From Cognatundibacterium crateris (lineage in GTDB: Bacteria; Pseudomonadota; Gammaproteobacteria; Burkholderiales; Burkholderiaceae_D): a DNA stretch of 64,000 nucleotides. Below, piece by piece: positions 1 through 64,000 of this stretch (position 1 is its first letter; each line of letters begins with the position of its first letter). The notes beneath the pieces are model-generated. The model was not told where the DNA came from and did not search any database. It saw nothing but the letters and a program-made list of their open reading frames with translations. The translations under genes were made by a program, and so were the position numbers. The DNA lies in the NCBI RefSeq assembly GCF_010078235.1, contig NZ_JAABOS010000001.1, positions 124,001 through 188,000 on the forward strand, in the 5' to 3' direction.

Positions 1-28
1 GACATAGTCCAGGTAAGGCCTGTTCCGA

Positions 29-1045
<1,017 letters not shown>

Positions 1046-1228
1046 TTACAGATGGCGTTGATGCCGGGATTTGCAAGAGATTTTCTTGTTTTAAGGCAAG
1101 CTCGGCAAATGCATGGGGCGAATTATAGATCATCCTTCCGAAAGTCGCTCTCGACACGGGTTTGGAGACTCAGGCTGATCATGCTATCTTGTCAGTCTTT
1201 GCTGTCTGGATGATGAATTTCCCGATTT

Positions 1229-3574
1229 ATGACTACGAGTAACGAAGCCTACACCCGCAACAGTAAAGCGACACCGCCGCCTCCGCTGCCGGGTCGCATG
1301 GTTGTGCTGGTAATGGAGGCGCGCTGGATTATTTTCGCGGCCTTAAGCATATGCCTGATATTGATATTGTTCAGCTACTCTAAGCTGGACCCGGGCTGGT
1401 CGCAGGCACGTGAGGTCGCACATATTCACAATCTGGGCGGGAAATTCGGTGCCTGGCTGGCGGATGTACTGTTTTATGTATTTGGTTTCTCTGCCTGGTG
1501 GTGGTGCGTGGCCTCGTTCCGGCAAGTGTTTTCATCCTATCAGCGCCTGTCCGGGCGACTGGCTGTGCGTCCGGATAACAAAGAAGAGCAGGAAAATCTG
1601 ACCCATATCGTCGGTCGCATGACAGGATTTGGCTTGCTGCTGGCTGGTTCTATGGGGCTGGAATTTTTACGCATGTATAGCCTGAATGTGCAACTGCCGC
1701 TGGCGCCGGGTGGTGTTTTGGGAAATATCATCGGCAGTCTGGCTTTTATGTCGCTGGGTTTTACCGGCGCGACCATGCTGCTGCTGCTGTTCGTCGCTAT
1801 AGGGATCAGTTTGTATTTTCAAGTCTCATGGCTGACGATAGCGGAAAAAGCAGGTGCTGCAATCGAGTGGATTTTTGTCTTCGCGCTGGATAAATACGCA
1901 GCAGCTGAAGATCGCCGGGTCGGCCAGACTGCTGCCGTCAAACGTGAAGAAGCGGTGGTGCAGGAACGTGCCAAGATCGTTGAGGCGGCACCTGTACGCA
2001 TAGAGCCTCAGGTCGTGGCGGTACAGCGCTCTGAGCGCGTAGAGAAAGAAAAGCAGGTTTCGCTGTTTAACGAGCTGCCAGATACCAATTTACCTCCCTT
2101 GTCCTTGCTGGACGATGCGCCCCCAGTGCTGGAAACTGTCAGCGTACAAACTCTGGAATTTACCAGCCGCCTGATCGAGAAAAAACTGTCCGACTTCGGC
2201 GTTGAGGCAAAAGTGGTGGCGGCCTATCCTGGCCCCGTGATTACCCGCTATGAAATTGAACCGGCAACCGGTGTTAAAGGCAGTCAGATTGTGAATCTGG
2301 CGCGTGATCTGGCGCGCTCGCTGTCACTGACTTCTATCCGTGTCGTTGAGACGATTCCGGGTAAAAATTTCATGGGCCTGGAACTGCCTAACCCCAAACG
2401 TCAGATCGTACGTCTGACGGAAATCCTGAGTTCCAAAGTTTACAACGACAGTGCATCCAGCCTCACGGTTGCCTTGGGCAAGGACATTGCCGGTCATCCT
2501 GTCTGCGCTGATCTGGCAAAAATGCCGCATTTGCTGGTCGCAGGTACGACCGGTTCCGGTAAGTCGGTGGGGATTAATGCGACCATTTTGTCCCTGCTGT
2601 ATAAGTCTGACCCTAACGATGTACGCATGATACTGATCGATCCTAAGATGCTGGAGATGTCGGTGTACGAAGGTATTCCGCATTTGCTGGCGCCGGTGGT
2701 GACGGATATGCGCCAGGCTGGACATGCACTCAACTGGGCGGTGGCAGAGATGGAACGCCGCTACAAGCTGATGTCCAAGCTGGGCGTGCGGAATCTGGCT
2801 GGTTATAACGCAAAGATTGCCGAGGCTATCCGCAAAGAAGAGCTGATTCCAAATCCTTTCAGTCTCACGCCGGACGCGCCTGAACCTTTGGAGAAATTGC
2901 CGACCATTGTGATTATCATCGATGAGCTGGCCGACCTGATGATGGTGGTCGGTAAAAAGGTAGAGGAGCTGATCGCCCGTATCGCACAAAAAGCCCGTGC
3001 TGCCGGCATACACTTAATCCTGGCTACCCAGCGTCCATCGGTAGACGTAATTACCGGTCTGATCAAGGCCAATATTCCTACCCGTATCGCGTTTCAGGTC
3101 AGCAGTAAAATTGACTCGCGCACCATTCTGGATCAGATGGGTGCGGAAACCCTGCTGGGTATGGGCGATATGCTGTATATGCCACCGGGCACAGGTTTGC
3201 CGGTACGCGTACATGGTGCTTTCGTCTCGGATGAAGAAGTCCATCGCGTGGTCGAGCATTTGAAAGCGCAGGGCGAACCCAACTATATCGAAGGTATATT
3301 GGAAGGCGGAGTACTGGAAGAGGGCGCAGATGGTGCTGCTGCCGGCGAAGGCGCAGGCGGTGGCGAAGCAGATGCCTTGTATGATCAGGCGGTCGCCATC
3401 GTATTGAAAAACCGGCGCGCTTCGATTTCTCTGGTACAGCGCCACTTGCGGATTGGTTACAATCGCGCGGCACGCTTACTGGAACAAATGGAGCAAAGCG
3501 GCATCGTATCGACCATGCAGTCGAATGGTAACCGCGAGATTCTGGTCCCGGCCGGTAATGCAGCTGAGTCCTGA
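1229..3574 (+). CDS. ftsK: DNA translocase FtsK
   Basis: Septal DNA pump that moves chromosome ends during cell division and activates XerCD recombination at dif. At 781 residues it is a medium-length FtsK. The N terminus carries four membrane helices (about residues 30-200), followed by a short linker with charged and Val/Glu-rich sequence. The motor has the Walker A loop [10 protein letters not shown] (about 434-443) and the Walker [13 protein letters not shown]. The C terminus is a gamma winged helix (about 710-781) that reads KOPS DNA motifs; the [20 protein letters not shown] core is clear. It lies upstream of lolA and rarA in the same direction, as in many proteobacteria. Confidence 0.97.
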
Positions 3575-3613
3575 TCTTGATCCCAAGTCTTATTGAAAGA
3601 TTGAAAGCATCTG

Positions 3614-4273
3614 ATGTTGAAAACCGAATTTTTATCGCGCCGGCGTTTGCTCGGTGTTGTGGCAGCGATGTGCTGTGCCTTGCCGGTCTGGGCGCATGCC
3701 TCTGCCGTTGAGCAATTTAAGACCTTTGTCGCTAACAATAAAACCGCCAGAGGCGAGTTTGTACAGCAGCAGGTCAAAATGGTAGATGGCAGTGCCAAAG
3801 TCGTTAAAACCTTTCAGGGCAATTTTGTCTTTTCCCGTCCCGGAAAATTCATCTGGAATTACACCAAGCCTTACGAGCAGCATTTGCAGGCTGATGGCGA
3901 AAAATTGTATGTCTACGATAAAGATCTGAATCAGGTCACCATCAAAGCCTTAGGGAATGCACTTGGTGCCAGCCCGGCTGCCATCCTGTTTGGCAGCGCA
4001 GGTGCGGCTGATCTGGAAAAGAACTTCACGCTGAAAGAAGCACCAGCGCAGAATGGCATGGAATGGCTGGAAGCCATCGCCAAAGCGAAAGACAGCCAGT
4101 TCGACCGCATAGGCATTGCGATGAAAGACGGTGTGCCGCAGGTACTGGAATTGCGTGACAGTTTCGGTCAGGTGTCCTTGGTGACCTTCAAAAGTTTCGA
4201 AAAAAATCCAACGCTCAAGCCGGATCAGTTTAAATTCACCATCCCGGCCGGGGCGGACGTATTCCGTCAGTGA
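3614..4273 (+). CDS. lolA: Outer-membrane lipoprotein carrier protein LolA
   Basis: Periplasmic chaperone that takes lipoproteins from the LolCDE ABC transporter to LolB at the outer membrane. The 219-residue precursor starts with a cleavable signal peptide (RRRLLGVVAAMCCALPVWA, cleavage near residue 30). The mature part has family features: VEQFKTFVANNKTARGEFVQ, then FVFSRPGKFIWNY and the aromatic YVYDKDLNQVT strand. It begins 39 bp after ftsK and ends 7 bp before rarA, so the three genes are probably cotranscribed. Confidence 0.95.
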   Translation: MLKTEFLSRRRLLGVVAAMCCALPVWAHASAVEQFKTFVANNKTARGEFVQQQVKMVDGSAKVVKTFQGNFVFSRPGKFIWNYTKPYEQHLQADGEKLYVYDKDLNQVTIKALGNALGASPAAILFGSAGAADLEKNFTLKEAPAQNGMEWLEAIAKAKDSQFDRIGIAMKDGVPQVLELRDSFGQVSLVTFKSFEKNPTLKPDQFKFTIPAGADVFRQ

Positions 4274-4280
4274 GTCGTTT

Positions 4281-5591
4281 GTGAACATGCATAAATCCCG
4301 TCCGGTGCCGCTGGCAGAGCGCATGCGTCCGGCCACGCTGGCTGATGTGATCGGACAGCAGCATATTCTGGGCGAGGGCAAACCCCTGCGTCTGGCCTTT
4401 GCCTCCGGCGAACCGCATTCCATGATTTTATGGGGCCCGCCCGGCGTAGGCAAAACTACGCTGGCGCGCCTGATGGCGGATGCGTTTCATTGTGAATTCA
4501 TCGCCTTATCGGCGGTACTGTCCGGTATCAAAGACATACGCGAAGCGGTGGAGCGTGCGCAGATATTGCAGGCGACTTCGCAGCGCCGAACGATTTTGTT
4601 TGTCGATGAAGTGCACCGGTTTAACAAGTCCCAGCAAGATGCTTTTCTGCCGCATGTAGAGAGTGGCTTATTCACCTTTATTGGCGCCACCACAGAGAAT
4701 CCCTCCTTTGAGGTCAACAGCGCCTTGCTGTCGCGCGCTGCAGTTTATGTGCTGAAGTCCTTGCAGGACGCGGATCTGGAACAGATGGCCGTGCGCGCCT
4801 GCGAACGTGAGCTCGATGGTTTGCAACTGAGTGCGGAGGCTTTGGTCAGCCTGGTCGCAAGCGCGGATGGTGATGGCCGTAAGCTCTTGAATAACCTCGA
4901 TATCGTCGCCCATGCGGCGGCGGCCAAGCATGTGACGCAGGTCGATCAGGGCTTGTTATCGGAATGTCTGGGGGATGCACTCAGACGCTTTGATAAAGGT
5001 GGTGACGCCTTTTATGATCAGATTTCAGCATTGCATAAATCGGTCAGGGGATCAAATCCGGATGGCGCGCTGTACTGGCTGGTCAGGATGCTGGATGGTG
5101 GCGCTGATCCTCGCTATCTGGCACGCCGCATCGTGCGCATGGCAGCTGAAGACATCGGTCTGGCCGACCCGCGTGCCTTGCGTATCACGCTGGACGCGGC
5201 AGAAACCTATGAGCGTTTAGGCTCACCTGAAGGTGAGTTGGCGCTGGCCGAGGCGGTGGTGTATCTGGCGTGCGCGGCCAAGTCGAATGCAGTCTACAAA
5301 GCCTATAACGCGGTGCGTGCCCTGGTGGCTAAAGATAAGAGCAGGGTCGTGCCTGAGCATCTGCGCAATGCGCCGACTAAGCTCATGAAAGATCTTGGCT
5401 ACGGCAAACTCTACCGCTACGCGCATGATGAACCGGATGCCTATGCGGCCGGTGAAACCTATTTGCCAGAGGGTTTGGAAGGCGAGTCCTGGTATCACCC
5501 GGTGCCGCGCGGACTGGAAATCAAGATAGGCGAGAAGCTGCGTTATTTGCAGCAACTCGATCAGGACGCCCTGAACCGCAGCAAAAAATAA
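4281..5591 (+). CDS. rarA: Replication-associated recombination protein A (MgsA-type AAA+ ATPase)
   Basis: Clamp-loader-like AAA+ ATPase that acts at stalled replication forks. The 436-residue protein shows the RarA N terminus PLAERMRPATLADVIGQQHI, Walker A GPPGVGKTT, Walker B ILFVDEVHRFNK, and sensor GATTENPSF. The C-terminal tetramerisation region contains the family phrase GGADPRYLARRIVRMAAEDI. The open frame begins with GTG at 4281, only 7 bp after the lolA stop; an ATG two codons later (4287) is an equally good start. Same direction as ftsK and lolA. Confidence 0.95.
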   Translation: MNMHKSRPVPLAERMRPATLADVIGQQHILGEGKPLRLAFASGEPHSMILWGPPGVGKTTLARLMADAFHCEFIALSAVLSGIKDIREAVERAQILQATSQRRTILFVDEVHRFNKSQQDAFLPHVESGLFTFIGATTENPSFEVNSALLSRAAVYVLKSLQDADLEQMAVRACERELDGLQLSAEALVSLVASADGDGRKLLNNLDIVAHAAAAKHVTQVDQGLLSECLGDALRRFDKGGDAFYDQISALHKSVRGSNPDGALYWLVRMLDGGADPRYLARRIVRMAAEDIGLADPRALRITLDAAETYERLGSPEGELALAEAVVYLACAAKSNAVYKAYNAVRALVAKDKSRVVPEHLRNAPTKLMKDLGYGKLYRYAHDEPDAYAAGETYLPEGLEGESWYHPVPRGLEIKIGEKLRYLQQLDQDALNRSKK

Positions 5592-5666
5592 ACCGCCCAT
5601 CGCCACTTGCGCTAAGCAATCACCAGCGCAAGCGGCATGCAGCCGCCTTTAGTGCCCGGTGTCTAG

Positions 5667-7028
<1,362 letters not shown>

Positions 7029-7056
7029 ATTTTGCCAGTCGCAGTTTGAATGTGAA

Positions 7057-7085
7057 AACGCCTGATCGTAATCAGGCGTTTTTTA
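7057..7085 (+). terminator. Rho-independent terminator of serS
   Basis: A perfect 10-bp stem (AACGCCTGAT paired with ATCAGGCGTT) closes a 4-base CGTA loop and runs directly into a T tract, 28 bp after the serS stop. It separates serS from the convergent EAL/GGDEF gene. Confidence 0.9.
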
Positions 7086-7120
7086 TTACTGCTCAGACTA
7101 GGTGCAGTCTTTAAGCAAAC

Positions 7121-8971
7121 TCATTCAGAGCGTCTGTCTACAAACAGGCTGTTGCCATGGATTTTCTTAGCCTGTTTTTTCGCATCCGAAGCCGCGAGCG
7201 AAATCTGATGGTGCGAATAAAATTGTCGGTCCTGCGCCTTGACCACACCCAGTGACAGGCTGACCAGCGGATAAAATACTTTTTTCCCCTGCCGGTCTTC
7301 GCTCAGATAGCCGCCGCGTTCACGGTCTTCATTGCTGTAAAAATCCTGAATTTCCAGCGCGAAGCTATCGAGGATGGCGCGGCAGCGCGCTTCCCAGTCC
7401 GCGCTGCGAAACAGGATAATAAAATCATCGCCACCGATATGACCGATGAAATCCTGATTCAGATCACAGTGCTTTTTCAGCACCTCGCTGGTCATTTGTA
7501 TGATGTCGTCACCACGCCGGTAACCATACACATCGTTGAAGGGCTTGAAGTGATCGAGGTCGCAATAGCAGGCGCAGAATTTTTCCTGCTTTTCCAGTAA
7601 TTGTTCGATATGCTCATTGATTGGCACATTGCCTGGCAGCTGGGTCAGCGGATTGGCATAGCGCGCTGCATTAATCTGCATTTGGGTGATTTCGCGCATC
7701 AGATCCGGGCCTGTGCAGATGCCTATGTACTTGCCATTTTCGGTCAGCATGATGCCATTGATCAGATGGTCAGGATTGGCCTGCACGATAATGTGGCTGA
7801 CTTCCTGCATGCTGGTGTGTTTGTCGACAATGATAGGATGCGCATCCATAAACACCCGGCACGATTTTTTACCATACAGCTCACGCTGATACGGACGCGC
7901 AAAGCTATCTATCATGTGATAGCGGTTGATGATGCCAACCGGGATGCCATCATCGACCACAGGCAGCATCTGCAGTTTTGGATTTTCCAAAAATATCGCA
8001 TCGACCTGATTGTTCAGCATCGATGAAGGAATAGTCGGTGAGGTGCGTAAAATTTTTCCAACCGCTGAAGAGGTTTCCATCTGTTGATGCTGGCGCTTCC
8101 CGGAATGATAAGTATGTGCCGACAGGGTTTTAGCGACTTCAGCAGAAATAGAGCGGGTAGGGGAAGGATGCGGGCGCGCGATATGATAACCCTGACCACA
8201 GGCGACACCGATTTCCCTGACTGCCAGCAATTCAGCCTGCGTCTCTATGCCCTCGGCGATCACGCGCGTGCCTGACTTCTCGGCGATAGACTGAATAGAA
8301 CGTACGAATTGCGCCTTTACTGCATCATTATCTATGCCCTGAATGAAGTGCATGTCTATCTTCACATACTCAGGCTTCAGCTCTGACCATAATCTGAGGC
8401 TGGAAAAGCCTTCACCCAGATCGTCGATCGCGATTTCAAAACCCATATTCCGGTAATGCAGCACCGCGTCTAACAGCAGCGCGTAATCATGGGTAGGCTG
8501 GTACTCGGTAAGTTCGATGATCACGCGATCCGGATTAATACCGATCTGATGAATAAAGTCCAGCGTCTCGCCATAGCGCGCATCTCTTTGCATCAGGCAT
8601 TCCGGACTCACATTCAGAAACAGCTTGCCCGGCAGTTTTTGCGCAGCGAATTGCTCGAGTACTACCTGTCGGCACAGGTGCTCAACTTGTACCGTCAGGT
8701 TATTTTCAGCGGCGGCTTTAAACAGATTGATCGGTGAATGCAAGGATGAATCAGACGGCCCGCGTATCAGGCCTTCATAGCCGAGGATGCTGCCATCGGA
8801 CATTTCTATGATGGGTTGAAAGCGCGCAGTCAGCAGCCGGTTGTTGATGATGTTTTGTAGCTGAAAGCGTAACGCAGACAAATCCGCCTGGTCAAACTGG
8901 CTTGCGTGCAAAGGTGGAGAGGCATGCCCACCGTTGACGGACATGTTGCCCTCAAATAAGACGCTTTCCAT
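7121..8971 (-). CDS. EAL-CBS-GGDEF cyclic-di-GMP signalling protein
   Basis: A 616-residue cytoplasmic protein with an unusual order: EAL phosphodiesterase domain first (about residues 45-285), then paired CBS-type ligand-binding motifs (about 310-430), then a GGDEF diguanylate cyclase domain (about 440-600). No transmembrane segment is visible. The cyclase signature is GGDDF (IGHIGGDDFIILF), an accepted active variant. In the EAL domain the signature reads EGL (YEGLIRGP) and the usual DDFG loop reads IDDLGEG. The metal and catalytic residues look mostly kept, so it may be active, but degeneracy is possible. No RxxD inhibitory site is visible just before GGDDF. It is convergent with serS and likely monocistronic. 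CBS pairs usually bind adenine nucleotides, suggesting coupling of c-di-GMP turnover to energy state; that is inference. Confidence 0.9.
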   Translation of the reverse strand: MESVLFEGNMSVNGGHASPPLHASQFDQADLSALRFQLQNIINNRLLTARFQPIIEMSDGSILGYEGLIRGPSDSSLHSPINLFKAAAENNLTVQVEHLCRQVVLEQFAAQKLPGKLFLNVSPECLMQRDARYGETLDFIHQIGINPDRVIIELTEYQPTHDYALLLDAVLHYRNMGFEIAIDDLGEGFSSLRLWSELKPEYVKIDMHFIQGIDNDAVKAQFVRSIQSIAEKSGTRVIAEGIETQAELLAVREIGVACGQGYHIARPHPSPTRSISAEVAKTLSAHTYHSGKRQHQQMETSSAVGKILRTSPTIPSSMLNNQVDAIFLENPKLQMLPVVDDGIPVGIINRYHMIDSFARPYQRELYGKKSCRVFMDAHPIIVDKHTSMQEVSHIIVQANPDHLINGIMLTENGKYIGICTGPDLMREITQMQINAARYANPLTQLPGNVPINEHIEQLLEKQEKFCACYCDLDHFKPFNDVYGYRRGDDIIQMTSEVLKKHCDLNQDFIGHIGGDDFIILFRSADWEARCRAILDSFALEIQDFYSNEDRERGGYLSEDRQGKKVFYPLVSLSLGVVKAQDRQFYSHHQISLAASDAKKQAKKIHGNSLFVDRRSE

Positions 8972-9216
8972 GGGAACAATTCCTAAAAAATCCTGGCCAG
9001 CCCGTGTTACATGTAATTACAACTGGCTTTATGTGTAAATTGTCCGCAAATATAGTCAGGAAATATGACGTCTTCGTGTCATTGTTGATTTTGGGAAATT
9101 TTTTTGTTTTTCGTTGCGTGCTCACTGAGCATGACATCGTGCTGAGGCCGGAGAGTACGCTTTGCAGAACTGGATGAAACCAGCTTGCTTAATTTGAATT
9201 TAACTAAGATTAGGTG

Positions 9217-9441
9217 CTAATGCTGCCAAGCCATCTTTATGCTGCGCAGCGCTGCTGACCAGTCTGTCCTGTTTTTGAGTAACGCCTCAAGGTCTACATG
9301 CTTACCCTCTCCGCCGATAAAAGCAGACTGAGTTGTCGAATCGTTAGCCAGCGAACGGAATGGAGGTACTGGGTCATCTATTCTGTTTTCCACAATGGCG
9401 TACCAGAAAAATTCTGAAGCGCTTTTTGCCTGGAGGAAGAA
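9217..9441 (-). pseudogene. 3' remnant of an unidentified minus-strand gene
   Basis: This frame has coding-like residues (FFWYAIVENRIDDPVPPFR at the start, then FIGGEGKHVDLEALLKN and a terminal IKMAWQH) and runs 74 codons to a TAG at 9217-9219, but has no ATG. The only start is a GTG at 9393, giving 58 residues. The frame is cut at 9442, where the Tat-lipoprotein gene begins on the other strand. This looks like the C-terminal end of a gene whose 5' part was lost. I do not recognise the family. It could instead be a chance open frame. Confidence 0.35.
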
Positions 9442-9443
9442 TC

Positions 9444-10604
9444 ATGGATCGTCGCAAGTTCATTCGGGTCGTTGGGGGTGTTTCCATCGCCGCAGCAACA
9501 ATATCATCGGCTGGGTGTGCTCAACGCATGCCTGCCTCAGCCATAGCGAGCTGGCGTGGGCCTGGACATGAAGCAGATGTACGGCGCTGGATACTTGGCT
9601 ACGCGATCCTCGCGCCACATTCGCACAATCTGCAATCCTGGTTGGTGGATTTGCGCACTCCGGACGAGATTCTGTTGCGTTGCGATACTTCTCGTTTGCT
9701 GCCCGAGGCAGACCCTTTTTCGCGCCAGATTATGATCAGTCACGGTGCGTTTCTCGAATTACTGGACATGGCTTCACGCGAGTGTGGCTTGCGGGCCGAT
9801 ATTTCCTTATTCCCTGAAGGGCAATTTACTGCTGTCGATATTGATCAACGCCCGGTTGCACGCATTCGTCTGGTGGCCGATTCCACATTAGTCAGAGAGC
9901 CTCTTTTTACACAGATTCTGAAGCGTCGCACGAATCGCGAATCGTATGAGCTGACGCGGCCGATTGCGCCAGACACATGGCTGGCGATGGCGGATAGTGT
10001 TAAGCCCAATTTACTGCAGTTTGGACATGTTGGTCCGGATCAGCCCGGGTTACTACAACAGCACCGCAAGCTCGCAGCCGAAGCCTGGCGGATCGAATTG
10101 ACTACTGCCAGAGTCGTGTTGGAAACCTACAGCGTATTGCGTATTGGTGCTGCAGAAGTGGAATTGCATCGTGATGGCATGGCGCTGCTGGATGGTGTCC
10201 CAGTGTTAATGAGTACGTTGGGAATGTTTAATCGTCATATATCTCCCGCGGCGGACGACTATGCAGTGACCAGTCAGATTCGGGATTTCAATTCCAGGCT
10301 TGCCTCGACGCCGGCTTTTTTGTGGCTGATTACACCTGACAATGATCGTCAGACGCAGATTAACGCTGGCCGGGCATTCGTTCGTATTCAGCTTGCCGCA
10401 AGTGCCGCCGGGGTTTCCCTGCAACCCCTGTCGCAAGCCTTGCAAGAATATTCTGAGCAGGCCCAGTCCTATGCTGAGATTCGCCGGCTTCTTGAACTTT
10501 CACAGCCAGGTCAGACGGTACAGATGTGGGCCCGTGCCGGCTTTGCACCTGCTATCGGTCCGGCGCCGCGCCGAGGTGTGGACGCCCAATTGGTTAGGGC
10601 TTGA
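9444..10604 (+). CDS. Tat-exported nitroreductase-like (Acg-type) lipoprotein
   Basis: A 386-residue protein resembling the Acg/Rv3131-like branch of the nitroreductase fold, which binds FMN. The N terminus is a Tat signal (DRRKFIRVVGG) followed by a short hydrophobic stretch and a lipobox-like SAGC, so it is probably exported folded and lipid-anchored. The conserved segment APHSHNLQSWLVDL near residue 55 matches the region that contacts the flavin phosphate in nitroreductases, and the repeated KRRTNRESYE-type segment also fits. The ATG at 9444 is chosen because a GGAGG lies 8 bp upstream and it directly precedes the twin arginines; an earlier ATG at 9360 would bury the signal. It overlaps or abuts the next gene, suggesting coupling. 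Confidence 0.75.
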   Translation: MDRRKFIRVVGGVSIAAATISSAGCAQRMPASAIASWRGPGHEADVRRWILGYAILAPHSHNLQSWLVDLRTPDEILLRCDTSRLLPEADPFSRQIMISHGAFLELLDMASRECGLRADISLFPEGQFTAVDIDQRPVARIRLVADSTLVREPLFTQILKRRTNRESYELTRPIAPDTWLAMADSVKPNLLQFGHVGPDQPGLLQQHRKLAAEAWRIELTTARVVLETYSVLRIGAAEVELHRDGMALLDGVPVLMSTLGMFNRHISPAADDYAVTSQIRDFNSRLASTPAFLWLITPDNDRQTQINAGRAFVRIQLAASAAGVSLQPLSQALQEYSEQAQSYAEIRRLLELSQPGQTVQMWARAGFAPAIGPAPRRGVDAQLVRA

Positions 10605-10605
10605 G

Positions 10606-11496
10606 GTGATCATCCTGCTATGCATGGTGTCGGCTTTGGCCATTGCGGTTCTGACTGGCACTGCGTTATGGTACCGTGGTGTTTGGCGCTCAGCCAGCAA
10701 TTTTGATCGCGAAAAGATGGGGCGAGCCGGGTGTTCTGATGCATGCAATGCTTACGATGCCAGAGAAATTCAGGCACTTCCACCTCCAGTAAAACGCTAT
10801 TTCGAGGCTGCGCTTCGGGACGGGCAGCCGTTGATCCTTCAACTCACTTTTTTACAGCAAGGTCAGTTTCGCTTGAATTTAAAAAGCAGACTTTGGCGGC
10901 CATTTCATGCCACCCAATGCGTGGCTGTATCTCCGCCTGGATTTGACTGGGATGCCAGGATCAGATGTGCGCCTGGGCTGGATATCTGGGTCCGGGATGC
11001 CTACGTTCTGGGCGCAGGACATTTGAAAGCTGCGCTGGCCGGATTGTTCAACCTAAGCGATCAGCACGACCGCCCGGAGCTGGCCCGTGGTGAACTGATG
11101 CGCTACCTCGCAGAGGCGGTGTGGTATCCAACGGCATTGCTCCCCAGTCAGGGTGTGCAATGGCGGGCGCTGGATGATACGTCCGCAGAAGCGACTATCC
11201 ATGATGGGGGAACTGCTGTCACCCTGGTTTTTACTTTTGGAGCGGATGCTTTGGTCTCGACGGTGAGAGCCGCATCACGTCCGCTGTCAGCTACCCAGTC
11301 AGCACCCTGGTTGTGTCGTATTCATGCTTATATACAGTGCCATGGCATGTCTATCCCACTACATGCTGAGGTTGAGTGGGAGCTGCCGGACGGTTCCGCA
11401 CCCTATTTTGTTGGTCACGTCAGCGAACTGGCGTACAGCTTCTGCGCTATCGCTCCGGCAATTGCAGTATCGCCTGTTCAGCCGGGAAAAAACTAA
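10606..11496 (+). CDS. Membrane-anchored DUF6544/DUF6920-like protein
   Basis: About 296 residues: one N-terminal membrane helix (IILLCMVSALAIAVLTGTAL), then a soluble domain. The phrases LPPPVKRYFEAALRDGQP and FHATQCVAVSPPGFDWDARI are typical of a family of unknown function (DUF6544/DUF6920). The start is uncertain. The frame is open back into the upstream gene, but a GTG at 10606 sits one base after the upstream stop, and an ATG at 10624 inside the helix is the alternative. The tight junction with the Tat-lipoprotein gene suggests one transcript and a shared envelope role, which is inference. Confidence 0.7.
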   Translation: MIILLCMVSALAIAVLTGTALWYRGVWRSASNFDREKMGRAGCSDACNAYDAREIQALPPPVKRYFEAALRDGQPLILQLTFLQQGQFRLNLKSRLWRPFHATQCVAVSPPGFDWDARIRCAPGLDIWVRDAYVLGAGHLKAALAGLFNLSDQHDRPELARGELMRYLAEAVWYPTALLPSQGVQWRALDDTSAEATIHDGGTAVTLVFTFGADALVSTVRAASRPLSATQSAPWLCRIHAYIQCHGMSIPLHAEVEWELPDGSAPYFVGHVSELAYSFCAIAPAIAVSPVQPGKN

Positions 11497-11925
11497 ATCA
11501 GAAATTGAGTGCTGACGGGCTGTGCAAACCTTGCCCGCACCAGGTTCATGTCTGAGTAACACCACAGCAGATTTTATTGACAGGCCAGGCGTACAGATAG
11601 ATGCCATGCGAGACATCGGGAAGGGCGTTGAAGCTGCGCATCGTTTTTGTATGCAGTGAAATATAAGATGGCATAGCTGCAGAAAAGGCTGAAAGTCTTG
11701 ATCGCTCTGCACCTTTGTGGGATGTGTCAAGGTGAGCAGAAGGATGCTGTTGCGGTGTGCTTTATTTGACTCGAATTGCGCCGGAAAAGGTTGCAGGTTC
11801 TGACTGGTTCTCGTGTTGAATTTTCCTGGTAAATTTCTAGACCCAGGGTGTAGTTAGACTACCAAATGCTTATTTTGGATAGGCTGCTCCCTGTCAGTTC
11901 AATCGCGCATCTGGTATCATTCGGC
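11497..11925. other. Intergenic stretch before udk, nothing convincing
   Basis: About 430 bases between the DUF gene and udk. A minus-strand open frame (11359-11730) lies mostly over the DUF gene and has no coding character. I see no tRNA, repeat or strong hairpin. The udk promoter must lie here; no clear consensus boxes stand out. Confidence 0.4.
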
Positions 11926-12567
11926 ATGAACAAGATTTCTTTCCATCCATTTGTTATTGGTGTCGCTGGCGGCAGCGGCAGTGGTAAGTCTACGGTATCC
12001 CAGCAAGTGCTCGCGTCGTTTGGCGCCGATATGGTCTCGGTGGTGATGCAGGACGATTATTACTGCGACCAATCCCATCTCAGCCCTGAAGAACGCCGCA
12101 GGCAGAATTACGATCACCCACAAGCTTTTGACTGGCCTTTGCTGGTGCAACACGTCCAGGCCTTGCGCAATGGCGAAACGATCGCGATGCCTGAATACGA
12201 CTTCACGATTGATAACCGCTCTAACCGCACCATCCCCGTGAAGCCCGCACCGGTCATCGTGATCGAAGGCCTGTTTGCTTTGTATGATGCCGATTTGCGC
12301 AATCTGATGTCGCTCAAGATTTTTGTCGATACCGCATCTGATGTGCGTTTTATCCGTCGCATGCAAAGGGATATCACCGAGCGCGGCCGTAACGTAGAAA
12401 GCGTCGTCAGCCAGTACATGGAAACGGTACGCCCTATGCATCAGCAATTCATAGAACCAACCAAGCGCCACGCCAACGTCATCATCCCGCACGGTGCTAA
12501 CGGCCCTGCAGTCGACGTGATTACCACCAAGGTAGCCAGCGTACTCGACCAGTTAAAGCAAAACTGA
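11926..12567 (+). CDS. udk: Uridine kinase
   Basis: Phosphorylates uridine and cytidine to UMP and CMP in pyrimidine salvage. The 213-residue protein carries a P-loop GGSGSGKST (residues 15-23), the conserved QDDYYCDQSHL, YDHPQAFDWPLL for nucleoside binding, and IVIEGLFALYD. The ATG at 11926 gives the normal family length; an upstream in-frame ATG at 11866 would add 20 residues absent from the family. It is followed by its own terminator, and everything downstream until tRNA-Ser is foreign or decayed. Confidence 0.93.
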   Translation: MNKISFHPFVIGVAGGSGSGKSTVSQQVLASFGADMVSVVMQDDYYCDQSHLSPEERRRQNYDHPQAFDWPLLVQHVQALRNGETIAMPEYDFTIDNRSNRTIPVKPAPVIVIEGLFALYDADLRNLMSLKIFVDTASDVRFIRRMQRDITERGRNVESVVSQYMETVRPMHQQFIEPTKRHANVIIPHGANGPAVDVITTKVASVLDQLKQN

Positions 12568-12629
12568 TAGTCCGGTGCGAGCGTTAAAGGATGCTTGCGC
12601 CATTCCTAGCTATCCCCCGCAATATACCT

Positions 12630-12674
12630 AAGCGCCACGCATGCATGTATCTACGCAGTGCAGTGGCGCTTTTT
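12630..12674 (+). terminator. Probable terminator of udk
   Basis: AAGCGCCAC (12630-12638) pairs with GTGGCGCTT (12663-12671) and the right arm runs into TTTTT. The loop is long (24 bases), but stem and T tract are clear, about 60 bp after the udk stop. Confidence 0.7.
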
Positions 12675-12744
12675 CTTGTGCGGGTCAATCCTGAAGCTAT
12701 TGGCCGCTCTTTGCTCTTGTTTGTAGAAAAATGGTACTGGTCAG

Positions 12745-12785
12745 AAAATAAAAAAGCCTTTAAGTCGCATGCACTTAAAGGCTTT
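12745..12785 (-). terminator. Orphan minus-strand terminator hairpin
   Basis: A perfect 13-bp inverted repeat (arms 12753-12765 and 12773-12785, loop CGCATGC). Read on the minus strand, the stem is followed by a T-rich tract (the plus strand reads AAAATAAAAAA before the left arm), so it terminates minus-strand transcription. No intact minus-strand gene lies to its right; only the fragment at 12987-13154 does. It probably belonged to that lost gene. Confidence 0.7.
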
Positions 12786-12986
12786 GTGTCTTGGTAGGGG
12801 GCAAATAACCTCTTGAAAGCCTTATCAATAAAGGGATCAGATTTTTTTGAATTTAATCATGAATGCAACGATGGATGCAAAAAAAACTCAACAAATAAAC
12901 AGATCAGGTATTGAGCAAATATGCCATTCAAACTAACAAAGTGTCACAACCTCTAACGAGACGTAATTATTTTGTTACAGGAACTA

Positions 12987-13154
12987 CTAATGACATGGCG
13001 TATTGGAGTCCAACATATCAACCATAAATTCAGGTTTTATCTTTTCGCCTAATCCTAGTTTAAACGTTACATTTGAAGAGAAAAAAACGTCAAAATGATT
13101 TAACGGATGAAAGTGACCTTTTACATGCAGAGGGTCACGTTCATATCCTCCATC
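12987..13154 (-). pseudogene. C-terminal fragment of a lost minus-strand gene
   Basis: In this frame the sequence reads like real protein: GYERDPLHVKGHFHPLNHFD, then VTFKLGLGEKIKPEFMVDML, ending DSNTPCH and a TAG at 12987-12989. There is no start codon, and a TAA closes the frame upstream at 13155-13157. I do not recognise the family. The AT-rich composition matches the AIPR gene next door, and a minus-strand terminator lies about 200 bp downstream in the same sense, supporting a truncated gene. Confidence 0.45.
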
Positions 13155-13529
13155 TTAACTTATCCGTTCTTCTGTACAGGCTTCGCATGAGACTGGATAC
13201 CCGGTATCCCCTGCACGTGTCGGACTTAAAGTCCTAACCGTATCGCGACACGCCAGATTGATGAGTAACCACAAATTTTCGAATAGGTGCAGGTTTAGGA
13301 CCGTTAAGTCCGTTGTATGGAAAATAGGACCGGTTTTCAATTATGGGATGAGTGTCGGGCGAGCTGGTTGCAATTCCAAGCAAGAAATTTCTTTTTTAAT
13401 ATTTGTTGTGACTAATGCCACTATCTGATATTTTGTTTGGTATTAATACAGAAAAATAAAGCCTCTTTTTAGGTTCAGATAATAGCGCTTCAAGTTAAGC
13501 ACACATTTCGTAAATTATAAAACAGCTAT
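13155..13529. other. Non-coding stretch upstream of the AIPR gene
   Basis: About 375 AT-rich bases. It contains a minus-strand open frame of 61 codons (13155-13340) of doubtful coding value and a near-palindrome GGACTTAAAGTCC around 13221. The AIPR promoter must lie here; a TTGTGA at 13406 and GATATT at 13427 are a weak candidate pair. No attachment-site copy of the tRNA-Ser 3' end is visible. Confidence 0.4.
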
Positions 13530-15272
13530 ATGGACAAAATAACTAAATCATTACTTGAAACATTCGCAAAACAAAATGATTTGATCAAAGTAGAGGAATC
13601 TACTCAATTTGAGCATTTTGCCAATTATTGCATTACATCAAAATTGAATCGATCAAGTTTTGAGTTAGAAGACATTCACACTGGGAGTGGCGGTGATAGT
13701 GCGATTGACGGGTTATGCATTATTGTTAATGGAAAAATAGTCACAGATAGCGATGAGCTTTCGGAGCTCGTTCAGGCAACAGGACATCTGGATGCGGAGC
13801 TTATTTTTATTCAAGCCAAAACAACGTCATCGTTTAATGGTTCAGAGATTGGTTCATTTATTCATGGTGTAAAAGATTTTTTGTCAGATGAGCCAAAGCT
13901 TGTTCAAAATAAAAGAATAAAATATTTCAAAATGCTATGGGATGAAGTTATATCTTTATCATCTTACATGATCAACAGAAGGCCATACACCCGTCTTTGT
14001 TACGTTTGTACTGGCAAGTGGGTTGATGATCAAAATCTCAGAGCAGTGATAGAAGGTGGGGTCAGCGAACTCGATTCAATTGGGATTTTCGATGAGGTGT
14101 CTTTAACTCCGTATGGTGCGACCGAAATTCAAAAATTATACCAAGAGACAAAAAACAAACTTTCAACCACTATTACTTTTCAAAACAGAATAACACTGCC
14201 TGATATAGAGGGTGTTAAAGAGGCTTACCTTGGAGTAGTGCCATTTGTTGAGTTTATTAAGCTTATTCAAGACGAAAATCAAACCATACATAACATATTT
14301 GATGACAACGTCCGAGATTACCAAGGCGAAAATGAAGTTAATAAGAAAATTAAGGGAACATTAGAAAAAGGGGCATTTGACTTATTTTGCGTACTTAACA
14401 ATGGAATTACTGTTGTTGCATCGTCTCTTACACCAGCGGGAAATCGTTTTACGCTGCGAGACTATCAAATTGTAAATGGCTGTCAAACAAGTAATGTTTT
14501 GCATAGCTGTCAAAAAATGAGTGGCATAGAAGATACCAGTATTCCGATCAGAATCATTGTCACAGAAGACGATGCGATAAAAACAGAAATTACACTCGCG
14601 ACAAATAGCCAAACTGAAGTGAAGACAGAGCAGCTTGAAGCGTTGAATGCATTTCAAAAACAATTAGAGCTTTATTTTAGCTCTGAAAAATTGCCGCAAA
14701 ATTTGTACTATGAACGACGTTCTCAACAATATAACGCGATGCCTGAGATTAAAAGGCCTCAAATTATTAGCATTCCAATACAGATAAAGACTTTTGCGTC
14801 TATGTTTTTGCTCTCCCCCCATTTGGTAACGGGTTATTACGGTACGATTGTCAATCGTTTCAAAGGGAAAATTTTTGCCCCCGATCATAAATTTTTACCG
14901 TATTTTGTTAGTGCACTTTGCTATTTTAAAATTGAACAGTTTTTTAAAAATGGTGATTTACCCAATGATTATAAAAGAGCACGCTTTCAGATTATGATGA
15001 TCGCCAAGATTATTGCAATGGGCAAGAATGATGATTATCTAAATAGCAATAAAATAGAAAGAAAGTGTGAAGCTTTAAAGCAATTATTAAAGGATGACAA
15101 AAAAGCCTTAGATCTTTTTTTATGTGCTATAAAGGTGTTTAATTCGTCTGGAGTTGATATTGAGAAGCAAAGGTATAAAGCGGAGTCAGATACTGAGTTG
15201 CTAATAAAAGCAGCAGAAGCATATCAAAAAGAAAATAAAACGATTCAGCCTCCTCTTGATTTATTTGCCTGA
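13530..15272 (+). CDS. AIPR-family abortive infection/phage resistance protein
   Basis: A 580-residue protein matching the AIPR family, linked to phage-exclusion (Abi) systems. Family landmarks are NVRDYQG (residues 260-266), NNGIT (290-294) and QIVNGCQT (313-320). The N terminus adds a nuclease-like pattern: Glu28 in a helix, AIDG with Asp60, then FIQAK with Gln95 and Lys97. That is the E...D...QxK layout of Mrr-type PD-(D/E)xK endonucleases. This supports DNA or RNA cleavage as the effector activity, but no activity is known for this gene. Base and codon use are strongly AT-rich compared with all neighbours, a sign of transfer. No partner gene remains: it stands alone between a gene fragment and phage/integrase pseudogenes beside tRNA-Ser. 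No obvious Shine-Dalgarno precedes the ATG. Confidence 0.85.
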   Translation: MDKITKSLLETFAKQNDLIKVEESTQFEHFANYCITSKLNRSSFELEDIHTGSGGDSAIDGLCIIVNGKIVTDSDELSELVQATGHLDAELIFIQAKTTSSFNGSEIGSFIHGVKDFLSDEPKLVQNKRIKYFKMLWDEVISLSSYMINRRPYTRLCYVCTGKWVDDQNLRAVIEGGVSELDSIGIFDEVSLTPYGATEIQKLYQETKNKLSTTITFQNRITLPDIEGVKEAYLGVVPFVEFIKLIQDENQTIHNIFDDNVRDYQGENEVNKKIKGTLEKGAFDLFCVLNNGITVVASSLTPAGNRFTLRDYQIVNGCQTSNVLHSCQKMSGIEDTSIPIRIIVTEDDAIKTEITLATNSQTEVKTEQLEALNAFQKQLELYFSSEKLPQNLYYERRSQQYNAMPEIKRPQIISIPIQIKTFASMFLLSPHLVTGYYGTIVNRFKGKIFAPDHKFLPYFVSALCYFKIEQFFKNGDLPNDYKRARFQIMMIAKIIAMGKNDDYLNSNKIERKCEALKQLLKDDKKALDLFLCAIKVFNSSGVDIEKQRYKAESDTELLIKAAEAYQKENKTIQPPLDLFA

Positions 15273-15397
15273 AAGCAACACCTAACTGCACCAAAATATT
15301 ATGAAAATTTAGTTAAATTTTTTTTATTGTATTAATGGTGAAATACGGAATATTGACCAATGAACCCAATCCAATAGCTGCCAACAAAGGAAATATC

Positions 15398-15446
15398 TAT
15401 CCTTGGTGATGTCTGATTTTAGACACCACGCTCATCACCAAGGATA
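15398..15446. repeat. 14-bp inverted repeat upstream of the holin remnant
   Basis: TATCCTTGGTGATG (15398-15411) is perfectly repeated in inverted form at 15433-15446, with a 21-base loop. It ends 3 bp before the ATG of the holin remnant. It may be a transcript hairpin or terminator from the phage, or an operator; there is no T tract. Confidence 0.7.
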
Positions 15447-15449
15447 GCC

Positions 15450-15826
15450 ATGCGTAAATACCTACCCAAAAACCTCCTCCGCATGACTGATTGGCTGATC
15501 GCAGCCATCCTCCTCTTGCTTTGCATCCTCGCCTTTTCGCCGCAGTAAATACCGGTCAGCCTCTACAAAATCAATCTCATTTCGATAGCTGGCGTCGTCG
15601 GTTATTGGCTTGACCGCAGCTTGTTTCCGTATGCGCGGCCAGATACGTTTATCGGGCGATATCTGGAAGACGCCGAAGCGCCTTTACATTTCGATGCTGT
15701 CTGCAAAACGACTTGCTGCTGGCCGCAGCGATGCTGCGCCGGTCGCTCATCGTTGCCGCCGCCATGATCGCAGTCGGCCTGGGGGGGGCTGAACATGAAT
15801 TGTTTTTTGGTTCAATCATTTGCTAA
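15450..15826 (+). pseudogene. Phage holin remnant (stop codon plus frameshift)
   Basis: Starts as MRKYLPKNLLRMTDWLIAAI with a membrane helix, as in small putative phage holins. It meets TAA at 15546-15548 (residue 33), but the same frame goes on without break as IPVSLYKINLISIAGVVGYW then LDRSLFPYARPDTF, the conserved middle of that holin family. The expected residue at the stop is Gln, so a single CAA to TAA change explains it. Around 15690-15730 the reading moves to another frame (AAAMLRRSLIVAAAMIAVGL), the second membrane helix. Two independent lesions mean the gene is dead. It would have permeabilised the inner membrane at phage lysis. Confidence 0.75.
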
Positions 15827-15841
15827 CCTCTACTTGATAGT

Positions 15842-16388
15842 TCAAAGGCTAAAGACACGGGCACAAGTCGATTTAAGACGATGCGCAATTTCGCCACCAC
15901 CGCGTGCTTCTATCTTGCGCAGGGCTGCGATCATCTGGGGATGCGTGATTGATGCAATAGGTAACTTGCCAATCACTGGGAAAATATCCTTTTCCAACCT
16001 ATGAATTGTTTCCTTGGTAGTAGTTGCGCTCCATGCACTTAGGCGGTTTGAGTGCTATTCACGGGCTATCTTTTCAAAAGTGTTGGCGCGCTGGCTGATT
16101 CCTCTTTGGCCTTACGTCTAGCTTGTCCTGGGTCGATCCTTGTGCGATCTGCTTGCGGGCTTCTAGGCGCTTCTCTCTTGCCTCCGCTAGCGAAACTTCT
16201 GGATATGTTCCAAAAGCTAAACGGCACTCGCTTCCATTGGCTTGTCTAAATTTCTTTTGCCATAGTTTTGAGCATGTAGGTGTTACCTCCAAGTACATAC
16301 CGCCGCAGTCTGCCAGCTTATAGGCTTTCTCTTTTGGCTTCGCGTTTTTGACCTGAATGTCAGTAAGCGGGGCGGCTATCTTTGGCAT
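15842..16388 (-). pseudogene. P4-type tyrosine integrase pseudogene
   Basis: The N-terminal DUF4102 arm-binding domain is intact (MPKIAAPLTDIQVKNAKPKE to EARKQIAQG). The reading then shifts frame at about 16130 into IDPGQARRKAKEESAS, shifts again at about 16090 into NTFEKIARE, and meets TAG where the family has Trp. The same frame goes on with the core-binding domain (HSNRLSAWSATTTKETIHRL, then FPVIGKLPIASITHPQM and AHRLKSTCARVFS) and breaks off at 15842. About 182 of roughly 400 codons remain, and the whole catalytic domain with its Arg-His-Arg-Tyr residues is missing. It lies downstream of and in the same sense as tRNA-Ser, as in P4-like islands. Confidence 0.88.
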
Positions 16389-16488
16389 TTTGGGGCATCC
16401 TTTGGGTGGGGTATGTAGATGCCCTCAAGAGGGCTCCTAAAGAATGTGGGTGTCAATGGGCATACTTTGCGGCTACAGACGAAAAAAG

Positions 16489-16521
16489 ACCCCTAAATAG
16501 TTGATTACTTAGGGGTTTTTT
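16489..16521. terminator. Bidirectional terminator next to tRNA-Ser
   Basis: ACCCCTAA (16489-16496) pairs with TTAGGGGT (16509-16516). T tracts follow on both strands (seven Ts on plus; TCTTTTTTC on minus). On the minus strand it lies about 37 bp past the tRNA-Ser 3' end, and is probably its terminator. Confidence 0.75.
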
Positions 16522-16552
16522 TGGCAAACTTTGTAGTAGTTTGCGGTGTTCC

Positions 16553-16642
16553 TGGCGGAGAGGGGGGGATTCGAACCCCCGATACCTGTTACAGTACGCC
16601 TGATTTCGAGTCAGGTACATTCAACCACTCTGCCACCTCTCC
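16553..16642 (-). tRNA. tRNA-Ser (anticodon CGA)
   Basis: A 90-base tRNA read on the minus strand. The acceptor stem GGAGAGG pairs with CCTCTCC, the anticodon stem CCTGA/TCAGG encloses the loop CTCGAAA, giving anticodon CGA (reads UCG). A long variable arm (typical of tRNA-Ser) and the T arm GGGGGTTCGAATCCCCC are present, and CCA is encoded at 16553-16555. Its 3' end borders the integrase pseudogene, making it the likely integration target. Confidence 0.95.
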
Positions 16643-16758
16643 GGCTTGGGTTGTTCGTCATAAACGAAGCCTGCGAGTATAGCAAAGAATCCTGACTTTT
16701 TCCAGTTCGTGTTGCGTATGCGTAAAGTATTTCTGTTCTGGCGTTGAGAGCAGGAGTT

Positions 16759-17580
16759 TCAGCGCGTTTCGTTCAGGTAGCGCTCCAGCAGTGTTGCTGC
16801 GGGCAGTTGCTGGATTTGTAGTTGGCTGCGGTGGGTGGAGTGAAAGGCCAGGGCTAATTGTTGCGTGCTCTGGATTGATGCGCAGGTTTGCAGATGGAAT
16901 TGCCAGCCGTTCAGCGGGATGCCTTCCGGGGCGCTGATCAGGCATGGGTGGTCCTGCCTCAGACTGAGGCTGAATTGCAGTGGGTCTAAGCGGTAGCCCA
17001 TGCCCAGTGCTTTGAGTAAGGCTTCTTTGAGTGACCAGTAAGCGATGAAGCGTGTGGCCGGGTCCGGGTGAGACAGGATGTCCTGACTTTCTGCTGCGGT
17101 GCATACGGTAGCACACAGGTGTTCCAGGTCAGGAAATGCCTGGACTACTTCAATATCCACGCCCAGTTGACAGTCTTGCGGTAAGGCCTGGCGGCTGACG
17201 GCGACCAGTATCTGATGTTCATTATGCGAAAGGCTCAGATGGTAGTTGGTCTGGTTAAGCTGCAGGCTGGGTTTGCCAAGTTGATCCCTGACTATCCGGA
17301 TCTGATGGATCTGCGAACAAGGGAGCTGAAACAATTGGGCTGCCAATAATTTGCTTAGTGCGCGCCCTCCCAGAAAGCGCTGTTGATCGCCCAGATGCTG
17401 ATACTGATGCAGGCGCGAAGTCTCTTCCTGATCCAACAGAGTCAATAAATGATCCCGGTGTTGCGCTACCTCCGTGGTGGCGATCTGGCTCAGGTAAATA
17501 CTGATTTGCTGAGGTTTTTTGTTCCATGCCATCGCGGCTGGAAGTTGACTGAGCCAGACTGACAGGCGCTGATTAAACAT
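16759..17580 (-). CDS. 4'-phosphopantetheinyl transferase (Sfp-type)
   Basis: Transfers phosphopantetheine from CoA to a carrier-protein serine. The 273-residue Sfp-type protein has the substrate loop YHLSLSHN (ending at 120), the Mg-binding GVDIE (Asp142, Glu144), and [12 protein letters not shown] with Lys185 and Glu186. The ATG at 17580 overlaps the histidine kinase stop by 8 bp, so translation is probably coupled; a later ATG at about 17529 is an alternative. No PKS or NRPS genes lie in this window, so its target (fatty-acid ACP or a distant megasynthase) is unknown. The pairing with a sensor kinase is odd. Confidence 0.88.
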
Positions 17581-19642
17581 GTCCGGAAACGCTAGTTGAC
17601 AAGCCCGCGGCTGGCTGTGCGGCGAGCTGATTCAGTAATTCGTACAAGACCTGGCGGTTAATCGGTTTTGTCAGATAGCCGTCCAGCCCGACTGCCATTG
17701 CTTCCTGCTGCTCGCTGGCCAGTGCAGAGGCGGTCAGCGCATGTATCGGTGTGCGTTGCCGCTCAGGTGACTGTTGTTCCAGTTGCCGTATCATTTTGCT
17801 GGCATCCAGCCCTCCCATGACCGGCATTTGCATGTCCATCAGGATCAGGTCAAAGCTGTCTTCTTTCCAGCGCTCGACGGCTTCCTGGCCGTTATTGGCT
17901 AACACCGTCTGATGGCCTTGCTTAGCGATCAGGCTCAGGATCAGGGTCTGATTCACGGTATTGTCTTCGGCGATCAGGATGTTAAGCTGCCGTAATTCGT
18001 GCTGAGCCGGTATGCTCGCGACTACCTTCTTATCTGCGGAAGACTGGCGTGGAAACACGGCAGGGATGGTCAGGCAAAATTCACTGCCCATGCCGGGCAC
18101 GCTGTTGAGCGTAATGCTGCCGCCCATCAGTTGTGCCAGCCGGTTGCAGATGCTCAGGCCCAGCCCGGTGCCGCCGAAACGTCGTGTAGTTGAGGCATCT
18201 TGCTGAGAAAACGCGTCAAAGATACGTCCCTGTTCAGAAAGCGGGACGCCGATACCTGTGTCCTTCACCATGAAGTGCAGGTGTGAGGTATCTTCAGCAT
18301 GGCTGGGGGGCGTTAATTTAGCGCGTAAAACGACTTCGCCATGATCGGTAAATTTGAGCGCATTGCTGAGCAGATTGTTCAGAATCTGGCTCAGACGGGT
18401 AGGGTCACCGAGTATGATTTGTGGGATGTCTGGCGCAATTTCTGCGCGTAGCGGCAGCTGTTTTTTCTGTGCGTTCAGCTCGTGACTGGGGAGTATGTCC
18501 TGCAGTAATTCCGGCAGGCGTATCTCTATCGCTTCCAGCTCTATTTTATTTGCTTCGATTTTACTGAAATCGAGTATGTCATTGATGATGACCAGCAGAT
18601 TATTCGCAGAGCGATGCGCCATCGCCAGATAATTGATTTGTTCTTTATTGAGCTGGGTATCTAAGGTCAGCTCCAGCATGCCTATCACGCCATTCATCGG
18701 TGTGCGGATTTCGTGGCTCATATTGGCCAGAAAACTGCTCTTGGCATGATTCGCACTTTCTGCCGCATTCTTGGCAAATTCCAGCGCATACCTGGATTTT
18801 TCGCCTTCTTCCACCAGTTTGCCTATGGTCGCAATAATGGTGGCAATGTTGTCGTCTTGCGCCATCCGCTTGCGCGAGTCTGGTACCAGGCTGATCAGAA
18901 TTTGGCGTAAGGAGCTTAAGGTGTGTTCGCGTTCACTGAGTTCGGCTCTGAGCTGGCTGGCGGTATTCTGCAGTGTCAGCAGTGTCTGCCTGAGTTCTAT
19001 CGGCGCGTTTTGGATCAGGTGCTCATATTCGACGTCCCGACCTTCTGAGGTGCCGAGTTCCAGCATTTGGCTGGCTTGCAAAGTGCCCAGCCAGCGTTGT
19101 AGCGGAAACCAGATCAGCACCAGTCCGCCGATAAAGCTGGCGAGTGTCATCAGTATCGCGACTTTGATCATCTGCCACATTTTCTGGGCGATTTCGAAGT
19201 TGTCGAAACTCAGGCGCAATACGCCGTAATCCTGGCCGCCAACCCGGATGATACGGTTATCGTCGAACAGATGGCTGGCTACGCGGGCTGTTATCCAGTC
19301 GGGGATGTAATCGCGTGTTTCATTTGCCTTCTCCTGGCTGGTAATCAGGCCGTTTTGCAGGGGGATGAATTTAGCGGATGAATAATTGGGGCTATTCACC
19401 ATGCGGTCCAGCGTGCGTTTGATGGTGTCGTAGTCGCCTATGACTGCACTGTCAGTGATGGTGTGGGCGGACACCTCCAGCATAGAAGCTGCGGATTCCT
19501 GCACATCTGATATCTCTTGGGTAAAGCGGGTCTCGTAGTAAACCGAAATGGCACCCAGCATAAACACCAGCCAGGTCACGCTATATAAAGCGTAGACGCG
19601 CAACACCAGTGATTGAGGCAGCAAATAGCGCAGGAAGGACAC
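17573..19642 (-). CDS. Hybrid sensor histidine kinase
   Basis: A 689-residue inner-membrane kinase. Two membrane helices (about residues 15-35 and 155-180) flank a periplasmic sensor segment. Then come a HAMP-like/coiled-coil linker, the HisKA box [15 protein letters not shown] with the phospho-accepting His, an ATPase domain ([16 protein letters not shown]), and a C-terminal receiver ([12 protein letters not shown], with LILMDMQMP carrying the Asp). No HPt domain is present, so the phosphate must go to a separate protein. The start lies 16 bp after the periplasmic binding-protein gene, so the two probably form a ligand-sensing pair. Confidence 0.92.
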
Positions 19643-19658
19643 AAAGAACTCCGTTCAG

Positions 19659-20516
19659 TTAGCGCAGGCTGGCTGGCGCATTCTGATAAAAGCGCCTATA
19701 GCTCGCGTATTCGCTGTTATCGGCCGGAATGAAATAGTTATCGGTACTTAAGCCAACTTTTTGTGAGACCTGGTGCAGGATTTCTTTGCCTTGCGGGTCG
19801 TTTTTCATATTGAAAAAAGCATTAGCGACGGCTTTGACAGTCGCATCATTGACTTTGCCCGAGGCCATCAGCGCCAGGTCATGATAGGGTTCGGACGACC
19901 ACAAGATGCGGAATTTCTTTTTTTCACGGGTGGAGTAACTGTCTATCAGTTGGGAATTGCCACCTACCGCCTGCACCTTACCTGCAAACAGCTGAGCCAG
20001 TGCGCCATTTTGATTGCCACCGAAAACGACATTGACGTCTACGCCCTTGCTGATCAGCTGTGCCATAGGCACTTTGTAGCCTACCAGCGCTTCTGGCCCA
20101 GGGAAGGCAACACTTTTGTCTTTCAGTTGCTGTAACTCAGTGATGCCGGAGTCCGCCGGTACCACGATTTGTCCGGTCACCGAGGGTATATTCCTGCGGC
20201 CAAAGACCTTCCATCCCAGCTTCTCACGTTCGGGGGAAAACAAATGGTTGGTGAATGCAAATTCCACTTCCTGTGCCAATACAAAGCTGGTGGTGTCTGC
20301 GCTGGTCCTGCCGATTTTGAGGCTGAGCTTGACGCCGCTTTTTTCGGAAATGTAGTTAATGATGGGATTCCAGTAAGCGGCAGTCAGATTGATGTCGTAT
20401 TGATTGACTGGCGAGAAACGGTAAACCGTCTCTTCTGCACTGGCTACACTGGGCAACAAAGCGCTGGATATGAGTACAGCCGCAGCCAGCTTAGGTATGG
20501 ACAGGACGAGGCGCAT
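19659..20516 (-). CDS. PhnD-like periplasmic binding protein
   Basis: A 285-residue exported solute-binding protein of the phosphate/phosphite/phosphonate (PhnD) type. The signal peptide is clear (cleavage near SVASA-EE). The mature part has VYRFSPVNQYDINLTAAYWN, VEFAFTNH and LKDKSVAFPGPEALVGY, matching the family ligand pocket. No ABC permease or ATPase gene is nearby; instead a histidine kinase follows at once. That arrangement suggests it presents a ligand to the kinase rather than feeding a transporter. The ligand is unknown. Confidence 0.85.
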   Translation of the reverse strand: MRLVLSIPKLAAAVLISSALLPSVASAEETVYRFSPVNQYDINLTAAYWNPIINYISEKSGVKLSLKIGRTSADTTSFVLAQEVEFAFTNHLFSPEREKLGWKVFGRRNIPSVTGQIVVPADSGITELQQLKDKSVAFPGPEALVGYKVPMAQLISKGVDVNVVFGGNQNGALAQLFAGKVQAVGGNSQLIDSYSTREKKKFRILWSSEPYHDLALMASGKVNDATVKAVANAFFNMKNDPQGKEILHQVSQKVGLSTDNYFIPADNSEYASYRRFYQNAPASLR

Positions 20517-20570
20517 GCTTAGTCTCCGGATAGCAGGAAAGTTGCTTTCATTATAGCGACATGATGGAAA

Positions 20571-20588
20571 GAAACATTAAAATGTTTC
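20571..20588. promoter_or_regulatory. Palindrome upstream of the binding-protein operon
   Basis: GAAACATT and AATGTTTC form an inverted repeat with a 2-base centre, 54 bp upstream of the PhnD-like start. It may be an operator for that minus-strand operon; the 20517-20814 gap shows nothing else. Confidence 0.35.
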
Positions 20589-20814
20589 CGAAAAAGAACG
20601 CAGCTTTGATCCAGTTAAACTAATTTGACGGCATTTATGCCTGAATACGATGTTTTTTTATAGAAGTTCCAGATCGTAAACAATTGTTAGTCGCATGTTC
20701 GTCGTATTCTTGCAGCGAATAAACAGTCGCTAAATGCCTACATTGCGCTGGGTCGCGACAGGACAGAGGCAGACCGGATACAATCCAGCTCTGCTGATTT
20801 GTATTGCTTTTACT

Positions 20815-22029
20815 ATGACAACAAAAACAAACATGCTGAGTGTCGCGCAGGCGCTGGACCACATGCTGAGCCGCGTCAGGACCTTGAGCGCAACAGAAAC
20901 AGTCGCAACGACGGATGCGCTGGGTCGCATACTGGCCAGCGATCAGTATTCACAACTGCATGTACCGCCGCAGGATAATACCCAGATGGATGGCTATGCC
21001 GTACGTGCCGCCGACTGTGCGTCTGGCCATGCGCGTTTGCGCATCTCCCAGCGCATCCCGGCTGGCAGCGTCGGTCAGCCACTGGAACCTGGCACAGCAG
21101 CCAGAATATTTACCGGTGCGCTGATACCGCAAGGAGCGGATGCCGTGGTGATGCAGGAACAATGCGAGTCTGATGGCGATGCCGTCGTGATCCGCCATCA
21201 GCCAGCAGCCGGGGAGTGGATACGACGCCAGGGCGAAGATATCCGCGCCGGGGCGACCATTTTAGAGGCTGGAACCGTGCTGCGTGCGCAGGAAATGGGG
21301 CTGGCCGCTTCGGTTGGGTTGGCCATGCTGCCTGTGTTACGCCGCCCTAAGGTCGCAATTTTTTTCACCGGTGATGAACTCGCAATGCCGGGTGATACGC
21401 TGCGTCCCGGCGCAATTTACAACTCTAACCGCTATACGCTGACAGGCTTATTGCAAGGTCTGGGCTGTGATATCACCGATCTGGGCATCGTCCCGGATAA
21501 TCTGGCAGCGACCCGCGCCGCACTGCGCCAGGCGGCAGACGGACATGATCTGATTATCACTTCTGGCGGTGTGTCGGTCGGTGAGGAAGATCACGTCAAG
21601 CCTGCCGTAGAAGCCGAAGGGCAACTGGCGATGTGGCAGATTGCAATGAAGCCGGGTAAGCCACTTGCCTTTGGTGAAGTTGGCAGCGCGTTTTTTATCG
21701 GTCTGCCTGGCAATCCGGTGTCCAGTTTCGTGACCTTCCTGCTGTTCGTACGGCCTTTCCTGTTGCGCTTGCAAGGCGTGCGCGCTGTAACGCCTCATGC
21801 ATATAACATACGTGCCGATTTTGACTGGTCTAAGCCAGATCGTCGCAATGAATTCCTGCGCGCACGCATCAATGCAGACGGTGGGCTGGAACTGTTTCCG
21901 AATCAAAGCTCTGGCGTATTAAGCTCTGCGGTATGGGGGGATGGTTTGATCGATCTGCCACCCTCGCAAACTGTAGTGCGTGGTCAGATGGTAAGTTTTA
22001 TTCCTTTCAGTAGTCTGGGTGTCGTATGA
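20815..22029 (+). CDS. moeA: Molybdopterin molybdenumtransferase
   Basis: Inserts molybdate into adenylylated molybdopterin, the last step of molybdenum cofactor synthesis. Key segments are QDNTQMDGYAV near the N terminus, AARIFTGALIPQGADAVVMQ, the MPT-binding domain with LIITSGGVSVGEEDHVKPA, and FFIGLPGNPVSSF. From the ATG at 20815 it is 404 residues, the usual size. An earlier in-frame ATG (20734) would add 27 residues unlike the family. Its stop overlaps moaD by four bases (ATGA), starting a compact moeA-moaD-moaE-crcB operon. Confidence 0.95.
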   Translation: MTTKTNMLSVAQALDHMLSRVRTLSATETVATTDALGRILASDQYSQLHVPPQDNTQMDGYAVRAADCASGHARLRISQRIPAGSVGQPLEPGTAARIFTGALIPQGADAVVMQEQCESDGDAVVIRHQPAAGEWIRRQGEDIRAGATILEAGTVLRAQEMGLAASVGLAMLPVLRRPKVAIFFTGDELAMPGDTLRPGAIYNSNRYTLTGLLQGLGCDITDLGIVPDNLAATRAALRQAADGHDLIITSGGVSVGEEDHVKPAVEAEGQLAMWQIAMKPGKPLAFGEVGSAFFIGLPGNPVSSFVTFLLFVRPFLLRLQGVRAVTPHAYNIRADFDWSKPDRRNEFLRARINADGGLELFPNQSSGVLSSAVWGDGLIDLPPSQTVVRGQMVSFIPFSSLGVV

Positions 22030-22283
22030 AAATTCAGTGCCGTTTTTTTGCCAGTGTCAGAGAAGCCTTAGGTACTTCCGCCGAGGAAATCGAGCTGCCG
22101 CCAGAAGTGATGACGGTGGGGGCTGTGCGTGCTTTCCTGCGTCAGCGCGGTGGCGTGTGGGACGAGGTTTTGTCGGATCAAAAGTTACTGCGCACTGCCT
22201 GCAATCAGCAAATGTGCGCAGCGGATACCGTGCTGACCGAGCAGTGTGAAGTGGCTTTCTTCCCGCCAGTTACCGGGGGCTGA
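22026..22283 (+). CDS. moaD: Molybdopterin synthase small subunit
   Basis: Ubiquitin-like sulphur carrier; with MoaE it adds the dithiolene sulphurs to precursor Z. The 85-residue protein ends in the required Gly-Gly (FFPPVTGG), the site of thiocarboxylate formation. It overlaps moeA by four bases and is followed one base later by moaE. Confidence 0.95.
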   Translation: MKIQCRFFASVREALGTSAEEIELPPEVMTVGAVRAFLRQRGGVWDEVLSDQKLLRTACNQQMCAADTVLTEQCEVAFFPPVTGG

Positions 22284-22284
22284 G

Positions 22285-22776
22285 ATGGTGGTCAGAATAC
22301 AGACTGCGGATTTTGACGTTGGGGCAGAGCTCGCTGCGTTGCGCAGCAATCAGCCTGAAATTGGTGCTGTCGTCAGTTTTGTCGGGCTGGTCAGAGACAT
22401 CAATGAAGGTGCTGAGGTTAGTGGGCTGGAGCTGGAGCATTATCCGGGCATGACAGAACAGTCTTTGCAGGACATACTGACGCTGGCCGCGCAGCGTTGG
22501 CCTGTGCTGCAAAGTCTGATCATCCACAGGGTTGGCCCTTTACTGCCACTCGATCAGATCGTATTGGTGGTGGTCGCGACGCGCCATCGGGGTGATGCAT
22601 TTGCCGCCTGCGAATTCATCATGGATTATTTGAAGACCCGTGCACCTTTCTGGAAAAAAGAGCAAACCCCGGATGGTGCGCGCTGGGTGGATGCACGTGA
22701 AAGCGATGAGCGCGCCAGTCAGCGCTGGCAAGATGCCGCTGCGGCTGCCACGCTGTCGCAACAGGGGGCACTATGA
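22285..22776 (+). CDS. moaE: Molybdopterin synthase catalytic subunit
   Basis: The 163-residue large subunit has the family landmarks GAVVSFVGLVRDINEG, LELEHYPGMTEQ, HRVGPLLP, RHRGDAFAACEFIMDYLK, and the catalytic KTRAPFWKKE lysines. The start at 22285, one base after the moaD stop, is preferred over an ATG inside moaD (22246). It overlaps crcB by four bases. Confidence 0.96.
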   Translation: MVVRIQTADFDVGAELAALRSNQPEIGAVVSFVGLVRDINEGAEVSGLELEHYPGMTEQSLQDILTLAAQRWPVLQSLIIHRVGPLLPLDQIVLVVVATRHRGDAFAACEFIMDYLKTRAPFWKKEQTPDGARWVDARESDERASQRWQDAAAAATLSQQGAL

Positions 22777-23156
22777 ATGCGCTGGGGATACTGGCGGTCG
22801 GTATTGGTGCGGCGTTTGGCGCCTGGTTGCGCTGGCTGCTGGCACTCTGGGCTAATCAGGTCTGGGCGCAAGTCCCGCTGGGTACGCTGATCGCGAATCT
22901 GGGCGGTGGCTATCTGATCGGACTGGCGGTTGCTTTCTTTAGCAGCTATCCCGATTTGTCGCCGGCCTGGCGGCTGTTTGTGATTACCGGTTTTTTAGGT
23001 GGTTTGACGACTTTTTCCAGCTTTTCTGCTGAGTCTATGCAATTGCTGCAAAAGGGCGAAGTTGCCTGGGCACTGGCGCATGCCAGTTTGCATTTGCTGG
23101 GCTCCGTGTTGTGTTGTTTTGCTGGTTTTCTGAGCTACCGCGCGCTCTCAGCTTGA
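22773..23156 (+). CDS. crcB: Fluoride efflux channel CrcB/Fluc
   Basis: A 127-residue small membrane protein that forms dual-topology dimers exporting fluoride. Four helices are visible, with the signature GTLIANLGGGYLIG and the pore segment TGFLGGLTTFSSFSAE. The ATGA overlap with moaE places it in the molybdopterin operon. No fluoride riboswitch is visible, as expected for an internal operon gene. Confidence 0.93.
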   Translation: MNALGILAVGIGAAFGAWLRWLLALWANQVWAQVPLGTLIANLGGGYLIGLAVAFFSSYPDLSPAWRLFVITGFLGGLTTFSSFSAESMQLLQKGEVAWALAHASLHLLGSVLCCFAGFLSYRALSA

Positions 23157-23235
23157 CTTGCCGCACGCAGGGGAGCCGTCTGCATGGTATGATTGCGTAA
23201 CAATTTGATAGCTTTTTGTTGCTTTAAGCACACTC

Positions 23236-24162
23236 ATGGCCTGTCACTTGCATGATTCGACTATTAAAGTTTGTCCATTTTCTGACTCTTTGTTGCGCCA
23301 ACAAATGATCACTTCAATTTCAGCCGCCGTACCGGAAAGTCAGCGTTTTTTCATGCAACTGGCCGGTTTTTCCGGTACCGAGCAAGAACTGCTGCAATCC
23401 ACTTTTCGCCTCACCAGTCGCCGTACTTTTTTATATGAAGTCGCTGCATTGGCCGAGGTCAGACCCGATATCTACCTGATCAACGCTGATCATCCTGAGC
23501 TGCCGCGTCTGCTCCATGAATGCGCACCCAATGTGCACGCGCCAGCCATGCTGATCGGCAGCCCTGCTGTCCTGCTGTCAGACTGGCCCTGTTTGCCCAA
23601 GCCGATACAGTGGATGCGCTTGTTCGAACAGCTCGATGAACAAATGATGCTGGCGCTGGCTGAACGCAGCCGTCGTCGTCAGGATGCCGCCTGGGATGGT
23701 GCAAGCTTGCGTCGTGAAACCGACCGTGTGCTGTCTTTGACTGAGCCTGTGTTGAGTCCGCCACCGATGGAATCGGTGTTAGTGGTGGATGACAGTGCCA
23801 CCGTACGTGCAGTGATGCGTAAAAAGCTGGAACCCTTCCGTTTCGATGTGGATTTTGCTGAAAATGGTGAAGATGCTGTGTTGATGGCGATGAAAAAATC
23901 GTACACCTGCATTTTCCTCGACATCATGATGCCGGGCATAGATGGCTATGCAGTATGCAAGCAAATTAAAGGGCATCCACACACCAGCAATACCGCCGTG
24001 GTGATGCTTAGCAGTAAGTCTTCCGCCTTTGATAAATTCCGTGGCAGTTGGGCTGGCTGTGATGCCTATCTGACTAAGAGCGTGGACGAGGATGAATTAC
24101 TGTCCACCATTGCGCGTTTCCTGCCCAGCGCCAGACAAGTGTTACATGCCAGAACGGCCTGA
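23236..24162 (+). CDS. Response regulator with unassigned N-terminal domain
   Basis: A 308-residue protein. The C-terminal half (about residues 175-300) is a receiver domain: SVLVVDDSATVRAVMRKKLE, FLDIMMPGIDG with the phospho-accepting Asp, and the AYLTKSVDEDEL lysine. The N-terminal 170 residues (AAVPESQRFFMQLAGFSGTE, then FYEVAALAEVRPDIYLINAD-like sequence) resemble a degenerate receiver-like fold I cannot assign. There is no DNA-binding output domain. The DDSATVR start and TKSVDEDEL end resemble PilG/twitching-type regulators. The ATG at 23305 is an alternative start. It could accept phosphate from the hybrid kinase nearby; this is only a guess. Confidence 0.75.
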   Translation: MACHLHDSTIKVCPFSDSLLRQQMITSISAAVPESQRFFMQLAGFSGTEQELLQSTFRLTSRRTFLYEVAALAEVRPDIYLINADHPELPRLLHECAPNVHAPAMLIGSPAVLLSDWPCLPKPIQWMRLFEQLDEQMMLALAERSRRRQDAAWDGASLRRETDRVLSLTEPVLSPPPMESVLVVDDSATVRAVMRKKLEPFRFDVDFAENGEDAVLMAMKKSYTCIFLDIMMPGIDGYAVCKQIKGHPHTSNTAVVMLSSKSSAFDKFRGSWAGCDAYLTKSVDEDELLSTIARFLPSARQVLHARTA

Positions 24163-24248
24163 ACGCAATTAAAACACCGCGCAGGCTGAGCTTGCGCGGC
24201 AAGTCCGGTATCCATTCTTCCAGTAAAGACGAAAATTGTAGAAAAAAA

Positions 24249-24272
24249 GTTCTAGACAAAATTTTCTAGAAC
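24249..24272. promoter_or_regulatory. Probable BlaI operator palindrome
   Basis: GTTCTAGA (24249-24256) and TCTAGAAC (24265-24272) are perfect inverted arms around an 8-base AT-rich spacer, 46 bp before blaI. BlaI/MecI repressors bind such interrupted dyads, usually with TACA/TGTA cores, so this would be a divergent motif. Autoregulation of the blaI-M56 operon is inferred. Confidence 0.65.
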
Positions 24273-24318
24273 ATTTATTCTGCATCCATTCTGACTCTAT
24301 CCTGATGAATGGAAACGT

Positions 24319-24708
24319 ATGCCTGCCTCAATTTCTCGCGCTATTCCCAAACCTACTGCAGCAGAATTGAATTTACTCAAGGTGCTGTGGCAACACGGTC
24401 CGTTAAACGCCAAGCAAGTCCACGAAATCGCACTGGCCGATAAGCCTGATCTGAATTACGCCACCGTGTTGCGGCAATTGCAGATCATGCATGGCAAGGG
24501 TATTTTGACGCGCGATGAAAGCCAGCGTTCGCATGTGTATGCGCCAGCTCAGGAAGCCGATTCCCTGCAAACCAATTTGCTCAAAGACCTGATACAGAAA
24601 GTCTTCGCTGGTTCCGGCAAGGCACTGGTGCTGGCTGCGCTGCGTGGCGGCCATGTTTCGGCTCAGGAACGTGCCGAAATCGAAAAAATCCTGAAAGAGG
24701 AAAAATAA
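24319..24708 (+). CDS. BlaI/MecI/CopY-family transcriptional repressor
   Basis: A 129-residue winged-helix repressor: PKPTAAELNLLKVLWQHGPL and LNYATVLRQLQIMHGKGILT are the DNA-binding helices and wing, followed by a C-terminal dimerisation helix region. It ends 2 bp before the M56 peptidase gene. In the known BlaR1/BlaI systems the sensor triggers proteolysis of the repressor when beta-lactam or cell-wall stress is detected; this pair fits that scheme. A palindromic operator lies upstream. Confidence 0.92.
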   Translation: MPASISRAIPKPTAAELNLLKVLWQHGPLNAKQVHEIALADKPDLNYATVLRQLQIMHGKGILTRDESQRSHVYAPAQEADSLQTNLLKDLIQKVFAGSGKALVLAALRGGHVSAQERAEIEKILKEEK

Positions 24709-24710
24709 TC

Positions 24711-26558
24711 ATGAATGCCGCAATCAGTCAGTTTTCTTTTGAGCGGCTGACCCAGATACTGGGCTGGCCTTTACTGGATTTCGTCTGGCAAGGTGTGTTG
24801 ATCGCCGGTGTGGTAGCGCTGTTGCTGATGTTTTGCCGTCACGCCAGGCCGCAGACCCGCTACCTGATTGCCTCAGGCGCGATGCTGTTATGCGCGCTGT
24901 TGCCTTTGGCTGGCATGCTGCTGCAAGCCTCGCGTCCGCCAAGCATGACATTGAGCGCGGCTTTGCAATTGCTGGCCGAAACGTCTGCCACGACCGAAGT
25001 GCAATGGCAGGACAGCCATGTCATGCTGAGCTGGCTGGCGCCGGTATTGCCTTTCCTGGTGACGCTATGGCTGAGTGGCGTCACGCTGATGCTGAGCCGT
25101 TATCTGTTAGGTCTGCTGTGGATCGCACGTCTGGGTAGTCAGGCCGGGCAGGCTGGCTACGTCAGCGCGATGGACGACTGGCAGCAAAGCGCGCGCACTT
25201 TGCAGGCAAGATTTGGCATACGGCGTGAAGTCCGCTTGCTGTGGAAAACCGAGATCCTGAGCCCGATGACGACAGGCTGCTTACGTCCTGTGATACTGAT
25301 GCCGGTGTCACTGCTGAGTGGCATGTCGCCCAGCATGATAGAAGCCTTGCTCGCACATGAATTCGCGCATATCCGGCGCTGGGATTATCTGGTCAAGCTG
25401 CTGCAGAATCTGGTGCAGGCGCTGCTGTTCTATCATCCTGTGGTGTGGTGGCTGGGCCGTCAGATGGATAGCGAGCGTGAGCTGATTGCGGATCAATTAG
25501 CGGTTGCTGCTACCGGTCAGTCGCGTGAACTGGCGCTCGCATTGCAAAGCCTGGACCAAATGCAGATGCAGCAGCAAGCGCTGGCACTGGCTGCACATGG
25601 CGGTGATTTACTGAGCCGCATACGTCAGATCCTGCGTCCCGGCCCGCAAGCCTGGCAATGGAAAATGGCATTGCCGCTCGTATTGGCGGTCGTCAGCCTG
25701 ATGCTGATTTTTCAGGCCAAAGTCGATGCCGTTCCTGCCGCTGACCAGTTAGTACAGAACCGACAAACGCGCGACGTCGCCTTGCCAGCTAAGCTGATGA
25801 TTAATACCCATTCGCGCCACGTGATGGTGCTGGACGAGGCAAGTGGCGCCGTCTTGCTGCAAAAGGACGCCGATGTGGCGGTGCCGATTGCGTCGATCTC
25901 GAAAATACTGACGGCGATGGTCACCCTCGATGCGCAGCTGGATATGCAGCAGGAATTGCAGTTGAGCCGACAAGACATGGTGGGTTCGCAGCAGGGGCTG
26001 ACTATGCTCAAACCCGGTTTGTCAGTCACGCGCCAACAATTGCTGGAACTGATGCTGGTACCGTCCAGTAATACGGCGGCCAAAGCGCTGGGGCGTACTT
26101 ATCCGGGCGGTGAAGCTGCACTGATTGCCGCGATACAGCGCAAACTCCAGACTTTGGGCTTGCAGCAGACCAGCATAGAAGAACCAGTCGGGATATCTGC
26201 TAACAACCGTTCCAGCGCTGCCGATCTGGCTCGTCTGGCGCGCATTGCAGCTGGCTATCCTGAACTGCAAAAACTCAGCAGCAGCCCGGAAATGAAGTTG
26301 TCGCTGGCAGGTAAGTCTGAGCGTCTGCCTAGCAGTAATCCTTTGGTGGGCCACGCCAGCTGGGATATCTCGCTGACCAAAACCGGCTATTCCAAAGCGG
26401 CGGGTCGCTGCCTGTTATTGCGCACCAAAATCGCAGGCAAACACTGGATAGTCGTGTTACTCAATGCCGATCAATTCGCGATGCGTACTGAAGATGCGGA
26501 GCTGATACGCGATGCAATCAGTGGTGCAATAGACAGCAGCGGTTCTGTAGCGCTCTGA
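24711..26558 (+). CDS. BlaR1-like M56 metallopeptidase fused to S11 D-Ala-D-Ala peptidase
   Basis: A 615-residue inner-membrane protein joining two enzymes. The N-terminal part is an M56 metallopeptidase with several membrane helices and the zinc motif HEFAH (216-220), followed by LIADQLAV-type third-ligand sequence. After a further helix (about 320-340) comes a complete S11 serine peptidase: SISK (Ser395, Lys398), SSN (452-454) and KTG (557-559). It resembles PBP7/PbpG endopeptidases, rather than the class-D-like sensor of ordinary BlaR1. It probably senses beta-lactams or muropeptides on the periplasmic side and cleaves the BlaI repressor; the activity is inferred. Translation is tightly linked to blaI. 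Confidence 0.88.
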   Translation: MNAAISQFSFERLTQILGWPLLDFVWQGVLIAGVVALLLMFCRHARPQTRYLIASGAMLLCALLPLAGMLLQASRPPSMTLSAALQLLAETSATTEVQWQDSHVMLSWLAPVLPFLVTLWLSGVTLMLSRYLLGLLWIARLGSQAGQAGYVSAMDDWQQSARTLQARFGIRREVRLLWKTEILSPMTTGCLRPVILMPVSLLSGMSPSMIEALLAHEFAHIRRWDYLVKLLQNLVQALLFYHPVVWWLGRQMDSERELIADQLAVAATGQSRELALALQSLDQMQMQQQALALAAHGGDLLSRIRQILRPGPQAWQWKMALPLVLAVVSLMLIFQAKVDAVPAADQLVQNRQTRDVALPAKLMINTHSRHVMVLDEASGAVLLQKDADVAVPIASISKILTAMVTLDAQLDMQQELQLSRQDMVGSQQGLTMLKPGLSVTRQQLLELMLVPSSNTAAKALGRTYPGGEAALIAAIQRKLQTLGLQQTSIEEPVGISANNRSSAADLARLARIAAGYPELQKLSSSPEMKLSLAGKSERLPSSNPLVGHASWDISLTKTGYSKAAGRCLLLRTKIAGKHWIVVLLNADQFAMRTEDAELIRDAISGAIDSSGSVAL

Positions 26559-26670
26559 GTCATGCTGATCCCTACCCACATCAACTAAGCCAACTTTATT
26601 TATTAGCCTTCATAGCGCTGTTCCTGTATGGACAGCGCAGGGGCAGCTGCGCACTTTTTTCTGAAAAATC

Positions 26671-28902
26671 ATGCCACATCCGACTATTTATCTGCTTCCC
26701 ACCGCTACACAACATGGCGCTTACCGCACACTGTCTATGCTGCCTGCAATTGGACTGACACTGAGCTTCGCTGGGTTAAGCCAGACTGCCTATGCGCAGC
26801 AAACCGTACAACAGGTCGAGGTCAAGGCCAACGCCGCAGCGCGTGCGGGGCGCGACGACACGGCCGCCAAAGTGCTGATCCCGCATGAAGAAATCATGCG
26901 CTACGGCGATCATCAATTGCTGGACGTGCTCAGGCGTCAGCCCGGTATCACCATCGCTGAAGGCAAGGGGAAAGCGCCTGAGTTGCGCCTGCGCGGACTC
27001 GGCAATGGCTATACCCAGATCCTGGTGAATGGTCAGGAAATGCCAGCCGGATTTCAGCTTGACAGCATTGCGCCTGAGCTGGTCGAGAGCATAGAAATTT
27101 TCCGGGTCGCCGGGGCTGATCTGACTGCAAGCAGTATGGCGGGCAGCATCCATATCAAACTCAGGCAAAAAAAGACCACTGCTGAATCCGAATGGCGTGC
27201 TTCTTCCTCGCTGCAGGATGGCAGGCTGGGCACACAATTCTCGGTACAAAGCGGCGGCGCTTTAGCGTCTGCACCGGACTGGCGCTATTTGCTGGCTTTA
27301 CAGCTTGATAGCAGTAGCACGGAGCAAAATCAATTCAGTCAGCAGTTAGTGCAGAACCTGACGCAGAATGGCAATCAGGCATTTTGGCAGAACAGCACAG
27401 ACAGCCGTCTGCAATTGCAGCAGCATAACCGGCGTGACAGCATCACACTGACACCCTCGCTGCAATGGCAGCCAGACCAGCAGCGGCAATGGCGCTGGCA
27501 ATTATTTTTGAATTACGCCAGACCGGAAACCACCAAGCAGGAAAGCGAGCAGGCTGGCGCGGGGATGCCTGCAACTTCAGAATTTCCGCTGAATCACAGC
27601 AGCTGGGCCGCGCATATTCTGACTGCACGCCAGGAATTGCAATGGGAACAGCGCCTGAACGACAGCGCTAAACTCAGTATGCAATGGGGCTGGAACCATT
27701 TCGCACGTGATTCGCGTTTTCGCTTTTGGGGTAGTAATCCTGCGGCAGGACTCAGCGAGCAGCGCGTGGTGTTTGCCGATGCCAAAGAAAACAGCTGGCG
27801 CTGGGCCGGCAAATATCTGGCACCGTATTCGGAGCAGCATGTGCTCAGTCTGGGCTGGGATAGCAGTCTGGCACAACGCGAAGAGAGCCGCGATGAATGG
27901 GATACGCCTTCGCTCGGTCAGCCTCAGCAATCGGCACATCGCTATGACGCCAGCATGCGCAAGCTGGCGGGCTATATCCAGGATGAATGGACACTGCATG
28001 CGCAGCTGTCGGCTTATCTGGGCTTACGTTGGGAGCAGTTCGCCGCACACAGCGAAGAAGCCGGGCAGTTTGATATCCGTCAGCAAAATGCAGTCTGGAG
28101 TCCGGTGCTGCAAACCTTGTGGAAAGCTGACCCGCACACCCAGTGGCGCCTGGCTGTCAATCGCACGCTTAAACAGCCAGCGCTGGCGAAGCTGATACCA
28201 CGCCGCTTCCGTGTCGACAATAACAATAATCCGTTTAATCCTGATCAGCTTGGTAACCCCGGCTTGCGGCCGGAGCGCGCATGGGGATTGGATCTGGGCT
28301 ATGAGCGCGCATTGGGTGAGGATAGTCAGATCAGTGTGAGTGTCTATCGTAAATGGGTACAGGATTTAATGCTGGAACATCTGAGTCTGCAGCAGGGCAT
28401 TTGGGAAAGCCAGACGCAGAATCATGGTAAGGCGGTGGTCGATGGCTTGGAGCTGGAGGGCAAATTTGCCTTGAAAGAGTTCTGGGAAAACAGCCCGGCT
28501 GTCCGACTCAGAAGCAGTCTGGCGTATAACTGGTCACGCTTATCGGCAGTCTCAGGGCCGGATAACCGGCTGCCGGAGCAGGCGCGTCTGAGTGCCAGGC
28601 TGGGCTTGGATTACACGATCAGCCCGGCATGGAAAATGGGCCTTGATGCGGCCTATCAATCCAGCGAGCGTTATCGTGATACAGCCGGCATGCTGTCGCT
28701 GAGCGGGCCACGGCGCCATCTCGATGCTTACCTGAGTTTCAGCGCGCAGGCGCATAGCCAGTGGCGGCTCAGCGTGAATAATTTGCTGCAGCAGGATCAG
28801 CGCAGTGCAGATTATTTTCAGCTGACTGAGCGCCGCTGGAGTGAGCAAACCACGCAAGCCAGCAGTCGCCAGTGGCGTCTGAGCTGGGAGGGTAAGTGGT
28901 AG
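26671..28902 (+). CDS. TonB-dependent outer-membrane receptor
   Basis: A 743-residue receptor with a signal peptide (cleavage near AYAQQ), a plug domain (LLDVLRRQPGITIAEG, LRLRGLGNGYTQILVNGQEM, ELVESIEIFRVAGADLTA) and a 22-strand-type beta barrel. The C-terminal strand ends WRLSWEGKW. No siderophore, cobalamin or sugar genes lie alongside, so the ligand is unknown. It follows the M56-S11 gene by 112 bp, and co-regulation by BlaI is possible but not shown. Gln- and Trp-rich barrel sequence fits Oxalobacteraceae receptors. Confidence 0.9.
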   Translation: MPHPTIYLLPTATQHGAYRTLSMLPAIGLTLSFAGLSQTAYAQQTVQQVEVKANAAARAGRDDTAAKVLIPHEEIMRYGDHQLLDVLRRQPGITIAEGKGKAPELRLRGLGNGYTQILVNGQEMPAGFQLDSIAPELVESIEIFRVAGADLTASSMAGSIHIKLRQKKTTAESEWRASSSLQDGRLGTQFSVQSGGALASAPDWRYLLALQLDSSSTEQNQFSQQLVQNLTQNGNQAFWQNSTDSRLQLQQHNRRDSITLTPSLQWQPDQQRQWRWQLFLNYARPETTKQESEQAGAGMPATSEFPLNHSSWAAHILTARQELQWEQRLNDSAKLSMQWGWNHFARDSRFRFWGSNPAAGLSEQRVVFADAKENSWRWAGKYLAPYSEQHVLSLGWDSSLAQREESRDEWDTPSLGQPQQSAHRYDASMRKLAGYIQDEWTLHAQLSAYLGLRWEQFAAHSEEAGQFDIRQQNAVWSPVLQTLWKADPHTQWRLAVNRTLKQPALAKLIPRRFRVDNNNNPFNPDQLGNPGLRPERAWGLDLGYERALGEDSQISVSVYRKWVQDLMLEHLSLQQGIWESQTQNHGKAVVDGLELEGKFALKEFWENSPAVRLRSSLAYNWSRLSAVSGPDNRLPEQARLSARLGLDYTISPAWKMGLDAAYQSSERYRDTAGMLSLSGPRRHLDAYLSFSAQAHSQWRLSVNNLLQQDQRSADYFQLTERRWSEQTTQASSRQWRLSWEGKW

Positions 28903-28992
28903 TAGTGCTTAGCCCCTCATCTGTAGACGCTGCGCATTGAGTTTGCCGTTTATAATGGGGCGCATTTTTCACGCCACTCTTCAGGTCTGACT

Positions 28993-29955
28993 ATGAACGA
29001 CAACAACACCCTGTTTCCACCGATAGAACCTAATCGCAGCGGCATGTTAGCCGTCGACGAGCTACATACTTTGTATTGGGAAGAATGTGGCAATCCAAAC
29101 GGCCAGCCTGTGCTGTATTTGCATGGTGGCCCGGGTGCTGGTTCATCGCCGCTGCAAAGGCGTTTTTTCGATCCTGCGCATTACCGCATCGTGTTGTTTG
29201 ATCAGCGTGGCGCTGGCAAATCGACACCACTCGGTGAATACCGCCAAAACACCACGCAATTGCTGATTGAAGACATAGAAAAACTGCGTGTCATGCTGGG
29301 CATAGAACAGTGGCTGATTTTCGGTGGTTCCTGGGGCTCAACGCTGGCGCTGGCTTATGGCGAGGCTCATCCTGAACGTTGCCTGGGCTTTGTATTGCGC
29401 GGAATTTTCCTGTGCACCAAAGCCGAGGTGGAGTGGTTCGTGAATGGCATGAAATTCTTTTACCCTGAAATTCATGCCGCGTTTGCTAATGCGATTCCTG
29501 AAGCGGAACGTGGCGATCTATTGCAAGCCTATGTCAGCCGTCTGTTCTGTGATGATCCCGCTGTCTACACCGAGGCTGCGCGTAACTGGAGCCGCTACGA
29601 AGGTTCCTGCCTGTTCCTGAAGCCACAGCCGGAAGCGATAGCCAGCTTTGAATCAGACGCCGTCAGTCTCGGTATCGGGCGACTGGAAGCCCACTACATG
29701 CGCAATGGCGCATTCATGGAAGATGATGCCTTAATCCGCAACATCGGCGCGATCCGTCATTTACCGGCAGTGATAGTGCAAGGCCGTTACGATGTGATTT
29801 GCCCGCCAGTGTCGGCCTACCGCCTGCATCAGGCCTGGCCGGAAGCGGCTTTCCACGTGATCGGTGATGCCGGACATTCGTCCATGGAGCCGGGAATTAC
29901 AGCAGCACTGGTGCGGGCTTTAAACCAGTTTGCTGCTGGTCTGGCGTTTGACTGA
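28993..29955 (+). CDS. pip: Proline iminopeptidase
   Basis: Releases N-terminal proline from peptides (alpha/beta hydrolase, peptidase S33). The 320 residues carry the oxyanion segment YLHGGPGAGSS, FDQRGAGKSTP, the nucleophile elbow GGSWGSTLALAYG, and a C-terminal GDAGHSSMEPG with the catalytic His. It is convergent with the methyltransferase-like gene, nine bases apart. A TATAAT box lies at 28951-28956. Confidence 0.94.
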   Translation: MNDNNTLFPPIEPNRSGMLAVDELHTLYWEECGNPNGQPVLYLHGGPGAGSSPLQRRFFDPAHYRIVLFDQRGAGKSTPLGEYRQNTTQLLIEDIEKLRVMLGIEQWLIFGGSWGSTLALAYGEAHPERCLGFVLRGIFLCTKAEVEWFVNGMKFFYPEIHAAFANAIPEAERGDLLQAYVSRLFCDDPAVYTEAARNWSRYEGSCLFLKPQPEAIASFESDAVSLGIGRLEAHYMRNGAFMEDDALIRNIGAIRHLPAVIVQGRYDVICPPVSAYRLHQAWPEAAFHVIGDAGHSSMEPGITAALVRALNQFAAGLAFD

Positions 29956-29964
29956 TTAGCGGCT

Positions 29965-30978
29965 TCAACCGGGCTGTACCTCTGCTGTCACCGCATCCTG
30001 TTCTGCGATAGCTGCATGTGCGATATATGCGATATGAGGCGCAGCCCCCAGCGCATAGTGAAAGCGGAACTCGCCCACGCCCGGCGCAGGGCGCAGACGC
30101 TGCGGCAGATTCAGGCTGCTTTCATGATCCCTGAGCCAGTGCGAACCAAATACCTGGATGCGGGTCAGCAGATAATACGCCTGATCATTCGTACTAATTT
30201 TTTCCAGGCTCAGGCTGTTTCCCGCTACGCGCATCGCTTCGGGACTGGTCGAGAGCAGGGTGGCGTGATCCAGGCTGAATACCCGGCCAAGTTCGCGCAA
30301 TTCGCGTGAATGTCCGAGTCCCAGATCGATATGCACTGCTTGCGGCACGGTCAGTGCCGAAGGTGCCTGCTGACACAGATGACGCATGATCGCGAATTGC
30401 GGTTCTTTACTCAGCGCGACATTCATGGTTTCACTGATGATCAGATCCGGTTTTCGCTCAGACGGTATGGTGTAGCGTGTCGCATCCTCGCACAGATGCA
30501 AGCCCACATGATCCGATAATCCCAGACCTGTCAGCAATTGCATCGCATACGCCAGCGAGCTGGCTGAGACATCCAGTAAATCCACCTGCACCTGTTCTGC
30601 GCTATGGCTAAGCAGGATAGGCAACACCAGCAAGGCATATGGCCCGCAGCCCGCATACAGTATGCGTTTCGGCCCGCTGACCGGGCTTGGGCAGGCTTGC
30701 AGCGCTGCCAGACTGGCGCGCATGAAGGCGATGCTGCGCAGCGGTTCACGCGCACATAGCGCCGCCTGTACCGGTGAAATCGCGATGCCATGCGCTAACT
30801 CCTGCCGTCCTTCATGCATAGCATTCACGCCGCCCGGAAATAAATCGAGCTCAGACAATTCATCCAAAATGTGCCGGAAGCGGTCAATTTCCAGAATTCG
30901 GTCTGCGCTGTCTCCGTTTTCCTGTAACAGACGCTGACTCAAAGACCGTAATTCTGCTAACTGGGACGCGCGTGGCAT
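29965..30978 (-). CDS. Putative SAM-dependent methyltransferase
   Basis: A 337-residue soluble protein. The segment RILYAGCGPYALLVLPILL (near residue 110) looks like methyltransferase motif I (the SAM-binding Gly loop), followed by VDLLDVSASSLAYAMQL as motif II and a PDLIISETMN as motif IV. The pattern resembles PRMT-like or rRNA/small-molecule methyltransferases. No substrate is suggested by the context. The open frame begins with TTG at 30993, but the ATG at 30978 (MPRASQLAEL) is a better start. Confidence 0.6.
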   Translation of the reverse strand: MPRASQLAELRSLSQRLLQENGDSADRILEIDRFRHILDELSELDLFPGGVNAMHEGRQELAHGIAISPVQAALCAREPLRSIAFMRASLAALQACPSPVSGPKRILYAGCGPYALLVLPILLSHSAEQVQVDLLDVSASSLAYAMQLLTGLGLSDHVGLHLCEDATRYTIPSERKPDLIISETMNVALSKEPQFAIMRHLCQQAPSALTVPQAVHIDLGLGHSRELRELGRVFSLDHATLLSTSPEAMRVAGNSLSLEKISTNDQAYYLLTRIQVFGSHWLRDHESSLNLPQRLRPAPGVGEFRFHYALGAAPHIAYIAHAAIAEQDAVTAEVQPG

Positions 30979-31165
30979 TCGTCTTACTTTCAATTCAGGT
31001 GGCTGCTGTTTTGCAAATTGTATCCTTAAAGAAATGTTGCCTGTTAAGTATTTTATTTCCCTCTGAAAACCTGCGTGACACCATGTCTTGCCACTCTGTA
31101 TTGAAGCCTAAGCTATCCGGCTTTGACCTACAACAAGACTTCTGTTTTGTTTCGCTTCCAGACTG

Positions 31166-31192
31166 CTTGAAATCAGGCCTGCTGCCCCAAAT
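31166..31192 (+). promoter_or_regulatory. Sigma-32 heat-shock promoter of clpB
   Basis: CTTGAA at 31166-31171 and CCCCAAAT at 31185-31192, separated by 13 bases, match the known RpoH consensus (CTTGAA, 13-17 bases, CCCCAT-T). It lies about 30 bp before the clpB start, the expected distance. Confidence 0.78.
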
Positions 31193-31223
31193 TGGGTGTT
31201 AATCAACTATTCAGGAGCACATC

Positions 31224-33812
31224 ATGCGTCTCGATAAACTCACGACCAAATTGCAGGAAGCCCTGGCTGACGCACAAAGTCAGGCAGTGGGCAATGATCA
31301 TCCGTATATCGAACCCTTACATTTGCTGCTGGCGCTGATACAGCAGGATGACGGCAGCAGCCGTTCGCTGTTGCAGCGTGCCGGTGTCAATGTGAATGCC
31401 TTGCAGACTGCACTTAAGGCCGCTGCCGAGCGACTGCCTAAGGTCTCCGGTAACGATGGCCAGGTGCAGGTTAGCCGCGAATTGACTGGCTTATTGAACA
31501 TGGCCGATAAAGAAGCGCAGAAACGCGGTGACCAGTTCCTCGCCAGTGAAATGATCTTACTTGCGCTTAGCGATGATAAATCCGATGCCGGTAAGCTGGC
31601 ACGCGAGCATGGACTGAACCGAAAATCGCTGGAAGCCGCGATTTCTGCGGTGCGTGGCGGTGGCAATGTTGATTCCCAGGATGCCGAAGGTCAGCGTGAA
31701 GCCTTGAAAAAATATACGCTGGATCTGACCGAACGCGCCCGTCTGGGCAAGCTCGATCCGGTGATCGGTCGCGACGATGAAATTCGCCGTGCGATTCAGG
31801 TATTACAGCGTCGCAGTAAAAATAATCCTGTGCTGATCGGTGAACCGGGTGTAGGTAAAACCGCGATTGTGGAAGGCCTGGCGCAGCGTATTGTGAATGG
31901 CGAAGTGCCGGATAGCCTGAAATCCAAGCGCGTGTTATCGCTCGATATGGCGGCATTGCTGGCGGGTGCCAAATACCGTGGTGAGTTTGAAGAAAGGCTG
32001 AAAGCCGTACTCAAAGAAATCGCACTCGATGAGGGGCAGACCATCGTCTTTATCGATGAATTACATACCATGGTCGGTGCCGGTAAAGCGGAAGGTGCGA
32101 TGGATGCCGGTAATATGCTCAAGCCCGCACTGGCACGCGGTGAATTGCATTGCGTCGGTGCCACCACGCTCGATGAGTATCGTCAGTACATAGAAAAAGA
32201 CGCCGCGCTGGAGCGTCGTTTTCAGAAAATCATGGTGGATGAGCCTACGGTCGAGGCGACCATCGCGATTTTGCGCGGCTTGCAGGAAAAATACGAAGTC
32301 CATCACGGCGTCGATATTACCGATCCGGCCATCGTGGCTGCGGCTGAATTATCCAACCGCTATATCACCGACCGCTTCCTGCCCGATAAAGCAATCGACC
32401 TGATCGATGAAGCTGCAGCTAAGATCAAGATAGAAATCGATTCTAAGCCCGAGGTGATGGATAAGCTGGACCGCCGCCTGATACAGCTCAAGATAGAACG
32501 TGAAGCCGTTAAACGTGAAAAAGACGAGGCCTCGCATAAACGTCTGGGCTTGATTGAAGAAGAGATAGAAAAGCTGTCCCGCGAATATGCGGATCTGGAA
32601 GAAATCTGGAAGGCAGAAAAAGCCAGTGTGCAGGGCAGTACCCATATCAAGGAAGAAATTGAAAAGCTGCGCCTGCAGATGGAAGATGCCAAGCGTAAGG
32701 GCGACTGGCAAACCATGTCTGAGCTGCAGTATGGGCGTTTGCCTGAGCTCGAAGCGCAGCTGAAGCAGGCCGATGCCGCTTCCGCCAGCCAGCAGCCAGG
32801 ATCGAAAAACAAGCTGCTGCGCACTCAGGTTGGTGCTGAGGAAATCGCCGAGATCGTCTCGCGTGCGACCGGCATCCCGGTGTCGCGCATGATGCAGGGC
32901 GAGCGCGAAAAACTGCTGCATATGGAAGACGCATTGCATCAGCGCGTGGTCGGGCAGCACGAGGCGATCGTCGCAGTATCCGATGCGATCCGCCGTTCGC
33001 GTGCCGGCTTGGGTGATCCTGGGCGTCCGTATGGTTCTTTCCTGTTCCTCGGGCCTACCGGCGTCGGTAAGACAGAATTATGCAAGGCGCTGGCCAGCTT
33101 CCTGTTTGATACCGAGGATTCGCTGATCCGCATCGACATGAGCGAATTCATGGAAAAACACAGCGTGGCACGCCTGATCGGTGCGCCACCTGGTTATGTC
33201 GGCTATGAAGAAGGCGGTTACCTGACCGAAGCCGTACGCCGTAAGCCTTACAGCGTGATTTTGCTTGATGAAGTAGAGAAGGCGCATCACGATGTATTCA
33301 ATGTCTTGTTGCAGGTGTTGGATGACGGACGCATGACCGATGGTCAGGGCAGAACTGTGGACTTTAAAAACACGGTGATTATCATGACCTCGAATCTAGG
33401 TTCACATCAGATTCAGGCCATGGAAGGCAGCGATCCTGAGTTGATTAAGCTCGCAGTCATGGGCGAAGTCAAAACCCATTTCCGTCCTGAATTCATCAAC
33501 CGTATCGATGAAATCGTGGTATTCCATGCGCTGGATGCGAAAAACATTGGTGCGATCGCCAAGATACAGCTCAAAACTCTGGAGCAGCGCCTGTTGCAGA
33601 TGGATATGGGCTTGCAGGTCAGCGATGCCGCCTTACTCAAAATCGCAGAGGCCGGTTTCGATCCTGTGTATGGTGCAAGGCCACTGAAACGCGCGATCCA
33701 GCAGCAGATAGAAAACCTGCTCTCTAAAGAGATATTGCAAGGAAAATTCGGCCCTAAAGATATTATTTTGGTCGATGTCGAAAATGGCGAGCTGGTATTC
33801 GAGAAAGTGTGA
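31224..33812 (+). CDS. clpB: Chaperone ClpB (Hsp104-type disaggregase)
   Basis: Hexameric AAA+ machine that works with DnaK to pull proteins from aggregates. The 862-residue protein has the N-terminal Clp repeat domain (1-145), AAA-1 with Walker [10 protein letters not shown], the coiled-coil M domain (about 400-525), AAA-2 with [10 protein letters not shown], and a C-terminal oligomerisation domain. The pore loop [13 protein letters not shown] and second pore segment GYVGYEEGG are clear. ATG follows CAGGAGC. A sigma-32 promoter lies upstream and a terminator downstream; monocistronic. Confidence 0.98.
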
Positions 33813-33834
33813 TTTAATACGTTTAAGCAAGTTG

Positions 33835-33864
33835 GGGTGGTGCGTCAGCATCACCCTTTTTTTT
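33835..33864 (+). terminator. Terminator of clpB
   Basis: GGGTGGTGC (33835-33843) and GCATCACCC (33848-33856) form a 9-bp stem with one G-T pair and a 4-base loop, followed by eight Ts, 22 bp after the clpB stop. Confidence 0.88.
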
Positions 33865-33868
33865 AGAA

Positions 33869-34055
33869 CTTACGCAAAACCGCCCCAGCTGCGTTATGGC
33901 TCCTTGTCGTACTATGCGTACTGCCTGCGTCGCCAGGGTGTAGCCAGGGTTTCAGGCAACACGTTGCCTGCTGGCGAAACGGACATCGCTTGCCAGCGAT
34001 GTCACCCAAAGCAGAAAAGGGTTTTTTAGCTCTTGCTGGGACAATTTTGCGTAAG
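33869..34055. repeat. 187-bp inverted-repeat (MITE-like) element
   Basis: The ends CTTACGCAAAA (33869-33879) and TTTTGCGTAAG (34045-34055) are perfect inverses, extended after a 4-base mismatch by CCCAGC/GCTGGG. Inside are two further perfect hairpins: CAGGCAAC/GTTGCCTG (33953-33970) and ACATCGCT/AGCGATGT (33983-34002). No coding sequence or clear target duplication is visible. It looks like a small non-autonomous mobile or extragenic repeat element; only one copy is in this window. Confidence 0.6.
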
Positions 34056-34085
34056 CCCTATTTTTGGGCTATCTTCCTGTTTGCT

Positions 34086-34385
34086 ATGTTTCGTATCTTG
34101 CTCATCCTCATTGCTGGCGTCGTTGCATATTATGCATATCGCATGCCGGATTATGCTTACAGCTATTCCACGAATAAAAAAGAAGTCATTTCCATTTTTG
34201 GCACGCAAGGTAAGGCCAGTAGCAGTACAGACACGCTGGAACTGCGCGATGGCCGTGTTGTGCTGCTGAATCAGAAAATCGTGTATCAGGCTGAAGGCAT
34301 CCGTGCCGTGGCGCTGGAACAGCAGGCAGGTGTGCGTACGCTCAAGGTGAATGGCAAGGCTGTGGTATGGCAAACAAATCCATGA
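34086..34385 (+). CDS. Small membrane-anchored hypothetical protein
   Basis: A 99-residue protein with an N-terminal membrane helix (MFRILLILIAGVVAYYAY) and a short soluble tail. I do not recognise the family. The frame is open further upstream to 33990, but that part lies in the inverted-repeat element, so the ATG at 34086 just after it is preferred. The element ends 30 bp before this start, so it may supply or disrupt the promoter. Confidence 0.5.
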   Translation: MFRILLILIAGVVAYYAYRMPDYAYSYSTNKKEVISIFGTQGKASSSTDTLELRDGRVVLLNQKIVYQAEGIRAVALEQQAGVRTLKVNGKAVVWQTNP

Positions 34386-34397
34386 TGGCTGCGCTCA

Positions 34398-35198
34398 TCA
34401 GGCAGCCTGTTCCGGTTTGCGTTTAAAAAAAGCGGTCGGTGAACTGCCCAGGGTTTTTCTGAACATTGCAGAAAAAGCCGACTGGCTGGTATAGCCCAGC
34501 TCAGCCGCTACCTGTGACAGCGGCATGCCGGACGCGATCAGAGGCGTGGCGCGCGCCAGCCGCATTTGTTGGCGCCACAGTCGAAAACTCATTCCCAGTT
34601 CTTTATCGAACAAACGGCTCAGGGTGCGTGCCGATGCGCCGCTGTGCTGCGCCAGTTGTTCCAGACTATCCTGATTGGCAGGCTGGTTCAGCATCAGCTC
34701 ACACAGGGTTTTCAAGCGCTTATCCTGCGGCATGGGCAGATGAATAGGCAGCGGGGTGGCGGCGCGCAATTCATCAAATATGACTTTGAACAAATTGGAT
34801 TCGCGTTCACATCCGGCCTCAAACTGCGCAATGGCGGCGATCAGCTCACGTAACAGGCCTGAGACTTCAAGGATCACACAGCTATCGCCCGGAAAGGGAT
34901 GACAATCCCTGTGTATCTGCAGTACGCGCAAACGCGAGTCGGCCAGTGTGCGCACTTCGTGCATCATATCCGGCGGTATCCAGACTGCGCGCATCGGTGG
35001 CACAAACCAGATTTGCCCATCTGCCAGCACCTGCAACATACCTTGCGGGGTATAGGTGAGCTGGCCCCAGCCATGCTGATGCGCTTCCAGATTCCTGGCG
35101 TTTTGCATATCTCTGGAAATCAAACGGATAGGACGTGCCGGAGTAGGGTGGCGTTCCGGCGGATGCGGCTGGTACTCGGTCAGTTGCGGGATGCGCAT
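34398..35198 (-). CDS. AraC-family transcriptional regulator
   Basis: A 266-residue regulator. The N-terminal cupin-like sensor (HQHGWGQLTYTPQGMLQVLA, then WIPPDMMHEV) is followed by two AraC helix-turn-helix motifs at the C terminus (LAQHSGASARTLSRLFDKEL and LSQVAAELGYTSQSAFSAMF). It is divergent from the MFS transporter, whose expression it probably controls; a shared 108-bp intergenic region (35199-35306) would hold the operators. Confidence 0.92.
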   Translation of the reverse strand: MRIPQLTEYQPHPPERHPTPARPIRLISRDMQNARNLEAHQHGWGQLTYTPQGMLQVLADGQIWFVPPMRAVWIPPDMMHEVRTLADSRLRVLQIHRDCHPFPGDSCVILEVSGLLRELIAAIAQFEAGCERESNLFKVIFDELRAATPLPIHLPMPQDKRLKTLCELMLNQPANQDSLEQLAQHSGASARTLSRLFDKELGMSFRLWRQQMRLARATPLIASGMPLSQVAAELGYTSQSAFSAMFRKTLGSSPTAFFKRKPEQAA

Positions 35199-35306
35199 GA
35201 TGATGTTTAATTTGGCGGGTTTGCGACAAAAATTGGCATTCTATCTTAAATCTGCCGTGGCGAATTTCCGTAGACTGAGGCCAGTTTCTACTTAACGGAG
35301 TTTTTT

Positions 35307-36578
35307 ATGTCGAATGCAGGATATGCCCCCGCCACAGGGACTCAGCCAGCCGCAGGCAAAACCGATGCGCTGATCATCAGCCTGGTCGGCGTCGCGCATG
35401 GGATTTCGCATTTTTTTCACATGATACTGGCGCCCTTATTCCCCTGGATTAAAGAAGCATTTCAATTATCGTATGCCGAACTGGGCTTGCTGATGACGGT
35501 GTTTTTTGTCATCTCGGGTATCGGTCAGGCCTTATCCGGTTTTGTGGTGGACCGTATCGGCGCGCGCGCGGTGCTGTTCTTTGGTATTAGTTGTCTGGCG
35601 CTGGCGGCCTTGCTGTTATCGATGGCACCCAGCTATGGCTTCTTAATGCTGGGCGCGATGGTGGCTGGTGTAGGCAATAGCGTATTTCATCCGGCCGATT
35701 ACACTTTGCTCAATCAAAAAGTGACGCCCGTCCGCCTCGGTTATGCGTTTTCTGTACACGGCATTACCGGCAATCTGGGCTGGGCGGCGGCGCCGGTTTT
35801 TCTGGTCTCGATTGCGCAGTTCAGTGACTGGCGCACGGCATTATTATGTGCATCCGCCTTACCGTTGGCTGTGCTGGCGCTGCTGGTCTGGCACAAAGAT
35901 TTACTGCGTACTACCCAGGTCGCAAAAAATCCTGCAGCAGACAGTGGCAAACTCAATGCAAACGGCGCGCAGGCCGAAGGTACGCTGGACTTTTTGAAAA
36001 TACCTGCGGTCTGGATGTGCTTTGCTTTTTTCTTTCTGATCGCTATGGGTCTCGGTGGCATACAAAACTTTTCTGCCACCAGTCTGCGTGATTTATATGG
36101 CATGTCGCTGGCTACGGCCACCAGTGCTTACACCCTGTATATGCTGGCTTCGGCTGGCGGTATGTTGTGGGGCGGGATGCTGGCGGCGAAAGCCAAAAAT
36201 CATGACCGCACTATCGCAATGGCGTTTGGCGCAGCCGGTATGTTTGCACTGTGCCTCGCTACTGGTTTGCCGGGTAGCGGGCTGGCGGTAGTCTTGATGG
36301 CGGCAATAGGCTTTGGCTCCGGTGTGGCTGGCCCATCTCGCGACTTGATGATACGTGCAGCCGCGCCCAAGAACGCGACAGGCCGCGTGTATGGCATCGT
36401 GTATTCAGGATTAGACTCTGGCCTCGCTTGCTCGCCGCTATTGTTTGGTGCGATCATGGACAGACATCAGCCATCCTTGGTATTTGTATTGGTCTGTGTG
36501 TTCCAGGTGCTCGCTATCCTGACAGCGGTCAATGTCGGTGCCCGAACCCGTGCCCGCAATGCCAGTGTGCGTGCCTGA
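35307..36578 (+). CDS. MFS transporter (fosmidomycin-resistance-like)
   Basis: A 423-residue inner-membrane exporter with about twelve helices. The GVAHGISHFFHMILAPLFP start and GVGNSVFHPADYTLLNQ motif resemble the Fsr/fosmidomycin-resistance group of the major facilitator superfamily. The DRIGARAV loop is the conserved MFS cytoplasmic loop 2-3. Divergent from the AraC regulator. Substrate unknown. Confidence 0.85.
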   Translation: MSNAGYAPATGTQPAAGKTDALIISLVGVAHGISHFFHMILAPLFPWIKEAFQLSYAELGLLMTVFFVISGIGQALSGFVVDRIGARAVLFFGISCLALAALLLSMAPSYGFLMLGAMVAGVGNSVFHPADYTLLNQKVTPVRLGYAFSVHGITGNLGWAAAPVFLVSIAQFSDWRTALLCASALPLAVLALLVWHKDLLRTTQVAKNPAADSGKLNANGAQAEGTLDFLKIPAVWMCFAFFFLIAMGLGGIQNFSATSLRDLYGMSLATATSAYTLYMLASAGGMLWGGMLAAKAKNHDRTIAMAFGAAGMFALCLATGLPGSGLAVVLMAAIGFGSGVAGPSRDLMIRAAAPKNATGRVYGIVYSGLDSGLACSPLLFGAIMDRHQPSLVFVLVCVFQVLAILTAVNVGARTRARNASVRA

Positions 36579-36628
36579 CCTGGAACCGCAGCAGATGGCT
36601 TTTCTGATTGCCTACTTGGAGGATATCG

Positions 36629-37141
36629 ATGTCTGAAACTTCTGCTTCTTTACTGACCTGCGATCTGTGTGATGCACACGAGCCCTTGCTGGCAAAGGGT
36701 AGTTTGCGTGTATTGCCACCGGTTTTTTTATCCTTTGGCGCCAAAACTCAGTTCGCCGGTCCGGCCGCCACTCTGCGTTTGTTTGAAGATAATGGCATGG
36801 TGCGCAGCACTTTAGAAACAGCCGGGCAGGGGCGGGTGCTGGTGATCGACGGCGGCGGCAGTCTGCGCTGTGCGCTGGTTGGCGGCAATCTGGCCGTGCT
36901 GGCAGAAAAAAATGGCTGGTCTGGCATCATCGTGCATGGCTGTGTTCGGGATAGCGCAGAAATCAATGCCTGCCAGATCGGTGTGCGTGCGTTGGCCGCG
37001 ATGCCGGTACGCAGTGTGAAGAAAGGTGGTGGCGAAGCGGAAGTCACGGTCACGATAGCCGGTGTACGCATCGCGCCGGGGCAGTGGATCTATGCCGATG
37101 CCGATGGTGTGTTAGTGGCTGATCAGGCCTTGCATACCTAA
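36629..37141 (+). CDS. rraA: Ribonuclease E activity regulator RraA / HMG aldolase family
   Basis: A 170-residue trimeric RraA-like protein. Segments [29 protein letters not shown], and [14 protein letters not shown] (with the metal-binding Arg-Asp) are diagnostic. In E. coli RraA inhibits RNase E; many homologues instead have 4-hydroxy-4-methyl-2-oxoglutarate aldolase activity, so the role here is not settled. ATG at 36629 follows TTGGAGG; an earlier frame start at 36608 is less likely. Confidence 0.88.
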
Positions 37142-37185
37142 ATTGCCTGACTAAAGCTGCCTCAAGCGAAGCAGGCATAGCAATG

Positions 37186-37222
37186 AAAGCCAGTTGATCT
37201 TTGTTGATCTGCTGGCTTTTTC
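37186..37222 (+). terminator. Terminator after rraA
   Basis: AAAGCCAG (37186-37193) pairs with CTGGCTTT (37212-37219), loop of 18 bases containing a TTGATC repeat, followed by TTTC. It lies 45 bp past the rraA stop. Confidence 0.7.
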
Positions 37223-37273
37223 ATTTGACCTGATGTCTATGCATACAAATACCCTTACTGTTCTCTCTAGTTC

Positions 37274-37289
37274 AATCAAACGTTTGATT
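37274..37289. promoter_or_regulatory. Perfect 16-bp operator palindrome before the tetR gene
   Basis: AATCAAACGTTTGATT is a perfect palindrome, 59 bp before the TetR-family start. TetR repressors bind such dyads next to their own promoters, so it is the best candidate for the efflux-operon operator. Confidence 0.7.
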
Positions 37290-37347
37290 TGTGTGCTAGT
37301 ATCCGTTTTTATTTTTACGCCCTTCGTTTAAGGGCACGGTTCCAGCC

Positions 37348-38058
37348 ATGAAATCTCAAGACGCTCAGTCTCAGCCAGACCAACAGAACATTCATACCGC
37401 AAGCAATGCGCAAAAGCTGGAGCGCGGGCTCAGGGCAGATGGTGCAGAAGCACGCCTGCGTTTGTTAGACGCCGGTTTGCTGCTATTTGCAAATCACGGA
37501 TTTGCCAAAGCCTCCACGCGTGAAATTGCGCGTACGGCAGAGGTGAATATTTCCGCGATCAGTTATTACTTTGGCGACAAAATGGGTTTGTACCGCGCGG
37601 TATTTCACGATCCGCGCTACAACCCGGAAATTAAACCGGAAGTGTTTGAGGGCGAGGATTTACGCGCTTCCATGACCGCGCTGGTACACGGCTTCACCGA
37701 TGCGCTCAGGCAGGGCGAGAAAGCTGCTTTATTCATGAAGCTGTACTGCCGCGAAATGCTGGAGCCTACCGGTCTGTGGCAGGATGAAATTGAGACTTTG
37801 ATCAAACCGGCACATGCCGGGCTGGTGCAGTGCATTAGCCGTTATCTGGGCTTGCAGCAGCCGGATGCGGATGTGCAGCGCCTGGCATTTTCCCTAACCG
37901 GACTGGCCTTGTCCTTGTTCGTCAATCTTGATGTGATTGAAGCGATCCAGCCAGACCTGATTAACAGCCAGGCCGCTATCGATCAGTATGTGCAGCGGAT
38001 TATCGATTTCGCGCTGGCGATGTGTGAAGCCGAGCTGCGTCGCCGCCAGACTGTCTGA
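37348..38058 (+). CDS. TetR-family regulator of the RND efflux operon
   Basis: A 236-residue repressor. The N-terminal helix-turn-helix is ARLRLLDAGLLLFANHGFAK through STREIARTAEVNISAISYYF (about residues 35-75), preceded by a polar extension. The C-terminal domain (MEPTGLWQDEIETLIKPAHA) matches the CerR/DUF1956 ligand-binding type. It reads toward the OMF-MFP-RND genes and a perfect palindrome lies upstream, so it probably represses itself and the pump, released by a pump substrate. Confidence 0.9.
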   Translation: MKSQDAQSQPDQQNIHTASNAQKLERGLRADGAEARLRLLDAGLLLFANHGFAKASTREIARTAEVNISAISYYFGDKMGLYRAVFHDPRYNPEIKPEVFEGEDLRASMTALVHGFTDALRQGEKAALFMKLYCREMLEPTGLWQDEIETLIKPAHAGLVQCISRYLGLQQPDADVQRLAFSLTGLALSLFVNLDVIEAIQPDLINSQAAIDQYVQRIIDFALAMCEAELRRRQTV

Positions 38059-38129
38059 TAGCTTGTGAAGCGCCTGAGCCCTAAAAATTGTAAGTATTGA
38101 TTTGGATCTGAGATGGAGAAATCTTGAAC

Positions 38130-39602
38130 ATGAATATGAAATGCAGTCTGATTCCTATACTGCTGTTGAGCACCGCTTGCAGCAGCACGGTGCGCGCTCC
38201 GGCCGAACAACTGGCGGCCACGTCAGTGCAGAATCAGCAGACTCAGCAGTCTCTGCTGCAGGCTCTGCCACCAACTACGCAGGCCGCCAGCTTGCAGCAA
38301 TGGTGGCAGGCACAAGGTGATCCCGCCTTGCTGCAACTGATTTCAGCTGCGCAGGCAGTCAGCCCCGGCATTGCCCAGGCCTGGGCCAATATCGAAACTG
38401 CCCGTGCTGCGCGCGTGAGCAGTGGTGCGGCCTTGCTACCGACGCTGGATGCGACAGCCAATGCCAGCCGTGCGCGCAGTCAGCCTGGTATGCCAGCTGC
38501 TAATCAGGGACAGGCTGGCTTACAGACTTCCTGGGAAATTGATGTGTTTGGCGCTGGCCGCGCAGGTCGTGATGCCAGTCAGGCCAGCCTCGATGCGAGT
38601 CGCGCTATGTGGCATGACGCCAGAATCTCGGTGGCAGCGGAAACAGCCACACAATACGTGAATGCGCGCCAGTGTCTGCTGACGCTGGCTTTGACCCGTA
38701 AAGACAGTGAGTCCAGACAGGAAACCGCAAGGGTAACGGCGCTCAGCGCGAAAGCCGGTGTAGCTTCGCAAAACCAATTGGTGCTGGCGCAGGCAGCTGC
38801 GGCAGAAGGTAATAACCGTACGCTGCAACAGCAGGCGGCCTGCGAAGTAGAGCGTAAGGCGCTGGTAGCGCTGACTGACTTGCCTGAAACCGAAGTCGCG
38901 GCACTGATACAGCAAGCCGCCACCCAGCCTGCCTGGCAACCGGTCGGCATCAGCAGCCTGCCGGCCAGTGTGCTTGGTCAGCGGCCCGATGTGTATGCCG
39001 CGGAACAGGAGATGACTGCGGCGTATGCGCAAATTTCAGCAGCTCAGGCGCAGCGCTTTCCGCGCCTGGCGCTGACTGGTTTTGTCGGTCGCGCATATGC
39101 TGAGGGCAGTTCCGGCACTTTATCTGCACCCAGCTGGTCGCTCGGTCCGCTGAGCCTGACTCTGCCTTTGTTTAACGGTGGCCGTCTGGCGGCAAACGTC
39201 GATGCGGCCGAGGCGCGTTATCTGGCCAGTGCCAGCAACTACCAGGCCAAAGTGCGGCAGGCAGTACGTGAGGTGGAAGAAGCACTGGTGAATCTGCGCA
39301 GTGCTGAAGCCAGACAACAGGATGCCGCAGTGGCAGCCCGTTCCTATGCAGCGCATGCAGCGCAGACGGCGAGCCGCTATCAGCAAGGCATGGCCAGTCT
39401 GTTTGATCTGGAAGACGCGCGCCGTAGCGCGTTTGCGGCCGAGCTCAATGAAAGCGCGCTGCAATCCGAACGTCGCCGTGCCTGGATCTCGCTGTACCGC
39501 GCCGCCGGTGGTGGCTGGAACACGCAGGCAGCACTACCTGCTGCAGCGGCTACTTCTGCTACCTCTGCTGTCTCCGCTACCTCCGCACAGAATTCACAAT
39601 AA
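38130..39602 (+). CDS. Outer-membrane efflux lipoprotein (NodT/OprM type)
   Basis: A TolC-like channel of about 490 residues. The lipobox LLSTAC gives an acylated N-terminal Cys. Two homologous halves follow, with SWEIDVFGAGR, long coiled helices, and the channel segment WSLGPLSLTLPLFNGGR. The tail is Ala/Thr/Ser-rich (SATSAVSATSAQ). The ATG at 38130 follows GGAG; a TTG six bases earlier is the alternative. It precedes its periplasmic adaptor and RND pump; OMF-first order is less common than OMF-last. Confidence 0.92.
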   Translation: MNMKCSLIPILLLSTACSSTVRAPAEQLAATSVQNQQTQQSLLQALPPTTQAASLQQWWQAQGDPALLQLISAAQAVSPGIAQAWANIETARAARVSSGAALLPTLDATANASRARSQPGMPAANQGQAGLQTSWEIDVFGAGRAGRDASQASLDASRAMWHDARISVAAETATQYVNARQCLLTLALTRKDSESRQETARVTALSAKAGVASQNQLVLAQAAAAEGNNRTLQQQAACEVERKALVALTDLPETEVAALIQQAATQPAWQPVGISSLPASVLGQRPDVYAAEQEMTAAYAQISAAQAQRFPRLALTGFVGRAYAEGSSGTLSAPSWSLGPLSLTLPLFNGGRLAANVDAAEARYLASASNYQAKVRQAVREVEEALVNLRSAEARQQDAAVAARSYAAHAAQTASRYQQGMASLFDLEDARRSAFAAELNESALQSERRRAWISLYRAAGGGWNTQAALPAAAATSATSAVSATSAQNSQ

Positions 39603-39623
39603 TCCCGCTTGCTAAGAAAGCAG

Positions 39624-40865
39624 ATGACTATGTTTACCCAAATTTCACAGCATTTTTCTTCACGTACTGCGCTTCGTCCCTCGTTTTGGGCGACTTCTTC
39701 AGTATTGGTCTTACTGGCCGCATTGGGCAGCTACAGCCTGTCTATGGCGGCTGACAGCAGTGCGTCGGCACAGGCCAATAGCAGCGCCGCAAGCAACAGC
39801 AAACTCAAGCCTGCACTGACCGTGACTACCACGCAGCCTACGATTGCAGACATACCGTTGCGGCTGGCGGCCAATGGCAATGTGCAGGCCTGGCAGGAAG
39901 CCATCATCGGTTCAGAAGCGAACGGCTTACGCATACAGGAATTGCACGTCAATATCGGTGATGTGGTTCAGCGCGGCCAGCTACTGGCCAGCTTTGTCAG
40001 TGAAACGGTGCAGACCGATCTGGCAGCAGCTAACGCCAGTGTGGCAGAAGCGGCAGCCAATCTGGCTGAGGCACAGGCCAATGCAGAACGTGCACGCAAT
40101 CTGCAAAACACAGGTGCGCTCAGTGCCCAGCAAATCGGCCAGTATCTGAGTGCTGAAGCGACCGCCAAAGCCAGACTGGATGCGGCGAAAGCTGCGCTGG
40201 CAGCACAACAGCTCAGGATGAAACATACCCGTGTGCTGGCACCCGATGCCGGTGTGATCAGCGCCCGTCCGGCGACGTTTGGGGCAGTAGTGCAGAGTGG
40301 CGCGGAACTGTTCCGCATGATACGGCAAGGACGGCTGGAATGGCGCGCTGAGCTGACCGCGTCAGAAATGGCGCGTATCAGCAATGGCAGCGAAGCCATC
40401 GTGACGGCACCTGGCGGTGCGCAATGGAAGGGCAAGGTGCGTATGGTGGCGCCAGTTCTGGATGCGCAAACCCGCAACGGTCTGGTGTATGTCGATTTGC
40501 TGCCGCCTAAGGAAGCGAAGGCAGCGGGCGTGTTCAAACCCGGCATGTATGCCAAAGGCGAATTCCTGCTCGGTCATTCTGCCGGATTGACGATACCGCA
40601 GCAGGCCATCGTGGTCAGGGATGGCTTTAGTTATGTTTTCCGCCTGAATAACGATGGCAAAGTTACGCAAGTGAAGCTGCAGACCGGACGCCGGGTCAGC
40701 CAGCCGCAAGGCGAAATGGTGGAAGTGCTGTCCGGTATACAGGCAGGCCAGACCGTGGTGGTCAGCGGTGCCGGTTTCCTCAATGATGGCGATCTGGTCA
40801 AAGTGGTTAATCCTGCAGCGGGCAAGCCTGCCGCTGCGGCTGCCTCGACCAGCACACAAAAATAA
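39624..40865 (+). CDS. RND efflux periplasmic adaptor subunit (HlyD/MFP)
   Basis: A 413-residue adaptor linking the inner-membrane pump to the outer channel. An N-terminal helix (VLVLLAALGSYSLSMA) anchors or exports it. The biotinyl-lipoyl halves read GSEANGLRIQELHVNIGDVV and the return strand APDAGVISARPA; between them is an Ala/Gln-rich coiled hairpin. The beta-barrel and membrane-proximal domains follow. The ATG at 39624 is chosen because the earlier frame start is a TTG with no ribosome site. Confidence 0.92.
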   Translation: MTMFTQISQHFSSRTALRPSFWATSSVLVLLAALGSYSLSMAADSSASAQANSSAASNSKLKPALTVTTTQPTIADIPLRLAANGNVQAWQEAIIGSEANGLRIQELHVNIGDVVQRGQLLASFVSETVQTDLAAANASVAEAAANLAEAQANAERARNLQNTGALSAQQIGQYLSAEATAKARLDAAKAALAAQQLRMKHTRVLAPDAGVISARPATFGAVVQSGAELFRMIRQGRLEWRAELTASEMARISNGSEAIVTAPGGAQWKGKVRMVAPVLDAQTRNGLVYVDLLPPKEAKAAGVFKPGMYAKGEFLLGHSAGLTIPQQAIVVRDGFSYVFRLNNDGKVTQVKLQTGRRVSQPQGEMVEVLSGIQAGQTVVVSGAGFLNDGDLVKVVNPAAGKPAAAAASTSTQK

Positions 40866-40874
40866 GGGGCGATT

Positions 40875-43800
40875 GTGAACTTTTCAGCGCTATCAATTAA
40901 AAACCCGATACCGGCGATCATGCTGTTTATCTTGCTGACGCTGGCTGGCCTGCTATCGTTTAAAGCAACGATAGTGCAGGATTTTCCGGATATCGAATTA
41001 CCTATCGTGACTGTCAGCGCGACCTTGCAGGGTGCTGCACCGGCTCAGCTGGAAACCGAAGTCGCACGCAAAATCGAAGACGCAGTCTCTTCAGTGCAAG
41101 GTGTTAAAAACGTCTACACCAAGGTGCTGGACGGTGATGTGTCGGTGACGGTGGAGTTCATCCTGGAAAAACAAATCTCGGATGCCGTCAATGAAGTGCG
41201 TGATGCAGTCGCCACGGTCAGGGCGGATCTGCCCAGCGAAATGCGCGACCCGGTGGTGACCAAAGCCTCAACAGCGGGGCGGGTGGTGAGCACCTATACC
41301 GTGGAAGCCAAGGCAGATGCGGCTGACAGCAAGGATGGCCCGGAAAGCCGCATGGATATTCAGGATCTGAGCTGGTTCGTGGATAACACCGTGGCGAAAC
41401 GCCTGCGCAATATCCCCGGCGTCGGTGGCGTCAAAAGGGTAGGCGGGGTTAACCGTGAAGTGCGGGTCGAGCTGAATGCCGATCAGATGGCGGCTTTGAA
41501 TGTGTCTGCCGTCGATGTCTCGCGCCGTATCAAACTGGTACAGCAGGAAGCCCCCGGTGGCCGTGGTGATGTCAGCGGTGCCGAGCAATCGATACGTACC
41601 ATCGCCACTGTCAAAACTGCTGCAGAACTGGCGCAGCTGGATGTGCCGCTGCCGGATGGCCGCCACATACGGCTGGACCAGGTAGCGAAGGTCAGCGATA
41701 CCATCGCCGAGCCGCGCTCAGTCGCGACGCTGGATGGCAAAGTGGTAGTGGGCTTTGAAGTGTTCCGCACCAAGGGTGCGAGCGAAGTTGAAGTGGCACT
41801 GGCCAGCAAACAGGCGATAGAAGAAATGAAGGCGAGCTATCCCAAGCTGCATTTCTTTGAAGCGATAGACAATGCGCAGCCGGTAGAAGAGAACTTTGAT
41901 GGCTCTATGCATTTGCTGTACGAAGGCGCTTTGCTGGCGGTGCTGGTGGTCTGGTGGTTCCTGCGTGACTGGCGCGCCACCATAGTCGCAGCGGCTGCTT
42001 TGCCTTTGTCGGTAATCCCGACTTTTCTGGGGCTGAAGTATTTCGGTTATACCCTCAATACCGTGACCCTGCTGTCACTGGCGCTGGTGGTGGGTGTGCT
42101 GGTCGATGATGCGATTGTGGAAATCGAAAACATCGCACGCCATCTGCAAATGGGTAAAACCCCGATGCAGGCTGCAATGGAAGCAGCCGATGAAATCGGG
42201 ATGGCGGTGATTGCCACTACCTTCGCGCTGGTGGCCGTGTTTTTGCCGACTGCCTTTATGGGCGGGGTGCCGGGGTTATTCTTTAAGCAGTTTGGCTGGA
42301 CGGCGGTGATCGCGATTCTGGCGTCGCTGGTGGTGGCGCGTTTGCTCACACCGATGATGGCGGCCTACCTGTTAAAGCCTGCCTCTGATGCACATGTTCA
42401 GGCACATGCGCATGGTGAAGCGGCCGATGGCTGGATCATGCAACGCTATATGCGCACTATGCAATGGTGTCTGCGCCATCGACTGTTGACTATGCTGGCA
42501 GCGGGCGCATTCTTTGTTGGCTCTATCATGCTGGTCGGTTTGCTACCTACCGGTTTCGTGCCGGCCTCTGACCGCGCCCAGACCCAGGTTAACATCGAAC
42601 TGCCGCCCGGCAGCACGTTGGCCGAGACGCGTGCATTAGCAGAGCAGGCACGCGTGCTGATCAAGGAAGACCGCAATGTGCTGAGTATCTTCAGCTCTGT
42701 CGGTGGCGGCTCCAGCGGTGATGCGTTTGCACCAGGTGCTGCGGCTGAAGCACGCCGTGCGGTGTTGACGATTACCACCACCCATCGCGACAACAGAAAG
42801 GCCAGCATGGCCGATATCGATGGCGCGATACGCGAGAAACTGGCGTCACTGCCGGGTGCTAAGTTCACCGTCGGCCCACCCGATTCCGGCGTCAAAATGC
42901 AGTTAGTGCTGAAGAGTGAAGACCCGGTCGCACTGGTGGAAGCCGCCAGAGCCGTAGAGCGTGAATTGCGTACCCTGAAAGGTGTCGGTAACGTGAGTTC
43001 CAGTGCTTCGCTGGTACGCCCGGAAATCATCGTCAGACCCGATATGGCACGTGCTGCCGAGCTGGGCGTAACTGCTGCCAGCATCGGTGAGACGGTGCGC
43101 GTGGCGACAGCAGGGGATTACGATACCATGCTGCCTAAGCTGAATCTGGCGCAGCGTCAGGTGCCGATCCGTATCAAACTGCCTGACCATTTCCGCGCCA
43201 GCCTGGCCGATATTGAGCGCCTGACGGTGCCGGGTAAAAATGGTCCGGTGATGTTGGCCACCATCGCTAAAGTCACGATGGAATCCGGCCCGGCCCAGAT
43301 CGACCGCCTGAACCGCAGCCGCAATGTCACGCTGGATGTGGAATTGGGTAGCCGCCAACTGGGTGAAGTCAATGCAGAAGCACGCGCACTGCCAAGCATG
43401 AAAAATCTGCCTGCCGCAGTCAGCATCGCTGAACTGGGCGACGCACAGGAAATGCAGGCGCTGTTCGCCAGCTTCGGCATCGCGATGTTGATCGGCATCC
43501 TGTGTATCTATGGCGTGCTGGTCTTGCTGTTCAAAGACTTCCTGCAGCCGGTAACGATTTTGGCCGCACTGCCGCTGAGTATAGGCGGTGCCTTCGTCGC
43601 CTTGCTGGTGACCGGTCAGGCTTTATCCATGCCGTCCATGATAGGTCTGATTATGCTGATGGGTATCGTGACCAAGAACTCGATTCTGCTGGTCGATTAT
43701 GCGGTGCTGGCACGCGCAGAAGGCATGAGCCGTTTTGATGCACTGGTCGACGCCTGCCATAAACGCAGCCGTCCTATCATCATGACCACGATCGCCATGG

Positions 43801-44003
43801 GCGCAGGCATGATGCCACTGGCACTGGGCTGGGGCGCAGACCCTAGCTTCCGCTCGCCAATGGCGATTGCCGTGATCGGCGGCCTGATTACCTCGACCTT
43901 ACTGAGTCTGCTGGTGGTCCCCGCCGTGTTCACCTACATCGACGACTTCGAACACCTGCTGGGCCGCCTGCGCGGCAAGAAAGCGGCGCAGACTGTGAGT
44001 TAA
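40875..44003 (+). CDS. RND multidrug efflux pump, inner-membrane subunit
   Basis: A 1042-residue proton-driven AcrB-type transporter. The family start (INPIPAIMLFILLTLAG-like helix 1), porter domains PN/PC in both halves, and TM4 proton-relay pair in LVVGVLVDDAIVEIENI are clear; the second half repeats TM4-like GIVTKNSILLVDYAV. It starts with GTG at 40875 after an AAGGGG ribosome site, 9 bp after the adaptor. Substrates are unknown. The lack of an outer-membrane gene downstream is explained by its position upstream. Confidence 0.95.
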   Translation: MNFSALSIKNPIPAIMLFILLTLAGLLSFKATIVQDFPDIELPIVTVSATLQGAAPAQLETEVARKIEDAVSSVQGVKNVYTKVLDGDVSVTVEFILEKQISDAVNEVRDAVATVRADLPSEMRDPVVTKASTAGRVVSTYTVEAKADAADSKDGPESRMDIQDLSWFVDNTVAKRLRNIPGVGGVKRVGGVNREVRVELNADQMAALNVSAVDVSRRIKLVQQEAPGGRGDVSGAEQSIRTIATVKTAAELAQLDVPLPDGRHIRLDQVAKVSDTIAEPRSVATLDGKVVVGFEVFRTKGASEVEVALASKQAIEEMKASYPKLHFFEAIDNAQPVEENFDGSMHLLYEGALLAVLVVWWFLRDWRATIVAAAALPLSVIPTFLGLKYFGYTLNTVTLLSLALVVGVLVDDAIVEIENIARHLQMGKTPMQAAMEAADEIGMAVIATTFALVAVFLPTAFMGGVPGLFFKQFGWTAVIAILASLVVARLLTPMMAAYLLKPASDAHVQAHAHGEAADGWIMQRYMRTMQWCLRHRLLTMLAAGAFFVGSIMLVGLLPTGFVPASDRAQTQVNIELPPGSTLAETRALAEQARVLIKEDRNVLSIFSSVGGGSSGDAFAPGAAAEARRAVLTITTTHRDNRKASMADIDGAIREKLASLPGAKFTVGPPDSGVKMQLVLKSEDPVALVEAARAVERELRTLKGVGNVSSSASLVRPEIIVRPDMARAAELGVTAASIGETVRVATAGDYDTMLPKLNLAQRQVPIRIKLPDHFRASLADIERLTVPGKNGPVMLATIAKVTMESGPAQIDRLNRSRNVTLDVELGSRQLGEVNAEARALPSMKNLPAAVSIAELGDAQEMQALFASFGIAMLIGILCIYGVLVLLFKDFLQPVTILAALPLSIGGAFVALLVTGQALSMPSMIGLIMLMGIVTKNSILLVDYAVLARAEGMSRFDALVDACHKRSRPIIMTTIAMGAGMMPLALGWGADPSFRSPMAIAVIGGLITSTLLSLLVVPAVFTYIDDFEHLLGRLRGKKAAQTVS

Positions 44004-44036
44004 GGTCGGGTGTTTTCTGCTATCCCGCCAGTTTTG

Positions 44037-44062
44037 CCAGCACCGCCTTCATGGGGTGCTGG
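44037..44062. terminator. Possible terminator hairpin after the RND operon
   Basis: CCAGCACC (44037-44044) and GGTGCTGG (44055-44062) form a perfect 8-bp stem with a 10-base loop, 33 bp after the RND stop. No T tract follows, so its function as a terminator is uncertain. Confidence 0.4.
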
Positions 44063-44127
44063 TGACTGAGATAAGTAAGGATTTGATGCGTGCGAGTTGT
44101 TGTCATTAGTCCATGGGCAGCTTAGGA

Positions 44128-44709
44128 TCATTGCTCCTTCTTCGCATCAAGCTTTCGCCACTTGATTTGATGGCGAAGATTATCAATCAAGTGTTCGATA
44201 CCCCATAATTCAATTGGGCCAGTTCTGCCAGTCTCTGTCACTGAAATTTCCCGGTTTGCTGTGGTGACTGTGATCTTGATCGTTTCCGCATCAAGCATCA
44301 TTGGGCTGTACTCAGGTTCCAGTGTTAAGAATCCAAGTCGATCAAGCAAATAACAAAGATGGCCATACGAATATAAATCTATTTCTCCTTCGTAGTTGCC
44401 GATGTGAAATCTGCTCTGCTCATCTATGTGAAAGTACCCAATTACCTCTGCTTTAAGATTTTTATGGAAGATGAGCTTTTGGAAAGGGCATCCTCCATAA
44501 CAACCTTGTCGCTCCATTGAAATTGACTCGTATGGGAGTGCATCCAATGCAAAAAATTCCGTCTTTGGCGTAATCGATCTATCAATAAATGGCTGATACT
44601 TTGATGCGGTCGACTGATGCTCAGAGGATGTTTGGAGTTTTTGGGGGCCACAACCAGCCAACGCAATTACTGCAGAGATTAGTAGCGGAATCATGTACTC
44701 TCGAGTCAT
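44128..44709 (-). CDS. DUF6438-type lipoprotein
   Basis: A 193-residue lipoprotein: signal peptide ending in the lipobox LAGC, then the conserved ISMERQGCYGGCPFQKLIF segment with two cysteines, as in DUF6438 proteins of unknown function. The rest (IGNYEGEIDLYSYGHLCYLL) is soluble. A second ATG at 44694 (MIPLL) is equally plausible. It opens the minus-strand accessory cluster reading down from 48.0 kb. Confidence 0.7.
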   Translation of the reverse strand: MTREYMIPLLISAVIALAGCGPQKLQTSSEHQSTASKYQPFIDRSITPKTEFFALDALPYESISMERQGCYGGCPFQKLIFHKNLKAEVIGYFHIDEQSRFHIGNYEGEIDLYSYGHLCYLLDRLGFLTLEPEYSPMMLDAETIKITVTTANREISVTETGRTGPIELWGIEHLIDNLRHQIKWRKLDAKKEQ

Positions 44710-44752
44710 TTACGTATCCCGTAAAAAGTCAAATGCTGGATGTGACAGAGGT

Positions 44753-45136
44753 CTATTTGGCGCGAGCGGATTTTTCGCCGCTGTCCATGTTTCTGCTGGC
44801 TGGTTGTCGTTCGTAACTAGCCAAAGCGAATGATGCAATACACTGAAGAATACCAGGCTTCATTCCGACCGCAGCCAGCAAGACCAGACCCAGGCACACG
44901 CCAAAACCTGCGCCAAAAACAAGTTGATTCCGGCTCGACCAGGAAAGAGGAAAAACGATGGTGCACAATATGGCTATGTTGTAGACGATTGCTAACAAGA
45001 GCGCACTCGTATTTACTTGTCCACCAGGTAGCAGCCAGTCGATAGCTACAACAGACCAGATGGCTGTAGTTTTCAAATAGGTCAATACGCAGATAAGCAG
45101 CGTAATGAAGTGGCAGATGATGACTGTACGTTTCAT
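44753..45136 (-). CDS. Hypothetical integral membrane protein
   Basis: About 127 residues with four predicted helices (VIICHFITLLICVLTYL, then ALLLAIVYNIAILCTIVF, then VFGAGFGVCLGLVLLAAV and a final helix) and a basic tail. No known family recognised. The ATG at 45136 (MKRTVII) is preferred over one nine codons upstream. Confidence 0.5.
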   Translation of the reverse strand: MKRTVIICHFITLLICVLTYLKTTAIWSVVAIDWLLPGGQVNTSALLLAIVYNIAILCTIVFPLSWSSRNQLVFGAGFGVCLGLVLLAAVGMKPGILQCIASFALASYERQPASRNMDSGEKSARAK

Positions 45137-45175
45137 GTGATTTTTTTCTGGGTTAATCTGCACTTAGCGCTCTTT

Positions 45176-45466
45176 TTATTCATACAGCCTATTGGCACAT
45201 CCGTGGCAAACATTTTCGAGGTAGGCAAGTGCTTCTGCACACTGATTAGAGCGTGCCACATCTTCCGGCGTCCTCCAATCAATGTCCAAGGTAGCTACGC
45301 ATAAATCAGCACCATACTCTTTCAGAATTTGTAGCGCCTCGATATCGTTGAAACGTGCAGCCCAGTGCGCAGCGGTAAAGAAGTTAGAGCTGATAACATC
45401 ATGTGCCGCCTGCGTATTTTGTCGAGAGTGCTTTAGTAATTTTTGGCGGCAATGGCAGTTTGGAAT
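45176..45466 (-). pseudogene. Ankyrin-repeat gene fragment
   Basis: The frame reads RQKLLKHSRQNTQAAHDVIS and then NFFTAAHWAARFNDIEALQI-LKEYGADL, an ankyrin-repeat pattern, ending CHGCANRLYE and a TAA at 45176-45178. There is no start codon. The frame opens right after the stop of the membrane gene above it (TGA at 45467-45469). It is probably the 3' remnant of a small ankyrin protein. Ankyrin repeats mediate protein binding. Confidence 0.5.
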
Positions 45467-45895
45467 TCATATACGTTTCCACACTTGTAATAGCCCAAGC
45501 AAGTGAGTGAGGCCGAAGACGAGACAAATGGCCGAGGTCACAAACCAGAACGTAGGGCTGTTGTCAGGAAATGCTGGTTTCAAGAGTGGGAAAGCCACTG
45601 CTCGCAACAGGTAAATCGCAGTGATGCCAATCAAGGCCGCTCGTAGCAAGGGTAACGGTCGAATGACGCCCGCTCCTGAAAAAGCGTAAAGAGCCCAGGT
45701 AGTCAACACAGCGCCTATGGCAAAGGCAACTACCGGTGGATACCAATGGCCCGCGGCAGACATACTGACTATGGGTTCGCCTGCGCCAAGAAAGCGAAAA
45801 CCATCAGCACCCCAGAAAATGCAGGAGAAATGTAGGGCTGCCGCAATCAGACTAAGTGCGGCACCTAGGAGCAGGGGGGAGTTGTAGGTCGACAT
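45467..45895 (-). CDS. Hypothetical four-helix membrane protein
   Basis: 142 residues with four membrane helices (LLLGAALSLIAAALHFSCIF, then VVAFAIGAVLTTWALYAF, a third with ALIGITAIYLLRAVAF, a fourth with VTSAICLVFGLTHLLGLL). An upstream in-frame ATG (45934) would add 13 polar residues; the inner ATG at 45895 is preferred. No family or function recognised. Its stop codon abuts the ankyrin remnant, which reads on in the same frame. Confidence 0.5.
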   Translation of the reverse strand: MSTYNSPLLLGAALSLIAAALHFSCIFWGADGFRFLGAGEPIVSMSAAGHWYPPVVAFAIGAVLTTWALYAFSGAGVIRPLPLLRAALIGITAIYLLRAVAFPLLKPAFPDNSPTFWFVTSAICLVFGLTHLLGLLQVWKRI

Positions 45896-46006
45896 GGTGG
45901 TGTCCTGAACTTTGTGTAAACCGATTTCCATCACATTAAATTATGGTTTAAGTGAGGCTGTAATTTTTTTGATTGATTGTACTTGCGCCGATTTTACGGG
46001 GTGATT

Positions 46007-46552
46007 TTACGGCTCTAATGAAATTGCCAATACCGCTCTATACGCTAATCCTGCGATAAGCCCTGACACCTTAATGAGTTCAGATACTTCTGACTCAGTG
46101 TAGCTTGGTTCAATGTCATTTGTCTTAAGCCAACGTTGAACTTGTAATTCACCCGTGTGCGTATAGGCAGACAACGCTGACCAATTTTTGTAAATGGATT
46201 GGTGTGAACTTAGACCAAGGGCGGAATCTAACTTCCTCAACATACTAGCCATATCCAGCTTGGTTCCCGAGCTAAGATACTTATCAACTTCTGCGTCACT
46301 TGCTACATGAGACAGCCACAAGCCACGAATGCAGGACTCAACATGCGGGCGAAATAGCGCGAAGGCTGTGGCCTGCAGTGGTGGGTTCCGTGATAGTAAT
46401 AACAGGATAGAGTTGTAATGTTGTTGTGATACTGCAAAGCAGGCTGCTGCCAGTTTGGAACGCAAGTCATTTTTCAGCTTCTTTTCTTGAAGTTTGCTTG
46501 CGATTTCGTTTGCTTCTTCGATGGCTTCTAAAAGTTGAATTTTAATTTTCAT
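46007..46552 (-). CDS. DUF6988/HEPN-like hypothetical protein
   Basis: A 181-residue soluble alpha-helical protein. The pattern FRPHVESCIRGLWLSHV and NWSALSAYTHTGELQVQRWL resembles DUF5677/DUF6988-type helical proteins related to HEPN folds. There is no RxxxxH ribonuclease motif that I can be sure of. Function unknown; HEPN-like proteins are often toxins or defence proteins, but this is weak evidence. Confidence 0.5.
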   Translation of the reverse strand: MKIKIQLLEAIEEANEIASKLQEKKLKNDLRSKLAAACFAVSQQHYNSILLLLSRNPPLQATAFALFRPHVESCIRGLWLSHVASDAEVDKYLSSGTKLDMASMLRKLDSALGLSSHQSIYKNWSALSAYTHTGELQVQRWLKTNDIEPSYTESEVSELIKVSGLIAGLAYRAVLAISLEP

Positions 46553-46668
46553 AGACTCTTAATTTATGGCTTGTGGCTGGCACCTGGTACAGATGAATTT
46601 AAATATATTGCATCTAGCACGATCAACTTTAAGTTTCCAAATGAATTGGGTTCGATGGCATGTTGGAG

Positions 46669-47139
46669 TTATCTCTTCCTCGTATGTGGACGTACGTAAG
46701 TTCCATCTTTTCGGTAGTAGCCTTTCACGTTCACCGGTCCGCAATAGGAAGTTACACAGGGAGCCGGTAACGAAGTTGTTGTGATGGCTTTGTATCCTGA
46801 GGCCTCTTGATAGGACTTACAGCGCATATATGGGCCAACCAATGAGCCATCTTTTTTTGTATAGCTTGCTACGAATGTGCAGCCGGAAGAGTTGACTACG
46901 TTAGCGGAATTAATCGTTAGTGCATTAACGTTGTTTGTCGCAGGACGTAAGAATGGTGTGCAATAGTAGGCAGCTTCCTGCTTCAATCCATCAAAGGTGA
47001 AATGTTCGCTCTGATAGGTGCATACCTCAGTTGCTGAGCTTGCCAAGTCAGGGGTAGGAAATGCCGATTGTCTGTACGACGGCGATGCACATGCCTGAAC
47101 TAGCAGAGCGAAACATAATATAAAAAGTCGCTGAATCAT
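46669..47139 (-). CDS. Hypothetical lipoprotein
   Basis: A 156-residue lipoprotein: signal peptide with lipobox LLVQAC, then a small Cys-rich domain. The motif YTKKDGSLVGPYMRC is repeated near the end as YYRKDGTYVRPHTRKR, a pattern found in several small secreted proteins of unknown role. It overlaps the gene above it by four bases (ATGA), so the two are an operon. Confidence 0.55.
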   Translation of the reverse strand: MIQRLFILCFALLVQACASPSYRQSAFPTPDLASSATEVCTYQSEHFTFDGLKQEAAYYCTPFLRPATNNVNALTINSANVVNSSGCTFVASYTKKDGSLVGPYMRCKSYQEASGYKAITTTSLPAPCVTSYCGPVNVKGYYRKDGTYVRPHTRKR

Positions 47140-47516
47140 GACTTTGTTTGCACCACCACGTTCAACGGCATATAGGCTTTGGCTCGCGGGCAGTTTTCGA
47201 AGTGGGTGACATCAACCTTGTACGGGCCGTACCACTTGTAGGTGCCGGAAAAGCCGCCGTATTGGTAGATCCAGGCTTGCTGCGCATTGCGATCGATCAG
47301 TGCGGCGTACAGAAACTGGTCGGTGGTACCTACGGGTTCACGCAGCGATATGCTGCGGAGCGCTTTGCTGTCTGTGGTGGAGAGGTCGGGGGCTTCGGCT
47401 GCTTCGGACAAGACGATTGCAGGCGGCGTCAACGAAGAGAGTTGGCACACAGGAGGGGTTTCTGCGGCAGAGATAGCGCCTGAAGCGGCGATGAATAATG
47501 TCAGCAGGGCTTGCAT
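47136..47516 (-). CDS. Hypothetical secreted protein
   Basis: A 126-residue protein with a short signal peptide (LLTLFIAASGAISAAE). The soluble part has WIYQYGGFSGTYKWYGPYKV. No known family. Four-base overlap with the downstream lipoprotein gene indicates coupled translation. Confidence 0.55.
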   Translation of the reverse strand: MQALLTLFIAASGAISAAETPPVCQLSSLTPPAIVLSEAAEAPDLSTTDSKALRSISLREPVGTTDQFLYAALIDRNAQQAWIYQYGGFSGTYKWYGPYKVDVTHFENCPRAKAYMPLNVVVQTKS

Positions 47517-47579
47517 GATATGTCCTTGAGTGAGTGCGAAGTATGGCGAATCCGGATGCCGGGTATTGCCTGACGAATC

Positions 47580-48020
47580 TCAATGATCGCGTTTGTAAAG
47601 CCAGACACCGAGCGGTAAGGCAAACAATGGTAAGACCAGGGCAGCGATGGAAGACCATAGCGGGACAGACAGATCATGGGGCAGGCGTTGCACCCAGGCG
47701 CATAAACCAGCTGCGAACAGGCTGGCCAGCAGGGTGTTACGCGTCAGCCCTGATGCACTGAGTTTGACTACCCAGCCGCCGCCAGCTAACGGACCTATCA
47801 GGCTTAACAGGTGGGCACCTATCAGTGTGAGTGTGAACGCGAATGTGCTTACATCCGATGCTGTGGCTGGTACGCCAGGGGTGTTGTGCAGCCAGAAATA
47901 TCCCGATGTGACGGCAAATACAATAGGCTTGGTGAGGCCGGAGCTCACAATAGCGGCAAACACGATGGCAGCGCAGTTACGGACAGAATCAGGGGCGGCA
48001 AGCAGTTGTTGGGTATTCAT
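47580..48020 (-). CDS. Hypothetical membrane protein
   Basis: 146 residues with about four helices and a basic C terminus (VWLYKRDH). No function recognised. It is the first gene of the minus-strand accessory run and lies divergent from the toxin-antitoxin pair. Confidence 0.5.
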   Translation of the reverse strand: MNTQQLLAAPDSVRNCAAIVFAAIVSSGLTKPIVFAVTSGYFWLHNTPGVPATASDVSTFAFTLTLIGAHLLSLIGPLAGGGWVVKLSASGLTRNTLLASLFAAGLCAWVQRLPHDLSVPLWSSIAALVLPLFALPLGVWLYKRDH

Positions 48021-48138
48021 GTTACGTGTGGATGTTGTTATAAATTAATTCTTTGACTTTAGCATAGTCGTGTTCATTTTGATATTTAATTGAATCAATA
48101 TTTGCCCGTGGTTTGACACGACATTGAATTTTTGACAG

Positions 48139-48156
48139 ACTAGTCAGATAACTAGT
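48139..48156. promoter_or_regulatory. Candidate toxin-antitoxin operator
   Basis: Two ACTAGT hexamers (48139-48144 and 48151-48156), each self-complementary and 12 bp apart, lie 16 bp before the antitoxin start. Such spaced palindromes are typical binding sites for antitoxin and antitoxin-toxin complexes. Confidence 0.5.
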
Positions 48157-48171
48157 TAGTTGGGGTAAATC

Positions 48172-48429
48172 ATGCATACATGGCCGGTACAAGATGCAAA
48201 GGCGAGGTTTAGTGAGTTGTTGGAGTGCTGTCTCGCTGAAGGTCCTCAAATAGTGACTAAGCGCGGAGCAGAGGCTGCGGTGTTGGTGTCAGTGGAGGAG
48301 TGGCGTCGATTGCAAACTGCGGCCCGTCCATCTTTGAAACAGTTGTTGTTGTCCGATGCAGCACGTGGGGAGTTGAACGTGCCTGCGCGTGGAAAGGCCA
48401 GGCGGCGTAGTGTGGACCTGAAAGGCTGA
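48172..48429 (+). CDS. Phd/YefM-type antitoxin
   Basis: An 85-residue antitoxin: the start MHTWPVQDAKARFSELLECC and IVTKRGAEAAVLVSVEEWRR match the Phd/YefM DNA-binding fold, and the C terminus (ARGKARRRSVDLKG) is the toxin-neutralising arm. The toxin gene starts 5 bp later. Confidence 0.9.
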   Translation: MHTWPVQDAKARFSELLECCLAEGPQIVTKRGAEAAVLVSVEEWRRLQTAARPSLKQLLLSDAARGELNVPARGKARRRSVDLKG

Positions 48430-48433
48430 GTCT

Positions 48434-48844
48434 ATGTTTTTATTAGATACAAACGTAGTTTCTGAATTGCGTAAGCAGCGGCCACATGCAGCGGTTGTGT
48501 CCTGGCTGGAATCGATAGATGAAGCTCAGTTATTTTTATCTGCAGTGACTTTGGGTGAAATTCAGGCAGGCATAGAAATGACCCGGGAGCAGGATAAGAT
48601 TAAGGCTGCGGAAATTGAAGCTTGGTTAGAGCAGGTGGCAGTCGCGTATAACGTGTTGCCTATGGATGCAGCGGTTTTTCGGGCATGGGCCAGGCTGATG
48701 CACAGAAAATCCGACACCCTATATGAAGATGCCATGATAGCGGCAACCGCCAAAGTTAATGGTTTGATCGTGGTGACGAGAAATGTCGCTGATTTTCATG
48801 CGCTCGGCGTTGAGGTGTTCAATCCCTTTGTAAAAGCTGATTGA
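48434..48844 (+). CDS. VapC/FitB-type PIN-domain toxin
   Basis: A 136-residue ribonuclease toxin. PIN-domain acidic residues are visible: FLLDTNVVSELR with Asp5, LGEIQAG with Glu42, LYEDAMIAATA with Asp99, and VTRNVADF with Asn117/Asp120. It is paired with a Phd-type antitoxin, a mixed but common pairing. It probably cleaves tRNA or rRNA and is held inactive by the antitoxin. Confidence 0.92.
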   Translation: MFLLDTNVVSELRKQRPHAAVVSWLESIDEAQLFLSAVTLGEIQAGIEMTREQDKIKAAEIEAWLEQVAVAYNVLPMDAAVFRAWARLMHRKSDTLYEDAMIAATAKVNGLIVVTRNVADFHALGVEVFNPFVKAD

Positions 48845-48983
48845 AGCATTGATTAATGCTTGATTATTGCTTGAATAAAGCCCGAATGGGTTTGAATTGC
48901 AGTTGCCGGTTAGCCGGATACTGATTAACTGTCGCGCGGCCGACGCCTGCCTAAACAAGCCGCGCCGACCGGGTAGTTTTAAA

Positions 48984-49274
48984 TTACATGACCGAGCACT
49001 GCTGCACCGAGAGTGCAGTAATCATTGCACCGGCTTGTTCCTTGAACAGAGCCAGACTGGCACCTTGTTCATGCCATTCATAGGCTTCCTGATTGGCGTA
49101 TAACTCAAAGATCATGATGGTATTGCTGAGTTCATCAGGCTGCAGTAATTCAAATTGCAGCGTGCCTTTTTCTGTTTGCAGACTGCGTTGCTGATGGTCG
49201 CTGAGTACTTGTAAAAATGCCATTTTGGATTCTTCCTGATAAGAGATGGAGACAACGAGCGCTACTTTTTTCAT
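48984..49274 (-). CDS. ABM-domain (antibiotic biosynthesis monooxygenase-like) protein
   Basis: A 96-residue ferredoxin-like fold protein. VVSISYQEESKMAFLQVLSD, GTLQFELLQPDE and the NQEAYEWHEQGASLALFKEQ region match the ABM/YgiN family, whose members oxidise quinols or small phenolics or degrade haem. No cofactor is needed in many of them. The role here is not shown. Confidence 0.85.
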   Translation of the reverse strand: MKKVALVVSISYQEESKMAFLQVLSDHQQRSLQTEKGTLQFELLQPDELSNTIMIFELYANQEAYEWHEQGASLALFKEQAGAMITALSVQQCSVM

Positions 49275-49442
49275 GCTGGACTTTCAGATGGGTATGAACA
49301 GGGTTAAGGCTAAACAGATCAGCCTCAGCAAATCAGCAAAAGGCAAATGCCGGGTGTAAATGTAGCATTTCTATCAAGAACATGCCTGATTATTCCTGGC
49401 ATGGTTTTCCACTGTCCAGCATTGCTCAGCGATGCGCGCGGC

Positions 49443-50201
49443 TCATTTTGCCTTGCCTGGCAGTCTTCTGAAACCGGTAAATTCCGCAGGTTCCCATTCA
49501 CGGCTGGCCAGCAGCAGGCCAACGCCACGCCGTTTTTTGAGCGGGGCGGCCAGACTTTCCTGATGCAGGTCGGCGAATTTACGCTTGAGCTGGCGCAGTT
49601 CGTTATGCAGCTTGCTGATGGCGGCGTCGGTCAGCATGCCATGGCTGAAGCTCAGCGTTTGCTCATCGTCGTGGAAGTGAGAATCCAAGAAATCATGTAA
49701 GCCAGACTGTTGAAAATACTGGCGTATCGGGCCAGCTGGCAGCCATTCGAAATCGCGTGTGATGTTGAGGCGGATGCGGTTGCCGGGTAAGAGTGTGATC
49801 AACCCCAGCTTATCGAGCTTGAGCAGGTAATGCAGGCATTCCGGCTCGGTATAGCGATAGACCTGCATCATCTCTTCCATACTCCAGTGATTGATGGCGC
49901 AGACCGCGATCAGCAACAGGCGTTTATCAGCGACCAGTTCTTTTTCCTGATTCTGATTCAGCGTGGGCAGACGGTTGCCCTGATGATTGGCTTCCTGCGT
50001 CAGTTCCATCAAGGTCAAGCCCAGAAAATGCGCAATTTGCAGTATGCGTTCCAGACTCAGATTTACGGCATTCTCTTCGCGCAGTATGCGCTTCACACTG
50101 GCTTCTGACAGCGCCAGCGCTTCCGCCACATCCCGATAGGTTTTGCCCTGCAGCTTGAGCTGGCTTTTGATGGTGCGCATGATTTGCCGGATTTCATTCA
50201 T
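49443..50201 (-). CDS. XRE-family transcriptional regulator
   Basis: A 252-residue regulator. The N-terminal HTH_XRE is clear (GKTYRDVAEALALSEASVKR, residues 18-60). The rest contains a second winged-helix-like segment (MEEMMQVYRYTEPECLHYLL, then LGLITLLPGNRIRLNITRDF) and a coiled C terminus. No known target; it is divergent from tatD. Confidence 0.85.
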   Translation of the reverse strand: MNEIRQIMRTIKSQLKLQGKTYRDVAEALALSEASVKRILREENAVNLSLERILQIAHFLGLTLMELTQEANHQGNRLPTLNQNQEKELVADKRLLLIAVCAINHWSMEEMMQVYRYTEPECLHYLLKLDKLGLITLLPGNRIRLNITRDFEWLPAGPIRQYFQQSGLHDFLDSHFHDDEQTLSFSHGMLTDAAISKLHNELRQLKRKFADLHQESLAAPLKKRRGVGLLLASREWEPAEFTGFRRLPGKAK

Positions 50202-50280
50202 GGTTTGCCTCGCCTCTGTGTGTGTTCGGTCCGCTCGCTGAACGAGCCTGTTGATTTTGATGGAGTTGTGCCATGGTAGC

Positions 50281-50341
50281 GGTTTCAGCTACTTTGGAAA
50301 CCATTTCAGTCGCTTACTTACATATGGTTTCATTATTTCGT
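50281..50341. promoter_or_regulatory. Inverted GGTTTC/GAAACC repeats upstream of the XRE gene
   Basis: GGTTTC (50281), GGAAACCAT (50296-50304) and ATGGTTTC (50334-50341) give alternating inverted copies of one half-site, 80-140 bp upstream of the XRE start. The rest of 50202-50511 shows nothing else. They may be its autoregulatory sites. Confidence 0.4.
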
Positions 50342-50511
50342 GTGCTTTTGCAAGTTGGAGCGGCTGAGGTCGCGAGTATTTTTTATGGTTTGCGGCAAGC
50401 TTGTGCGAATCCGGTGAGGTGAGCCGCCGCCACGCTAACTTCCGCTTGGCGCAGTTCGCAGAATTCCCGCATAATCGGTGCATTAGTAGCTAATTTGTAA
50501 AGTGAACAGGT

Positions 50512-51315
50512 ATGTGGATAGATACGCATTGTCATCTCGATGCGAGCGAGTTTGGCGGGACTTCGCTGCGGCTCGCGCAGCAGGCGGTGGCGGCAGGGGT
50601 GAGTCAGATTGTGGTGCCAGCGGTGCATCTGAACTTGTTTAATCAGGTGCAGCAATTGGCGCAGCAGCATGCGGCCTGCGTGTATGCGCTGGGCATCCAT
50701 CCCATGTATGTGCCGACTTCAGATGAAAGTCATTTGCAGATTTTGCGTCAGCGTATAGAGCAGGTGCTGAGCAGTGAACACGCGCATCAGCTGGTTGCGG
50801 TCGGTGAGATAGGGCTGGATTATTTTGTGCCTGCGCTGACCCAAAGTCCTTTGCTGGAAAAGCAGGAATTTTTTTATACCGAGCAGTTAAAAATCGCCAG
50901 GGATTTTGATTTGCCGGTCTTGTTGCATGTCCGGCGTTCACAAGACAAAGTGCTTAAGCATTTGCGGCGCATCCGGGTTCGGGGTGGGATAGCGCATGCC
51001 TTCAATGGCAGTGTGCAGCAAGCCGGGCATTTTCTGGATCTGGGGTGTAAGCTGGGATTTGGCGGCGCGATGACCTTCACCCGTGCTTTGCAAATCCGGC
51101 GACTGGCAGCGGAATTGCCGCTCGATGCGCTGGTGCTGGAAACCGATGCGCCCGATATACCGCCTAGCTGGATCAGGGAAGGCTATAACCGGCCCGATCA
51201 GATACCGGCGATAGGCGCAGTGCTGGCGGAGTTGCGCGCCATGGATGTCGCCGACATCGCAGCGGCCAGTTCACACAATGCGCGCGAGGTGTTGCCGCGA
51301 CTTTTACTCAATTGA
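50512..51315 (+). CDS. TatD-family deoxyribonuclease
   Basis: A 267-residue metal-dependent hydrolase. Metal ligands are in MWIDTHCHLDASEF, VAVGEIGLDYF, LLHVRRS, GIAHAFNGS, and LVLETDAPDI. TatD proteins are 3'-5' DNases involved in DNA repair and turnover. It lies 12 bp upstream of comEC, an unusual but sensible partner for DNA uptake and degradation. Confidence 0.9.
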   Translation: MWIDTHCHLDASEFGGTSLRLAQQAVAAGVSQIVVPAVHLNLFNQVQQLAQQHAACVYALGIHPMYVPTSDESHLQILRQRIEQVLSSEHAHQLVAVGEIGLDYFVPALTQSPLLEKQEFFYTEQLKIARDFDLPVLLHVRRSQDKVLKHLRRIRVRGGIAHAFNGSVQQAGHFLDLGCKLGFGGAMTFTRALQIRRLAAELPLDALVLETDAPDIPPSWIREGYNRPDQIPAIGAVLAELRAMDVADIAAASSHNAREVLPRLLLN

Positions 51316-51327
51316 GGTAATAGCGTC

Positions 51328-53769
51328 ATGCGCAGCTTTGCTATCGCACTGACGCTGGGTATCTTATGGCTGCAACAGCAAGCCAGTTTGCTGACATCGA
51401 CGACCCTGATCACTATGCTTGTTGTCGCGGGTGGCTTATTGCTGTGCGTGTTCAAGCTGCATTTGCCTTACCTGCGCAGAGCGGCTGCATTGCTGGCTGC
51501 TGCGCTGATTGGGATAGCCTGGGCTGACTGGCGCGCAGAGCTGGCTTTGCAAACCGCTTTGCCAGAGGTCTTGGAAGGGCGCGATTTAATGGTGACTGGC
51601 GTGGTGGCCAGTCTGCCCGGTGTGAATGTGAATGGCAGCAGCTTTCAACTCGACGTTGAAACGCTGAGCGAATTCAAACCTGCGCAAACAAGCGCAGCGC
51701 AAGCCCCACTGCCAGGCCAAGACCGGCTTCCCTCCCGTATCAGTTTGTTCTGGCCAGCCAAAGCAGGCGCAACGCAAAGTCTCAAAGCAGGTCAGCGCTG
51801 GCGCTTGCCGGTACGTCTGAAACGACCGCATGGCAATCAGAATCCTGGCGGTTTTGACGCGGAATTATGGATGCTGGAGCAGGGCGTGCGTGCTACTGGC
51901 ACGATACAAACCGCACAGTCAGCGGCAATTCAGCCGCTACAGGACTTTGTGCCTGGTGTGTTGTATGCGGTAGACCGTTGCCGTGGCTGGCTGCGCGAGC
52001 GCATCCATGCGGCCTTGCCGGGCAAGCCCTATGCGGCAGTGGTGGTGGCGCTGGTGATCGGTGATCAGCGCGAAATCCGTCAAACTGAATGGAATATTTT
52101 TCAGCGTTCCGGTATCGGTCATCTGATCAGCATTTCTGGTTTGCACATCACCATGCTGGCCGGTTTTTTTGCAGCGCTGATGGGGGCCTTGTGGCGGCGT
52201 TCATTCTTTATTTTTCATGCGCGGCCTTTACCGCTAATACTGCCGGTGCAAAAAGTGATGGCGGCGACGGCTGCTGTGGTCGCCGTGCTGTATGTGGCGC
52301 TGGCAGGATTTGGTGTGCCTGCGCAAAGGACGATGTACATGCTGCTCACGGTTGCAGTAGCAATTTGGACCGGGCGTTTTAATCAGTTTTCTGCTGTGCT
52401 CGCGCTGGCGCTGTGTGTGGTGCTGATCATCGATCCCTGGGCGTTGATGTGGCCGGGATTCTGGCTGTCCTTTGTAGCGGTTGCAGTGATTTTGTATGTG
52501 GCCAGAGACGAAGCTATTGGCAGCCTCGATGCAGACAGTGACTGGCGGGCGCGTCTGCGTCGCAACTGGCATGCTGCGCTGCGCACCCAGTATGGCATCA
52601 CGCTAGGCTTGTTGCCGCTGACCATGCTGCTGTTTGCACAGATTTCGCTGATCAGCCCGCTTGCGAATGCGTTTGCGATACCGCTGGTGAGTTTTCTGAT
52701 TACCCCGCTGGTCTTGATTGGTGTCTTCCTGCCCGAGCCTTTCTGTGGCTGGCTGCTGAGTCTGGCGCACGCCGGTATTGCATTGATGGCGGAGTTGCTG
52801 GCCTGGCTCAGTGCGCCGGGCTGGGTGATTTGGACTGCGCCACAACCATCCTTGCCGATGTTTTTGCTGGCGATGCTCGGGGTATTGTGGCTGCTGGGGC
52901 CACGTGCGTTGCCGATGCGCTGGTTGGGGCTGGTTTGCTTGCTGCCTGTGCTGATGCCACGTCCATCCGCAATCGGCGAGGCAGCCTTTCGCGCTACCGC
53001 ACTTGATGTCGGGCAGGGTACGGCAGTGCTGATACAGACCCGGCAGCATACGCTGTTGTATGACACTGGCCCGGCTTATGGCCCCGATAGCGATGCGGGC
53101 AGCCGCGTGATTTTGCCATTTTTACGGGCTCAGGGCATACGCAAACTCGATCGTATGCTGATTTCACATCAGGACACCGATCACTCAGGCGGTGCTGCCA
53201 GCATACTGGCGCAAATGACGGTAGATGAGGTAATCAGTTCGCTGCCAGAGCAGCATGCGCTACGTCAGTCTGCGCGGCCACACAGCGCCTGCGTTGCGGG
53301 CCAGTCCTGGCAATGGGATGGTGTCACATTTGAGATGCTGCAGCCGACTGCGGCCAGTTATGCGAGTGAAAAATGGAAGCCCAATGCGCGCAGCTGTACC
53401 CTGAAAATCTCGACGCCTCAGCTGTCTGTGCTATTGCCGGGCGATGCAGAAGCGATACAGGAAGACGAGATGCTGCATATGCTGCCTGAGAAATTGCCTG
53501 CGACCGTTTTGCTGGCGCCGCACCACGGCAGCGCTACGTCGTCGACGGCGGCTTTTCTGCAAGCGGTACATCCTGAACTGATCGTAATCCAGTCCGGCTA
53601 TCTGAATCGCTACCACCATCCCAAACCAGTTGTACTGGAGCGCTATCGGGCATTTGGAATAAACCATCTAAGAACCGATGAGGCAGGTGCTATTCAGCTT
53701 GATTTTGAAGCATCATTGCATATTTCCGAATATAGAAAACAACACGCGCGTTACTGGTATGGGCAATAG
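51328..53769 (+). CDS. comEC: DNA internalisation protein ComEC/Rec2
   Basis: An 813-residue membrane channel for transforming DNA. N-terminal soluble domain with OB-like strand pattern and helices, then the polytopic Competence domain (FQRSGIGHLISISGLHITML), and a C-terminal metallo-beta-lactamase-like domain with HQDTDHSGG, LLPGDAE and PHHGSATSS. Full length and apparently intact, so natural competence is possible; the other competence genes are not in this window. Confidence 0.93.
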   Translation: MRSFAIALTLGILWLQQQASLLTSTTLITMLVVAGGLLLCVFKLHLPYLRRAAALLAAALIGIAWADWRAELALQTALPEVLEGRDLMVTGVVASLPGVNVNGSSFQLDVETLSEFKPAQTSAAQAPLPGQDRLPSRISLFWPAKAGATQSLKAGQRWRLPVRLKRPHGNQNPGGFDAELWMLEQGVRATGTIQTAQSAAIQPLQDFVPGVLYAVDRCRGWLRERIHAALPGKPYAAVVVALVIGDQREIRQTEWNIFQRSGIGHLISISGLHITMLAGFFAALMGALWRRSFFIFHARPLPLILPVQKVMAATAAVVAVLYVALAGFGVPAQRTMYMLLTVAVAIWTGRFNQFSAVLALALCVVLIIDPWALMWPGFWLSFVAVAVILYVARDEAIGSLDADSDWRARLRRNWHAALRTQYGITLGLLPLTMLLFAQISLISPLANAFAIPLVSFLITPLVLIGVFLPEPFCGWLLSLAHAGIALMAELLAWLSAPGWVIWTAPQPSLPMFLLAMLGVLWLLGPRALPMRWLGLVCLLPVLMPRPSAIGEAAFRATALDVGQGTAVLIQTRQHTLLYDTGPAYGPDSDAGSRVILPFLRAQGIRKLDRMLISHQDTDHSGGAASILAQMTVDEVISSLPEQHALRQSARPHSACVAGQSWQWDGVTFEMLQPTAASYASEKWKPNARSCTLKISTPQLSVLLPGDAEAIQEDEMLHMLPEKLPATVLLAPHHGSATSSTAAFLQAVHPELIVIQSGYLNRYHHPKPVVLERYRAFGINHLRTDEAGAIQLDFEASLHISEYRKQHARYWYGQ

Positions 53770-53834
53770 GCACAAAAATAAACACAGTCAGCCTACAGGT
53801 ACGCGCGTACAAACAGGAAGATGAGGCAGGGGAC

Positions 53835-54641
53835 ATGCAAACAATTATTCATTTCGTACACGGCAATGGCTTCCCATCTGGCAGCTACCGTGCTTTTCTC
53901 GATCACTTGCGGCAGGACTATGAGGTACAAGTGACAGAGAAAATCGGTCATCAGGCGAATTACCCGGTTACCGATGGCTGGCCGCATCTGGTACGGGAAT
54001 TAATCGATACGCTGGAAAGCCGCTATCGGCAGCCAGTGATTTTAGTCGGCCATTCGCTGGGTGGCTTGCTGTCGCTGATGACAGCGCAGCAGCGACCGGA
54101 TCTGGTCAAAGCAGTAGTGGTGATCGATTCGCCAGTAGTGGCGGGCTGGCGCGCTATGCTGCTGCGGGTCAGTAAGTGGCTGGGCATCGATAAAAAGTTT
54201 TCACCGGCTGCGGCCTCTGAAAACCGGCGCCATCTTTGGCCAGATCAGGAGGCCGCATATCAGCATTACGCTGCCAAAGAGATTTTTGCGATCTGGCCGA
54301 CGGAGGTATTGTGGGATTATGTGCGTGCCGGTACCATGCCGTGCGAACAAGGCGTGACGCTGAGTTTTGATCGCAACATTGAAACCGCGATTTACCGCAC
54401 GCTGCCGCATACTTTGGGCAAGCTGTTGCGCAAGCGGCCGCAAGTGCCAGTCGGTTTTGTGGGTGGAAATGAATCGTTTGAATGCCGTCAGGCCGGTGAT
54501 TACTACACCCGTCAATTAATGGGTAAGCATTATCAGCTGATACAGGGTGGGCATTTGATTCCTATGGAGGCGCCCGCACAAACCGCTGCGGCGGTACTGG
54601 CGATGTTGAATGCGATGCACAGTGAAGAAAGAGGTCTATGA
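53835..54641 (+). CDS. Alpha/beta hydrolase
   Basis: A 268-residue hydrolase: IHFVHGNGFPSGSYRAFLDH (oxyanion loop), the nucleophile elbow VGHSLGGLLS, and a C-terminal GGHLIPMEAP with the catalytic His. Substrate unknown. Its stop codon overlaps the start of the LpxR-like gene. Confidence 0.85.
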   Translation: MQTIIHFVHGNGFPSGSYRAFLDHLRQDYEVQVTEKIGHQANYPVTDGWPHLVRELIDTLESRYRQPVILVGHSLGGLLSLMTAQQRPDLVKAVVVIDSPVVAGWRAMLLRVSKWLGIDKKFSPAAASENRRHLWPDQEAAYQHYAAKEIFAIWPTEVLWDYVRAGTMPCEQGVTLSFDRNIETAIYRTLPHTLGKLLRKRPQVPVGFVGGNESFECRQAGDYYTRQLMGKHYQLIQGGHLIPMEAPAQTAAAVLAMLNAMHSEERGL

Positions 54642-54653
54642 AGAGGTCTATGA
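54630..54653 (+). repeat. 12-bp tandem duplication of a ribosome site and start
   Basis: AGAGGTCTATGA occurs twice in a row (54630-54641 and 54642-54653). Each copy contains an AGAGG ribosome site and an ATG, giving the next gene two identical starts, at 54638 and 54650. Confidence 0.9.
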
Positions 54654-55639
54654 GTAAAGCTAAGCAAAACGAACAACGCGGGCTGAATAAAACACTGAGC
54701 CGCATTAACAAGCTGGCCGCACTGCCAATGCTGATTTTGGTGCCGCTGGCGGCGCAGGCGCAAGTTCTGGCCGATGCACCTGACTGGCAGGAAATGCAGC
54801 AGGTGGTGCGTACTGGTAAGCAGCAACTGCAGCTAAATATAGAAAATGACAGCCTGTTGCTGAATCGTGATGATCGCTTCTATACCAGCGGCATTCATTT
54901 TCAGCAGTCTTTTGCTGTGGCTGATCAGTTGCGCCAGACGGAGTACGGCTGGCGCGTAGGGCAGGATTTATACACCGCTTCTGATATCAAGCTCAAACCT
55001 GCGCAAATTCCTGTGCCGGATCATCCTTATGCTGGCTGGCTGTACGGCGGCTTTTTCAAGACCAGCGCTTATGCGACCGGACGCAGTATCAGCTATGGGC
55101 TGGATATCGGTTGCCTGGGGCCTTGCGCCGGGGGTAAATGGACGCAAGAGCAGCTGCATCATGTGATTAAACAGCCGCAACCGCAAGGCTGGAGTACCCA
55201 GTTGAAAAACGAGTTCGGCCTGATGCTGCATGCGGCTTATGCGCCGGGCCGTATGCTGCCGTGGTCGGGCATGGATCTGACGCCGACTGTAAAGGGACGC
55301 TTCGGTAATATCATGACCGATGTGTCAGCCCAGCTGGAGTGGCGGGTAGGGCAGTTGAATTTGCTGCCCACGCAGGATGCCAGCTATGGCTTTGCACGCA
55401 TAGAGCCTAAGTACACGGCTTACAATGCGACCGTGCAGGGCGGCTACTTTGCGCATCAGGCGAATGCCTTGCATGCTAAGCGCTGGGGTGGCGAGCTGGA
55501 GCTGGGCTATCGCTGGCAAAAAAATGGCTCAGGCGTGCTGGTTTCGCTGGTGCGTCGCGCCAATGAGATAGAGGAGATTTCCAATGCTTATGGCGCGCAG
55601 AATTTCGTGAAATTGCAATTTAATTACGCGCTTAAATAA
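54638..55639 (+). CDS. LpxR-like outer-membrane lipid A deacylase family protein
   Basis: A 333-residue (or 329 from the second start) protein: signal-anchor-like N terminus (LPMLILVPLAAQAQ), then a beta barrel. The landmark NDSLLLNRDDRFYTSGIHF and PYAGWLYGGFF fit LpxR (DUF2219) proteins, which remove the 3'-acyloxyacyl chain from lipid A. The catalytic His/Asn/Asp/Thr set was not verified residue by residue. The start is duplicated (see repeat) and overlaps the hydrolase gene. Confidence 0.82.
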   Translation: MKRSMSKAKQNEQRGLNKTLSRINKLAALPMLILVPLAAQAQVLADAPDWQEMQQVVRTGKQQLQLNIENDSLLLNRDDRFYTSGIHFQQSFAVADQLRQTEYGWRVGQDLYTASDIKLKPAQIPVPDHPYAGWLYGGFFKTSAYATGRSISYGLDIGCLGPCAGGKWTQEQLHHVIKQPQPQGWSTQLKNEFGLMLHAAYAPGRMLPWSGMDLTPTVKGRFGNIMTDVSAQLEWRVGQLNLLPTQDASYGFARIEPKYTAYNATVQGGYFAHQANALHAKRWGGELELGYRWQKNGSGVLVSLVRRANEIEEISNAYGAQNFVKLQFNYALK

Positions 55640-55829
55640 GCCAGCTTCGCCACTGTTAATTAGCAAGAATGTGCAAGTTGATAGCCAGCCCTGCCCATCA
55701 AGGCTGGCCGCTTGCCCCGTGTTTGCTGGCCTAGGCGGCAACGGCGTTGAGCCTGTGATTGAAGCAGGGGCAGTGTGAATAAAAAAGCGGCAGGATTTAC
55801 GCGGGACTCGTCTACATGAACAAGAGTGA

Positions 55830-57503
<1,674 letters not shown>

Positions 57504-57513
57504 GGAATCAAGC

Positions 57514-58368
57514 ATGAAATTATGTGGATATGATGTCGGTCTGGATCAGCCATTTTTTCTGATCGCCGGTCCTTGCGTGATCGAGTCTGAGCAAATGGCG
57601 CTCGATACCGCAGGAATCCTGCGCGATATGACGAAGGAACTCGGTATTCCTTTTATTTACAAGTCCTCCTTCGACAAGGCGAACCGTTCTTCCGGTTCTT
57701 CTTTCCGTGGCCTGGGGATGGAAAAGGGTCTGGAAATACTCGCCAAAGTCAAACGCGAAATCGGCGTGCCGGTACTGACGGATATCCACTCCATTGAAGA
57801 GATCACGCCGGTTGCGGCTGTGGTTGACGTGCTGCAGACGCCGGCTTTCCTGTCGCGTCAGACTGACTTTATCGAGGCCTGTGGTCGTGCCGGTAAGCCG
57901 GTCAATATCAAAAAAGGCCAGTTCCTGGCACCGCATGACATGGTCAATGTGATCGCTAAAGCCCGCGCTGCAGCGCGCGCAGCAGGCTTGAATGAAGATA
58001 ACTTCATGGCTTGTGAGCGTGGTGCTTCATTTGGTTATGGCAATCTGGTTTCTGATATGCGTTCACTCGCGATTATGCGTGAAACCAATTGCCCGGTCGT
58101 GTTTGATGCGACCCATTCCGTGCAGTTGCCGGGCGGGCAAGGTACTTCCTCCGGTGGTGAGCGCCAGTTTGTGCCAGTGCTGGCGCGTGCCGCAGTTGCT
58201 GTCGGTGTGGCTGGTCTGTTCATGGAAACGCATCCGGACCCAGCCAAGGCATTGTGTGATGGCCCGAATGCCGTGCCGCTGAACCGCATGAAAGAATTGC
58301 TGTCCACACTGACGGATCTCGATCGTATCGTCAAGAAGAATGGATTCCTCGAATCCAGCTTTGCTTAA
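57514..58368 (+). CDS. kdsA: 3-deoxy-8-phosphooctulonate synthase
   Basis: Condenses PEP and arabinose-5-phosphate to Kdo-8-phosphate for lipopolysaccharide core. The 284 residues show [37 protein letters not shown], and [13 protein letters not shown]. Ten bases after pyrG. Confidence 0.97.
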
Positions 58369-58554
58369 TCATTGATTGGTGACACTCGCTGCTGTCGCTG
58401 ATCCTTGCGGCAGAAGTGAGATGGTCGTCTTGCTTCTGCTGCGTTAGTCTCCTGATGGCTTGCCTGTGCCTGGTTGGCTATGAATCTCAAGACCGCAATC
58501 CCGGATGCAAAACTTTTTATTTTGTACGCAATTTTGATCGTTTAGGAGATATAA

Positions 58555-59838
<1,284 letters not shown>

Positions 59839-59927
59839 TCTGCTATAGTCGGCCAGTTAGTCAGACTTTGTCAGTGTGGCCGTGAATTTGCGGCCCGGTT
59901 CTGACAACTGCTGAATATAGCCATAGG

Positions 59928-59952
59928 GGGGAACCTGGTTCCCCTTTTTTTC
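59928..59952 (+). terminator. Terminator after eno
   Basis: GGGGAACC and GGTTCCCC form an inverted repeat (realistically a GGGGAA/TTCCCC stem with a CCTGG loop), followed by a T tract, 90 bp past the eno stop and just before ftsB. Confidence 0.8.
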
Positions 59953-59974
59953 TGTTCCTTGTTAGTGAGTTGCT

Positions 59975-60352
59975 GTGCGTCTGATCGCAGTCGTTTTCCT
60001 GTTGTTGCTGGCCGTCATACAGTACCCGCTTTGGCTGGGTAAAGGTGGCTGGTTGCGTGTATGGGAGCTGGAACGTCAGCTGACCCAGGCACAGGGCCGC
60101 AATGACAAATTGAAAGAACGTAACAGCAAGCTGGAATCTGAAGTCATGGATCTCAAAACCGGTACTGATTCCGTTGAGGAGAGGGCGCGTTTTGAGTTGG
60201 GTATGATACGCAAAGATGAAATTTTTGTTCAGGTTCTCGATCCCAACAGTACTTTGCCAGCACCCACCACACCGGCTGCACCTGCTGTATCGGCTAAAGC
60301 AGCGACACCAGTTAAAACTCCAGCCACGACACCGGCTAAGAAAAACCGCTGA
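59975..60352 (+). CDS. ftsB: Cell division protein FtsB
   Basis: A 125-residue bitopic septum protein that links FtsQ and FtsL. One N-terminal helix ([20 protein letters not shown]), then a coiled coil ([20 protein letters not shown]) and the conserved [20 protein letters not shown]. The tail is rich in Pro/Ala/Thr/Lys ([20 protein letters not shown]). It starts with GTG. The eno-ftsB linkage is widespread in proteobacteria; the hairpin between them suggests partial separation. Confidence 0.93.
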
Positions 60353-60513
60353 TTGTTCTTCCTCCTTAATTCGCCCCACGTGTCTGATCCCGCATCGCCT
60401 GTTGTCCCACTGTTTCATCATTAAGAAAAAATCGCTTTACCTGAATTTATTTTAGGTTTAAAGTAATTTAGCTGTATATTTTATACGGCGCATCTTTGAA
60501 TGATGGAGGGGGT

Positions 60514-62187
60514 ATGGCAGATATCAGCGCACATCAGGCATTACATCAGACCGCGCATCTGGATACATTCACGCATGCGCATTTACCGCCTGCTGAGCTT
60601 TGGCCTGAGCGCAGTTTTGCTCTGCCTGAACTGCAATACCCGGAACAATTCAACTGTGTCGATGCGTTTTTAGACAAGGCGCTCGATACGCAATTTGCCA
60701 ATAAGTACGCCATCCTGAGTGCAGAGCTGCAATGGACGTATGCTGAATTGCTGGCACAGGTGAATCGCATTGCGCATGTGCTTACCCAGGACATGGGCGT
60801 GATACCGGGTAACCGCGTGTTATTGCGGGGTACTAACCATGCGATGCTGGCAGCCAGTTTTTTAGCGGTGCTGAAAGTTGGTGCAGTCGCCGTACCGACC
60901 ATGCCCTTGCTGCGCGCCAAAGAGCTGGGTGTGATGATAGATAAAGCGCGCATCAGTCATGCGATTTGCGATTTTCATCTGAAAGCGGAGATGGAAGAGG
61001 CGCAGGCCGCGCATCCTGAATTGCGTCAGCTGATTTTTTACCGTGGCGGCGAGCATAGCCTGGAAAGCCGCATGGCTGCTATGCCTGCAGAATTCACCAG
61101 TTTCGCCAGCTATGCCGATGATGTGTGCCTGATCGGTTTCACCTCAGGCACCACCGGCACGCCTAAGGCCACCATGCATTTTCATCGCGATATGCTGGCG
61201 ATCTGCGATTGCTTTCCGCGCTCAGTATTAAAGGTCAGAGAAAGCGATATCTTTATCGGTACCCCGCCGCTGGCATTTACCTTTGGGCTGGGTGGCTTGC
61301 TGTTATTCCCTTTGCGTTATGGCGCGACTACGGTGCTGTCAGAAAAACTGACGCCGGACACTTTGCTGCAAGCGATAGTGCGCTACCAGGCCACGGTCTG
61401 TTTTACTGCGCCGACTTTCTATCGTCAGATGGCACTGTTGGCGAAAGACATGGATTTGCGCTGTTTGCGCGAGACTGTGTCTGCTGGTGAAATGCTGCCG
61501 ATTTCCACCCGTCAGGCCTGGCAGGAAGCGACAGGATTGCGCATGATCGATGGCATCGGTGCGACCGAGATGCTGCATATTTTTATCTCCGCTTCTGGCG
61601 ACGAGGTCAGGCCGGGCGCGACCGGTAAGCCTGTGCCTGGTTATCAGGCCTGCATACTGGACGCCGATGGGCAGCCCGTGTCGCCCGGTGTGGTGGGGCG
61701 GCTGGCGGTTAAGGGGCCGACCGGTTGCCGCTATCTGGCCGATGAGCGTCAGCTTAATTATGTGCATCAGGGCTGGAACCTGACTGGCGATGCCTATGAA
61801 ATGGATAGCGATGGCTATTTTTACTACCGTGCCCGCACCGACGATATGATCATCTCGGCCGGATATAACATCGCTGGTCCCGAAGTGGAGGATGCCATCC
61901 TGCTGCATCCGGCTGTGGCTGAATGCGCGGTGATCGGCATCGCCGACGAGCAGCGTGGCCAATTGGTCAAAGCCTTTATCGTACTGCGTGCCGGACAGGA
62001 AGCCTCTGAGCAGATGGTCAAAGCGATCCAGGATTTTGTCAAACAGTCGATTGCACCTTACAAGTACCCGCGTGCCATCGAATTTCGCAGCAGCCTGCCG
62101 CGTACCGAGACCGGCAAATTGCAGCGTTTCCGCCTGCGTGAAGCCAGCATAACGATACCGCCTGTAGCGCATCAGTCAGGTCAGTGA
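60514..62187 (+). CDS. 2-aminobenzoate/benzoate-CoA ligase family protein
   Basis: A 557-residue acyl-CoA synthetase: the AMP-binding signature GFTSGTTGTPKATMHFHRDM, MIDGIGATEML, the acceptor region YYRARTDDMIISAGYNIAGP, and the catalytic PRTETGKLQRFRLRE with Lys. Similarity to benzoate-CoA ligase and its position 12 bp before the salicylyl/aminobenzoyl-CoA monooxygenase make 2-aminobenzoate the likely substrate. ATG at 60514 is chosen; an upstream TTG (60496) is a weaker start. The GGAGG sits close to this ATG. Confidence 0.88.
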   Translation: MADISAHQALHQTAHLDTFTHAHLPPAELWPERSFALPELQYPEQFNCVDAFLDKALDTQFANKYAILSAELQWTYAELLAQVNRIAHVLTQDMGVIPGNRVLLRGTNHAMLAASFLAVLKVGAVAVPTMPLLRAKELGVMIDKARISHAICDFHLKAEMEEAQAAHPELRQLIFYRGGEHSLESRMAAMPAEFTSFASYADDVCLIGFTSGTTGTPKATMHFHRDMLAICDCFPRSVLKVRESDIFIGTPPLAFTFGLGGLLLFPLRYGATTVLSEKLTPDTLLQAIVRYQATVCFTAPTFYRQMALLAKDMDLRCLRETVSAGEMLPISTRQAWQEATGLRMIDGIGATEMLHIFISASGDEVRPGATGKPVPGYQACILDADGQPVSPGVVGRLAVKGPTGCRYLADERQLNYVHQGWNLTGDAYEMDSDGYFYYRARTDDMIISAGYNIAGPEVEDAILLHPAVAECAVIGIADEQRGQLVKAFIVLRAGQEASEQMVKAIQDFVKQSIAPYKYPRAIEFRSSLPRTETGKLQRFRLREASITIPPVAHQSGQ

Positions 62188-62199
62188 AAGGATAAGAAC

Positions 62200-64000
62200 A
62201 TGAATATTCTGTGTATAGGTGGCGGTCCGGCCGGTTTGTATTTTGCGCTGCTGATGAAGAAGCAAAGACCAGACGCGACGATCACAGTGTTAGAGCGCAA
62301 TCAGCCTTACGATACCTTTGGCTGGGGCGTGGTATTTTCGGATCAGACTCTGGGTAATCTGGAGCAGGCGGATGCAAAGACCGCCGCGCAGATACTGGCA
62401 GCCTTTAATCACTGGGATGATATCGATGTACATTTTAAAGGCCAGCTGGTCAGCTCCGGTGGCCATGGCTTTTGCGGCATAGGCCGCCAGCGTTTGCTCA
62501 ATATTTTGCAACATCGTTGTGAAGAACTCGGTGTGCAACTGGTGTTTAATCAGGACGTCGAGGATGAGCATGAACTGGCGCTGCAATATCAGGCTGACCT
62601 GATCATCGCGGCGGATGGATTGAACAGCCGCCTGCGCAGCAAATATGCATCAGTCTTTCAGCCTGATATTGATACCCGGCGCTGCCGTTTTGTCTGGCTG
62701 GGCACTAAGCAGCGTTTTCCGGCGTTTACTTTTGCGTTTGAAGAGACAGAATTCGGCTGGTTCCAGGCGCATGCCTATCAATACGATGGTGAGACGTCGA
62801 CCTTTATCGTGGAGACGCCGGAAGAAGTCTGGCTGCGCGCCGGGCTGGATCAAATGAGCCAGGAGCAGGCGATACAGTTTTGTGAAAAGCTTTTTGCGCG
62901 CTATTTGAATGGACATGCACTGATGTCGAATGCGCGCCATTTGCGTGGCTCTGCCAACTGGATCAAGTTTCCGCGCATCTTGTGTCAGCGCTGGGTACAT
63001 CATTTGCAGATAGCACAAAAATCTGTGCCCCTGGTACTGATGGGCGACGCTGCTCATACCGCGCATTTCTCTATCGGTTCCGGCACCAAACTGGCACTGG
63101 AAGACGCGATAGAACTGGCGCAGAGCTTTGCAGCACAAGGCGATGCGGATCTGGAGTCGGTCTTGACTCAGTATGAAAGCAAGCGCTCGGTGGAAGTGCT
63201 GAAGATACAAAGTGCGGCGCGTAATTCCATGGAATGGTTTGAAAGCGTGAGCCGTTATTCGCAGCTGCAAGCGCCACAGTTTGCGTATTCCATGCTGACC
63301 CGCAGCCAGCGCCTGTCGCATGAAAACCTGCGTCTGCGTGACCCGGCCTATATCGCCGGACTTGAGCAGGATCTGGCGCAGCAAGCCTTTGCCGCAGCGG
63401 GCCTGCCTCTGCCACAGACTGAGCGGCCAGTGCCGCCGATGCTGACGCCGTTCCGCTTGTGCGAGCTGGTACTGCCTAACCGCATCGTGGTCTCGCCGAT
63501 GGCACAGTATTCGGCACAGGATGGCGTGGTCGGTGATTATCATCTGGTGCATCTGGGCAGCCGTGCGATGGGCGGTGCCGGATTGGTGATGGCAGAGATG
63601 ACTTGCGTATCCGCCGATGCGCGTATCACGCCAGCTTGTCCGGGGCTGTATGCCGATGCGCATATCGCTGCCTGGCAGCGTGTGGTCGATTTTGTGCATA
63701 CCCGCAGCACTGCAAAAATCGGTGTGCAGCTTGGTCATGCCGGCGCTAAAGGCGCGACCCGGGTCGCCTGGGAAGGCATCGATCAGCCGCTGGCAGAAGG
63801 TGGCTGGCCTTTGATCTCGGCTTCAGAACAGCAGTATCTCCCTGGTATCTCAGCACTCGCAACCGCAGCTACCGCAGCGCAGTTACAGCAGGTCTTAAAC
63901 GACTTTGTTTCCGCCACCCGGCGTGCCGATGCAGCCGGATTCGACTGGCTGGAATTACATTGCGCACACGGTTATTTCTTATCCAGTTTTATTTCACCGC
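62200..64000 (+). CDS. 2-aminobenzoyl-CoA/salicylyl-CoA monooxygenase-reductase (partial)
   Basis: Cut by the window end after 600 codons; no stop seen. The N-terminal part is an FAD hydroxylase ([40 protein letters not shown]). The second part is an old-yellow-enzyme-like reductase that begins [20 protein letters not shown] and continues with [18 protein letters not shown]. This two-domain arrangement is that of 2-aminobenzoyl-CoA monooxygenase/reductase, which hydroxylates and reduces the ring in the aerobic anthranilate-CoA pathway of Azoarcus. Salicylyl-CoA 5-hydroxylase is the sister annotation. Confidence 0.9.

Follow-up and report, generated by a model that had tools for sequence, protein, structure and literature searches.

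In the 64,000-nt stretch of Cognatundibacterium crateris DNA analysed here (the window), one intact gene stands among broken ones between a udk-type kinase gene (11908-12567; Pfam PRK) and the gene for tRNA-Ser(CGA). The locus raises the questions of what this interval is, how it came to lie there and what its one whole gene may do. The DNA from 12,802 to 16,552 is acquired: it is a small stretch at a tRNA gene that has lost its own mobility genes and kept a single whole gene, which belongs to a known phage-defence family. Sites of this kind are occupied in related bacteria by other genes, of which some serve defence, so that the island well illustrates a phenomenon already known. We consider it quite likely that the interval holds the remnant of one or more small integrative elements at tRNA-Ser(CGA), with a dead integrase and an AIPR/AbiU cargo gene that codes for a single-gene abortive-infection effector with a nuclease-like domain.

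Island boundaries were taken from a comparison with congeneric genomes, in which six candidates were scored per genome. Two genomes, G001 and G062, have both flanks in common with the island, and the DNA between the flanks differs. On one side, homology to both restarts at 16553, precisely at the 3' end of the tRNA-Ser(CGA) gene (16553-16642, minus strand), which is the integration target. On the other side, homology to G001 runs to 12801 and homology to G062 ends at 12673, short of a terminator-like hairpin. This hairpin (12753-12785, minus strand; intrinsic-terminator-like in a scan that found 7 terminators against 4.2 expected) had been described as an orphan terminator of the island. The hairpin itself is real, but it was rejected as an island part because it sits within the chromosomal flank common to G001. 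It is probably the original terminator of the tRNA-Ser gene, moved off by the island; the terminator-like hairpin now closest to the tRNA 3' end lies at 16489-16516 (minus strand). A promoter scan found 7 sites against 9.0 expected and was therefore uninformative.

The island opens with the conserved far end of a family of tRNA-Ser elements (12804-12886, plus strand), which aligned with four other elements at 70-72% over 80-94 nt. Tandem 10-mers inside this block, at 12859 and 12871, are probable integrase arm sites. The arm-like motif (a 25-mer of two units) was found at 16 places in 10 of 43 genomes of the genus, with 0 for a reversed control, and in five genomes it occurred at two places 5.3-23.6 kb apart. 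Within the island it is present at the far end and missing at the integrase-proximal end. The segment 12791-12806 is, by position only, probably what is left of the far attachment site; its decay is such that its own score does not reveal it. It lies next to the conserved element end, at a position where imperfect copies of the tRNA 3' end occur in G001 and G062; these copies scored 26 and 24, respectively (next best in the interval, 13), at a chance level of one place at 25 in the 64-kb window. On the far side of the island no such copy was recovered by alignment score, and none of at least 11 nt was present inside the interval. A gene fragment reported between the terminator and the AIPR gene was not confirmed. 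The 61-aa ORF at 13155-13340 had no PHROG match, 12802-13529 had no match in 72,556 plasmid records, and only its first ~80-95 bases, the element end, matched congeneric genomes and collected loci; the candidate at 13.1-13.4 kb was dropped for lack of a match in any of these four sets.

Next to the tRNA gene lies the 5' fragment of a tyrosine integrase (15845-16388, minus strand), recognised by Pfam, NCBIfam and alignment to a relative in G012, which we take to be P4-type. Its 5' end faces the tRNA, as had been described, and the part from 16388 to 16074 matched Arm-DNA-bind_3 with 80.4 bits; the match to the NCBIfam integrase-domain model PRK09692 (55 bits) is below the cut-off of 434. The fragment carries two frame-shifting length changes and one stop, and the remainder is deleted. 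G012 has the gene whole at tRNA-Ser (441 codons; L083 11572-12897), and a short stretch at 15798-15848 (minus strand) corresponds to L083 13855-13906, 1.66 kb further from the tRNA in G012, and marks an internal deletion. Between the remnant and its whole relative dN was 0.030 and dS 0.626; since most of the divergence is silent, the integrase died recently. The dead holin of the preliminary description was also recovered, as a phage holin-like remnant in two open pieces with a stop between them (15450-15764, plus strand) that match whole ORFs of 117 aa in L243 and 113 aa in L244. The name holin, like the lysozyme- and Mu-like look of the neighbours in L243 and L244, comes from a reading of the ORFs and from no family search.

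Only one gene in the island was recognised as whole, the AIPR/AbiU-type gene (13530-15272, plus strand). Its frame of 580 codons is open throughout and, as stated earlier, AT-rich (35.5% GC against 52.8% for the window). The protein matched PADLOC AbiU (PDLC02357) full-length with 445.9 bits over residues 2-556, Pfam AIPR (PF10592) with 149.8 bits (cut-off 25) and PHROG 1841, 'Abi alpha-like', with 352 bits. It aligned full length with 74 homologues, hand-picked from 133 open homologous ORFs. The 75 sequences have 20 invariant columns, a test that only restates the fit of the window protein because its row is one of the 75. Among 79 homologous loci, no gene next to the AIPR gene was common to more than 4; three of the loci have in common a neighbouring ORF of ~530 codons on the same strand, a possible partner gene.

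In a tree made by a quick method, with SH-aLRT support only and ~16 viral rows left out, the AIPR gene grouped with a copy from another family of the same order (G176), and both sat inside a set of Gammaproteobacteria, Desulfopila, Nitrospirota and Cyanobacteria. The copy of G004, from the same genus, was far away, on a long branch (1.76) that could be a paralogue; patterns of this sort do not prove transfer, as the tree tool cautions. With its nearest relative in another family and a congeneric copy distant, a vertical core gene is disfavoured, and an arrangement kept in all relatives together with a vertical phylogeny was not seen. The distribution is patchy, and the gene was probably acquired horizontally. 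Against G176, dN was 0.22, the only usable distance because synonymous sites are saturated (pS 0.91). Scanning viral contigs for close relatives with the AIPR protein alone returned nothing.

Relatives hold other cargo at this tRNA, as had been predicted. At tRNA-Ser(CGA), G003 carries HerA (584.5 bits) with DUF4297 (127.7 bits), and G033 carries DarT (73.5 bits), an ADP-ribosylglycohydrolase (103.9 bits) and UvrD; G005 has type I restriction-modification genes nearby. The inserts of G001 and G062 also differ from the island. PADLOC searches used hand-picked ORFs, part of those in each insert, and gave no match for 3 of 3 from G001 and G062, 4 of 4 from G012, 3 of 3 from G015 and 3 of 3 from G033:C9; among 3 ORFs from G001:C44, one had matches, all below 19 bits. 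The expected short empty site was found in part: tRNA-Ser(CGA) is empty in G027 and filled in G033:C14, with a left neighbour that is not udk-type, and the three genomes with the udk-type slot (G000, G001 and G062) are all filled. Boundaries, dead integrase and swapped cargo together support the account of an integrative island that has decayed at a tRNA hotspot and retains an intact gene of a defence family.

The island looks like two modules of differing base composition and not like one decayed element. Up to 15.4 kb, GC stays mostly at 0.29-0.40 (0.47 in one 200-nt step, at 13.1 kb), and beyond this point it is 0.48-0.53; since the integrase-proximal end lacks the far-end motif, cargo and dead integrase may stem from different elements. 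In the strongest alternative, the low-GC module with far end and AIPR gene (12.8-15.4 kb) came from one element, the prophage scrap and G012-type integrase scrap (15.45-16.55 kb) were left by insertions before or after it, and the AIPR gene never belonged to the element of the dead integrase. In G012, which has the related integrase, no match to the arm-like motif was found with up to 3 mismatches allowed, 15450-15797 has no match in the G012 locus, and the holin-like remnant matches ORFs in prophage-like stretches of other genomes. Integrative elements are mosaics, however, whose cargo genes often differ in GC from their integrases, and divergence of the arm sites or deletion of the arm may explain the missing motif. 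We give this accretion a probability somewhat short of even.

The argument for selection on the AIPR gene depends partly on this point. Retention of an intact frame among pseudogenes had been read as a sign of selection; the frame is indeed intact, but the recent death of the integrase weakens the further step, since a neighbouring gene could still be whole with no selection acting on it. The AIPR gene may accordingly be a recent neutral passenger whose decay is yet to come, a reading that also suits its absence from the close relative G001 and that we hold to be somewhat less probable than accretion. Against it, 1743 nt of AIPR gene carry 0 disabling changes and 546 nt of integrase carry three small ones in addition to the large deletion; if both were resident together, the chance of all three small changes falling in the integrase would be (546/2289)^3 = 0.014, a comparison valid only if they arrived together. 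That the gene serves an element or prophage by superinfection exclusion or host takeover, and not host defence, is improbable: relatives occur in phages including Fels-2 and in 55 IMG/VR loci (search with the AIPR alignment), and PHROG 1841 is categorised as moron/host takeover, but neighbour clustering of 79 genome loci gave no recurring adjacent phage gene group (groups by clustering alone), and the two readings overlap because exclusion of other phages protects the host too.

The favoured reading, a single-gene effector with a nuclease-like domain, draws on conserved residues in the N-terminal part of the protein. E28, D60 and Q95 are present in 75 of 75 aligned proteins, and position 97 is K in 66 and E in 9. 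In the predicted model (mean pLDDT 91.7), E28 lies on helix 23-39, D60 next to strand 61-66 and Q95 in strand 89-96, so that an acidic pair and a QxK motif follow each other in what we take to be the PD-(D/E)XK (Mrr-like) core order. Another AIPR protein encoded in this genome matched Pfam Mrr_cat in its N-terminal part (21.7 bits, cut-off 21). For the 75 members, 25 of 41 Pfam families were listed, none of them a PD-(D/E)XK model, and a LAGLIDADG match in one member (E 0.068) is at chance level. Profile search recovered no solved relatives at E <= 1, and a search with the single sequence yielded weak matches to prolyl hydroxylases only. In Foldseek, neither of the two predicted models had a hit with E <= 0.001; among nucleases, the N-terminal model came closest to Hef 1j22 (E 0.083, prob 0.14), with Hef/XPF hits weak throughout. 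With the other model the top hits were Pnob8-like ParB-N chains, also weak (prob 0.66 at best, E 0.036), and a ParB-N-like second half of the protein is a lead only. On the conserved signature, the N-terminal domain is most likely QxK-type and nuclease-like, and would have nuclease activity.

Several known systems resemble the island. Lactococcal AbiU is described in PMC3985639 as two genes, abiU1 and abiU2, in contrast to the single gene here, known from sequence alone; by ORFs, Pfam and PHROG, no second whole gene was recognised in 12,802-16,552. P4-like satellites and P2-like phages with defence hotspots likewise have P4-type integrases and swapped defence cargo, and the key of the cargo figure in PMC9122126 lists AIPR. 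The satellite cargo lies between psu and int (PMC9122126), whereas the island cargo lies at the end away from the tRNA, the integrase is dead and no satellite structural gene was recognised in the interval. Defence islands in Escherichia coli tRNA loci (PMC10121019) likewise combine a tRNA integration hotspot with strain-variable defence genes; the present case is in another genus and is very small, without a working integrase. MzaE of the MZA system has the AIPR domain in common (NCBIfam 40.4 bits, far under the model cut-off of 1050), but the island interval has one whole gene only. Fels-2 STM2723.1 is 29% identical over 88% of the protein; it lies in a P2-like phage beside the portal gene, whereas the AIPR gene here sits at a tRNA island end.

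The following history is proposed. One or more small integrative elements would have integrated at the 3' end of tRNA-Ser(CGA) through a P4-type tyrosine integrase, leaving the tRNA whole and moving what was presumably its old terminator to the far side. With the integrase now dead, the island would be fixed, while the horizontally acquired AIPR/AbiU-type cargo remains open. Its product most likely acts alone as an abortive-infection effector in which an N-terminal domain with the restriction-nuclease-like E...D...QxK signature is joined to the AIPR domain. Phage infection, the presumed trigger, would release the N-terminal domain, and phage or host nucleic-acid synthesis would stop; in this way the gene would protect its host.

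A wider reading, less likely than not, is offered tentatively. The genus may harbour a family of compact elements at tRNA-Ser genes of three anticodons (CGA, TGA and GGA), with a conserved far end of ~80 nt bearing paired ATGGATGCAA-like arm sites. The adjoining cargo slot would repeatedly hold unrelated phage-defence genes, a gene in the slot would stay after integrase death as a permanent immune gene, and AbiU/AIPR would be a QxK nuclease that works as a one-gene effector and whose second half resembles ParB-N. For the AbiU/AIPR family, for which sequence found no solved relative, the nearly invariant E...D...QxK signature makes a directly testable nuclease prediction. With the recurrent end sequence, cargo that such elements carry in the genus can be sought, and the island shows cleanly, on a small scale, how a defence gene can outlast the element that delivered it.

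The window (G000:C1:124001-188000) belongs to a 4.3 Mb genome. In it, udk ends at 12567 and tRNA-Ser(CGA) lies on the minus strand at 16553-16642. The sole whole gene recognised between them was an open frame of 580 codons (13530-15272), which matched Pfam AIPR (149.8 bits, cut-off 25), PADLOC AbiU (445.9 bits, residues 2-556) and PHROG 1841 (352 bits, residues 1-566). R-M operons are said to encode AIPR commonly (PMC2292703), and PMC5608340 places it in one such operon. Lactococcal AbiU is described as two genes (PMC3985639), whereas one whole gene was recognised here. A P4-type integrase remnant, open for 104 codons and reading away from the tRNA, adjoins tRNA-Ser(CGA). Between it and the AIPR gene lies a phage holin-like remnant in two open pieces, both matching whole ORFs of 113 aa (locus L244) and 117 aa (L243); the name 'holin' is our own reading of these ORFs.

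Boundaries were determined against G001 and G062, the two genomes of the genus that have this neighbourhood in common with the window. Right-hand homology restarts exactly at 16553, the tRNA 3' end, and left-hand homology ends at 12801 (G001) or 12673 (G062). The right-hand neighbour gene has a close copy only in these two (92% and 88%, respectively; 42 other congeneric genomes searched). The same slot holds inserts of different gene content: that of G001 (~1.77 kb) has two small ORFs that match no Pfam family, and that of G062 (~1.37 kb) has a GNAT acetyltransferase. Imperfect copies of the tRNA 3' end were found at the far boundary, away from the tRNA, with alignment scores of 26 (G001) and 24 (G062); the next best place in those intervals scored 13, and a score of 25 arose once by chance within the 64-kb window. 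No such copy scored at the window's own far boundary. A hairpin at 12753-12785 can be read as the tRNA's own terminator, pushed aside by the insertion, because it sits in the flank common with G001 and its T-run is oriented along tRNA transcription; homology with G062 ends before it. The preliminary description of a decayed tRNA island with an intact defence-family gene is borne out. Left of udk, 9100-11884 is a second variable stretch (~170 nt in G062, mostly other DNA in G001); in the window it contains a DUF6920/DUF6544 gene and an ORF whose nitroreductase match is weak and falls short of the cut-off.

An integrase of the type kept whole in the congeneric genome G012, or its remnant, was counted by us 3' of tRNA-Ser(CGA) in 8 of the 28 genomes with sequence of this tRNA at hand (window included; flanks mostly ~1.5 kb or less). 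An empty site was found in G027, where left and right flanks are contiguous with a 10 nt overlap; in G033:C14 the same flanks are separated by ~9 kb, and the left flanks differ by ~230 nt more. Four other inserts share the block at 12804-12886 at their own far ends (70-72% over 80-94 nt): in G003 and G033:C14 at tRNA-Ser(CGA), in G033:C9 at tRNA-Ser(TGA) and in G001:C44 at tRNA-Ser(GGA). Four of the five aligned blocks contain tandem units of the form ATGRATGCA, two of them with the full 10-mer ATGRATGCAA twice; G033:C14 has another tandem instead. A 25-mer of two units (up to 3 mismatches) had 16 matches spread over 10 of 43 genomes and none for the reversed control, and five genomes had two matches 5.3-23.6 kb apart. 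We infer that the tandem units are putative integrase arm sites. The G001:C44 element encodes a 983-codon PriCT_2-Toprim-DUF927 protein (L090:12838-15789), which suggests that some of these elements may be self-replicating.

As had been anticipated, some relatives carry other defence cargo at this site. Beside the same far end as in the window island, G003 encodes HerA (584.5 bits) together with a protein that PADLOC matches to DUF4297 (127.7 bits) and that has no Pfam match. In G033:C14, DarT (73.5 bits) adjoins an ADP-ribosylglycohydrolase (103.9 bits) and a UvrD-type helicase (L086:1547-5401), possibly as a DarTG-like system with another partner; the insert also encodes a DUF927 protein. 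In G005, type I R-M specificity and methylase genes lie near tRNA-Ser(CGA), and a Schlafen AlbA_2-type protein is encoded amid them (L236:1086-6622). No PADLOC match, or one below 19 bits, was obtained for selected ORFs of G012, G015, G062, G001, G033:C9 and G001:C44, so that defence cargo is recurrent at the site, but not universal.

Integrase decay was assessed against the whole G012 integrase (441 codons). In the window fragment, two length changes shift the frame and one codon is a stop, and the remainder was lost in a ~1.66 kb deletion. Among 180 comparable codons, 116 were identical, 51 had silent and 12 amino-acid changes, and 1 was a stop (dN 0.030, dS 0.626). Judged from these mostly silent changes, the divergence is mostly older than the death of the integrase, which is recent. 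This weakens the earlier argument that an intact AIPR gene among broken neighbours implies selection. What stands of it is modest support, conditional on co-residence: all three small disabling changes fall in the integrase, in 546 of 2289 nt, with a probability of 0.014 if both genes were co-resident. Accretion, in which the island is two remnants joined, is a serious rival. GC content is mostly 0.29-0.40 at 12.7-15.4 kb, apart from a single 200-nt step of 0.47, and lies at 0.48-0.53 beyond 15.5 kb; the arm-like motif occurs at the far end and is absent from the integrase-proximal end, as it is from G012.

Relatives of the AIPR gene are scattered. Matches were found in 4 of 36 genomes of the genus and 13 of 150 of the order (own genome counted in both), in 68 of 72,556 plasmid records, in 7 of 50,697 phage records, Fels-2 among them, and at 55 loci on viral contigs. 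Within the genus sample only G004 (35%) had a near-full-length match besides the window's own genome. The closest relatives are in G176, a genome of the same order but a different family (70% across 517 residues), followed by Shewanella (67%), Arsukibacterium (66%), Pseudomonas (62-64%) and Desulfopila, Cyanobacteria and Nitrospirota (58-61%). The G004 gene (L020:9141-10859, AbiU-type, 438.6 bits) is distant from the window copy in the tree, and no integrase was noticed by eye in its surrounding ORFs. Since neighbour clustering of 79 of 80 genome loci gave no widely shared partner gene, the AIPR protein most likely acts alone here. The biggest adjacent groups, labelled by our own reading, were integrase-like (4 loci, 3 adjacent) and a ~530-codon ORF (3 loci, always adjacent and co-oriented), a possible partner at those three loci.

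No AIPR mode of action was found in a full-text search of open-licence papers, and the HEPN assignment in PMC3710099 is given to AbiU2 and not to AIPR. The protein was modelled with a mean pLDDT of 91.7 (full length) and 95.3 (N-terminal part). In an alignment of the window protein with 74 chosen of 133 open homologues, E28, D60 and Q95 were invariant (75/75), and position 97 was K in 66 proteins and E in the other 9. Mrr-type PD-(D/E)XK nucleases have the order helix-E, strand-D, strand-QxK, and the same order is present here. The N-terminal part of a second AIPR-family gene in the own genome (G000:C40, L021:8473-10098) matches Pfam Mrr_cat (21.7 bits, cut-off 21). Against this, a PD-(D/E)XK model was absent from the 25 listed of the 41 Pfam families matched by the 75 members, one of which had a LAGLIDADG match at chance level. 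Foldseek gave weak matches only, with Hef and XPF nuclease domains amid many unrelated folds for the N-terminal model and ParB-N domains on top for the whole protein. Motif and Mrr_cat match speak for a nuclease, Pfam and Foldseek against. On balance the N-terminal part is predicted, with some reservation, to be a nuclease; the ParB-N likeness is considered less likely than not to be real.

In E. coli, 18 defence hotspots are reported inside tRNA loci (PMC10121019). AIPR is listed in the key of a P4 cargo figure, whose accompanying section contains no statement that an AIPR system was tested (PMC9122126). There is good support for the island as a small instance of a familiar type, namely a variable site at which a decaying tRNA island still holds a gene of a defence family.
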